From Eubacteriaceae bacterium (lineage in GTDB: Bacteria > Bacillota > Clostridia > Eubacteriales > Anaerofustaceae), in assembly GCA_017531485.1 (NCBI GenBank), contig JAFXKY010000041.1:1-38793 (forward strand): a DNA stretch of 38,793 bases. The letters run 5' to 3'. Under the pieces are notes generated by a model that searched no databases, was not told the origin of the DNA, and saw nothing but the letters and a program-made list of their open reading frames with translations. The position numbers and the translations under genes are program-made. Positions 1 to 38,793 of this stretch are shown one piece after another (the first letter of the stretch is position 1; each line of letters begins with the position of its first letter).

Positions 1-24
1 ACTTGGAATCAATACGAGTCCATT

Positions 25-44
25 ATATATATATATATATATAT
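25..44. repeat. (AT)10 dinucleotide microsatellite
   Basis: Ten uninterrupted AT units lie just beyond the terminator of the sipW locus. No gene overlaps it convincingly. Length variation or assembly slippage is likely here. Confidence 0.9.
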
Positions 45-123
45 GCAAGCCTTTTTTGATAAAAAGTCAAAATTTCTATATGTAAAACGTGGTTATAATT
101 CATTCGCAGAAGCTTTTTCCGCA

Positions 124-154
124 CAAAAAAAGAGCATACATTTACTGTATGCTC
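124..154 (-). terminator. intrinsic terminator of the sipW/TasA-like locus
   Basis: Read on the minus strand, a perfect 9-bp stem (GAGCATACA with TGTATGCTC, 5-nt loop) is followed directly by a run of seven T. It lies 8 bp past the stop codon of the 825-aa pilin-like gene and closes the locus that starts near 8753. Confidence 0.93.
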
Positions 155-161
155 CTGTGTT

Positions 162-2639
162 TTATTTTACCTTTCTTCTCCTCACAACGACCTTTGCGGT
201 TGCAAGTATGAACATCCAGATCATTCCGAGGTAAAGCATGAACATCGTATCATCGCCCGTTGACGGTGATGACGGTTCAACGAATTTATAATATTCGTTT
301 TCAAACGCAAACTTCAGTTCTTCGACATAATCTCCCGCTACTTTGACTTCCGTTATGATCTCGTTGTCTTCACTGAGCGTTACATCCACCGTAAACGAAT
401 ATTCCTGCGTGCTGTACGTTACTCCTTCAACACCGGTGTTCTTTTCGTATACCTTATATTCAAAGCTCTTTCCGATGTCGTCTTCACTGAACGTAAGACC
501 GATCGTCGCATTTCCCTTCTTGTCGGAGATGCCTTCGAACTTCGCTCCTGTTTCAACATTTTCAACCACGAATTCGAATCCTTCCGGAGAAAGCTCTCTA
601 TTTCCGGTATTCTTGACCGTCTTGACGATTCCCACTTCGATGATTCTGTCTTCCGGCTTCGGAGTATAGATATTTTCGAATACGAGCGTATCCTTAGCGC
701 TTCCGCCGGCTTTCACGATCTTCGTTTCGCTCAGCATCTTTCCTTCAAGACCGTCTGAGATAGTAACCTTGATGTTGTATGCTGACATATCGTACGTCAC
801 TCTGTCGATCGGTGTGCGGGTATCTTCCTTGACCACGAAGTAGTATTCCCCTGCGTTTTCAAAGCTCAGGTTGTCAAACGTAAATGCTCCGTTTGCGAGG
901 TTGATCGCGTCATCAAGCGCCGCGGAGTCGATAACATAATCCTCTCCCGTGCGGTAGATGTGGAATGTGAACATGCCGTCTTTGAGACTGCCGCCGCGGA
1001 GTTTCTTGATTCCGCCGAGGGATACTATCGCCTTTTCTGCCTTATATGTGTTGACAAATTTGATTTCTTTGTCTTCCTTCACAGCATATGTCGCTTCAAG
1101 CTGACCGCCTTTGTCCGTAACCGTTACAGTCACTTCAAATAAGCTTTCGTCATAAGTAACGCCGCCGAGTTTTGCTGAGCCGTCTTCTTTGATCGTATAT
1201 ACATGCGTTCCGACTTTGTCAAAGGCAAGTTCGGGGAAAGCGAACTTATCACCCGTGTTCTTCACGGAAGCAATGACATTCTCCCCTGAAATAAGGTCGA
1301 ATGAGAATTCTTCATCTGCGATGTTGCGGCCGACGAGTTCTTTCTTGCCGCCGAGAACGAGTTTCGCATCCACAGGGTCATAGATATTGGCGAACTTCGC
1401 TGCATATACCGCATCTTCCGTTCCCTTCACTACAGCCTTGACCGTTCCGTCAAGATTATCAATGACTTCCACTTCGAAAGTGTAAGCCGTTTCGTCGTAT
1501 GTATATCCCTTCTGGCCTGAATTTACTTCTTTAAGCGTATAAACAAACGTCTTGCCCGCATCAGCCGCGCTGAAAGTAAGGCCGAAGCCCGTTTCGCCTG
1601 CCGCTGTTGTAGGTTCAGAAATGAGAGTATCAGTTCCGTCGGAGAGTTCGAATGTGAAGCCTGACGGTGTCTTGTTCTGGCCGGATTTATCTTCGAGAGT
1701 CTTTGTGATATTGACCTTGAATTCCGCTGTTCCTTCGGGAGCGTAAGTGTTGGTGATACTTACATGTACGTTATATCCCTCTTCGTTCTTCGTAACAACA
1801 GCGCTGTTCGTTCCGGTAACTTCGGAGATTTCCATATATCCGTCCATGTCGTTATCCGTAACAACGATGTCGAAATATGAAACGATGCTGTCGTACTCAA
1901 CCCCGCCTGTGCTGCCTTCAACTTCGGATACTCTGAACGAATATGTGCCGAGTCTACCAAAAGATACAGCCGAGATCACGTCGTTGAAATCGAATTTGTT
2001 GAATTCGCTGTTCTCCGCGCTGTAAACAACATCCTTCGTCGCTAAGTTTTCCCATGTTTCAGCCTTTTTCTGTTCGAGGACGAGGGTGAACTTATCCCCT
2101 TCCTGCCATTCTCTTCCTTCGAGGAGCTTTTCACCGGTAAGGGTGATTACTTCTCTCGGAAGTGACGGAGAGTATGTATTCGTGAAGCTGAAGCTGATAT
2201 TTTCATCCTTGGAGATCACTCCCGTTTTGCTCACTTCGTCCGCCGTAAAGCCCGGCTTCTGAGAAGTTTCCGTAACGGTGATGACTGTACCTTCGTAAAG
2301 CTCGCTGATTGAGAATTTTTCGCCGTGTTTAAGGGAAATTCTGACTTCTCCCGCTTCGTCTGCGGTGATATCTCCGAGAGATGTCTTCACACTTGCAAGC
2401 TTATAATATTCGCCAAGGCTGATCGTGAAATCAAACGTCATATCTGACGGCATGACGTAACTTTCTCCGTATGGGTGAACAACGGTCTTTTCAACCGTCA
2501 GTCCGTTGGTTGGCTCCACCGTCGGCGCGAAGGTGTTGAAAAACGTATCCGTCTTCGTCACGACATACGCAAGCGTTCCGCCTACAGACGTGAAAAGTAA
2601 CATCACTACCGCAACCAACGCGATTATTTTCTTCTTCAT
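162..2639 (-). CDS. multi-domain pilin-like surface protein (Spy0128/FctA-type repeats), SipW-type signal, sorting-like C-terminus
   Basis: This 825-aa protein starts after an AAAGGAGG site 5 nt from ATG. Residues 1-30 form a hydrophobic signal ending in GGTLAYVVTK, a variant of the SipW-dependent TasA signal. Six Ig-like modules follow, each ending in an F-x-N-x-Y type strand (FTNTYSP near 156, ITNTYAP near 298, FANIYDP near 419, FVNTYKA near 530, FENIYTP near 657, FENEYY near 782). In streptococcal FctA-type pilins the Asn of this strand forms an intramolecular Lys-Asn isopeptide bond, and each module here has an early K-x-L/V strand that could supply the Lys. The C-terminus has SPSTGDD (an LPxTG-like form), a membrane segment and RRRK. 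That suggests sortase anchoring, though no sortase gene is in the window. It is the last gene of the locus. Function as a wall-linked stalk or fibre is inferred. Confidence 0.85.
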   Translation of the reverse strand: MKKKIIALVAVVMLLFTSVGGTLAYVVTKTDTFFNTFAPTVEPTNGLTVEKTVVHPYGESYVMPSDMTFDFTISLGEYYKLASVKTSLGDITADEAGEVRISLKHGEKFSISELYEGTVITVTETSQKPGFTADEVSKTGVISKDENISFSFTNTYSPSLPREVITLTGEKLLEGREWQEGDKFTLVLEQKKAETWENLATKDVVYSAENSEFNKFDFNDVISAVSFGRLGTYSFRVSEVEGSTGGVEYDSIVSYFDIVVTDNDMDGYMEISEVTGTNSAVVTKNEEGYNVHVSITNTYAPEGTAEFKVNITKTLEDKSGQNKTPSGFTFELSDGTDTLISEPTTAAGETGFGLTFSAADAGKTFVYTLKEVNSGQKGYTYDETAYTFEVEVIDNLDGTVKAVVKGTEDAVYAAKFANIYDPVDAKLVLGGKKELVGRNIADEEFSFDLISGENVIASVKNTGDKFAFPELAFDKVGTHVYTIKEDGSAKLGGVTYDESLFEVTVTVTDKGGQLEATYAVKEDKEIKFVNTYKAEKAIVSLGGIKKLRGGSLKDGMFTFHIYRTGEDYVIDSAALDDAINLANGAFTFDNLSFENAGEYYFVVKEDTRTPIDRVTYDMSAYNIKVTISDGLEGKMLSETKIVKAGGSAKDTLVFENIYTPKPEDRIIEVGIVKTVKNTGNRELSPEGFEFVVENVETGAKFEGISDKKGNATIGLTFSEDDIGKSFEYKVYEKNTGVEGVTYSTQEYSFTVDVTLSEDNEIITEVKVAGDYVEELKFAFENEYYKFVEPSSPSTGDDTMFMLYLGMIWMFILATAKVVVRRRKVK

Positions 2640-2669
2640 GGGAGCCTCCTTTCGTGTATTTCAAAATAA

Positions 2670-3371
2670 TTATTTTATTTCTTTTCCTTCTTCATCATAG
2701 AATGTCGGGACAGTAACCGGAATATCGTCGATACCTGATTCGCTTTCAAGCTGATACGCATGCACAACGGAATAAACCCTGACTTCGTCATTTTTGAATT
2801 CCGTATATTTACCGTCTTTATATATCTTATGTCCCTTGACATTTACTTTTTCATCAAGATAAAATCCATAAACCGCCGCAGGGGTCTGAGGATAGTCTGT
2901 ATCTTGTTCGGCTTTCGCAGGGAGAGATTTGATATACGTCAGTGCATAGACATTATATTCCATGCCCTTGATCATTGTCGTTTTTTCCAACTTTGTTTTT
3001 GTATATAACGACGTGTCCGTATTATAATCCATATGCAGAATGCCGTCGTCATCAAGCATTTTTGGAACTGCAACATAGAATCTGATGTATTCAGCGTTTT
3101 CGCCGGTGTTCTTTGCGGTCAGTATATACTCCGCAAAGCCGGACTTTTCCCTTGCTCCGTCTGCCACAAGCGGATAAAGAACCATTTCTTTGCTTTTTGT
3201 TATGTTAAATTCCACAAGCGGTTTTGTCCCATCCGTCTGCGCCTGAGTCGTGAAGACCTGCATTTCCTGCGAATATTCCCCGCTTTGCATTGTCTCATAT
3301 CCGAGCTTTCCGCTGACGAGCGCCGTCAGAAGGAGAACCGCCGCAAGACTTATGTAAAAAACTCTTTTCAA
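2670..3371 (-). CDS. divergent TasA-like exported protein with TTG start
   Basis: The 233-aa protein begins at TTG; no ATG lies before the signal peptide, and GGGAGG sits 9 nt upstream. Residues 1-22 are a hydrophobic signal. It lacks the A-Y-L-x-D motif of its neighbours but keeps other family features: an N-terminal strand region, a block reading EYIRFYVAVP that matches the YVRILVAVP-type block of neighbouring TasA-like proteins, and the late segment DEKVNVKG resembling the LDEHIDCD-type turn. It ends in DIPVTVPTFYDEEGKEIK without an anchor. It lies 30 bp upstream of the 825-aa pilin-like gene and may be its partner or minor subunit; that is inference. Signal peptidase usage (SipW or ordinary) is unclear. 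Confidence 0.75.
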   Translation of the reverse strand: MKRVFYISLAAVLLLTALVSGKLGYETMQSGEYSQEMQVFTTQAQTDGTKPLVEFNITKSKEMVLYPLVADGAREKSGFAEYILTAKNTGENAEYIRFYVAVPKMLDDDGILHMDYNTDTSLYTKTKLEKTTMIKGMEYNVYALTYIKSLPAKAEQDTDYPQTPAAVYGFYLDEKVNVKGHKIYKDGKYTEFKNDEVRVYSVVHAYQLESESGIDDIPVTVPTFYDEEGKEIK

Positions 3372-3390
3372 TTTAATTCGCCTCCCATTT

Positions 3391-3444
3391 GGTGCTCAAA
3401 GGACACTTCCCAAGCGCCCTTTGAACACCCCACGAGTGGGGTGT
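3391..3444 (-). promoter_or_regulatory. two mutually exclusive hairpins upstream of the TTG-start gene
   Basis: On the minus strand, hairpin A pairs ACACCCCA with TGGGGTGT (3425-3444, loop CTCG). Hairpin B pairs GGTGTTCAAAGG with CCTTTGAGCACC (3391-3402 with 3418-3429, one G-U pair). They share bases 3425-3429, so both cannot form fully at once. Hairpin B ends 4 nt before the GGGAGG ribosome binding site at 3381-3386. Neither is followed by a T run, so control of translation or mRNA processing is more likely than termination. The switch role is inferred. Confidence 0.55.
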
Positions 3445-3457
3445 AAGTGTGAATTAA

Positions 3458-5152
3458 TCACGGTTTTGCAATATCTTCCCAACCGTCATTTGCTAAATAA
3501 CGACCGAGTTCACCATTAAATGTTCCACCTGTTACTGAAACATTTTCCTGTGTTGTTTTAGCATTTCCTCCACCGAAACATACATCACCATTGAATGTTC
3601 CGCCTGTGATCGTAACATCTACATTCGCGAAACTCTGACCTGCAGAATATGAATATACAGCTAATCCTGTTGTACTGTTTAATTTTCCGCCGTTGATCGT
3701 AAGGTTAATTTCCGGAGCATCTGCCGGCTTGTTGCTCGGAAGCTGAATCTGGATTGCTCTTGAACCTGTAATTGTTCCACCGTTGATTGTGCAGTTGATT
3801 GCACCTGCACCGAACGGGCAGAGACGGATAGCGTTCTTCTGACTTACAATCTCACCACTGTTAACGATAAGTTCAGCACCTGCTGAGCAGTCGATTGCAA
3901 CGCTTGAACCGCTGTCTGTTGTGTTGATGATTGTAGCACCGTCAATTACAAGTTTGCCTGTGTTGTTGATTGTGTTTGTGCCGTAGCCGAAGCTCGGATC
4001 GCCAACGCCTTCGTATGTAACAGTACCGTTTTTGAGTGTAAGTGTACCTTTATTCGTGATTGCTGATGAAGCTTTTGCTTCTGTGCTTACGAGGCTGATT
4101 TCATTACCTGCGAGGTCAATAGTAACTTCTTTACCTGCGGGAATTTCAAATACTTCTGTAAGTTCAAGATCTTTTGCGAGTGAAACTGTAACAGAATCAC
4201 TTGTTTTTAATGCTTCTGTAATTTCGTCAACTGATGAAACAAACGGAGCTGTCGGAATGCTCATACCGCCAAACCATTCAGCTGCTTTTTCTGCTGTTAC
4301 ATCACCGAAAGCTGTATCAAGAGCTTTTTCAGCATCTGCGAATCCGTTTGTCTGAACTGCCTGAGAGAGAACGAGGATGTCGTATGTACCGTTCTTGTTG
4401 CCGTCGATTGCTTCAACGTCTTCGTTTGTTGCTCTTGAAGCCATGTAAACCTGACAGAGGTTCGGGTATGTAGTTGCTCCTGCGGGGAGAATACCATTTT
4501 CATGTTTCCAACCGCTACTTGTATTAGCACCTGTATAGATTAATTCATAAACGTGATATTTATTTCCATCAATTTCTACATAGTCTACGAAACCTTTTGT
4601 CCACGGCTGTTTACCGTCGATATTCTTATCAGCTTCTGTTGCACGCATTTCAGTCATGATAAGGTTCTGATTCGGATATTCTGCACTTACAATCTCAGCT
4701 GTGCCAACTTCAAGTGCAATAATCGTACGCACGTAAGCATCTGATTTTCCTGTGTTTTCAACAGTTACGAACTTATCAACTGCATTCGGAGTATTGAATA
4801 CGCTTGCTCCGCCGTGAGAATCAACCTGAGACATTCTTACAGGGATATCATCGTAATCCCATGTTATTCCGATAGCTGTTCCACCATTGGGAACGATTGC
4901 GGGATAAAGCGGTTTAGCCTGTGTGAAGTCTGTAAGAACATAGCTCGTCTGATTGTCGATTGTGTCAGTTTTGTAGTTGCCATTTTCAACTACTCTTTCA
5001 TACTCATGCTGTTCAATGTAAACGTTACCAAGAGTCATAACGTTAACATCGCTGTCTGTGTCCTGAAGGTACGCGATCGTTGCGCCTACAGATACAGATG
5101 CGACCATTGCCATTACGAGCACGAAAGCAATGATTTTTTTGAAAGTCTTCAT
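3458..5152 (-). CDS. SipW-dependent TasA-like N-domain fused to right-handed beta-helix
   Basis: The start at 5152 (MKTFKKIIAF, 564 aa) is chosen over the longer frame from 5239 because the signal peptide begins there and AGAAAGG lies upstream. The signal ends in GATIAYLQDTDSDVNVMTLG, the SipW-type motif. A TasA/camelysin-like beta domain follows to about residue 290, with the EYERV and YVRTIIALEVG strands typical of the family. From about 300 to 564 there are repeated rungs of the form T-I-N-G-G-x-I/T (LTINGGKL, VTITGGTFNGDV, VSVTGGTFNGEL), the pattern of a parallel beta-helix. The C-terminus has no membrane anchor. It is one of two such fusions in the locus. It is probably secreted and surface-retained; binding of carbohydrate or matrix is only a guess. 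Confidence 0.85.
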   Translation of the reverse strand: MKTFKKIIAFVLVMAMVASVSVGATIAYLQDTDSDVNVMTLGNVYIEQHEYERVVENGNYKTDTIDNQTSYVLTDFTQAKPLYPAIVPNGGTAIGITWDYDDIPVRMSQVDSHGGASVFNTPNAVDKFVTVENTGKSDAYVRTIIALEVGTAEIVSAEYPNQNLIMTEMRATEADKNIDGKQPWTKGFVDYVEIDGNKYHVYELIYTGANTSSGWKHENGILPAGATTYPNLCQVYMASRATNEDVEAIDGNKNGTYDILVLSQAVQTNGFADAEKALDTAFGDVTAEKAAEWFGGMSIPTAPFVSSVDEITEALKTSDSVTVSLAKDLELTEVFEIPAGKEVTIDLAGNEISLVSTEAKASSAITNKGTLTLKNGTVTYEGVGDPSFGYGTNTINNTGKLVIDGATIINTTDSGSSVAIDCSAGAELIVNSGEIVSQKNAIRLCPFGAGAINCTINGGTITGSRAIQIQLPSNKPADAPEINLTINGGKLNSTTGLAVYSYSAGQSFANVDVTITGGTFNGDVCFGGGNAKTTQENVSVTGGTFNGELGRYLANDGWEDIAKP

Positions 5153-5197
5153 TTTTTCTGCCTTTCTGTGTGTGTGTTTTATTTTTTCTGCTTTTTT

Positions 5198-5225
5198 TAT
5201 GTAATCGGTTTCCCGTTTACACCAC
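5198..5225 (-). promoter_or_regulatory. shared leader element, copy 1
   Basis: On the minus strand this reads GTGGTGTAAACGG, a GAAA loop, then CCGATTACATA. A close copy precedes the other beta-helix fusion gene (6687-6714). Both contain a short CGG-loop-CCG stem, and both lie in the 5' leader within about 50 nt of the start codon. Confidence 0.55.
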
Positions 5226-5233
5226 TTTTGGTT

Positions 5234-5253
5234 CCCCACCCCGAAGGGTGGGG
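5234..5253 (-). other. intercistronic UUCG-tetraloop hairpin
   Basis: On the minus strand, CCCCACCC pairs perfectly with GGGTGGGG around a C(UUCG)G tetraloop. It lies 33 bp after the stop of the 457-aa gene and 81 bp before the next start. No T run follows, so it may be an mRNA stability or processing element rather than a full terminator. Confidence 0.7.
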
Positions 5254-5285
5254 TAAATTATTTTTCTGCTGTGTTGATTGTTGAA

Positions 5286-6659
5286 TTATTTAATTGTAAC
5301 TGCCGGTACGTTTCCGCCACGGATGATTCCGTCTGTGTTATCAACGTAATAAACCGGTGTGCCACCGTTCATTGTGCATGTGTCGAATGTGATCGGCAAT
5401 TCGTTTGCGCCTGCAAGAACTACACGGTTGTTGAATTCACAGCCATTGAATTCAGCGGGGCTGTAAACACGGATACCTTTTTCAGCCCAAATGCTTGTAG
5501 TATCTGTGTTCTCAAATACGCAGTCATTGAATGTTACAGTACCTGTTACGTCTTTGTTAGCACCGATCTGGATTTTACCTGTTTTGAATGTGCAGTTGTT
5601 GAATACAGCATCACCAAAGAGTTCATCATAGTGAACTGCTGAGTTAGCACTTCCTACATCAAATGTGCAGTTGTCGAATGTAACATCATTGATGTACATG
5701 TAGTTCATGTTTGCTGTAAATGTGCAGTTAACGAATTCGATGTTGCGGTCTTTGTAGTAATGACCATTAAACGGGTTGCTTGTAATTTCAGCATCTGCAA
5801 TGATGACATTGTATGCACCATTATCGAGAGCAGCTACAACTTCTTCTGCTGATTTAACAACAACTACTTCTTCCCACGGATTTGTCGGAAGACCTGAAGC
5901 TGTGAATGCATCGTCAGCTGTTTCGAAGCCTGAAGCCTGAACTGCCTGTGCAGCTACCGGAATGATTACAGGTTTAGAGAAGTCGAAGTTGATTGCCTGA
6001 CCGTCGAGGTAGTAGATACCTGTATCCGGATCACAATCAATGTGTTCATCAAGATAGAAACCTACAAATGCAGCTGCGTCTGTTGTTTTACCTGCTTTAA
6101 GAGCTGTCTGGTATGTGAATGAGTAAACATTGTATTCAATACCATCAATGTTTGCAGGATCTTCAACTTTCATTGTGATATCAGCATAATTTGCGTTTGC
6201 GTTGTTTGTATCCTTGTTATAGCTTCCGTCTGAGAAGAAACGGTTTCCGAGGTTCCAGTGAAGTGCGTTCTTAGCTGAAGCCTGTGTTGATTCTTCAAGA
6301 ACTGCAGGAACTGCTACGAGGATGCGGACATAAGCATCGTTGATGCCTGTGTTTTCGATGTTAACGATCTTGTCAACATAGTTTGCAGCTGTCGGCATAC
6401 CGTATTCGTCTTTTTCGCCCTGAGCTGATCCGACGATCGGAAGAAGCTGTTTTCCCTGTTCGAAATCTTCGAGTCCAGTGAGATCGCCTTTTTCGTCGTA
6501 TGCTCTCTGCTGTTCGATGAGTTCGATGTTGACTTTACCAACTGTCATAACGTTGACTTCTGTTTCTGTGTCTGTGAGATATGCAATAGTAACGCCTGTG
6601 AATGCTGATGCGATAAGCGCTACTGCCATGCATAATGCCACTACTTTTTTTGTACTCAT
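5286..6659 (-). CDS. SipW-dependent TasA-like N-domain fused to beta-helix with N-C ladder
   Basis: The start at 6659 (MSTKKVVALC, 457 aa) is preferred: the longer frame from 6677 would place the AAAGGA ribosome binding site inside the coding region. The signal ends in GVTIAYLTDTETEVNVMTVG, a canonical SipW-type motif. A TasA-like domain runs to about 265, including YVRILVAVP and FYLDEHIDCD. Residues 270-457 hold a beta-helix whose rungs repeat a Cys after Asn or another small residue: FVNCTF, FDNCTF, FNNCTF, FNDCVF, FNGCEF, FDTCTM. Such stacked Asn/Cys positions suit an internal ladder in a parallel beta-helix. There is no anchor. It is a paralogue of the next gene downstream (3458-5152), sharing both architecture and leader element. 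Confidence 0.85.
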   Translation of the reverse strand: MSTKKVVALCMAVALIASAFTGVTIAYLTDTETEVNVMTVGKVNIELIEQQRAYDEKGDLTGLEDFEQGKQLLPIVGSAQGEKDEYGMPTAANYVDKIVNIENTGINDAYVRILVAVPAVLEESTQASAKNALHWNLGNRFFSDGSYNKDTNNANANYADITMKVEDPANIDGIEYNVYSFTYQTALKAGKTTDAAAFVGFYLDEHIDCDPDTGIYYLDGQAINFDFSKPVIIPVAAQAVQASGFETADDAFTASGLPTNPWEEVVVVKSAEEVVAALDNGAYNVIIADAEITSNPFNGHYYKDRNIEFVNCTFTANMNYMYINDVTFDNCTFDVGSANSAVHYDELFGDAVFNNCTFKTGKIQIGANKDVTGTVTFNDCVFENTDTTSIWAEKGIRVYSPAEFNGCEFNNRVVLAGANELPITFDTCTMNGGTPVYYVDNTDGIIRGGNVPAVTIK

Positions 6660-6686
6660 TATGTATTTTCCTTTCATGTTTGTTTA

Positions 6687-6714
6687 TATGTATCGGCCAT
6701 GCCGTCTACACCAC
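6687..6714 (-). promoter_or_regulatory. shared leader element, copy 2
   Basis: On the minus strand this reads GTGGTGTAGACGG, a CATGG loop, then CCGATACATA. It matches copy 1 at 5198-5225 except in the loop and at two other positions, and it lies 27 nt upstream of the 457-aa gene start. It overlaps the region just after the preceding stop codon. Confidence 0.55.
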
Positions 6715-6716
6715 AT

Positions 6717-7322
6717 TTATTCGATGACGATCTCCACATCCGCCGGATTGATTATCTCCCACGCATTTATCGCCGTATCGATCTTTTCATACTGCACCGC
6801 ATATGCTGTCACGTTAAGCTTCGGAAGATCGACCATATCCCTGAGGGATTCTTTCGTTATTTCCGCCCTGAGGTTTACCGTATCGTCCTTTATTACGCCG
6901 AAAACCACATCGTCCTCAGCCTTTTCCACGATCCTGAAATAAACTCCCTCGACGGCTTTCCCGTCCTTATCCTCAAGCTGTGTCCAGCCATCCGCGATGG
7001 TATATTCAAGATATTTGTCAAACTCGTTCTGTTTTTCAAGTCTGACCATGAGCCATGATTTTTCACTGCCTTTCAGAACCGTCACCTTCGGGTCCTTTTC
7101 GATCGTCTGCCCAACTATCATTTCATAAAGGTTGGTCTTCGGATCATCATCCCCGTCAAGTCCCGTGTCCGTTTCCGTCAGTTTTATCGTGATATCGCCG
7201 TATGTGAAGGTATTTACAACTGCTTCCGTCTTATCCATCATCCACGCTACGCTCGGCGCGACGAATGTGGTCGTGAGCACGATTATGGCTGCTATCAGCG
7301 CCGCTATCTTTGTTCTCTTCAT
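6717..7322 (-). CDS. small TasA/camelysin-like protein with SipW-type signal
   Basis: This 201-aa protein starts after GGAAGG 7 nt upstream of ATG. The signal core is followed by APSVAWMMDKTEAVVNTFTY, a divergent SipW-type motif with Trp in place of Tyr. The mature part has the family order seen in CalY/TasA: a GDITIKLTETD strand, a GQTIEKDPKVTVLKGSEKSW strand-turn and a WLMVRLEK strand. The short length and lack of extra domains suggest a fibre-forming or minor subunit. It lies 21 bp downstream of the 263-aa relative, within the same operon. Assignment to the family is by motif order; polymerisation is inferred from TasA. Confidence 0.8.
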   Translation of the reverse strand: MKRTKIAALIAAIIVLTTTFVAPSVAWMMDKTEAVVNTFTYGDITIKLTETDTGLDGDDDPKTNLYEMIVGQTIEKDPKVTVLKGSEKSWLMVRLEKQNEFDKYLEYTIADGWTQLEDKDGKAVEGVYFRIVEKAEDDVVFGVIKDDTVNLRAEITKESLRDMVDLPKLNVTAYAVQYEKIDTAINAWEIINPADVEIVIE

Positions 7323-7343
7323 CGCAATACCTTCCTTTCTTTA

Positions 7344-8135
7344 TTACTGAATTTCGATTTCGTCGTTAGTGTTTTCTGTCTGTGTCGTCTGAGTAATTGC
7401 CGCTTCTGCCGCCATCTGGTTTGAGAATGCTTCCCATGCAACGTCTTCAGCCGTCTTTGTTACCTTATCCGGCTGACCTTCTTCACCCGGTTCTGTAACA
7501 TCACTGAATCCTGTTGCCTGAATTGCGTGACCTTCGACAACGATGCGGAAGTTTCCGTCATAGAGCGCTTTGAGTTCTTCGCCGTTGAGTGTTGAAGGAA
7601 CTGAGAGGTGTGTGAACAGCGGTTCAAGTGCCTTCGCCGTATCTTCGCCCGCAACCGCTTCTTTATATCTGAATTCGAATGAGATAGCGTTTTCCGGCTC
7701 GTTTACAGAGAATCCTTTGTATACCCATACCGTTTCATCCCAGCCTTCGAGAAGATCCGCATAATCATTAAGTCCGTTCTTTGCGTTTGCGATGATCGTA
7801 TCTACCGCACTGCGGTTATATACTGTCATGATCATTCTTATGTATGACTTTTCGCTTCCTGCGCCGAGAGTGATCGTCGGGTCTTTCGTATATTTCTCGC
7901 CGGGAACGAGGTGATATTCGTTCTTCGTGACCCTTGTGGGAGGATCAGTCGTCGGTTTTCCGTCCGGTGTTACCTCCGTTTCGTCAAGAGTGATCTGTAC
8001 CTGACCTACGGTGAATGTATTTATTACCTTTTCCTGATCGGTGAGGTATGCGAGAGTTCCTGTAAATACCGCGCTTGTCATCATCATTACGCACAGTACA
8101 AGGAGTGTGATCTTATACTTATTCATTTTTTTCAT
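7344..8135 (-). CDS. TasA/camelysin-like SipW substrate
   Basis: The start at 8135 (MKKMNKYKIT, 263 aa) follows AGGGAG by 5 nt; a start at 8126 is also possible. The longer frame from 8186 would add a basic extension before the signal and overlap sipW further. The signal ends in TGTLAYLTDQEKVINTFTVG, a textbook SipW-dependent motif. The mature region has VQITLDETEV, LVPGEKYTKDPTITLGAGSE and SYIRMIMTVYN, matching TasA/CalY order. The ATG lies inside the end of sipW, so translation is probably coupled. The pairing with sipW resembles tapA-sipW-tasA in Bacillus, where TasA forms extracellular fibres; the same role here is inferred. Confidence 0.88.
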   Translation of the reverse strand: MKKMNKYKITLLVLCVMMMTSAVFTGTLAYLTDQEKVINTFTVGQVQITLDETEVTPDGKPTTDPPTRVTKNEYHLVPGEKYTKDPTITLGAGSEKSYIRMIMTVYNRSAVDTIIANAKNGLNDYADLLEGWDETVWVYKGFSVNEPENAISFEFRYKEAVAGEDTAKALEPLFTHLSVPSTLNGEELKALYDGNFRIVVEGHAIQATGFSDVTEPGEEGQPDKVTKTAEDVAWEAFSNQMAAEAAITQTTQTENTNDEIEIQ

Positions 8136-8673
8136 CTTCTCTCTCCCTGGCTTTCTTCTTTTCTTTCTTCTTGTCTTCGTCTTCAAATATTATGTCGGGA
8201 AGGATCACCAAAAGCAGTATCAGCGCTCCTCCGGCTATTGCGAAGAGTCTTCCCGGCTTTGTCTGCATATAACTTATCAGGTATCCCAGTTTCGGAACTG
8301 TGAATATCGGCTTTCCGATTATGTTCTCGGGACTTACGAGGCTTCCGTCCGCCATGTCGTTTGCATCCCCCTTCGTCCTGTATGCCACAGTGCCGTTTTC
8401 GTTTACCACCTCTATTATGCGGTGGGTGGCGAGTGTATCCCCGCCTGAAATGGCGAAGGTTATTATGTCCCCTTCCGTAAGTGAATACGGATCATCAACA
8501 TCCTTTACGTATATTACGGAACCTGTCTGATACGTCGGTTCCATTGATCCCGAAAGCACTGTGTATATATCTATCCCGAATACTCTCACTCCTGCGAGGA
8601 GCATCGCGAGGATCACGACAAGAAGCACAAGGATCGTCGTGAATCCGTTAAAAATCTTTTTTAAAATCTCCAT
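8119..8673 (-). CDS. sipW: SipW-type signal peptidase I
   Basis: The 184-aa membrane serine peptidase begins at 8673 (MEILKKIFNG), with GGGAG about 11 nt upstream; starts at 8691 and 8727 are in frame but have weaker sites. The protein has an N-terminal membrane segment, the nucleophile box LSGSMEPTYQTGS, LATHRIIEV (His of the Ser-His dyad in the SipW/ER class, replacing the Lys of ordinary SipS) and RTKGDAND. A second membrane segment lies near the C-terminus, followed by a very basic tail rich in KKKEKKKARERE. It is the first gene of the locus and should process the TasA-like signals encoded downstream. Its end overlaps the next start by 17 bp. Confidence 0.93.
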   Translation of the reverse strand: MEILKKIFNGFTTILVLLVVILAMLLAGVRVFGIDIYTVLSGSMEPTYQTGSVIYVKDVDDPYSLTEGDIITFAISGGDTLATHRIIEVVNENGTVAYRTKGDANDMADGSLVSPENIIGKPIFTVPKLGYLISYMQTKPGRLFAIAGGALILLLVILPDIIFEDEDKKKEKKKAREREDEKNE

Positions 8674-8752
8674 AACACGGATTTCTCCCATGAACTTTTC
8701 TTCGCAGAATAAGTTTTCCGCGAACACGGGTGCCTAGACGTACCCACATGGA

Positions 8753-8781
8753 AATATACCACAAATCAACCATTTTATCAA
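8753..8781 (-). promoter_or_regulatory. sigma-A promoter of the sipW locus
   Basis: On the minus strand, TTGATA (8776-8781) and TATATT (8753-8758) are 17 bp apart. Transcription would start near 8746, leaving a leader of about 70 nt before sipW. The remaining 190 bp up to the lplA terminator show nothing else I recognise. Confidence 0.8.
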
Positions 8782-8973
8782 GGGTAAAAGGAGCAAAAAA
8801 ACTTATTTTTACTTTCCGGGTCCTCCCCTTGAAAAAAATAGCTAAAAAAGCCATTTATGCCATTATCTTACGCTTCTGTAAAATGACGCAAACCATTCTG
8901 AAGCACACAAAATATTGCCCAAAACCAAACGACAACAAGATGCAGGATCATAGAATCAGCGCCGCCTTACGCA

Positions 8974-9004
8974 ACAAAAAAAATCCTGCAAAAACACAGG
9001 ATCT
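8974..9004 (-). terminator. terminator of the lipoate ligase gene
   Basis: On the minus strand, ATCCTG and CAGGAT pair around an 8-nt loop and are followed by eight T. It begins just after the lplA stop codon. Confidence 0.8.
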
Positions 9005-9007
9005 TTC

Positions 9008-9985
9008 CTATTCATAAATCAATATTTCCGCAATGTCTTTCGCCGAAACTCCGGAGATGATATCAAGTCCGTCCGCGGCACTTATGATATCTTCCGTTCT
9101 CAGCCGCACACCTTTCAATGCCTCTTCAAGCGTCGATATTTCTCCCCTTGCGAAGAAATCTCCCGAAAAGTGAATATCGCGGATGGTGCCGCCGTCGAGG
9201 TCGAACTCCACCGCCACGAGCCCTGCGGGAAGCTTTTTCTTTCGGGAAACGGAGAGCTTCACTCTTCCCCCGAAATTATATTCCCATTTCGAAAATTTTT
9301 CCGTCACAAGTTTTCCGACAGCCGACCGGTCTTCATCCGTAAGGACATATTCCTCTGCGTCATAAACTCCGGAGAGGTCTTTTATGAGTATCTCTCTCAG
9401 TTCTTCCGCACTTATGCCCTGACTGATAAAGTCGCTGATATTCGCCACCCTGCTACGGACGGAAGAAATGCCCCTTCCCGAATATTTCTCAGGGTCAACA
9501 CTCAGCACTTCCGACATATTTTCAATATTCACATCCACCATGACCGTACCGTGGCAAAGTACCTTATTTCCTGAAATATGCTGTGCGTTTCCGCCGATTT
9601 TTTTATCACCGACCAGCATATCATTCCTGCCGCCGAGAGATGCGTTCACCCCGAGTTTTATGAGAGAATCGATAACAGGCTGCACATACGGCGAAAAATC
9701 TATCTCGTCACCCTTTTTATGGCACACAAACGAAAAATTCAGGTTACCTTCGTCGTGATATACAGCCCCGCCGCCTGACAGTCTTCTTGCGAGATATATA
9801 TTATTTTCCTCAAGGACCCTCATGTTCACTTCGCTGAGGGCGCTTTGATATTTTCCGATAATGACGGAAGGAGCATGAATATAAAAAATCATATATTCAT
9901 CCACAAATTTCCCGTTACTCATCAGATATTCTTCCAAAGCCATATTACAATATGGAATCTTATAATCCGAGCAAATATATTTCAT
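9008..9985 (-). CDS. lplA: lipoate--protein ligase
   Basis: The enzyme activates lipoate with ATP and attaches it to a lysine of lipoyl domains (2-oxoacid dehydrogenases or glycine cleavage H protein). This 325-aa protein follows GGAGG 5 nt from ATG. It shows the family motifs RRLSGGGAVYHDEGN (lipoyl-AMP binding loop), NDMLVGDKKIGGNAQ with the catalytic Lys, and CHGTVMVDVN. Residues from about 245 form the accessory C-terminal domain, so it is a full-length LplA. It stands alone between its own terminator and the argS operon terminator; no lipoylated enzyme is encoded in the window, so its target is elsewhere. Confidence 0.95.
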   Translation of the reverse strand: MKYICSDYKIPYCNMALEEYLMSNGKFVDEYMIFYIHAPSVIIGKYQSALSEVNMRVLEENNIYLARRLSGGGAVYHDEGNLNFSFVCHKKGDEIDFSPYVQPVIDSLIKLGVNASLGGRNDMLVGDKKIGGNAQHISGNKVLCHGTVMVDVNIENMSEVLSVDPEKYSGRGISSVRSRVANISDFISQGISAEELREILIKDLSGVYDAEEYVLTDEDRSAVGKLVTEKFSKWEYNFGGRVKLSVSRKKKLPAGLVAVEFDLDGGTIRDIHFSGDFFARGEISTLEEALKGVRLRTEDIISAADGLDIISGVSAKDIAEILIYE

Positions 9986-10260
9986 CCCAACCTCCGGAGA
10001 TCATTATACCTCATTTCACCCGTTTTTCCTAATATTTTCGCATTTCATCCTTGATTCATCCCATGTCTTCCGATAACAAGGGAGGGCGGGAAGCGCTGCA
10101 GAGCTGCGTTTCTCGGGAAGATGGAGATATAAAAAACAGATCTTTAATTACGAAGAATATTGCAGCGCGGGGATCTTAAACGGAAGATTTGCGCGAAGGC
10201 GCAAATCAACCTTACCAACCCACAAAATACCCGGGATATACTTCCCGGCCTATTATTTTC
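9986..10260. other. intergenic stretch with hairpins
   Basis: No convincing gene is present. A perfect hairpin lies at 10186-10207 (GATTTGCGC, loop GAAG, GCGCAAATC). GCGCTGCA near 10094 and TGCAGCGC near 10160 form a longer inverted repeat. A GC-rich hairpin at 10231-10248 is listed separately as the argS-operon terminator. Confidence 0.5.
10222..10250 (-). terminator. probable terminator of the pncB-ddl-argS operon
   Basis: On the minus strand, CCGGGA and TCCCGG pair around AGTATA and are followed by GTATTTTG. The T tract is weak, so termination may be partial. Confidence 0.5.
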
Positions 10261-11931
10261 TTACATCTGTTCAGGTGCCGAAACGCCGATGATTCCGAGT
10301 GTGTTTTTAAGGACATATCTTGCACCTTCAACAAGCGCAAGTCTTGCTTTCATAAGCTCAACATCTTCGCATTTTACTCTGCATGAATTGTAGAAGCTAT
10401 GGAAAAGTCCTGCAAGATTTGTGGCATATTTCGTCATTCTTGACGGATCATATTCCGCTGCCGCATCGCTGATCTCTTTTGAGAAGCTTGCGAGCTTGTC
10501 GAGAAGTTCCGTTTCCTGCTTTTCTTTGAGAAGGCTGAGATCGGCTCCTTCCGTTGATTCACCGATATTTCTGATGATAGAGCACATTCTTGCGTGTGCG
10601 TACTGAACATAAAATACGGGGTTTTCGTTTGACTGACGGATAGCAAGGTCAAGGTCAAATTCCATATGTGTTGACGGAGCGAGTGAGTTGAACATGAATC
10701 TTGCCGCATCAACTCCGACTTCGTCCACGAGATCTGTGAGGGTCACGATCTGTCCTTTTCTCTTTGAAAGACGGACAAACTCTTCTCCGAGCTTAAGCTG
10801 AACGAGCTGCATGAGAATAACTTCAAGGCGTTCTTCCTTTGTGTTAAGGACGGCTTTCATGGCTTCCTTCATTCTCTTTACGTGGCCGTGGTGGTCAGCT
10901 CCCCATACATTGACAGCCATATCAAAGTTTCTCTTCGCAAATTTGTCATAGTGATACGCGATGTCTGCCGCATAATATGTGGGAATGCCGTTCTTACGGA
11001 TAAGAACTTCGTCTTTTTCGCATCCGTAGTCAGTAGCTTTGAACCATACCGCGTCGTCAGCTTCATATGTCGCGCCGTTATTTGTCATAACGCCGATAAC
11101 GTCATTGATCTCTCCGCTTTCGTGGAGGTTTGTTTCGCTGTACCATACGTCATATTCGATTCCGTAAGCGAGGAGGTCGTCCTTCATCTTCTTAACAGCG
11201 ATCTTGAGAGCATAATCAGAAAGGGCTTTATTTCTTTCTTCTTTTGTCGCGTTCACAAGGCTGTCACCGTGGAGTTCGTAATATTCCGTTGCGTAATCAG
11301 TGATGTAGCTTCCCTGATAACCGTCTTCCGGGAACGGATAGTTGGAATCAAAAAGCTGCATATAGCGTGATCCGATGGATTCACCGAATTTAAGGATCTG
11401 ATTGCCTGCGTCGTTGATATAAAATTCCTTCGTAACATCCCATCCGCAATATTTATAAATATTTGCGATACAGTCGCCGACTGCGCCGCCTCTTGCGTTG
11501 CCGATATGAAGCGGACCGGTTGGGTTTGCGCTGACATACTCAAAGTTGATGCTCTTCGGAGTTTCGAGAGTCATCTTGCCGTAATCATCCTTATATTTCA
11601 GAATGTCTGCAAGTTCATTCTGATACCACTTCGGCGAAACATAGAAGTTGATGAATCCCGCTCCCGCCATTTCTACCTTTTCGATAGTGTCTTCACTAAC
11701 TTCGAGACCTGAAATAACGATCTCAGCAAGTGCACGGGGGTTCATTCTTGCGATCTTCGCAAGCTGCATTGCAACGTTTGTGGAAAAGTCCCCATTCTTT
11801 GAATCCTTCGGGATCTCAACATGAACGTCGGGGATTTCTTCGAGGGCAACTTTACCTTCTTTTACAGCGTTTTCAAGGCTTGAAGTAATCGCATTTTTAA
11901 TATATCTGATAAGTGACAGTTTTCCGTCCAT
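10261..11931 (-). CDS. argS: arginine--tRNA ligase
   Basis: This class I synthetase charges tRNA-Arg. The 556-aa protein has the N-terminal Add1-like domain, then the HIGH-type motif ANPTGPLHIGNARGGAVGD near residue 130. RLSKRKGQIVTLTDLVDEVG occupies the KMSKS region, which is often degenerate in ArgS. The C-terminal helical anticodon-binding domain contains NPVFYVQYAHARMCS. Length is normal. The ATG overlaps the ddl stop codon by one base (TAATG), with AAAGGAG upstream, so it is translationally coupled to ddl. It is the last gene of a pncB-ddl-argS series. Confidence 0.97.
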   Translation of the reverse strand: MDGKLSLIRYIKNAITSSLENAVKEGKVALEEIPDVHVEIPKDSKNGDFSTNVAMQLAKIARMNPRALAEIVISGLEVSEDTIEKVEMAGAGFINFYVSPKWYQNELADILKYKDDYGKMTLETPKSINFEYVSANPTGPLHIGNARGGAVGDCIANIYKYCGWDVTKEFYINDAGNQILKFGESIGSRYMQLFDSNYPFPEDGYQGSYITDYATEYYELHGDSLVNATKEERNKALSDYALKIAVKKMKDDLLAYGIEYDVWYSETNLHESGEINDVIGVMTNNGATYEADDAVWFKATDYGCEKDEVLIRKNGIPTYYAADIAYHYDKFAKRNFDMAVNVWGADHHGHVKRMKEAMKAVLNTKEERLEVILMQLVQLKLGEEFVRLSKRKGQIVTLTDLVDEVGVDAARFMFNSLAPSTHMEFDLDLAIRQSNENPVFYVQYAHARMCSIIRNIGESTEGADLSLLKEKQETELLDKLASFSKEISDAAAEYDPSRMTKYATNLAGLFHSFYNSCRVKCEDVELMKARLALVEGARYVLKNTLGIIGVSAPEQM

Positions 11932-13007
11932 TATTTACTCTCCTTTGAGTATATTAATTCTTTGCGCGCATCATATCTTTCATACGCAAGGTCGATGAGT
12001 TTTGTGATGAGATCTGTATATTCTATTCCCGTAGCCTGCCAGAGTTTCGGATACATGCTGATGTTTGTGAATCCCGGAAGAGTGTTGATCTCATTCAGTA
12101 AGATGTTTCCGCCGTCTTCAATGAAGAAGTCCACTCTCGCAAGACCGCTGCCGCAAATTGCGTTATATGCCTTAACAGCCATTCTGCGTACTCTTTCTGA
12201 AAGTTCTTCGGAAATATCTGCGGGAATGATTACAACTGAGCTGTCACCGCTTAAATATTTTGCTTCGTAATCATAAAACTCATTGCAGGGAATTACTTCT
12301 CCGACAACACTCGCCTGCGCGTCTTCGTTTCCGAGAACGGCAACCTCAACTTCTCTGCCTGCGATAAACGCTTCGATGATGAGTTTTGTATCATATTTAA
12401 TAGCTTCTTCGATTGCTTCTTTGAGTGAAGCTTTGTCTGTCGCCTTTGAAATACCCACACTTGAACCCATATTCGCAGGTTTTACGAATACCGGATAATC
12501 AAAGCAAAGTTCGATAAGATTCACGCATTTGTCCATATCTTCAAGAACTTCGCTCTTTCTGAGCATAGCATATTCACCTGTTCCGACTCCTGCCGCCTTG
12601 CATATTTCCTTTGTTGCGACTTTATCCATAGCAACGCTGCTTGCGAGAACACCGCATCCCACATAAGGAACGTTCATGATATCGAAAAGTCCCTGAATTG
12701 TTCCGTCTTCGCCGAATGTTCCGTGAAGAACCGGGAAAAACACGTCGATTTCGTCAAGCTTTCCGCCTGCAAGGATCTCAAGGTTTGTTGAAGGCATGGT
12801 TACGTGATCGATCCATGTTCCGTCTTTGATATTTTCGATATCTCCGTCATACACGATCCACTTTCCGTCTTTTGTGATTCCGACAGGTGTAATGTCAAAC
12901 TTATCGCGGTCGATAGCTTTCATCACGTTGTATGCAGAATTGAGAGATACTTCATGTTCTCCGCTTTTTCCGCCGAAAATTATTCCGACATTTCTCTTTT
13001 TATCCAT
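11931..13007 (-). CDS. ddl: D-alanine--D-alanine ligase
   Basis: This ATP-grasp enzyme makes D-Ala-D-Ala for peptidoglycan. The 358-aa protein has the N-terminal GGKSGEHEVSLNSAYNV motif, the ATP loop KPANMGSSVGISK, the specificity loop FYDYEAKY typical of D-Ala-D-Ala rather than D-Ala-D-lactate ligases, and the metal-binding NEINTLPGFTNISMYP. Length is normal. GGAAGGA precedes ATG. It is followed by argS with a one-base overlap and preceded by pncB at 55 bp. Nothing suggests vancomycin-type depsipeptide activity. Confidence 0.96.
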   Translation of the reverse strand: MDKKRNVGIIFGGKSGEHEVSLNSAYNVMKAIDRDKFDITPVGITKDGKWIVYDGDIENIKDGTWIDHVTMPSTNLEILAGGKLDEIDVFFPVLHGTFGEDGTIQGLFDIMNVPYVGCGVLASSVAMDKVATKEICKAAGVGTGEYAMLRKSEVLEDMDKCVNLIELCFDYPVFVKPANMGSSVGISKATDKASLKEAIEEAIKYDTKLIIEAFIAGREVEVAVLGNEDAQASVVGEVIPCNEFYDYEAKYLSGDSSVVIIPADISEELSERVRRMAVKAYNAICGSGLARVDFFIEDGGNILLNEINTLPGFTNISMYPKLWQATGIEYTDLITKLIDLAYERYDARKELIYSKESK

Positions 13008-13062
13008 AATTTTTCCTTCCGATCGTTTTATATCTTAATTTTATTCCGGATTTCTTTCGGGA

Positions 13063-14517
13063 TTACTTTTTGTGTTTGTTGAAAAGCTCTTTTTTAACAT
13101 CATACAGTCTGTCCGAAATATCAACATGGAACTGGTTCGGGTTCATGAAGCGGAGATTTCCTGTCCAGAATGTCTTTTTCTGAGCCTTGCAGTACGCGCG
13201 GATATCTTCAAGTCCGGGTGACTCATACACAAGTTTTCCGTCGATATATACGGGAATGAGAAGATCTTTCGCATAGAAATCTTCAACGACCCTGTTTTTG
13301 TATGTGTACTGCGGATGATATATTTTAAGAGGCTTTGTTTCGTCAACAACTTCATCGTCAAACATGATAAGATCCGCATTTGCCCTGCCTGTGTCTTTGT
13401 CATAAAGACGTACGACTTTCTTATAACCGGGGTTTGTGATCTTTTCTGCAGAGTCAGATATCTTCATCTTCGGCTGAAGCACGCCGTCTTCGTCTGCAAG
13501 GGCGCAGAGTTTATAAACAGCGCCGAGAGCCGGGCAGTCATAAGCCGTGATCATCTTCGTTCCGACACCCCACATCGTAATCTTCGCATTGTCGTTCTTA
13601 AGGTCGAGGATGCGATACTCATCAAGGTCGTTTGATGCAGAAATAACTGCAGTTTCATGTCCCGCAGCGTCAAGCATCTTTCTTGCTTCCTTTGAGAGAT
13701 ATGAAAGGTCTCCGCTGTCTATTCTGATGCCGTAATTTCCCTTGCATCCGCCTTCAGCCTTAAGCTTGGTGAAGAGCTTGATAGCATTCGGAACACCGCT
13801 TTTAAGAGTGTCATAGCTGTCAACGAGAACGATAACGTTGTTCGGATTGAGTCTTGCAAAAGCTTCGAATGCCTCGTATTCATCATCAAATGACATTACG
13901 AGTGCGTGTGACATGGTTCCCTTTGAAACGACGTCAAAGTAATATTCCGCTTCAACGTCTGCCGTTCCGGAGCATCCGCCGATGATGCAGGCACGTGTTC
14001 CGTAAAGACCGGCTTCCGTTCCGTGCGCACGGCGAAGACCGAAGTCGAGAACGCTGTCGCCTTTTGCCGCATCGCAGACTCTTGAAGCTTTTGTGGCGAT
14101 GAGGGTCTGGTGGTTGATGATAGCAAGCATTGTCGTTTCGATGAGCTGAGCTTCCGCAAGCGGCGCTTTTACGCGGATAAGCGGTTCATTCGGAAATACT
14201 ACAGATCCTTCCGGCATTGCATAGATCTCTCCTGAGAATTTGAAATTGCGGAGATAATCGAGATATCCGTCTGTGAGTTCCGGATGGTTTTTGTGAAGAA
14301 GCTGAATGTCTTCTTCTGAAAAGCTCATTGTTTCGATATATTCTATTATCTGTTCAAGGCCTGCGAAGATAGCATATCCGCCGTCAAACGGGTTTTTTCT
14401 GAAGAATAAATCGAATACCGCCGTTCTGTCGCCGATGCCCATTTCGTAATAAACGTTGCTTACACTGAACTGATAATAATCTGTTGCGAGGTTAAGTTTC
14501 CTTTGCTTTAATTCCAT
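13063..14517 (-). CDS. pncB: nicotinate phosphoribosyltransferase
   Basis: The enzyme converts nicotinate and PRPP to nicotinate mononucleotide in NAD salvage. The 484-aa protein begins LNLATDYYQFSVSNVYYEMG, typical of the family, and contains VFDLFFRKNPFDGGYAIFAG, DFGLRRAHG, GIRIDSGDLSYLSKEAR (phosphate/ribose binding) and WGVGTKMITAYDCPALGAVY. Length fits the Gram-positive PncB subfamily. AAGGAGG lies 4 nt from ATG. It is the first gene of the pncB-ddl-argS group; I do not see a clear promoter between it and the tRNA-Val gene, so readthrough from the tRNA is possible. Confidence 0.95.
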   Translation of the reverse strand: MELKQRKLNLATDYYQFSVSNVYYEMGIGDRTAVFDLFFRKNPFDGGYAIFAGLEQIIEYIETMSFSEEDIQLLHKNHPELTDGYLDYLRNFKFSGEIYAMPEGSVVFPNEPLIRVKAPLAEAQLIETTMLAIINHQTLIATKASRVCDAAKGDSVLDFGLRRAHGTEAGLYGTRACIIGGCSGTADVEAEYYFDVVSKGTMSHALVMSFDDEYEAFEAFARLNPNNVIVLVDSYDTLKSGVPNAIKLFTKLKAEGGCKGNYGIRIDSGDLSYLSKEARKMLDAAGHETAVISASNDLDEYRILDLKNDNAKITMWGVGTKMITAYDCPALGAVYKLCALADEDGVLQPKMKISDSAEKITNPGYKKVVRLYDKDTGRANADLIMFDDEVVDETKPLKIYHPQYTYKNRVVEDFYAKDLLIPVYIDGKLVYESPGLEDIRAYCKAQKKTFWTGNLRFMNPNQFHVDISDRLYDVKKELFNKHKK

Positions 14518-14665
14518 AACTCCTCCTTGATATTTCCGTCATGCGGAAAAATAATATATTTCAACGCTTTAAAATAAACACAGAAAACCAAATCCTCATT
14601 TTCCCGAGAATTTGGTAAATTCATTCTATCTGACACTCCGTATATAATGACCTGTATATAAAAAA

Positions 14666-14741
14666 TGGTGACACTGACCGGGCTTGAACCGATGACCTCC
14701 ACCGTGTCAAGGTGGCGCTCTTCCAGCTGAGCTACAGTGTC
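14666..14741 (-). tRNA. tRNA-Val (GAC)
   Basis: The minus strand folds as a 76-nt cloverleaf: acceptor GACACTG with CAGTGTC, D-arm GCTC/GAGC, anticodon stem CCACC/GGTGG with loop TTGACAC (anticodon GAC), T-arm with TTCAAGC, discriminator A and encoded CCA. Confidence 0.96.
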
Positions 14742-14866
14742 ACTCAAAGAGTGCTGTAGATATATTACACCAAAACCGCAAAAAAATAAAGTCTTTTTTT
14801 TCATTTTGGCGTTTTTTTTGAAAGCTTCCGCAAATAATATACCCGAAGAAAACACAGAGGTAAAAA

Positions 14867-15076
14867 ATGAAAGATAAAAATTCAATTTATGACGAACTTC
14901 CAAGCGGTCTTGCCATGATGCTCGCTCAGGATACAAACGCCCTCATGGCCTTCGCCAACCTCACCAATCAGGAAAAATCCGCCTTCGTCCAGCAGGCAAG
15001 AGAAGTCACTTCCCGCGCCGACATGAGAAGGCTCGTCAAAGCAATGAGCGATACGGGCAATACGTATACGGGATGA
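14867..15076 (+). CDS. small conserved-looking protein of unknown function
   Basis: This 69-aa ORF has AGAGG 6 nt before ATG and ends just at a strong terminator. It encodes a soluble, probably helical protein with the segment MAFANLTNQEKSAFVQQARE. I do not recognise a named family. It is the only plus-strand gene in this part and converges with the methyltransferase gene, sharing a bidirectional terminator. Confidence 0.7.
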   Translation: MKDKNSIYDELPSGLAMMLAQDTNALMAFANLTNQEKSAFVQQAREVTSRADMRRLVKAMSDTGNTYTG

Positions 15077-15107
15077 AAAAAGTCGGGATGACCCGACTTT
15101 TGTTTTT
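15076..15107. terminator. bidirectional terminator
   Basis: AAAAGTCGGG and CCCGACTTTT pair around ATGA, with T-rich sequence after it on the plus strand and TTTT on the minus strand. It serves the 69-aa gene and, from the other side, the methyltransferase gene. Confidence 0.9.
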
Positions 15108-15915
15108 ATATATCCGTTCTGAAATGGATCGTCACGATCGTTGAATTCATCGTCTCCGTCACGATGCCGTATTCATCATATTTCGTCAGAAATTCCCTGA
15201 TCTTTTCTTCCATCTCGTCAGTCACTTCAGTGCGCTGTTTTGCGCGGCCCACGTACCACTTTACTGCATCTTCAAATTTTCTGTCCGCAAACCATTCTTC
15301 CTTATGGCAAGTGATGTTCGGTTCATATCCTTTCAGCCAGAGATAATTGAAGAAGTTCAGTATATCGTTATCTTCCTTCTGCTGATATATTCCGAGCTCC
15401 CTGAAAAGCGCATCATGGATCTCATCTGTCCTTCTTACGTTCTTCTGCACAAAACACATTCTCTTTGCGCATTTTATCATCTTCTCAAAAGTTTCATAAT
15501 CATTGACAGCCGGAGTCATATGCGCAAAGACAACATCAAACTTCTTTTCCCATCCGAGATCACCTATATCCGCCGCAAGCCAGTCGAGAGTCACAAACTC
15601 CGTATTTTCATACTCAAGATCATCCGCTCTTTCATTCGCCGCTTCGATCATTTTCGGCGAAAGGTCGCATCCCGTGACTTCCCTTACGAACGGCGCGATC
15701 GCAAATGAATATATTCCCGATCCGCATCCGATGTCAAGGACGGAAAATGACGGAACGATCCCTCCGTTGTCATGCATCGTCATGAGAAACATATTTTCAT
15801 CAAGACGTGGAATCGGCTTTTGCATGTAGTCTCCGCTTGAATTGTCCCATAATTCCCTCATGACATCAATATCCATGTCAGATTTCCAGTTTTCTTTTAA
15901 GTATTCGAGGTTCAT
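15106..15915 (-). CDS. class I SAM-dependent methyltransferase
   Basis: The 269-aa protein has GGAGG 6 nt before ATG. It contains SAM-binding motif I VLDIGCGSGIYSFAIAP, then CDLSPKMIEAANERADD (acidic loop end) and FDVVFAHMTPAVNDYETFEK (motif IV-like). The C-terminal part is a cap region with WYVGRAKQRTEV. The substrate cannot be told from sequence; small-molecule methyltransferases often look like this. It is transcribed from a promoter whose -35 box lies in a 23-bp repeat shared with the upstream insert. Confidence 0.85.
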   Translation of the reverse strand: MNLEYLKENWKSDMDIDVMRELWDNSSGDYMQKPIPRLDENMFLMTMHDNGGIVPSFSVLDIGCGSGIYSFAIAPFVREVTGCDLSPKMIEAANERADDLEYENTEFVTLDWLAADIGDLGWEKKFDVVFAHMTPAVNDYETFEKMIKCAKRMCFVQKNVRRTDEIHDALFRELGIYQQKEDNDILNFFNYLWLKGYEPNITCHKEEWFADRKFEDAVKWYVGRAKQRTEVTDEMEEKIREFLTKYDEYGIVTETMNSTIVTIHFRTDI

Positions 15916-15945
15916 TTTTTCCTCCGGAAGTTTTATTATATCTTT

Positions 15946-15974
15946 ATTATACTATATCATCCACCTTCAAACAA
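15946..15974 (-). promoter_or_regulatory. promoter of the methyltransferase gene
   Basis: On the minus strand, TTGTTT (15969-15974) and TATAAT (15946-15951) are 17 bp apart. The -35 box is part of the 23-bp direct repeat at 15969-15991. Confidence 0.7.
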
Positions 15975-15991
15975 GAAAAAGCAGGGATTTC
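15969..15991. repeat. 23-bp direct repeat, left copy
   Basis: This is identical over 23 bp to 17442-17464. The right copy includes one arm of the prfB terminator, while this left copy has only that single arm. Together the copies bracket a two-gene insert of unknown function. Confidence 0.85.
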
Positions 15992-16022
15992 AAAAACGCG
16001 AAGCGAATTCCCACGGCGTTTT
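15992..16022 (-). terminator. terminator of the two-gene insert
   Basis: On the minus strand, AAAACGC pairs with GCGTTTT around a 16-nt loop, followed by five T. It lies 30 bp past the stop codon of the 181-aa gene. Confidence 0.7.
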
Positions 16023-16052
16023 ATTTTTTATCATCTATAATCGTTAGCGATA

Positions 16053-16598
16053 TTACCAATAAACTTCCTCCGGTTCAACTCCCCATTCAGCCATCTTCTC
16101 TCTGAACAGAGATTCATCGACAACGTAGAAGTCATATACTTCTTTTGGTTTAGGATTGGAGTCGTAAAATTTCACAAATATTACAGACCACGGAGCGAAA
16201 AATGGGTAATAGTCCTCCGGAAGTGTTCTTTTAGGACGATCATGTTCTTCCACGGCAAACACAGCACTCCTTGCATAATTTTGTGGCATTTTCCATTCAA
16301 TAGAGGTTTGTTCTATCCTTTTTATCTTAAAATCATCCCAGGCATAAAACTTGCTGAAACACAGAAACTTCACCTCGCATCCTTGTGGACCGAATACAAG
16401 TGTCCTGAAAATAGCAATTCCATAAGAAACCAACAGAAAATACACAAAAATATTAACCAATAATACCGCAAGAATAGCATCTGTAATATTTATCAACCAA
16501 TCAAATACATCATATATCAGAAGTGCATTTGCAATAAACACACATGATAACAGCATGAAGAATCGTCCTCTCATATTCTTCCCTGATTTGATAATCAT
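16053..16598 (-). CDS. small two-TM membrane protein of unknown function
   Basis: The start at 16598 (MIIKSGKNMR, 181 aa) is supported by GGAGG exactly 5 nt upstream; longer in-frame starts at 16610 and 16667 have no well-spaced site and the latter overlaps the previous gene. Two adjacent membrane segments lie in the first 80 residues. The soluble part has FLCFSKFYAWDDFKIKRIEQ, a strand-rich pattern seen in PH-like domains of small clostridial membrane proteins, and it ends in FREKMAEWGVEPEEVYW. I recognise it as a common type of uncharacterised protein, not a known function. It lies 28 bp after the 247-aa gene in the insert. Confidence 0.75.
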   Translation of the reverse strand: MIIKSGKNMRGRFFMLLSCVFIANALLIYDVFDWLINITDAILAVLLVNIFVYFLLVSYGIAIFRTLVFGPQGCEVKFLCFSKFYAWDDFKIKRIEQTSIEWKMPQNYARSAVFAVEEHDRPKRTLPEDYYPFFAPWSVIFVKFYDSNPKPKEVYDFYVVDESLFREKMAEWGVEPEEVYW

Positions 16599-16626
16599 CA
16601 GTACCTCCATCCCCTCGTCATTTTTG

Positions 16627-17370
16627 TCAGCATATATCTTCTGTACTGCATACTTCAATTTTCTCAAACAACTCTCTGAGTTCCGGATTGTCGTCTGTTA
16701 TTCTACTATCAATAATGAAGGTATAAATTCCTTTCCTGTCATCTTTATAAGCAAAGATGCACGCAGAACCATACTCATAATGAACCCATGTTTTTCTGCT
16801 GATAGTTTTTATCAAACGGTTTTCATCAGTATATATGACAAATGATTGAACGGATAAATCAACCTTATCAATATCACGGAGTCTGACGTCATTTGCTTTG
16901 ACACCGAAACAAGTATCTTTAAGCATATCAAGAAGACTTTCGACTCTATCTGCTTTGAGTTCTATACTGTCGCTGTCAAACAGTACCGGCAAACATACCC
17001 TCTTGTTCAGCCACTCCTCATAGATTCCCGGTCCGTAATAACACGCATTCTCTCTGGAATAAGAAAAACACGCCTGAACTGCTTTCTTGATCCGTGAAAA
17101 CAGCTTCAGAGAATCCGGGGAACTGTTTTCATCCGTTAAGAAAAACGTTCCACATTCAAGGCGTGTTCCCTGATATATGCAAGGAGAAAAATACACGTAA
17201 CCACCATCCTTGCCATGAAGACTTATTTCTGTGACATTCTCTACAGAAGACGGCAAATTAAATATTTGCCTTCGTTCGCTGTCTAAAACAGATTCTCCTT
17301 TTTCCTGCAGATAATTTAACAGCCCCGTGAGATCATCTTTATTGAAATATGCATAAATTGTTTTGCCCAT
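16627..17370 (-). CDS. protein of unknown function
   Basis: This 247-aa soluble protein starts 6 nt after GAGGA. It has no signal peptide or membrane segment. Visible segments include YAYFNKDDLTGLLNYLQEKG at the N-terminus, VYFSPCIYQGTRLECGTFFL in the middle and a C-terminal DDRKGIYTFIIDSRITDDN block. I do not recognise a family. It and the next gene form the insert between prfB and the methyltransferase gene. Genes of this kind are often immunity or accessory proteins, but nothing here proves it. Confidence 0.75.
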   Translation of the reverse strand: MGKTIYAYFNKDDLTGLLNYLQEKGESVLDSERRQIFNLPSSVENVTEISLHGKDGGYVYFSPCIYQGTRLECGTFFLTDENSSPDSLKLFSRIKKAVQACFSYSRENACYYGPGIYEEWLNKRVCLPVLFDSDSIELKADRVESLLDMLKDTCFGVKANDVRLRDIDKVDLSVQSFVIYTDENRLIKTISRKTWVHYEYGSACIFAYKDDRKGIYTFIIDSRITDDNPELRELFEKIEVCSTEDIC

Positions 17371-17418
17371 GTACTATCCTCACTGATTGCCTGATTACAT
17401 GACACCAATCGTATTCGT

Positions 17419-17447
17419 ATTTTATCAGACAATATATTCGAAAACAA
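17419..17447 (-). promoter_or_regulatory. promoter of the two-gene insert
   Basis: On the minus strand, TTGTTT (17442-17447) and TAAAAT (17419-17424) are 17 bp apart. The -35 box comes from the right copy of the 23-bp direct repeat. Confidence 0.65.
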
Positions 17448-17464
17448 GAAAAAGCAGGGATTTC
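17442..17464. repeat. 23-bp direct repeat, right copy
   Basis: This is identical to 15969-15991 and overlaps the prfB terminator. Confidence 0.85.
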
Positions 17465-17474
17465 TCCCTGCTTA
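17446..17474 (-). terminator. prfB terminator
   Basis: On the minus strand, AAGCAGGGA pairs perfectly with TCCCTGCTT around GAAA, followed by TTTCTTGTTTT. It lies 10 bp past the prfB stop codon. Confidence 0.9.
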
Positions 17475-17483
17475 CAGCTTAAA

Positions 17484-18603
17484 TTATTCATCGTCACCGG
17501 GGTTTAATTTACCTCTGAGATATGCGTCGATGAAGTTGTCAAGTTCGCCGTCCATAACAGCACTGACGTTACCCGTCTGTTCGCCTGTACGGTGGTCTTT
17601 TACCATTGAATACGGATGGAAGACATATGAACGGATCTGGTTTCCCCATGCGATCTGGCCGTAATCCCCTTTAAGGTCGGAGATCTTGTCTTTCTGTTCC
17701 TGCTCCATAAGCTCCGTAAGCTTTGAAACGAGCATCTTCATAGCAACTTCCCTGTTCTGATGCTGACTGCGTTCGTTCTGGCAGGCAACTACGATTCCTG
17801 TGGGGATATGTGTGATTCGGATTGCGGATTCCGTCTTGTTTACGTGCTGACCGCCGGCACCGCTTGCGCGGTAAGTGTCGATTCTGAGTTCTGACGGGTC
17901 GATCTCAATGTTGATCACGTCGTTGATTTCCGGCATTACATCCACCGATGCGAATGAAGTATGTCTTCTTCCGGCTGAGTCAAAGGGAGAGATTCTGACG
18001 AGGCGGTGTACGCCCTTTTCCGCTTTCAGATATCCGTAGGCATTGATTCCTTCAAAGAGAAGGGTTACGCTCTTTATTCCCGCCACGTCCCCTTCAAGAT
18101 AATCAAGCATCGTGACCTTATATCCGGAACGTTCCCCGTAACGTGTATACATTCTCAGGAGCATATCCGCCCAGTCCTGACTTTCCGTACCGCCGGCACC
18201 GGGGTGGATCGAGAGGATGGCGTTGTTTGCATCGTATTCACCCGTAAGGAGCATTTCAAGGACGAATGCGTCGTTTTTCTTTCTGAGCTCCATAAGCTCG
18301 CTTTCAAGCTGAGCCATTTCTTCCGCGTCGTTTTCGTCTTCGATAAGCTCGGACAAAACAAGCGCATCTTCCGCCATTGATTTTACGGAATTATACTTGT
18401 CAATTTTGTTTTTCAGTACCTTCATGTCCTTTAATACCTTCTGGGCATTTTCGTTGTCATCCCAGAAATCGGAGGCGGACATTACTTCCTCAAGCTTTGA
18501 ATATTGCAGAGTCAATCCTGCAACGTCAAAGTGAATCCCCCATTTCAATGATTGTTTTCTCGATTGAAAGTATTTCACTTCTCATTTCGTCGAGTGCGAT
18601 CAT
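17484..18603 (-). CDS. prfB: peptide chain release factor 2 (programmed +1 frameshift)
   Basis: RF2 terminates translation at UGA and UAA. The gene begins at 18603 ([12 protein letters not shown]) after AAGGAAG and reads 25 codons to an in-frame TGA at codon 26. A +1 shift at CTT-TGA-C continues as LDVAGLTLQ, giving 372 aa. The body has the stop-codon reading tripeptide RISPFDSAG and the catalytic GGQ in [15 protein letters not shown]. An unshifted reading of the second frame alone would appear to start at 18578 without a proper N-terminus. It lies 83 bp downstream of secA, the common secA-prfB order, and has its own terminator. Confidence 0.97.
18525..18541 (-). promoter_or_regulatory. RF2 autoregulatory frameshift site
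   Basis: On the minus strand, a GGGGG Shine-Dalgarno-like run (18537-18541) precedes CTTTGAC (18525-18531), with TGA as codon 26. Five bases separate the G run from CTT, against three in the E. coli site. Low RF2 lets the ribosome slip +1 rather than stop. Confidence 0.95.
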
Positions 18604-18686
18604 TATATCACTTCCTTTACAATTTTTTCTGTATTTATACCTTGTCATGTAACTTACAATACCTGATCGGACAGGCTCATGCGGAT

Positions 18687-21212
18687 TCAGACAAGCTTAT
18701 CTTTTCCGTGACAACGCTTATACTTCTTCCCGCTTCCGCACGGACAAGGAGCGTTGAGGGCGATCTCGCCTTCTTTTTTTATCTTCGTTTCCTTGATCTG
18801 GTTTGTGATGAGAACAGGCGCCTTCATCTTCTTCTGAGTGTTTTCTTCGGCGCGTTTTTTCTTTTCGATGCGCACGGCGAAGATTCTCTTCACGACCGTA
18901 TCCACGATATTGTCGTTCATCTCATCAAACATTTCGGAGCCTTCTTTTGTGTATGCAACGACGGGATTCGTCTGCGCATAAGCCCTGAGGACGATGCCCT
19001 GCTTGAGCTGATCCATATTGTCGATATGTTCCATCCAGTGACGGTCAACACACTCCAGAACTTCATAACGCTCATAAGCCTTATAAAGCGGATCGTTTCC
19101 GAGAAGCTGCATCTGCGAAGCTCTTCTTTCAATGGCTTTTTCGTAAATCGCACCGATAAGCTCTTCTCTTTCCTTTATCTCTCCGAGTTCAACGTCTATG
19201 AAGAAATATTCCTTTATCTTCTTTTCGAGTCCTTCAATGTCCCAGTCTTCGCCTGTTTCAACATCGGGGGTGTACATATAAACGTATTTTTCAATAACGC
19301 GCTCGATCATTCCGAGGATCTGTTCGGTGATGTCGTCGCCCATGAGGATATTTCTCCTCTGGGAATAAATTACTTCCCTCTGCTTGTTCATTACGTCATC
19401 GTACTGCAGGACAGCTTTTCTCGCATTGAAGTTTCTGCCTTCGACGTTCTTCTGTGCGGTTTCAATGGATCTTGAAGCGATGGCGAAATCAATGGATTCC
19501 TTTCCGTCGTCCGTCGCTTTCTTGATGAGCGACATAGCACTTTCACTGTTAAATATACGCATGATGTCGTCTTCGAATGACACAAAGAATCTGCTTTCGC
19601 CCGGGTCCCCCTGCCTGCCGGAACGACCGATGAGCTGATTGTCGATACGTCTGCTTTCGTGGCGTTCAGTACCGAGAACATAAAGTCCGCCAAGCTCCCT
19701 TACTCCTTCGCCAAGAATAATGTCCGTACCACGGCCTGCCATGTTGGTGGAGATGGTAACAGCGTCCTTCTGGCCTGCCTGAGAGATGATTTCCGCTTCC
19801 TTCTGATGATATTTCGCATTGAGGACAGTATGCGGAACTTTGCGTTTTTTGAGAAGCTTGCTGAGGTACTCACTCTTTTCGATAGATACCGTACCGACAA
19901 GTATCGGCTGCCCTGTCGCATGGACTCTTTCGATCTCTTCAACGATCGCCCTGAATTTCGCATCAGTTGATGCAAATACCCTGTCGTTATGGTCGATTCG
20001 GTTCAGCGTCTTGCTGTTTAACGGGATGCAGTAAACATCCATTTTGTAAATCTGCTTGAATTCAGCTTCTTCTGTCTTTGCAGTACCGGTCATACCGGAC
20101 GTTTTCGGATAAAGACGGAAATAGTTCTGATATGTGATGGTCGCACTTACTTTATTTTCGCTTTCGACCTTCACATTTTCCTTGGCTTCGATGGCCTGAT
20201 GAAGTCCGTCGTTGAAACGTCTTCCGTGCATAAGACGGCCGGTGAATTCATCGACAATAATGATCTTTCCGTCATCAATTACATAATCCGTATCAAGGCG
20301 CATTATATAATTGGCTTTCAGCGCCTGATTGATCCTGTGAAGGATCTCGCTGTTTTCCGCTTCCGATGTGTCACTCAGGTTTTCTACATTAAAGAACTTT
20401 TCCGCTTTTGCAAAGCCTGCTTCCGTGAGAGTAACTGTCTTTGCCTTTTCGTCGATGGTATAATCATCTTCTTCACGAAGGCCCTTTGCAAAACTGTCCG
20501 CAAGAGAGAAAAATCTGTCATCTTCATCAGATGCCATTGAAGAGATGATAAGCGGGGTTCTTGCTTCGTCGATGAGGACTGAGTCAACTTCGTCGATGAT
20601 GACGTAATTCAGATCCCTCTGTACGATATAATCCCTTGAACGAACCATATTGTCTCTCAGATAGTCAAAACCGAGTTCGCTGTTTGTCGTATACATTACA
20701 TCCGCCGCATAAGCTTCTTTCTTTCCGTTGCGGTCAAGTTCGCGGATGTTCAGCCCGACTGTAAGGCCGAGGAATGTAAAGATCCTTCCCATCCACTCCG
20801 CGTCACGTGAGGCGAGATATTCATTTACCGTTACAATGTGAACGCCTTTTCCGCTGAGGGCGTTGAGATAAGCGGGCATGGTCGCGACGAGCGTCTTACC
20901 TTCCCCTGTCTTCATTTCGGCGATGTTGCCTTCGTGAAGAACTGCGGCACCCATGACCTGCACGTGATACGGCATAAGTCCGATAACTCTCTTCGCCGCT
21001 TCCCTTACTGCGGCAAAAGCTTCCACCATAAGGCTGTCGAGCGTTTCACCGTTTTGATAACGGCTTTTGAATTCGTCGGTCTTTGCCCTTAATTCTTCGT
21101 CGGAGTATTTTTCATACTGCCCCTGAAGCGCAAGAACGTTGTCGGCAATCTTTTTATATTTACTCAGTTCTCTGTCGTCGAGAAATTTTGATATTTTCTT
21201 AAAAATTCCCAT
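18687..21212 (-). CDS. secA: protein translocase ATPase SecA
   Basis: SecA drives preproteins through SecYEG. The 841-aa protein has Walker A AEMKTGEGKTLVATMPAYLN near residue 100, the DEAD-type VIIDEVDSVLIDEARTPLI near 205, the preprotein-crosslinking region, motif VGTVSIEKSEYLS, the helicase TNMAGRGTDIILG and QLIGRSGRQGDPG, the helical wing/scaffold region, and a C-terminal zinc-binding APCPCGSGKKYKRCHG. Length is normal. The ribosome binding site is AGGAGAAAG. All exported proteins of the sipW locus would use this machine before cleavage. Confidence 0.98.
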   Translation of the reverse strand: MGIFKKISKFLDDRELSKYKKIADNVLALQGQYEKYSDEELRAKTDEFKSRYQNGETLDSLMVEAFAAVREAAKRVIGLMPYHVQVMGAAVLHEGNIAEMKTGEGKTLVATMPAYLNALSGKGVHIVTVNEYLASRDAEWMGRIFTFLGLTVGLNIRELDRNGKKEAYAADVMYTTNSELGFDYLRDNMVRSRDYIVQRDLNYVIIDEVDSVLIDEARTPLIISSMASDEDDRFFSLADSFAKGLREEDDYTIDEKAKTVTLTEAGFAKAEKFFNVENLSDTSEAENSEILHRINQALKANYIMRLDTDYVIDDGKIIIVDEFTGRLMHGRRFNDGLHQAIEAKENVKVESENKVSATITYQNYFRLYPKTSGMTGTAKTEEAEFKQIYKMDVYCIPLNSKTLNRIDHNDRVFASTDAKFRAIVEEIERVHATGQPILVGTVSIEKSEYLSKLLKKRKVPHTVLNAKYHQKEAEIISQAGQKDAVTISTNMAGRGTDIILGEGVRELGGLYVLGTERHESRRIDNQLIGRSGRQGDPGESRFFVSFEDDIMRIFNSESAMSLIKKATDDGKESIDFAIASRSIETAQKNVEGRNFNARKAVLQYDDVMNKQREVIYSQRRNILMGDDITEQILGMIERVIEKYVYMYTPDVETGEDWDIEGLEKKIKEYFFIDVELGEIKEREELIGAIYEKAIERRASQMQLLGNDPLYKAYERYEVLECVDRHWMEHIDNMDQLKQGIVLRAYAQTNPVVAYTKEGSEMFDEMNDNIVDTVVKRIFAVRIEKKKRAEENTQKKMKAPVLITNQIKETKIKKEGEIALNAPCPCGSGKKYKRCHGKDKLV

Positions 21213-21239
21213 TTCTTTCTCCTGTAGTTAATCTTTGTA

Positions 21240-21268
21240 ATTATACCACATTAAATCCTTCATTACAA
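21240..21268 (-). promoter_or_regulatory. secA promoter
   Basis: On the minus strand, TTGTAA (21263-21268) and TATAAT (21240-21245) are 17 bp apart, 28 bp before the secA start codon. Confidence 0.75.
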
Positions 21269-21335
21269 CAAACCGAAGAAATTAAAAAAATATCGTATTA
21301 TAAAAAAGAGAATACTTCCGTATTCTCCGTGAAGA

Positions 21336-21581
21336 TTAATTCTCAATTCCTCTTGACTGAGCATTCACCCTTGCAACTTCTTCTTCCTGCAAAACTTCAA
21401 ATCTGGTCTTGTATCCGAATGCTTCGTCAGCTTTGATAGTATATCCGCACACACATACGCTGTCTTCGATAACGCGACCGTCTCTCATGAAAACATCCAT
21501 GTCTTCTCCGCATACGGGACAGATCCTCTCTTCGAGCCTTGCGGTCTTTTTGCCTGATTTGCAACCGTCATGTACTGCCAT
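21336..21581 (-). CDS. small zinc-ribbon protein
   Basis: The start at 21581 (MAVHDGCKSG, 81 aa) has GGAGGG 5 nt upstream; the longer frame from 21659 would run through the promoter. The protein has CPVCGEDMDVF and, about 20 residues later, CVCGYTIK, four cysteines arranged as a zinc ribbon. A polar C-terminal tail includes RFEVLQEEEVARVNAQ. Function is unknown; RNA, DNA or protein binding is possible. It is a single-gene unit upstream of secA. Confidence 0.8.
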   Translation of the reverse strand: MAVHDGCKSGKKTARLEERICPVCGEDMDVFMRDGRVIEDSVCVCGYTIKADEAFGYKTRFEVLQEEEVARVNAQSRGIEN

Positions 21582-21621
21582 AAATTCCCTCCGTGAATAA
21601 TAAGATTGCTTGTTTTGTTTT

Positions 21622-21650
21622 ATTATAGACACTTTGTCAACCGTTGTCAA
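21622..21650 (-). promoter_or_regulatory. consensus promoter of the zinc-ribbon gene
   Basis: On the minus strand, TTGACA (21645-21650) and TATAAT (21622-21627) are 17 bp apart, both perfect consensus boxes. High expression is expected. Confidence 0.9.
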
Positions 21651-21712
21651 TAAGGGCATTTGCCGACAAGTTCAGGCCACGATAAAAAAATTAAAAAAAG
21701 ATAAAAAAATAC

Positions 21713-21741
21713 TTGACGAAATCCGGAACCTGTGATAATAT
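21713..21741 (+). promoter_or_regulatory. promoter of the two tRNA-Ser genes
   Basis: TTGACG and TAATAT are 17 bp apart, placing the transcription start about 9 bp before the first tRNA. Confidence 0.85.
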
Positions 21742-21756
21742 ACTACTGTTCTTAGC

Positions 21757-21845
21757 CGAGAGGTACCGAAGTGGTCATAACGGGGCGGTCTTGAAAACCG
21801 TTTGGGTGAAAGCCCACGTGGGTTCGAATCCCACCCTCTCGGCCA
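21757..21845 (+). tRNA. tRNA-Ser (TGA)
   Basis: The sequence folds as an 89-nt class II tRNA: acceptor CGAGAGG with CCTCTCG, anticodon loop CTTGAAA (anticodon TGA), a long variable arm, T-loop TTCGAAT, discriminator G and encoded CCA. Confidence 0.96.
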
Positions 21846-21877
21846 TTTTTGTATCATTAATACTTTTTAAGTAATTC

Positions 21878-21968
21878 GGAGAAGTACTCAAGAGGCCGAA
21901 GAGGCGCCCCTGCTAAGGGTGTAGGACGTTAACGCGTCGCGAGGGTTCAAATCCCTCCTTCTCCGCCA
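21878..21968 (+). tRNA. tRNA-Ser (GCT)
   Basis: The sequence folds as a 91-nt class II tRNA: acceptor GGAGAAG with CTTCTCC, anticodon GCT in CTGCTAA, long variable arm, T-loop TTCAAAT, discriminator G and encoded CCA. It lies 32 bp after tRNA-Ser(TGA) and is probably cotranscribed. Confidence 0.96.
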
Positions 21969-21984
21969 TCTTTTTTTTAAGGGA

Positions 21985-22010
21985 AACTGCTTGAAAGCAG
22001 TTATTTTTTT
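21985..22010 (+). terminator. terminator after the tRNA-Ser pair (26-bp repeat, copy 1)
   Basis: AACTGC pairs with GCAGTT around TTGAAA and is followed by a T run. The 26-bp sequence is identical to the terminator at 22954-22979, so the gene between is flanked by duplicate terminators. Confidence 0.88.
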
Positions 22011-22064
22011 ATTTTTTGATCCGGGAGGGATTTGAGGCCCAAGGGGATAGCGAGCATCGAATGA

Positions 22065-22093
22065 TTGAAAACCTGATTTTTCTATGCTATAAT
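22065..22093 (+). promoter_or_regulatory. promoter of the 247-aa exported protein gene
   Basis: TTGAAA (22065-22070) and TATAAT (22088-22093) are 17 bp apart, about 30 bp before the start codon. Confidence 0.8.
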
Positions 22094-22123
22094 TATTCAA
22101 AATAAATGCACAGAGGTAGGAGT

Positions 22124-22867
22124 ATGAAAAAAGTATTATGCTTGATCATTGCAACACTTATGCTTTTATGTGATTGCTCTCACTCCCATCCGGATCAGTC
22201 ACATACCGATACACTTTCAGAAAAATATACATTCACAAAAGATGAGAACGGGGACATTGTCAGTAATTCGGGGGTTGAGTATACTTTTTTAGCGAACGAG
22301 GGAATCCTGTACTATTTGGGCAACTTGGAGTTTATCGGCAGTGTGCAAGGAGAAGAAAAAACATACAAGCACTTGGGGGACTCGCATCAAACAGGAATGT
22401 TCAAATTAAAAAATGCTACGAACGACAATATACTGATCAGATACGTTCCAAACAACGAATGGTTTGCCATTTATCGAAAAACATCCTTGCCGGCTTATGA
22501 TTTTTCAGTTAATAACTGCATCCGATTAGAATTTGTTTCCGGAATAGGAAATGCCCGCGAAGATGTAACTCATACAACTTGCGGAGATGGCCTTTCTGAC
22601 CAATCTGAAATTTGCAAATTCCTGTCAGAAATTCGGATGCAAAATGATCCACGCGAATCCGGATTATACGACTTAATCAGGAAACCGGATGGGGCGTTAG
22701 AAAACTGCTATATTTACGGTGTTGTATACGGATTCTTCAAGGAGTATCCCGACCTCACAGTACGAATGAGCATTACTTCATATAACGATTTAGCGTATTC
22801 GATCTCTATTGATGGTGAGGAATATGTTTTACCGGAAGAGTGGCTTTTGAAATTAAAAAACAAGTAA
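22124..22867 (+). CDS. exported protein of unknown function
   Basis: The start at 22124 (MKKVLCLIIA, 247 aa) follows GAGGTAGGAGT; an ATG at 22106 has no site. The first 20 residues form a signal peptide ending LMLLCDCSHSH. Two cysteines lie at the cleavage region, but neither fits a standard lipobox, so lipoprotein status is uncertain. The mature part is soluble and includes YYLGNLEFIGSVQGEEKTYK and WFAIYRKTSL. I recognise it as a type often seen as an uncharacterised clostridial protein. It is bracketed by two identical terminators, which suggests insertion as a unit. Confidence 0.75.
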   Translation: MKKVLCLIIATLMLLCDCSHSHPDQSHTDTLSEKYTFTKDENGDIVSNSGVEYTFLANEGILYYLGNLEFIGSVQGEEKTYKHLGDSHQTGMFKLKNATNDNILIRYVPNNEWFAIYRKTSLPAYDFSVNNCIRLEFVSGIGNAREDVTHTTCGDGLSDQSEICKFLSEIRMQNDPRESGLYDLIRKPDGALENCYIYGVVYGFFKEYPDLTVRMSITSYNDLAYSISIDGEEYVLPEEWLLKLKNK

Positions 22868-22953
22868 TTCAAATATGTTTTTATACACCTCAACTTAAAT
22901 AATGGGAGTGATTGTGCCAAAATCAAAACCAATATTCATATGTATTTCACAAT

Positions 22954-22979
22954 AACTGCTTGAAAGCAGTTATTTTTTT
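22954..22979 (+). terminator. terminator of the 247-aa gene (26-bp repeat, copy 2)
   Basis: The hairpin and T run are identical over 26 bp to 21985-22010. Confidence 0.88.
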
Positions 22980-23140
22980 CAATCCCTCAGCTCGCCGGAT
23001 CACTGCTCCTTTGGCACTGCTTTCCAAAGACACATAAAAAACTGTCCGTTTCGACAAGCCTTTCATCATCAATATCTGCAGATTATTATTTGTCGTTTTC
23101 GGTGAATACGGCAAAACTTCACTTCCCTTTCCCCATTCCC

Positions 23141-23169
23141 TTGCAAATCACCGTTTTTTCATATATAAT
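23141..23169 (+). promoter_or_regulatory. trmB promoter
   Basis: TTGCAA (23141-23146) and TATAAT (23164-23169) are 17 bp apart. The predicted leader is about 25 nt, which excludes an upstream start at 23090. Confidence 0.8.
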
Positions 23170-23200
23170 ACGAAAAGCTACTTACTCAAAGGAAATTATT

Positions 23201-23878
23201 ATGCGACTCAGAAGAAAAAAACACTTAGATCAACGCCTTGAAATATCACAGGAATATTTAGTTAAAATATCAGGAAATTACCCGCCGAACCCGAATCTTC
23301 CGGGAGAGATCGATGAATCCCTCACTCCTGCTGAGATCTTCGGAAACGACAATCCCACTCACCTCGAGATCGGTTGCGGAAAAGGACAGTTCATCTTAGA
23401 GCTTGCCGCAAGACATCCGGAGATCAACTTCCTCGCCGTTGAGCTTCAGCCCAGCGTCATCGTCGATGCTGTAAAGAAGATCGCGGAAGACGACATCAAA
23501 AACGTAAAATTCATCCTCACGGCAGCGGAATATCTCGCAAGATATATTAAACCACACACCATCGAGAGGATCTATCTGAATTTCTCCACCCCTTTCCCGA
23601 AGAAATCCCAGAAGAACATACGACTGACATACAGCCGTTATCTCGAATTATACAAAACACTCATGGTTGAAGGCGGCGAGATCCATCAGAAGACGGACAA
23701 CATGCATCTGTTCGAATTCTCCCTTGAGGAATATTCAAAATGCGGATATCATATCCGTAATATCTCACTTGATCTTCACAACTCAGATTTCGAAGGAAAT
23801 ATCGTAACGGAATATGAATACAAATTCTCTTCAAAAGGTATGCCCATATACCGCGTGGAAGCAGTAAAGAGAGATTAA
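23201..23878 (+). CDS. trmB: tRNA (guanosine(46)-N7)-methyltransferase
   Basis: TrmB makes m7G46 in the variable loop of tRNAs. The start at 23201 (MRLRRKKHLD, 225 aa) has AAAGGA 7 nt upstream and fits the promoter. SAM motif HLEIGCGKGQFILELAARHP is clear, as are IYLNFSTPFPKKS and the C-terminal TEYEYKFSSKGMPIYR. In most TrmB proteins the middle motif reads FSDPWPKKRH; here the Asp is Thr and Trp is Phe, a real change in a conserved loop. Length is normal, so it is probably functional, but the substitution deserves attention. Confidence 0.92.
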   Translation: MRLRRKKHLDQRLEISQEYLVKISGNYPPNPNLPGEIDESLTPAEIFGNDNPTHLEIGCGKGQFILELAARHPEINFLAVELQPSVIVDAVKKIAEDDIKNVKFILTAAEYLARYIKPHTIERIYLNFSTPFPKKSQKNIRLTYSRYLELYKTLMVEGGEIHQKTDNMHLFEFSLEEYSKCGYHIRNISLDLHNSDFEGNIVTEYEYKFSSKGMPIYRVEAVKRD

Positions 23879-23911
23879 ATTTTTCTCAGAAAAATCTTTT
23901 TTATACGACTA

Positions 23912-23944
23912 CAAAACGCCGCAATGATACTGCGGCGTTTTTAT
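23912..23944. terminator. bidirectional terminator between trmB and the flavin-oxidase-like gene
   Basis: AACGCCGCA pairs perfectly with TGCGGCGTT around a 7-nt loop, with TTTTATT following on the plus strand and TTTTG on the minus strand. Confidence 0.9.
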
Positions 23945-24420
23945 TATGATTCGGTTACTTTCTTTCCGCATATATTCTCCGGAGTAAGTTTAAGGATAAG
24001 GGTGCGGTGAGCGTGTCCTTTTATTTCCCGAGCAATATATTCATCATCGGCAGTAAACTTATGGCTGAGGTCTGTTACAATACTGACGATCGTATCCATA
24101 TCGTCAATTATCTCCATCCTGCCAAAAATAATGACGCTTTTGAAGTGAAGTTCCCAATGCCCTTCTTTTTTTGTGCCCTCATCATAAACACAGAATGATA
24201 CCTTGTTATTCTTCCTGAGGCTGTCAAGACGGTGCCCGATATTTCCGCTGTGGAAATAAATGCATCCGTCATCTTCGTTGTAAAAATGATTCATCGGCAT
24301 TCCGTAAGGATAATCATCATCCCCGATCACAGACAGAACACCACGCTTTTCATTTTTAAGTATTTCAATACATTCTTCGCTTGTTATCTGTTTATTTTTT
24401 CTTTCAAGTTCCCTGAACAT
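23944..24420 (-). CDS. pyridoxamine 5'-phosphate oxidase-like flavin-binding protein
   Basis: This 158-aa protein belongs to the split-barrel FMN-binding family that includes NimA-type nitroimidazole reductases. It shows ILKNEKRGVLSVIGDDDYPYG, MPMNHFYNEDDGCIYFHSG (FMN binding), GHRLDSLRKNNKVSFCVYDE and HWELHFKSVIIFGRMEII. AAGGAGG lies 4 nt before ATG. It follows the LURP-one-like gene by 9 bp. The natural substrate is unknown; family members reduce or bind flavins, haem or F420, so the name should stay general. Confidence 0.88.
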   Translation of the reverse strand: MFRELERKNKQITSEECIEILKNEKRGVLSVIGDDDYPYGMPMNHFYNEDDGCIYFHSGNIGHRLDSLRKNNKVSFCVYDEGTKKEGHWELHFKSVIIFGRMEIIDDMDTIVSIVTDLSHKFTADDEYIAREIKGHAHRTLILKLTPENICGKKVTES

Positions 24421-24429
24421 ATTTCCTCC

Positions 24430-24918
24430 TTAATTCGCTGCATTCGCAGCCGCCTGAGATGCATTTATTATATCTATTGCGAGAAGTATTCCAAGAGAAT
24501 TCAGCTCATCTTTGTGATCATAAAATTCAAGACTATAGCTGTCACCCCACGTAAACCACTCTTTCTCGACTGTGGCCACCGGAGCCATGTTATATGTCAT
24601 TTCATAATTATGCTCCATAAATTCTCCGACAACTTCCCATCCGAGAAGTTCGATGACAAAGCGCGGCGTGAAGAAGGATATCTCCCTTACTACCGTCGCG
24701 ATCAGTTCTTCCCCAAGATAAATATCCACCTTCGGCAAAAACGTAAACGGACGCTGTGACAAGAACATCACTTCAGAACCATTCATATCGTACACATGGA
24801 GTTTCTTGCCGATAGTAAAGATCTCACCTTCGACATAATATCTGTCTGTTCCGTCTTCGTCCATGATGTAAAACTTATCGGAGAACGAAAACGCCTTTTG
24901 TTTTATATACAGCTTCAT
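24430..24918 (-). CDS. LURP-one-related (YxjI-like) protein
   Basis: The 162-aa protein has GAGGGG 3 nt before ATG. It starts MKLYIKQKAFSFSDKFYIMD and has the repeated strand pairs of the LURP-one/tubby-like fold (YYVEGEIFTIGKKLHVYDMN, PKVDIYLGEELIATVVRE, EFMEHNYEMTYN). This family is widespread in Gram-positive bacteria but its function is not established. It sits between an M18 aminopeptidase gene (16 bp) and the flavin-oxidase-like gene (9 bp), all on the minus strand, so the three are probably one operon. Confidence 0.85.
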   Translation of the reverse strand: MKLYIKQKAFSFSDKFYIMDEDGTDRYYVEGEIFTIGKKLHVYDMNGSEVMFLSQRPFTFLPKVDIYLGEELIATVVREISFFTPRFVIELLGWEVVGEFMEHNYEMTYNMAPVATVEKEWFTWGDSYSLEFYDHKDELNSLGILLAIDIINASQAAANAAN

Positions 24919-24934
24919 TTTCCCCTCAAAACAA

Positions 24935-26203
24935 TTATTTGCAGAAATACGCCTTTACAAGTCCGATGATGCTGTCCTGATCTTTCAGCGCCATGCTTTC
25001 GCATGCTGAATGCATCGCAAGGATCGGCACACCGATATCCACCGCACGCATTACCATATTACTGCTTGCAAGCGCTCCGATAGTACTTCCGCCGGGCTTG
25101 TCGGCACGGTTCATAAATTTCTGGTAAGGAATGTCATTTTCTTCACAAAGGGAATAAACGATTCCGACGCTCTTCGGGTCTGTGGGGTATTTCTGATTAT
25201 AATTCATTTTTATTACTACACCCTTTCCGATATGTGCGCTGACGGTCGGATCGGATACGGAAGACTTGTTCGGATGAACACCATGCGCAACGTCGCATGA
25301 AAGAAGCATTCCGCCCATAAGGCCGTCAAGGTAATCTTCTCTCGTCTTTCCGAGACTGAGATATATTTTCTCGATTACAAATTCGTTAAGGGAGCTGTCC
25401 GCGCCCTGTTTTGTACGGCTGCCGATCTCTTCGTGGTCATAAAAGGCGATGATATTAATTCCGTCATTTCTTTGTGACTGCAAAAGCCCTTCCACACACG
25501 CACACACGCTTGTGATGTTGTCCAGACCCTGAGAAAGGACAAATTCATCCTCAAGACCGCACATAACTGCGTTTTCAGAAGTATATGCACAAAGATCGTA
25601 ACTGAGGATATCGCCTTTTTCAACGTTCATCTTTTCAGCGATCTTCTCGAGAAGAATATCTTTTGAGATACCTTCTCCGTCAAGGGAGCATACGGGCATC
25701 ATATCATTGAAAGCGTTAAGTTCAACACCTCTGTTGACTTCCCTGTTCATATGTATGGCAAGGTTCGGTATCATCATCACCGGCTTTTCAAAATCAAAAA
25801 GCACTTCACTGACGTCAAACGCATTTTCCCCCTTCACACATACTATTCCTGCCATTGAAAGAGGTCTGTCGAGCCACGTGGAATATATTCCGCCGCCGTA
25901 AGGCTCAATATTGAGCTTTATCATCCCTGCGCTCTTTATTTCAGCATTCGGTTTTATGCGGAATGTGGGATAATCGGTGTGAGAAGCCGCCATACGGAGC
26001 ATTCCGTCGGTTTCGCCGACTGTAAACGCATAAAGGCTTGAACGGTAACAATCAACGTAATATTTTCCTCCGCGGCTGATATTCCACTTTTCATCAAGTT
26101 TCAGTTCTTCGAAGCCCGCTTCGGAGAGGATCTTTTTGGAGTATTCCACCGCATGATACGGTGAATGCGAATTGTCAAGATATGCTAAAAGGCCATTAAC
26201 CAT
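24935..26203 (-). CDS. M18 family aminopeptidase
   Basis: This 422-aa zinc exopeptidase removes N-terminal residues, often acidic ones, from peptides. Family marks are LLAYLDNSHSPYHAVEY at the N-terminus, ASHTDYPTFRIKP with the first metal ligand, FYDHEEIGSRTKQGADSS with the catalytic/metal Glu residues, DVAHGVHPN, and the C-terminal VDIGVPILAMHSACES with a metal-binding His. AAAGGAG lies 7 nt before ATG. Length is normal for M18. It heads a three-gene operon. Confidence 0.94.
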   Translation of the reverse strand: MVNGLLAYLDNSHSPYHAVEYSKKILSEAGFEELKLDEKWNISRGGKYYVDCYRSSLYAFTVGETDGMLRMAASHTDYPTFRIKPNAEIKSAGMIKLNIEPYGGGIYSTWLDRPLSMAGIVCVKGENAFDVSEVLFDFEKPVMMIPNLAIHMNREVNRGVELNAFNDMMPVCSLDGEGISKDILLEKIAEKMNVEKGDILSYDLCAYTSENAVMCGLEDEFVLSQGLDNITSVCACVEGLLQSQRNDGINIIAFYDHEEIGSRTKQGADSSLNEFVIEKIYLSLGKTREDYLDGLMGGMLLSCDVAHGVHPNKSSVSDPTVSAHIGKGVVIKMNYNQKYPTDPKSVGIVYSLCEENDIPYQKFMNRADKPGGSTIGALASSNMVMRAVDIGVPILAMHSACESMALKDQDSIIGLVKAYFCK

Positions 26204-26233
26204 AATTTTTCTCCTTTTCGTTCGTTTAAGCTG

Positions 26234-26262
26234 ATTTTATCACACGTATTTACGCAAATCAA
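26234..26262 (-). promoter_or_regulatory. promoter of the M18 aminopeptidase operon
   Basis: On the minus strand, TTGATT (26257-26262) and TAAAAT (26234-26239) are 17 bp apart, 31 bp before the start codon. Confidence 0.7.
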
Positions 26263-26366
26263 CAAAATGATAAAACACCGTAAGTATAAAGATTGTGTTA
26301 AGATTTTTACACATAAGATAAATACATGGACAATATATGATAAAATATGTGCAGGAGGCCCGCATA

Positions 26367-27800
26367 ATGAACGACAAGATGAGAGAAAACAAAAAAAACA
26401 CCAGACTTCTCTATCCCGTATACGTCATACTCATTATCTTTGCCGCAACGGGATTTTGTATGATTCTTTCAATGATCGGAATCGAAAACGAATCCATCAT
26501 CCTGGTATATCTCATTGCTGTCCTCATCAGCACGGTCATAAGCAAAGGGTATATTTTCGGATTCATAACCGCGGTATTCAGCCTTCTAAGCTACAACTAC
26601 TTTTTCGCATACCCTCACTTCACATTCAGGATAAACGACATACAGGAAGTGATAATGATGTGTTTTTTCTTCGTTACCGCACTCATCGGAGGAGGAATGT
26701 CTTCAAGATACAAAACACAATCACGCATCTCTGCGGAAAACGAAAGAACCACAAAACTCATGTATGAAATAACTGAGAATTTCGTCGATATAACGGGAAT
26801 CGAAAATATAGTCAACACAACCATGGATTTTATTTACCGCCTCACGGGAGAATATTCCACCGTAAGTGTCTATGGCAAAACATATACAAACAACCCGCAC
26901 CTAACAGACGCCCCGGAGAGGTACACTATACCCATTACCGGCAAATCGAAACAGCTCGGAACATTGACTGTCTTCACATCCCGGAACCTTCTGAGCGCGG
27001 ATGAAGACAAGATAATAAAAGCCGCCATATATCAGATGGCACTCGTCCTCGACAGGGAAGCGATATATACGGAGAGAGAAAACTATAAACTCGACATGCA
27101 GACAGAACGACTTAAAAGCACCCTTCTCAGAAGCATCTCCCACGACATCCGCACTCCCCTGACGGGAATCCTCGGCGCCGCAACGACCATCGTGGAAAAT
27201 GATGATGTATTGAAAAAAGAGGACGTGACTGCGCTTGCAAAAGACATAATGGAAGAATCCGAATGGCTTATCCTCACAGTGCAGAACATCCTCAACATGA
27301 CCCGCCTAAGCGATAATACTCTCACTCTCCATAAGGATATCGAACTTGTGGACGATCTGATCTCGCAGGCAATAACAAGGATCTCCAGGGTATATCCCAA
27401 AGAAATACATAAACTCTCTTCGGAAATTCCCGACGAACTGATTTTTGTGAATGTCGACGGCGCACTGTTCGTTTCGGTTCTGATAAACCTTCTCGACAAC
27501 GCTTTCAAACATTCGGACAATCATGAAAAGATCGTTCTGCGCGCTTATTCCGAAGGTGAAAATGCAATATTCGAAGTTACGGACGACGGATGCGGAATAG
27601 ACGAAAACGTCATTCATAACATATTCGAAGGATTTGTAACCCATAACGATCCGTCCTCGGACCGTTCAAGAGGAATGGGGCTCGGACTGAGCATATGCCG
27701 CGCAATAGTCAATGCCCACGGCGGAACCATCACGGCACAGAACCTTGAAAAGGGAGCTTCATTCAGGGTAACGATCAAAAGAGAAGAGGAAAACTCATGA
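26367..27800 (+). CDS. short KdpD-like sensor histidine kinase
   Basis: The start at 26367 (MNDKMRENKK, 477 aa) has GGAGG 8 nt upstream. Four membrane segments in residues 15-100 match the DUF4118 module of KdpD. A GAF-like sensor region follows, then the H-box RSISHDIRTPLTGILGA, N-box NLLDNAFKHS, VTDDGCGI and RGMGLGLSICRAIV. The large cytoplasmic N-terminal KdpD domain and Usp domain are absent. Its stop overlaps the regulator start by 4 bp (ATGA). Full KdpD senses K+ limitation; what this short form senses is unknown, and no kdpFABC is nearby. Confidence 0.9.
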   Translation: MNDKMRENKKNTRLLYPVYVILIIFAATGFCMILSMIGIENESIILVYLIAVLISTVISKGYIFGFITAVFSLLSYNYFFAYPHFTFRINDIQEVIMMCFFFVTALIGGGMSSRYKTQSRISAENERTTKLMYEITENFVDITGIENIVNTTMDFIYRLTGEYSTVSVYGKTYTNNPHLTDAPERYTIPITGKSKQLGTLTVFTSRNLLSADEDKIIKAAIYQMALVLDREAIYTERENYKLDMQTERLKSTLLRSISHDIRTPLTGILGAATTIVENDDVLKKEDVTALAKDIMEESEWLILTVQNILNMTRLSDNTLTLHKDIELVDDLISQAITRISRVYPKEIHKLSSEIPDELIFVNVDGALFVSVLINLLDNAFKHSDNHEKIVLRAYSEGENAIFEVTDDGCGIDENVIHNIFEGFVTHNDPSSDRSRGMGLGLSICRAIVNAHGGTITAQNLEKGASFRVTIKREEENS

Positions 27801-28504
27801 ACGTAAAAAGACACATTCTTCTCATAGAAGATGATGAAAAAATATCAAACTTCATGTCCGTTGCTCTCAGCGCAAGGGATTATGCGGTCAGGACCGCAAA
27901 AACAGGAAAAGACGGAATATGGCAGCTTATGCATAATCCGCCCGACATCGTCATCCTTGACCTCGGTCTGCCGGATATCGACGGAAATGAAGTCATAAAG
28001 CAGATCAGGAGCCTTTCGCAGGTCCCGATCCTCATCGTTTCCGCCAGGGAAATGGAGTCCGACAAGATCCTCGCCCTCGACAGCGGAGCGAATGATTATG
28101 TAACAAAACCGTTCGCTCTCGGAGAACTTCTCGCAAGAATAAGGGTAATGGAAAGATACATCGCAAAAGACATACTCAAAAGTGAAAAACAGGAAGGCGG
28201 CTTTGTCTTCGGAGATCTCTTCATCGACACGGAAAGAAGACGGATCTTTCTTTCGGAAAATGAGATCCACCTCACGCCCCTTGAATACAAGCTTCTCGTC
28301 TTTCTTGCGGAAAACTGCGGAAAGGTCGTCACACACTCCCAGATCGGAAAACACGTCTGGGGATATGAAAACATGGCGGACGTCAAGACAATGCGTGCTT
28401 GTATGGCGAATCTCAGAAGAAAGATCGAAAAAGATCCGTCAAAGCCGAAATATATTTTCACGGAGATCGGAGTAGGATACCGCTTCACGGATAAATTCAG
28501 ATAA
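27797..28504 (+). CDS. OmpR-family response regulator, KdpE-like
   Basis: The 235-aa protein has a receiver domain with the acidic pair IEDDEK, phosphoacceptor Asp in VILDLGLPDIDGNEV and Lys in YVTKPFALGEL, then a winged-helix DNA-binding domain with HLTPLEYKLLVFLAENCGKV and ADVKTMRACMANLRRKIE. The C-terminal half matches KdpE well. ATGA overlap with the kinase gene shows translational coupling. The target genes are not visible in the window. The unit ends at a terminator. Confidence 0.94.
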   Translation: MNVKRHILLIEDDEKISNFMSVALSARDYAVRTAKTGKDGIWQLMHNPPDIVILDLGLPDIDGNEVIKQIRSLSQVPILIVSAREMESDKILALDSGANDYVTKPFALGELLARIRVMERYIAKDILKSEKQEGGFVFGDLFIDTERRRIFLSENEIHLTPLEYKLLVFLAENCGKVVTHSQIGKHVWGYENMADVKTMRACMANLRRKIEKDPSKPKYIFTEIGVGYRFTDKFR

Positions 28505-28535
28505 ATTCCCCTTAATTATAAATCTCCCCTAAATA

Positions 28536-28570
28536 AGAAGGAGCGCCACACGGGTGCTCCTTCTTTCTGT
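28536..28570 (+). terminator. terminator of the two-component operon
   Basis: AGAAGGAGC pairs with GCTCCTTCT around an 11-nt loop and is followed by TTCTGTTTT. It also lies just past the dxr stop from the other side. Confidence 0.82.
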
Positions 28571-28583
28571 TTTGAAATAAAAA

Positions 28584-29729
28584 TTAAAGTACAATACTTT
28601 TAGCGTATTCCCTTGTTTTTCTGTCAATTTCGATGAGCTGTTCAATGCTTTCAACAGCACAAACATCATGTTCCTGCATGCACTTCTCCACAAGCTCTGC
28701 GATCTGTAAAAATCCGATCTCTCCCGAAAGGAATTTTTCAACGGCAATCTCGTTCGCTGCGTTCATTACCGTCGGAAGCGTTCCGCCCCTTTCAACTGCT
28801 TTATATGCAAGGCCGAGACACTCAAATGTTTCCCTGTCGGGGTGTTCAAAAGTAAGGCTGAGACCTGAAGAAAAATCCATAGGCGGAATATTGCAGGGAA
28901 GTCTTTCGGGACAAGTCAATGCGTACTGTATCGCAAGGCGCATATCCGGTTTTGAGAGCTGGGCAATGACTGAATGGTCCATAAACTCAACTGCGGAATG
29001 AACGATGCTCTGCGGATGAACAAGAACTTCAATCTGAGAAACATCAACACCGAAAAGCCATTTCGCCTCGATGACTTCAAGACCTTTGTTCATGAGCGTT
29101 GCGGAATCTATGGTGATCTTTCTTCCCATATTCCATGTCGGATGTTTAAGGGCATCCGACGCTGTGACATTTTTGAGATCTTCTCTCTTTTTACCTCTGA
29201 ACGAACCGCCGGATGCAGTCAGGAGGATGCGTTTTATTTTATTCTCCGTGCCGTTTATGCACTGAAAGATGGCGCTGTGTTCACTGTCCACAGGAAGGAG
29301 CTTCACGTCGTTTTTTCTGACTTCCTCAGTTATTATCTCCCCTGCGGAAACGAGTGTCTCTTTGTTTGCGAGCGCAATGTCTTTTTTCGCACTTATCGCT
29401 TCATATGTCGGCAGCATACCGACGTTTCCCACGACCGCCGTCAGAACGCAGTCACATTCATCCATCGTTGCCGCACTCACGAGCCCCTCCATTCCGGAAA
29501 GAACCATTATGTCCGTATCCCCAAGGCGTACCCTGAGTTCCTTTGCGGCATCTTCATCCATGACGCAGACCATTTTCGGCGAAAACTCCCTCGCCTGAGC
29601 TTCAATAAGCCCGATATTACGGTTTGCCGTGATCGCCGCTACTTTCATTCCGGGATTATCTCTTATTACATCAAGGCTCTGCTGTCCGACTGAACCTGTT
29701 GAACCGAGAATTGCGATATTCTTTTTCAT
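28584..29729 (-). CDS. dxr: 1-deoxy-D-xylulose 5-phosphate reductoisomerase
   Basis: Dxr converts DXP to MEP, the committed step of the MEP isoprenoid pathway. The 381-aa protein has the NADPH-binding ILGSTGSVGQQSLDVIRD, metal/substrate motifs LLPVDSEHSAIFQ, LLTASGGSFRG, HPTWNMGRKITIDSATLMNKG and EVIEAKWLF, and the C-terminal helical domain. GAGGAG is 5 nt before ATG and overlaps the apbE stop codon. It is the last gene of the chr-NGN2-apbE-dxr series. Usually dxr sits with rseP and proS; here it does not. Confidence 0.97.
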   Translation of the reverse strand: MKKNIAILGSTGSVGQQSLDVIRDNPGMKVAAITANRNIGLIEAQAREFSPKMVCVMDEDAAKELRVRLGDTDIMVLSGMEGLVSAATMDECDCVLTAVVGNVGMLPTYEAISAKKDIALANKETLVSAGEIITEEVRKNDVKLLPVDSEHSAIFQCINGTENKIKRILLTASGGSFRGKKREDLKNVTASDALKHPTWNMGRKITIDSATLMNKGLEVIEAKWLFGVDVSQIEVLVHPQSIVHSAVEFMDHSVIAQLSKPDMRLAIQYALTCPERLPCNIPPMDFSSGLSLTFEHPDRETFECLGLAYKAVERGGTLPTVMNAANEIAVEKFLSGEIGFLQIAELVEKCMQEHDVCAVESIEQLIEIDRKTREYAKSIVL

Positions 29730-29731
29730 AT

Positions 29732-30772
29732 TTACTCCTCAATATACCCTTTCATGCCCTGCGTATATTTTATTTCGTTATTTTCCGTTACCCAATATGC
29801 GTTTATGTTATATTCGGGATGTTCTGAAATGAATTCAAGAGCATCTTCGTAACTTATCGTAAAGAAATACGTGGAAAGCGCGTCTGCGAGAGCGCTGTCG
29901 TCAACCCATACAGTTACGGATCTCATTCCCACAGAAGGCATAAGGGTATCTTTGTCGATGATGTGGTGATATTTCACTCCGCCGGATACGAAATACCTCT
30001 GATAATCCCCGCTCGTAACGAGAGAACCGCTCCTGACGCTGACAAGACAAAGAGGCGTAGAATAGGTCACATCCGGATTCTGGATCCCGATCTTCCATCC
30101 GGGATCGTTTCCCGTCTTTTCTCCGAGGACCTTGACGTTGCCGCCGATGCTTACAAATCCTCTGATAAGACCTTTTGATATGAAAAATTCATATATTTTC
30201 TGCGTCGTATATCCCTTTGCTACGGCTCCCACGTCTATCCTGAGATGCGGATCGGAAATGAACACTGTTGAATTTTCTTCGTCTATGATTATGTCCTCAA
30301 TATCAATATGTTCCGAAGCTGCCCGCAGAGAAGCCATATCCGGAATCGGCGCGTACACATTCGTCTGAACAGATTCCCTCGCATCATGCCACAGCTTCAA
30401 CACACTTCCCATTGCGACGTTTACATTGCCGTCGGTAAGATAATACGCATCCTTACAGAACTTCAGCAGGTCAATAATGCGGCTGTCGACCTTAACGGGT
30501 TCTTTGCCTGCGTTGTCATTGACTGTCTTCAGGTTATTTATGCCGTCGTAATCATTATAAATATCATAAAGCTTATGATACTCTTCCATAAGAGAAAACG
30601 CTTCTTTGGCGGTCTGCATAAAATATCTTTCACTTTCTGCGCTCGCATATATCTGCACATAAGTATCAAAGACTCCCGTAAATGATGTTTCATAGAATCC
30701 TTCTCCGCATGATGAAAGCGGAAGAATGAACATAACCGCAAGCAGTATACAAATCAGTTTTTTTATTTTCAT
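29732..30772 (-). CDS. apbE: FAD:protein FMN transferase (ApbE), lipoprotein
   Basis: ApbE attaches FMN from FAD to Thr/Ser of target proteins such as Rnf and Nqr subunits outside the membrane. The 346-aa protein begins with a lipoprotein signal (LPLSSCGEGF lipobox). It has DTYVQIYAS, the LMEEYHKLYDIYN region, LRIDVGAVAKGYTTQ (FAD/Mg2+ site), FVSIGGNVKVLGEK and YHHIIDKDTLMPS. AGAGG is 5 nt before ATG. The upstream NusG-II-domain gene (9 bp away) is a frequent ApbE neighbour in clostridia. No Rnf or flavoprotein target gene is in the window. Confidence 0.95.
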   Translation of the reverse strand: MKIKKLICILLAVMFILPLSSCGEGFYETSFTGVFDTYVQIYASAESERYFMQTAKEAFSLMEEYHKLYDIYNDYDGINNLKTVNDNAGKEPVKVDSRIIDLLKFCKDAYYLTDGNVNVAMGSVLKLWHDARESVQTNVYAPIPDMASLRAASEHIDIEDIIIDEENSTVFISDPHLRIDVGAVAKGYTTQKIYEFFISKGLIRGFVSIGGNVKVLGEKTGNDPGWKIGIQNPDVTYSTPLCLVSVRSGSLVTSGDYQRYFVSGGVKYHHIIDKDTLMPSVGMRSVTVWVDDSALADALSTYFFTISYEDALEFISEHPEYNINAYWVTENNEIKYTQGMKGYIEE

Positions 30773-30781
30773 TCACACCTC

Positions 30782-31162
30782 TCAGTGAAGCATAATATCT
30801 ATCTCGCTGTCCTTTCCGTTTCCGCGGGGGATTGAGATGACGACCCTGTTGGGAAGGCATACCACACTTTCTCCGCCGAGATTCACGAATCCGTCTTCTA
30901 TACAGACATGATCCGGACAATCTGAGGAATAAAAACGTATCTTCCCGTCTTTTATCTCATACTCAACATTCACTCCCTCAAGCTTGTATATACCGTCGTT
31001 TCCGTCAGCAAGCTTTACGGTACTGACCAGTACGCCGTCTATCCTTATTTCTGCGACATTTCCCGCTTCTCCCGGCAGATTGATGAAATATATCACCCCT
31101 GCGATCAGAAGCAGTGCGAGAATAACAAATATATCTTTTTTCCTGAAGAAACTTCCCTGCAT
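30782..31162 (-). CDS. NusG domain II-containing membrane protein
   Basis: This 126-aa protein has one N-terminal membrane segment (IFVILALLLIAGVIYFINL) and an extracellular domain of the NusG-II type with EIRIDGVLVSTVKL, CPDHVCIEDGFVNLGGESVV and CLPNRVVISI. Three cysteines (C-x-x-x-x-C and a later C) suggest a redox or metal site. It is often found beside apbE or rnf genes. GGAGG lies 4 nt before ATG, overlapping the end of the chromate-transporter gene region. Function is not established. Confidence 0.88.
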   Translation of the reverse strand: MQGSFFRKKDIFVILALLLIAGVIYFINLPGEAGNVAEIRIDGVLVSTVKLADGNDGIYKLEGVNVEYEIKDGKIRFYSSDCPDHVCIEDGFVNLGGESVVCLPNRVVISIPRGNGKDSEIDIMLH

Positions 31163-31170
31163 TTATCCTC

Positions 31171-31740
31171 CTAAGTAAGCACCGTCACGAGCGACGGAAA
31201 AAATCCGTAGAAGATTATTCCCAGCGCCATGCTGAGAAATACTATAAACACGGGGTGTATCTTCGGGAATTTCTTATATACCCCAAAAGCGACAGAGAAG
31301 ATGATGACGGAAATGAAGTTTATTCCCTCTCCCGTCAGAAACGCCGCTTTGCCGATGGAGAACGCCGCAACACCGATAAGCCCGACGACGACAGGGCGGA
31401 TGCCGTAAAGCACAGCCTTTACCCTTCTGTCCTGAGCGAATGTCGCGAAGAATTTTGCAATGGCGAGGATAATGATAAACGACGGAGTCACAACGCCTAG
31501 CGTCGAACATACAGCTCCCCAGAATCCGCCGACTTCACAACCGATAAACGTTGCCATATTAACAGCGAACGGTCCGGGAGTGGATTCGGAAACGGCGATG
31601 AAGTCTATTACGGTCTCAATGGTTGCCCATGATCTTGAAACGACTTCTTCCTGCATCATGGGGATCATGGCATATCCGCCTCCGATCGTAAACAGACCGA
31701 TCTTAAAGAACGTAACAAAAAGCTCGATGTATATGTTCAT
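31171..31740 (-). CDS. chromate transporter half protein (CHR domain), second
   Basis: The 189-aa membrane protein is one half of a two-subunit chromate/sulfate-type transporter. It carries the CHR signature FFKIGLFTIGGGYAMIPMMQ and the ESTPGPFAVNMATFIG - GGFWGAVCSTLGVVTPSFI stretch. Its ATG overlaps the stop of the upstream CHR gene (TAATG), so the pair is translated together, as usual for short-chain ChrA proteins. Physiological substrate in anaerobes is uncertain. Next in the operon is the NusG-II gene. Confidence 0.92.
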   Translation of the reverse strand: MNIYIELFVTFFKIGLFTIGGGYAMIPMMQEEVVSRSWATIETVIDFIAVSESTPGPFAVNMATFIGCEVGGFWGAVCSTLGVVTPSFIIILAIAKFFATFAQDRRVKAVLYGIRPVVVGLIGVAAFSIGKAAFLTGEGINFISVIIFSVAFGVYKKFPKIHPVFIVFLSMALGIIFYGFFPSLVTVLT

Positions 31741-32306
31741 TATTTTTCAGCCTCCTTTTTGTCACGGAAAAACGTGCAGTAGATATATCCGATGATTCCG
31801 CCGGATAAGATTATGAATATGGATTCTATATCTATGACGGCGCTTGCGATGATCGCCAGAGCAAGAAGCACCATATGGAACGCCTTTTTATCAAGGGCTT
31901 TGTAAAGCTTCATAAATGATTTCAGAAGCAATACGCATACTCCTGCCTTGATCCCCCTGAACGCATAATCCACCCACACATTCTGTCTGAACGCGAGATA
32001 GAATCCGCTGAGGATGAGGATTATGATAAACGACGGAAGGACTACCCCAACCGTTGCCGCAAGACTTCCCCAGAATCCGCCCACATTATATCCGACAAAA
32101 GTTGCTGAGTTGACCGCAAGAACCCCCGGAGTGCTTTCCGCAATGGCCAGAAGGTCAATTATATCTTCATCTTTTATCCAGTGTCTTTTTTCCACCGCTT
32201 CTTTCTGAATGATTGGGATCATTGCGTATCCTCCGCCGAAAGTAAACGCGCCTATGCGGAAAAAAGTGGTAAATAACTGCATGCAAGTATTGTATTTTTC
32301 TTTCAT
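31740..32306 (-). CDS. chromate transporter half protein (CHR domain), first
   Basis: The 188-aa membrane protein has FFRIGAFTFGGGYAMIPIIQ, the PGVLAVNSATFVGYNVGG region and WGSLAATVGVVLPSFIIILI. It is the partner of the next gene and heads the operon. GGAGG lies 6 nt before ATG, and a TATAAT box is a short distance upstream. Both halves are short-chain CHR proteins, each of about six membrane segments, which work as an antiparallel pair in other bacteria. Chromate transport itself is known only for some members. Confidence 0.92.
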   Translation of the reverse strand: MKEKYNTCMQLFTTFFRIGAFTFGGGYAMIPIIQKEAVEKRHWIKDEDIIDLLAIAESTPGVLAVNSATFVGYNVGGFWGSLAATVGVVLPSFIIILILSGFYLAFRQNVWVDYAFRGIKAGVCVLLLKSFMKLYKALDKKAFHMVLLALAIIASAVIDIESIFIILSGGIIGYIYCTFFRDKKEAEK

Positions 32307-32324
32307 AAATTACCTCCGGGGAAC

Positions 32325-32352
32325 ATTATAACATAAAAAAGGGATATTGTAA
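32325..32352 (-). promoter_or_regulatory. promoter of the chr-NGN2-apbE-dxr operon
   Basis: On the minus strand, TTACAA (32347-32352) and TATAAT (32325-32330) are 16 bp apart. A TTGTAACAA palindrome (32347-32355) covers the -35 box and may be an operator. Confidence 0.65.
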
Positions 32353-32557
32353 CAACATATATCAAAATTGCATTTCCGTTGCGTTCCGTGAAATTTGAAT
32401 ACTTTTTCGTGTAATATTTTGTTACAACACATGGTTTTTCTTTTGTTTTTGCGAAAATCAACGTCATAAAATTCCGTCGCACCCCCCTTCACACCGCAAT
32501 TCACAGCATTCACAGGTCGGTTTTGCAAATTTTAGATAAAAAATTTTCATTTTTCAC

Positions 32558-32586
32558 TTGCAAAATCTCTTCCTTTGGTGTATCAT
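32558..32586 (+). promoter_or_regulatory. promoter of the TAXI-TRAP operon
   Basis: TTGCAA (32558-32563) and TATCAT (32581-32586) are 17 bp apart. The leader would be about 60 nt. Confidence 0.65.
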
Positions 32587-32654
32587 AATGAAAAATTATG
32601 AAGATTTCGAAAAGTAAATGTTCATAAATGCAAACCCCAAGGAGGAAAAAGAAA

Positions 32655-33617
32655 ATGAAAAAATTAATGGCAGTATTGCTCGCAGTACTCATGCTCGTAT
32701 CTTTCGCAGCTTGCGGAGATAAAGACGACGCAAACAAAACAGTAAACCTCAAGTTCGCAACAGGCGGTTCTTCAGGTACATATTACGCATTCGGTTCAGC
32801 TCTCGTTCCGATCATCAAAGAAAAAGCCAACATCGAACTCACAGTTGAAGCTACAGGCGCATCAAAAGCTAACCTTCAGCTCATCGAAACAGGCGAAAAC
32901 GACATCGCTATCGTACAGAACGACGTTATGAGTTATGCTGCGAGAGGCGTTGACCTTTTCGACGGAACAAAACTCACAGGCTTCTCAACAGTCGGCGCGA
33001 TTTACGCTGAAGTATGCCAGATCGTGGCTAACCCCTCAAGCGGCATCACATCAGTTGCTGACCTCAAAGGCAAGAAGGTTTCAGTAGGTGACGCAGGCAG
33101 CGGTGTTGAATTCAACGCTAAACAGATCCTCGAAAGCTACGACATCACATTTGATGACATCGCTAAACAGAACCTCTCATTCGCAGACAGTGCCGAAGCT
33201 CTCAAAAACGGCCAGATCGACGCATTCTTCTGCACAGCAGGTGCTCCGACAACAGCTATCATGGACCTCGATGCAACAAACGACATCGTAGTTCTCGAAG
33301 TTGACGATGCTCACCTCGCAATTCTCACACAGAACTACCCGTACTACACACAGTACGTTCTTCCGGCAGGAACATATGAAAGCATGACTACAGCTGTCAA
33401 GACTGTTGCAGTTAAAGCTACACTCGTTGCTGCTAACGACATCGACGAAGATACTGTCTACAACCTCACAAAGGCTATCTTCGGAAACAAAGAAGAAATC
33501 GCTACGGCTCACGCTAAGGGCGCTGAAATCGATACAACATACGCAGTTGAAGGTATCGACGTAGCATTCCACCCGGGCGCTGAAAAATACTTCAAAGAAG
33601 TAGGAGCTCTCAAATAA
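32655..33617 (+). CDS. TAXI-family TRAP transporter substrate-binding lipoprotein
   Basis: The start at 32655 (MKKLMAVLLA, 320 aa) has GGAGG 9 nt upstream. A lipobox (MLVSFAACGDK) anchors it outside the membrane. The mature protein has the TAXI signature KFATGGSSGTYYAFG and later VSVGDAGSGVEFNAKQILE, QNLSFADSAEALKNGQIDAFF and AGAPTTAIMDL. TAXI proteins bind small organic acids such as glutamate or 2-oxo acids for the TRAP permease. It is strongly expressed by the look of its codon use and promoter, and is followed by the DUF1850 and permease genes. Confidence 0.94.
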   Translation: MKKLMAVLLAVLMLVSFAACGDKDDANKTVNLKFATGGSSGTYYAFGSALVPIIKEKANIELTVEATGASKANLQLIETGENDIAIVQNDVMSYAARGVDLFDGTKLTGFSTVGAIYAEVCQIVANPSSGITSVADLKGKKVSVGDAGSGVEFNAKQILESYDITFDDIAKQNLSFADSAEALKNGQIDAFFCTAGAPTTAIMDLDATNDIVVLEVDDAHLAILTQNYPYYTQYVLPAGTYESMTTAVKTVAVKATLVAANDIDEDTVYNLTKAIFGNKEEIATAHAKGAEIDTTYAVEGIDVAFHPGAEKYFKEVGALK

Positions 33618-33635
33618 AGCGTATCGTATGACAGA

Positions 33636-34118
33636 ATGAAAAAATTCATGATGATTTTTGCAGCCACAATAATCCTCATTGTGGCTGCATTATTGTTAGT
33701 ATCCCCTACTTACCTTGTCTTAAAAAATACCGACACGGGAGAAATATACGAAAAGTGGAAATTATCGGAAATCAGTACGTTCGAAGTGGAATTTATCCAT
33801 TCCGTAAACAAAACTCCTGTTGCAGACATCTATGAAATCAGACAAAAAGAAATAATTCTCTCCGCAACCCGTTACCGCGGTTTCGGAGCAGGTGTACCGA
33901 CTGCCATTGAAGGAGATCAGGTACTTGAATACGACAACGAAGGCAATATGATCATTACGGGATATAACGTAACTCTTCCAAGCGTGAGTTATGTCGTAGG
34001 AACTGTTTATGACCATATCCTTACCATAAATGAAACCACATCCATCAATTTAACTCAGACCTGCGGAAAAAATTCTCATGTAACTTTTATTATTGAAAGA
34101 AGACATCCGTGGGACTGA
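33636..34118 (+). CDS. DUF1850-type protein of the TAXI-TRAP operon
   Basis: This 160-aa protein has one N-terminal membrane segment and an exported domain with FEVEFIHSVNKTPVADIYEI, YRGFGAGVPTAIEG and a TQTCGKNSHVTF tail, matching DUF1850. Such genes are nearly always next to TAXI-type TRAP genes, so an accessory role in substrate handling is likely but unproven. No clear ribosome binding site precedes the ATG, which lies 18 bp after the binding-protein stop; coupled translation is likely. Confidence 0.88.
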   Translation: MKKFMMIFAATIILIVAALLLVSPTYLVLKNTDTGEIYEKWKLSEISTFEVEFIHSVNKTPVADIYEIRQKEIILSATRYRGFGAGVPTAIEGDQVLEYDNEGNMIITGYNVTLPSVSYVVGTVYDHILTINETTSINLTQTCGKNSHVTFIIERRHPWD

Positions 34119-34129
34119 AAGGAGGCAAT

Positions 34130-36049
34130 ATGTCCGAATTAAAAAAAGACACAGTAAATGAAGAGATCAACATCGAAGAGCTCATGAGTGAGTTCGATCG
34201 CGAAAGCAATACCCGTCATTTTACCGGAGCTTTCAAGACAGGCCTGACAGCGATCCTTGTCGCGTTCGCGGCACTTATTTTTACAATGACGCTGTTTATC
34301 ACTCCACCTGAACAAGTCAGAAGAAGCATTTTCCTCGGTTCTGTACTGTTTATCGTTTTCATAATGTATCCTGTAAGCAAGAAGAAAAATGATAAGATAA
34401 ATCACATTCCGGTTTATGACATCATCCTTGCAATAGGCGGCATGGCGGCATATTTTTATTTCGCGATAAACTTTGAAGCCATCGTAAACAGAGCTATCAT
34501 GATCAATACGACGGATAAGATCGTGGCAATCATCGGCATCCTCATTCTCGTGGAAGCATGCCGACGTGTTTCCGGTCTTCCTATCCTTTTCGTTGCGGCA
34601 GGATTCATCGCATATGCGGCAATAGAAGGATATTCTGCGCACCGAATCATCCACCAGCTTTATTACACAACAAACGGCATCATCGGAACTCCTCTTGGAG
34701 TATGTGCAACGTTCATCGCGCTGTTCATCAGCCTTGGTTCGTTCCTTGAACAGACAAACATCGGCTCATTCTTTATTGACATCGCAAACTCAATCGCAGG
34801 TGCCCAGACAGGCGGTCCGGCAAAGGTTGCGGTAATCACAAGTGCATTCGAAGGAATGTATTCAGGTTCTTCCGTTGCGAACACAGTCGGAAGCGGAAGC
34901 ATCACGATTCCTATCATGAAAGATATCGGCTACAAGCCGGAATTCGCCGCAGCAGTTGAAGCCGCAGCATCAACAGGCGGACAGATTATGCCACCGATCA
35001 TGGGTGCAGCAGCGTTCCTCATGGCAGAGATAACCAACACACCTTATTCAACTATCGTAACAGTTGCGATACTCCCCGCTATACTCTACTTCACGGGTAT
35101 CTTCTTAATGATTCACTTTGAAGCCAAAAAGCTCGGTCTTAAAGGTCTTCCCAAGGAAACACTTCCGAACTTCTTTAAGCTCATCATTTCCAAAGGATAT
35201 CTCCTTTTACCCATCGCAGTCCTTGTATGGCTTATGAATATCGGCTACACACCCGCATATTCAGCATGCTTCTCAATACTCACGTCAGTAATCGTAAGTA
35301 TGTTCAGCAAAGAAACGCGCCTTACGCCTGCAAAGCTTATTGATGCCCTTGCAAACGGTACCAAAAACACACTCAGCGTTGCCGTTGCATGCGCTATCAG
35401 CGGCGTTGTAGTCGGCGTAGTAACACTCACAGGTCTTGGTCAGACACTCGTAGGTGTACTTATGGGAATTGCTGAAAACAGCATCTTCCTCGCCCTTTTC
35501 CTCACAATGATCGCTTGCATCATCATCGGTATGGGCATTCCGACAACAGCAACATACGTAATCATGGCAACAGTTACAGCTCCTATCCTCGTGAAAATGG
35601 GCATTCCTACACTTGCAGCTCATATGTTCGTATTCTACTTCGGAATCGTTGCGGACATCACGCCACCTGTAGCCCTTGCGGCATACGCAGGTGCGGCTAT
35701 CGCAAAAGCATCCCCATTGAAAACGGGCATCACCGCGACACGTCTTGCTATTACGGCGTTCATCATTCCATACATCTTCGCTATGAACCCTGCAATGCTC
35801 TTTATTGACACTACACCACTTGAAGTAATTCAGATCTGCATCACGTCAATCATCGGTATCACGGCGATTTCCGTATGCATGGAAGGCTACGGTCTTACAC
35901 ACGCAGGTTGGTTTGAAAGAATTGCAATCGGCGCAGGCGGATTGTGTCTTGTATGGCCCGGACTTGTTACGGACATTATCGGTATTGTTCTCGTGGCGGC
36001 AGTATTCGCTGTTCAGTACATGAAAGTGAAGAAAGTAAAAACAGAATAA
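34130..36049 (+). CDS. TRAP transporter fused permease (DctQ-DctM type)
   Basis: The start at 34130 (MSELKKDTVN, 639 aa) has AAAGGAGG 4 nt upstream; the in-frame ATG at 34109 overlaps the previous gene. About four N-terminal membrane helices correspond to the small DctQ-like part, and the rest is the large DctM-like channel with AFEGMYSGSSVANTVGSGSI, AAASTGGQIMPPIMGAAAFL, GMGIPTTATYVIMA and FVFYFGIVADITPPVALAA. This fused form is the usual partner of TAXI binding proteins. It is a sodium-coupled secondary transporter. A terminator follows. Confidence 0.96.
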   Translation: MSELKKDTVNEEINIEELMSEFDRESNTRHFTGAFKTGLTAILVAFAALIFTMTLFITPPEQVRRSIFLGSVLFIVFIMYPVSKKKNDKINHIPVYDIILAIGGMAAYFYFAINFEAIVNRAIMINTTDKIVAIIGILILVEACRRVSGLPILFVAAGFIAYAAIEGYSAHRIIHQLYYTTNGIIGTPLGVCATFIALFISLGSFLEQTNIGSFFIDIANSIAGAQTGGPAKVAVITSAFEGMYSGSSVANTVGSGSITIPIMKDIGYKPEFAAAVEAAASTGGQIMPPIMGAAAFLMAEITNTPYSTIVTVAILPAILYFTGIFLMIHFEAKKLGLKGLPKETLPNFFKLIISKGYLLLPIAVLVWLMNIGYTPAYSACFSILTSVIVSMFSKETRLTPAKLIDALANGTKNTLSVAVACAISGVVVGVVTLTGLGQTLVGVLMGIAENSIFLALFLTMIACIIIGMGIPTTATYVIMATVTAPILVKMGIPTLAAHMFVFYFGIVADITPPVALAAYAGAAIAKASPLKTGITATRLAITAFIIPYIFAMNPAMLFIDTTPLEVIQICITSIIGITAISVCMEGYGLTHAGWFERIAIGAGGLCLVWPGLVTDIIGIVLVAAVFAVQYMKVKKVKTE

Positions 36050-36060
36050 CATCATACACA

Positions 36061-36090
36061 AAGACCCTGAAATTACGTTTCAGGGTCTTA
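36061..36090. terminator. terminator of the TAXI-TRAP operon
   Basis: AAGACCCTGAAA pairs perfectly with TTTCAGGGTCTT around a 5-nt loop and is followed by ATTTTTATTT. It also lies just beyond the stop of the convergent 193-aa gene. Confidence 0.92.
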
Positions 36091-36093
36091 TTT

Positions 36094-36675
36094 TTATTTC
36101 CATATTTTTTTCAGGCCTTCTGACCAGTATTCTTTCGGCAGGATCATCACGTTTTTACAAGCTCTGTGCATCAATATCGGCAACAGAAAATGATTTATCT
36201 TCCTTCCCGGAATATGCTTTCTGAAGATCATAACGGTGGAATAATATATCTTTATTTTCCTGTTTTTATGCTCAATAAAAAAACAATGTCTTTTCCGTGA
36301 ATATTCATCGGTTATTGTTTTTACTATCTCCCTGAACTTTGGCGGAACAAGGAACAATTCCGAATCTTTATAACTCATTATACACTCTGCAAGTTCTTCA
36401 AGTATCGACGGCTCTTCGGTTATAATATCATCATCGCTGTATATAACAGCAGCAGGCGCATTCACATGGGGAAAATACGAGAAGAGAACTTCATTTGCCT
36501 GCAGAAGATATGCATAACACACTTTTCCCTCTTTGAGAAGGATGTCCTTTTCTTCGTAAAGTGAATATAGTCCATCCCCCGCAGTGAGCCATTTAGGGCG
36601 AGGAAGCTTTGTCGTGATATCCTTATAAGAATCGAAATTCAGGGATGTGATCATAAGTTCTTTTTTGAAATCCAT
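36094..36675 (-). CDS. protein of unknown function
   Basis: The 193-aa soluble protein has AAGGAGG 7 nt before ATG and its own promoter. It starts MDFKKELMITSLNFDSYKDI and includes CYAYLLQANEVLFSYFPHVN and VYDFS-like strand patterns are absent. A middle region (AVIYSDDDIITEEPSILEEL) is acidic and the C-terminal third is basic. I do not recognise a family. It converges on the TRAP operon and lies next to the RNA-like region at 36726-37722. Confidence 0.7.
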   Translation of the reverse strand: MDFKKELMITSLNFDSYKDITTKLPRPKWLTAGDGLYSLYEEKDILLKEGKVCYAYLLQANEVLFSYFPHVNAPAAVIYSDDDIITEEPSILEELAECIMSYKDSELFLVPPKFREIVKTITDEYSRKRHCFFIEHKNRKIKIYYSTVMIFRKHIPGRKINHFLLPILMHRACKNVMILPKEYWSEGLKKIWK

Positions 36676-36697
36676 ATTCAGGCCTCCTTATTTTCAG

Positions 36698-36725
36698 AGT
36701 ATATCACACAGTTTACTGAATTCAA
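36698..36725 (-). promoter_or_regulatory. promoter of the 193-aa gene
   Basis: On the minus strand, TTGAAT (36720-36725) and TATACT (36698-36703) are 16 bp apart, right after a terminator hairpin at 36731-36753. Confidence 0.65.
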
Positions 36726-36753
36726 AGTAAAAACACCGCATCATGCGGTGTTT
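36726..36753 (-). terminator. minus-strand terminator from the hairpin-rich region
   Basis: On the minus strand, AAACACCGCA pairs perfectly with TGCGGTGTTT around TGA and is followed by TTAC after a TTTTT run. No known gene lies upstream of it on that strand, which implies a transcript from the 36760-37494 region. Confidence 0.7.
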
Positions 36754-36986
36754 CAGGTTAATGATAAGGAGGTTGAAAAGAATATTTACCGGATCATCCA
36801 GAACTCTTTGTACCATACTTCATCCGGCTAATGAAATATGGCACAAAACATTCTCAAAAGAAAACCGTTTTGCCTATGCGGCAAATAAAAGGAGAAATGT
36901 ATAATAAACGACGTAAGTCGGTTATTATCAGGCTCCGAAGGAGCCATCATAATTTGGTGCACATAGTGCAATTTTGAGGAATGTGA

Positions 36987-37211
36987 GTGAAACACTCAGA
37001 TTTTATGATTAAGTTAATCGGACAGACTGATCATATTCGGCCTTCGGAAACTTCGGAAGATGCTGTTTGCGTTTGTATACCTTCCGAAGTTACCATGGAA
37101 GTGACCAATTTCCGGGCCAAGAGTGAGAATGTTACTGTGACATGTCTCAATAATAGGATTTATATAAAGCCTTTCGGCCTGATATCGTTTTTTAATGGGG
37201 AATGGCGGTGA
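36987..37211 (+). CDS. possible 74-aa protein (GTG start)
   Basis: The ORF starts at GTG, 6 nt after GAGGA, but that GTG lies inside a perfect TGAGTG-CACTCA hairpin. The product ends with CLNNRIYIKPFGLISFFNGE, and the DNA for that end belongs to the duplicated element, whose second copy at 37275 keeps the same frame (CLNNRIYINSFDLIS) without a start. No family is recognised. It could be a small real gene with a duplicated 3' end, or simply chance. Confidence 0.25.
   Translation: MKHSDFMIKLIGQTDHIRPSETSEDAVCVCIPSEVTMEVTNFRAKSENVTVTCLNNRIYIKPFGLISFFNGEWR
37143..37190. repeat. tandem element, copy 1
   Basis: This is about 48 bp, close to identical to 37275-37322, with only four single-base differences across the first 47 bases. 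It is followed by a variable hairpin and a TTTGTTACTTAATA segment (37256-37269), which also recurs after copy 2 (37401-37414). The whole unit is thus about 130 bp. Confidence 0.8.
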
Positions 37212-37274
37212 CCAACCGCCACTCCCGTGGCTTTTCGCCTTTGTTGCGTCTGGGATTTGTTACTTAATACGCAT

Positions 37275-37322
37275 GTCTTAATAATAGGATTTATATAAAT
37301 TCTTTCGACCTGATATCGTCTT
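37275..37322. repeat. tandem element, copy 2
   Basis: This is the second copy of the element at 37143-37190. It holds a perfect ATTTATATAAAT palindrome. The short CTTTCG hairpin differs from copy 1 by a C-G to T-A pair change as well as by an unpaired change. A larger nested hairpin follows than in copy 1. Confidence 0.8.
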
Positions 37323-37465
37323 CTCCCGACAGTCTTTTCACGGGGGACCGTTCATCCCTTTACGGTCCCCCAATCGGGAGGAACCCGTACTGACCGTCTT
37401 TTGTTACTTAATATTTAATAGGAGGAGAATATATTTTCAAGGCACTTGACTGCCTTAAAGGCTAT

Positions 37466-37494
37466 AAAAAAACCTTCGGGTCTGCTCCGAAGGT
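37466..37494 (-). terminator. second minus-strand terminator behind the RNA unit
   Basis: On the minus strand, ACCTTCGG pairs perfectly with CCGAAGGT around a 7-nt loop and is followed by seven T. Confidence 0.85.
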
Positions 37495-37515
37495 GAAAAT
37501 TTTCTAATTTGAGTG

Positions 37516-37687
37516 AAAAAAAAGATGATACCAAAACTCATCATCCACTCTATCCTTAAACTTCCCCCGAAGCGAACGATACACCATGTTTAAAAGTTTC
37601 ACGGCTCAGCACAATGTGCTTTACGGTAGCGAGAGAGCTGCTGTGGGATTAAACCACATTCCTTTTCAAACACTATATTAAATTTGT
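37516..37687 (-). ncRNA. stand-alone structured RNA, cobalamin-riboswitch-like
   Basis: A perfect promoter (37694-37722) and an intrinsic terminator (stem GATGATG/TATCATC, then eight T, 37516-37545) define an RNA of about 170 nt with no ORF. Parts resemble a cobalamin riboswitch core: AAAAGGAATGTGG, the 7-nt loop between TGTGG and CCACA, then AGCAGC followed by CTCGCTACCGTAA (consensus is close to CCGCTACTGTAA), and GGGGGAAG followed by GGATAGAG. The classical B12 box is not recognisable; its place is taken by the terminator. No gene follows on this strand for 840 bp, so it may be a small RNA. Identity is tentative; the transcription unit is better supported. Confidence 0.6.
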
Positions 37688-37693
37688 ACCTGA

Positions 37694-37722
37694 ATTATAT
37701 CAAAGGAGTGCCGATTTGTCAA
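37694..37722 (-). promoter_or_regulatory. consensus promoter of the structured RNA
   Basis: On the minus strand, TTGACA (37717-37722) and TATAAT (37694-37699) are 17 bp apart, both perfect matches. Confidence 0.92.
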
Positions 37723-37835
37723 TAGCTTTCTGAAAATTTATTTAATTTTTTTTGTTCTTACATCTGACGGATCAATCGAATATCAAGAATATAATAATGT
37801 ATTTTACACATAATATGAAAAAAGGAGACAAAGAT

Positions 37836-38549
37836 ATGTGGAAGATATTCTCATCGGAAAAAGAAAAAAATGACGAAACCGGCCTTCCCGGTTCAATCAC
37901 CCCGACAGACTCGATAAATGAGTTCGGCCAGATGCCGGGAGTATACAAAGACGGTATCATGCCGATTTCCATCATCGGAGAGATAGAAGGGCATATGGAA
38001 CTGGGAGTCGGACGAAAATCCACAAAATACGAACATCTCATTCCCCTTATCTTACAGGCAGAGCAGGATGATGCAGTAAAGGGAGTGATACTCATATTAA
38101 ACACAATGGGCGGAGATGTTGAGGCAGGGCTTGCGATATGCGAACTCATCAGTGGCATATCCAAGCCAAGTGTATCCCTCGTGCTTGGTGGTGGGCATTC
38201 GATCGGTGTTCCGCTTGCTGTCTGCACGGATTATTCATTCATCGCGCCGACAGCGACCATGACGATTCATCCGATCCGCACCAACGGCCTTGTAATCGGC
38301 GTATCACAGAGTTTCGATTATTTCAGAAGAATGCAGGACAGGATAGTTAATTTCGTCGTAAATCACTCATCAATAAGCGAGGAATACTTTATGCATTACA
38401 TGCTCAATTCCGACGAGCTCGTAAACGATATCGGGTCGATCCTCATTGGCAAGAAGGCAGTAGACATCGGGCTTATCGACGAAGTCGGTTCGGTGAGCGA
38501 TGCGCTCACGAAGCTCAAAGAGCTCATTCGTCTGAACGAAAGTCTCTGA
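37836..38549 (+). CDS. tepA: ClpP-fold serine protease, TepA-like
   Basis: The start at 37836 (MWKIFSSEKE, 237 aa) has AAAGGAG 8 nt upstream; the longer frame from 37752 is unlikely. The protein has the ClpP/crotonase fold: VILILNTMGGDVEAGLAICE, then GGGHSIGVPLAV with the catalytic Ser, and ATMTIHPIRTNG with the catalytic His. TepA of Bacillus was described as a translocation-enhancing protein and may act on signal peptides, but its role is still open. The gene stands alone, with its own terminator. It could matter for the many secreted proteins of the sipW locus. Confidence 0.88.
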   Translation: MWKIFSSEKEKNDETGLPGSITPTDSINEFGQMPGVYKDGIMPISIIGEIEGHMELGVGRKSTKYEHLIPLILQAEQDDAVKGVILILNTMGGDVEAGLAICELISGISKPSVSLVLGGGHSIGVPLAVCTDYSFIAPTATMTIHPIRTNGLVIGVSQSFDYFRRMQDRIVNFVVNHSSISEEYFMHYMLNSDELVNDIGSILIGKKAVDIGLIDEVGSVSDALTKLKELIRLNESL

Positions 38550-38575
38550 GAATATAAAGGTCAGTATATAATGTT

Positions 38576-38606
38576 GATTTGTGCAAATGCACAAATCTTT
38601 TTTTTA
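38576..38606 (+). terminator. tepA terminator
   Basis: GATTTGTGC pairs perfectly with GCACAAATC around AAAT, followed by eight T. Confidence 0.93.
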
Positions 38607-38626
38607 TATTCCCGCCCGCCTCCCCC

Positions 38627-38704
38627 GCCGCCGCTTTGTGCTCCGCACAAAGCGCAAAGTGGCTTCGCCACTTTGCCGCGAAAGCTTCGCTTTCGCGCGG
38701 CGGC
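38627..38704. repeat. cluster of three palindromes enclosed by an outer stem
   Basis: Three perfect hairpins follow one another: CGCTTTGTG/CACAAAGCG (38632-38654), CAAAGTGG/CCACTTTG (38655-38675) and CGCGAAAG/CTTTCGCG (38677-38697), two of them with CTTCG loops. GCCGC at 38627 and GCGGC at 38700 can close them into a cruciform. It is GC-rich against the rest of the window and looks like a repetitive extragenic palindrome element. Confidence 0.75.
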
Positions 38705-38793
38705 TATGCGGTAAAAAAATTCTGCAGGATATCTCCGGTGTAACGATTGGTATCGGTACTATTCATTTTGTCCTCCAAGTATCATTTATTTTG

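Follow-up and report, generated by a model that had tools for sequence, protein, structure and literature searches.

TasA-type fibers are known as structural matrix proteins composed of few subunits. TasA polymerizes through an N-terminal donor strand, and a model exists in which TapA provides the first strand (PMC9674648). In Clostridium perfringens, BsaA is reported to form very stable extracellular polymers, for which the local sortase is not needed (PMC7395162), and in Bacillus cereus TasA and CalY are reported to co-assemble into sortase-independent heterofilaments (PMC13082335). A different type of surface fiber provides a precedent for regulation: the fimbrial promoter of Haemophilus influenzae hifA/hifB contains a TA dinucleotide repeat between its −35 and −10 elements (PMC3899988).

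The window (the whole stretch of DNA analyzed here, 38,793 nt) comes from a gut bacterium related to Anaerofustis, with a genome of 2.17 Mb. The ORF list of the window contains seven closely spaced ORFs on the minus strand, all in the same direction from 8727 to 162, which form one apparent operon with the following features:

8753..8781, minus strand: promoter-like site 5′ of sipW, TTGATA-17-TATATT with TG ahead of the −10 (consensus scan; weak, in a fitting position)
8119..8673, minus strand: sipW, archaeal/ER-type (Ser-His) signal peptidase (NCBIfam matches and catalytic residues)
7344..8135, minus strand: p2 (T1), small TasA-like protein with a SipW-type signal (TIGR04088 above cut-off)
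6717..7322, minus strand: p3 (T2), small TasA-like protein with mature start AWMMDKTEAVVNTF (phmmer to p2, 6e-14)
5286..6659, minus strand: p4 (463-aa ORF), TasA-like carrier whose β-helix-like tail starts near residue 270 (TIGR04088, phmmer)
5234..5253, minus strand: GC hairpin between p4 and p5, sense strand without a T-run (z −4.2 for the 91-nt stretch)
3458..5152, minus strand: p5, TasA-like carrier with an N-domain to about residue 294 and a predicted right-handed β-helix tail at about 300–560 (AF2 model, paralogues)
3396..3425, minus strand: 3′ stem-loop after p5, core TTCAAAGGGCGC..GTGTCCTTTGA, 18-bp stem in context and no U-run (z −5.8 for the 88-nt stretch)
2670..3371, minus strand: p6, TasA-like β-sandwich without the AYxTD...N donor-type motif after the signal (phmmer, alignment, model)
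162..2639, minus strand: p7, FctA/Spy0128-type pilin with six modules, a SipW-type signal and a PSTGD sorting-like tail (Pfam, inspection)
130..156, minus strand: predicted intrinsic terminator closing the operon (11-pair stem and T-run)
1..49, minus strand: putative promoter with a TA tract (TTGCAT-15-TATAAT) for another carrier, at the contig end (motif and contig overlap)

An earlier note on this DNA had proposed a SipW-type peptidase and six exported proteins behind one promoter. The gene set is borne out, with all seven ORFs present and a TasA fold that is supported rather than proven. The peptidase assignment was confirmed by a score of 106 bits against TIGR02228 (cut-off 51.85) and by the Ser-His pair expected of this S26 type, with Ser within SGSMEP and His within THRI; the match to NCBIfam SigPepSipWBacil (3.8e-40) lies under that model's own cut-off. 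No other gene in the genome matches TIGR02228 strongly. The sipW start is probably the ATG at 8673 rather than the GTG at 8727, with 8691 or 8727 possible, and for p4 a start at 6659 is likely. The single promoter rests on the close, unidirectional gene spacing, since the consensus scan found 15 promoter-like sites, that at 8781–8753 among them, where 15.2 are expected by chance. An Rfam search of window positions 1–10000 gave no match, so the intergenic hairpins correspond to no known riboswitch.

In the reading that we favor, with a probability of approximately 0.6, the operon serves to produce and assemble a TasA-type fiber displaying β-helix tails, with p7 as its anchor and with additional carriers switched by TA repeats. 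The claim of two TasA-like proteins fused to β-helices held up well. In the AF2 model of p5 (mean pLDDT 79.6), the tail forms a right-handed β-helix that matches pertactin, SRRP, and PfbA in a VIA structure search (Z ~19, 213–244 residues, rmsd 2.8–3.3), and the p4 tail is β-helix-like. In the same monomer model, residues 20–41 of p5, which follow the signal, lack structure, which fits the expectation for a donor strand. Codon adaptation indices, calculated against a reference of two ribosomal genes from a sister genome, were 0.73 for p4 (ribosomal-like usage) and 0.65 for p5, with carriers at 0.55–0.65, the remaining operon genes at 0.31–0.50 (p7, 0.40) and housekeeping genes at 0.34–0.56. 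No relative of p4 was found in plasmid records.

The main novelty lies beyond the region covered by the earlier note, in p5-type carriers that are dispersed behind putative TA-tract promoters and have exchanged their tails. Eight further p5-type carriers and one fragment are located on other contigs of this genome, which contains a single SipW. Assembly artefact was ruled out as the source of this dispersal, because carriers on contigs C73 (two copies) and C47 sit within long contigs among unrelated neighbors. The paralogues are 48–84% identical in their N-domains and mostly 19–32% in their tails. In comparisons with carriers from other genomes, the p4 tail reaches 77% identity (N-domain, 39%), the p5 tail 75% (N-domain not homologous), and the tail of the carrier on contig C39 74% (N-domain, 49%). 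Because tails are 74–77% identical where the N-domains are unrelated or only 39–49% identical, β-helix tails have evidently been exchanged between carriers over evolutionary time.

Only four uninterrupted (TA)8–10 tracts (TATATATATATATATAA sites) occur in the 2.17-Mb genome, one of them at the very end of the window, and every one occupies the −35/−10 spacer of a promoter-like site facing a carrier; the spacer lengths are 13, 13, 14, and 15 nt. In front of a fifth carrier the tract is interrupted (spacer 18), and five more carrier contigs start inside or directly past a TA tract. Read on the minus strand, the last 60 bases of the contig contain the putative promoter of another carrier, and the final 24 of them, beyond the p7 terminator, recur as the opening 24 bases of contig C28; the gene of that carrier should begin just beyond the contig end at window position 1. 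We infer that the TA-tract sites are active promoters. An alternative accepts the fiber operon and its display domains and dispenses with phase variation, the tracts being AT-rich spacers copied during carrier duplication. Common descent would suffice for this, as the paralogues have promoter, 5′ coding sequence, and 3′ stem-loop in common, and none of ten further genomes carrying related systems has such tracts, so that any TA switching would be peculiar to this lineage. However, uninterrupted tracts of 8–10 units decay without slippage or selection, and all four in the genome fall exactly between a carrier −35 and −10 and differ in length between paralogues (lengths are from a MAG assembly, which may mis-size repeats). 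We therefore regard the absence of switching as unlikely, though it is the alternative that survives best. The stem-loop motif has seven genomic copies, all 3′ of p5-type carriers. We do not favor a role for it as a site of recombination: most orphan copies are followed by a T-run and read as terminators, whereas the p5 copy has none.

The exported proteins could instead be separate wall-associated adhesins that share SipW export and do not polymerize, with p7 an ordinary sortase-anchored surface protein. The resemblance of the carrier tails to the adhesins PfbA and SRRP suits such a scheme, as do the sortases and the separate sortase-pilus locus found elsewhere in the genome and the unproven state of the TasA fold. 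Against TIGR04088 (SipW-dependent signal, NCBIfam, cut-off 19), p2 and p4 scored 26.9 and 24.9 bits; p5 scored 13.2 bits, under the cut-off, and the motif is nonetheless visible. The match of p2 to Pfam Peptidase_M73 (22.1–22.6 bits, cut-off 22.5) covers only the N-terminal 50 residues, and 20 of 33 carriers and relatives match this family at E ≤ 0.01. Searches with phmmer connect p2, p3, p4, and p5 (e.g., p2–p3, E = 6e-14; p4–p5, 7e-18), and p6 with the p4 N-domain (4e-11). The p6 model is a β-sandwich (pLDDT 64.6) whose VIA matches are generic β-sandwiches with Z of 7.2 or less, a list in which the absence of TasA carries no information. The p5 model also contains a β-sandwich, but its VIA list was taken up by β-helix matches; in Foldseek, the TasA fiber 8aur ranked 43rd with a weak E of 0.45. 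No TasA sequence was hit when four TasA-like profiles were searched against the PDB. The signal and donor motifs together with the β-sandwich model support a TasA fold for the N-domains, short of proof. Weighing against separate adhesins, the donor-type mature motif is common to the TasA-like proteins and to FctA pilins from sipW loci (7/7) and was found in none of 900 other ORFs, and two SipW-dependent relatives, TasA and BsaA, are filament-forming proteins (PMC9674648; PMC7395162). This alternative is accordingly rather improbable.

The six-module architecture of p7 was confirmed by five FctA domains (1.2e-66) and one DUF7601 (5.2e-14) in Pfam, in addition to the SipW-type signal. By inspection, all six modules have Lys, Glu, and Asn at isopeptide positions. 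The C terminus reads by eye as PSTGD-TM-RRRK, a sorting-like tail that scored 13.3 against the LPXTG model (cut-off 15.9). The window contains no sortase gene, the sortases of the genome being confined to contigs C76 and C35, and the second FctA protein of the genome (3205 aa, on contig C67) carries an ordinary signal instead of a SipW-type one. The sorting-like pilin is no odd extra; it is the regular last gene of a locus type. Seven loci of other Clostridia (L044, L053, L083, L092, L093, L101, and L183) show the same gene order, SipW-T1/T2-carrier(s)-FctA, so the genes are not scattered, and by gene order this is a conserved locus type for which a literature search found no earlier description. 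The T1 family occurs in most sipW loci and T2 is conserved across them. Gene number, which the earlier note contrasted with that of the Bacillus systems, is ordinary: most of 79 sipW loci from gut Clostridia have 2–6 TasA-like genes, so multiplicity alone is not special. A scan with the carrier N-domain (E ≤ 1e-15) of 391 sampled genomes of the class, with at most six candidates scored per genome and counts that are lower bounds, gave matches in this genus only; close carriers nonetheless occur in several other genomes examined, and by these comparisons the distribution is patchy. A sortase-built pilus with p7 as its shaft and TasA-like accessory or tip subunits could draw on the FctA domains, the sorting-like tail and a second locus type in which a sortase gene ends the sipW operon (L011, L045, L063, L073, L076, and L079), but is very unlikely given that neither the window nor the sampled FctA-ending loci contain a sortase, that p7 codon usage is ordinary (0.40) with p4 and p5 near ribosomal, and that C. 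perfringens BsaA does not need the adjacent sortase to polymerize (PMC7395162).

In the favored TasA-type fiber, SipW would cleave the special signals of p2–p5 and p7, a step supported by their sequences. By analogy with TasA, cleavage would expose an N-terminal strand beginning A-[YFW] that plugs the β-sandwich of the next subunit. Codon usage points to p4 and p5 as abundant subunits, with T1, T2, p6, and p7 as minor parts. The modeled β-helix of each carrier would point away from the fiber and act in adhesion or in polysaccharide binding. Because p7 shares the mature N-terminal motif and has no TasA-like acceptor domain, it may donate the initial strand, the role proposed for TapA in B. subtilis, and its sorting tail probably fixes the fiber to the cell wall; p6, a sandwich without the donor motif, may cap the opposite end. 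The dispersed carriers would be served by the same SipW and switched by slippage of the TA repeats in their promoter spacers, which would lead cells of one population to display different β-helix sets. The earlier proposal of an extracellular fiber or matrix with display domains remains the best reading, with polymerization argued from TasA and the fold unproven. The exchangeable tails of the main subunits, together with at least eight additional carriers elsewhere in the genome, of which several follow TA-repeat promoters of the on/off-switch kind, suggest a variable surface coat built upon a biofilm fiber. The fullest version, a modular scaffold with β-helix cargo exchanged between species and carriers phase-varied in this lineage by TA repeats, giving a combinatorial, switchable coat with an FctA pilin as its nucleator and wall anchor, is offered tentatively, at somewhat less than even odds. 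In many uncultured gut Clostridia, SipW export signals and TasA-like carriers seem to act as a general-purpose socket into which different adhesin-like domains can be fitted; an FctA pilin bearing a donor-type end predicts how such fibers could be fixed to the wall, and, if the TA tracts switch, a commensal would possess a system of antigenic or adhesive variation on a biofilm fiber.

The known systems each share part of this arrangement. As in FctA/Spy0128-type sortase pilins, p7 has FctA domains, isopeptide-type Lys, Glu, and Asn, and a sorting-like tail; unlike them, it has a SipW-type signal, a donor-type mature end, and no adjoining sortase gene. The hifA/hifB promoter also places a TA repeat in the −35/−10 spacer of a surface-fiber gene, but there one divergent promoter has been shown to switch, whereas here several dispersed display genes are involved and switching is inferred from the DNA. 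The accessible part of the B. cereus report on sipW-tasA-calY with CapP describes neither display tails nor an FctA protein, and a CapP-like gene was not recognized here. C. perfringens sipW-bsaABCRSD is likewise a Clostridial sipW operon with a TasA-like protein, BsaA; as far as the accessible part of that report extends (PMC7395162), it has one main fiber protein and a two-component system within the operon, and β-helix carriers and an FctA pilin are not among the reported features. B. subtilis tapA-sipW-tasA shares the dedicated SipW, the SipW-type signals, and the mature end A-[YF] (PMC9674648). Family searches here gave no TapA match, and where B. subtilis has one fiber protein plus TapA, this locus has two small TasA-like proteins, two β-helix carriers, the donor-less TasA-like p6, and an FctA pilin, with more carriers elsewhere in the genome.

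The draft genome (2.17 Mb, 95% complete), in which the window is contig C30, carries a seven-gene run with short gaps between the genes, followed by a terminator and a TA tract:

8727-162, minus strand: seven-gene run
156-130, minus strand: terminator downstream of p7
39..23, minus strand: TA tract at the very end of the window, one of four TATATATATATATATAA sites

The run encodes a SipW-type Ser-His signal peptidase; p2 and p3, two small TasA-like proteins termed T1 and T2; p4 and p5, two carriers with TasA-like N-domains and beta-helix-like tails; p6, a TasA-like protein in which the usual mature end is missing; and p7, an FctA pilin. The SipW locus described in an earlier note was confirmed, and its list of a peptidase and six further products was borne out. 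The curated model of SipW-dependent signals scored above cut-off in T1 and p4, T1 reached the cut-off of Pfam Peptidase_M73 (camelysin family) over its first 50 residues only, and phmmer tied T2, p4, p5, and p6 to T1 or to one another. The AlphaFold model of p5 contains an N-terminal beta-sandwich and then a right-handed beta-helix, with disorder after the signal (residues 20-41). In structure comparison, the helix matched pertactin, the adhesins SRRP and PfbA, and pectate-lyase-like enzymes (Z about 19). The N-domains may have the TasA-like fold that the earlier note expected: a sandwich is modelled in p5, but the p5 model matched the TasA fibre structure 8aur weakly (E = 0.45), and the uncertain p6 model matched generic sandwiches. 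Motif and context give good support to the view that the operon proteins work in the manner of TasA.

A SipW profile scan of one genome per species gave at least 567 relatives, and 79 loci were kept. Most of these encode two to six SipW-signal proteins, and two kinds recur. Type A combines SipW with several short TasA-like proteins, one large secreted protein, a further TasA-like protein and an anchored protein; a sortase is often present as well. In type B, SipW and T1 and/or T2 are joined by at least one carrier (about 450-770 aa) and by an FctA protein. When gene order was compared across related genomes, the arrangement in the window recurred as type B in seven other loci (L044, L053, L083, L092, L093, L101, and L183, the last being the L042 genome's second sipW locus); type B hosts are MAGs labelled Lachnospiraceae, Oscillospiraceae, Ruminococcus, Peptococcaceae, and Clostridia. 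Decayed carrier copies exist, since one TAG stop breaks the carrier at L183 8155-10179, a member of a tandem array in the L042 genome. The sister genome has type A sipW loci (L011 and L010) with a 1188-1243-aa secreted protein and an anchored protein, plus a sortase in L011; both the p5-type expansion and the TA tracts are absent from it. Three loci from MAGs labelled Candidatus Saccharibacteria (L047, L072, and L090) have sipW and, after it, three to four TasA-like genes, with a common downstream gene set.

With the p5 N-domain as query, the genome yielded eight more full carriers, spread over seven contigs (two on C73, one each on C47, C16, C78, C39, C28, and C62) and a p5-type fragment on C2; there is only one strong SipW match in the genome. 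Carrier N-domains share 48-84% identity and tails mostly 19-32% (39% and 47% in two pairs). For 9 of the 10 carriers (p4, p5, and the eight paralogues), the best outside tail match sits on a carrier other than the best N-domain match. For p4, the tail shares 77% identity with its counterpart in a Clostridial carrier and the N-domain 39%; for C39, the figures with an outside match are 74% and 49%; and for p5, the tail shares 75% with a Tyzzerella protein whose N-domain is unrelated. Beta-helix tails thus move between carriers, matching at 74-77% where N-domains match at 39-49% or are unrelated. Pfam Pectate_lyase_5 ("putative pectate lyase-like adhesive domain") matches two tails, one above cut-off. 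Tyzzerella carriers at L099 11526-18988, one of 1768 aa, have a different TasA-like N-module (TTFAWFTDSVSS..NIIKSGNL); a 670-aa carrier there has a p5-type tail. Codon adaptation, measured against a pair of ribosomal genes from the sister genome, was 0.73 for p4, 0.65 for p5, and 0.55-0.65 for seven orphan carriers (p5-type paralogues outside the window). The remaining genes of the operon scored 0.31-0.50, and nine window genes outside it 0.34-0.56, which suggests that carriers are the abundant subunits.

All four occurrences of TATATATATATATATAA in the genome lie within the spacer of a -35/-10-like pair facing a carrier (spacers of 13, 13, 14, and 15 nt); at one C73 carrier the tract is interrupted and the spacer is 18. 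Five further carrier contigs start within the same tract or directly behind it, and this accounts for the assembly breaks there. Read on the minus strand, the window's last 24 bases are identical to the 24 that open contig C28, which makes it very likely that a further carrier lies downstream of the p7 terminator. Such a tract was absent in ten genomes with related systems. A stem-loop motif occurs in seven copies, every one directly 3' of a carrier; the p5 copy has a stem of 18 bp and no U-run, and transcription can therefore run on into p6 and p7. The hif fimbriae of Haemophilus influenzae are switched by TA repeats in promoter spacers (PMC3899988), and by analogy we infer that the TA tracts may switch carriers.

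The mature N-terminal motif of SipW substrates, [AG][YFWL]x...N[TIV][FM], was found within the first 110 residues of 7/7 FctA proteins of these sipW loci, picked by their FctA domains, and in 0/900 other ORFs. Its spacing is equal in p7 (AYVVTKTDTFFNTF) and T2 (AWMMDKTEAVVNTF). A second FctA protein in the genome (contig C67, L146 4024-13641; 3205 aa, 15 FctA domain matches) has an ordinary signal, and its PETGDD sorting tail resembles that of p7. A separate sortase-pilus locus on C76 (L147 378-9408) encodes two sortases, LPxTG-type pilins, a 1461-aa surface protein, and a signal peptidase. In TasA, the mature N-terminal region is the donor strand joining subunits, and TapA is modelled as the giver of the first strand (PMC9674648). 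By analogy, we infer that the subunits would polymerise into a fibre to which p7 belongs, starting it and holding it to the wall. p6 is without the motif and could accept a strand but not donate one.

Three findings stand out as the strongest: type B loci are conserved, tails are exchanged, and TA tracts and stem-loops are associated exactly with carriers. No description of a type B locus turned up in the literature searched, which covers few subscription journals. As the earlier note proposed, the locus likely encodes a display fibre, and it is a variant of the SipW/TasA kind.
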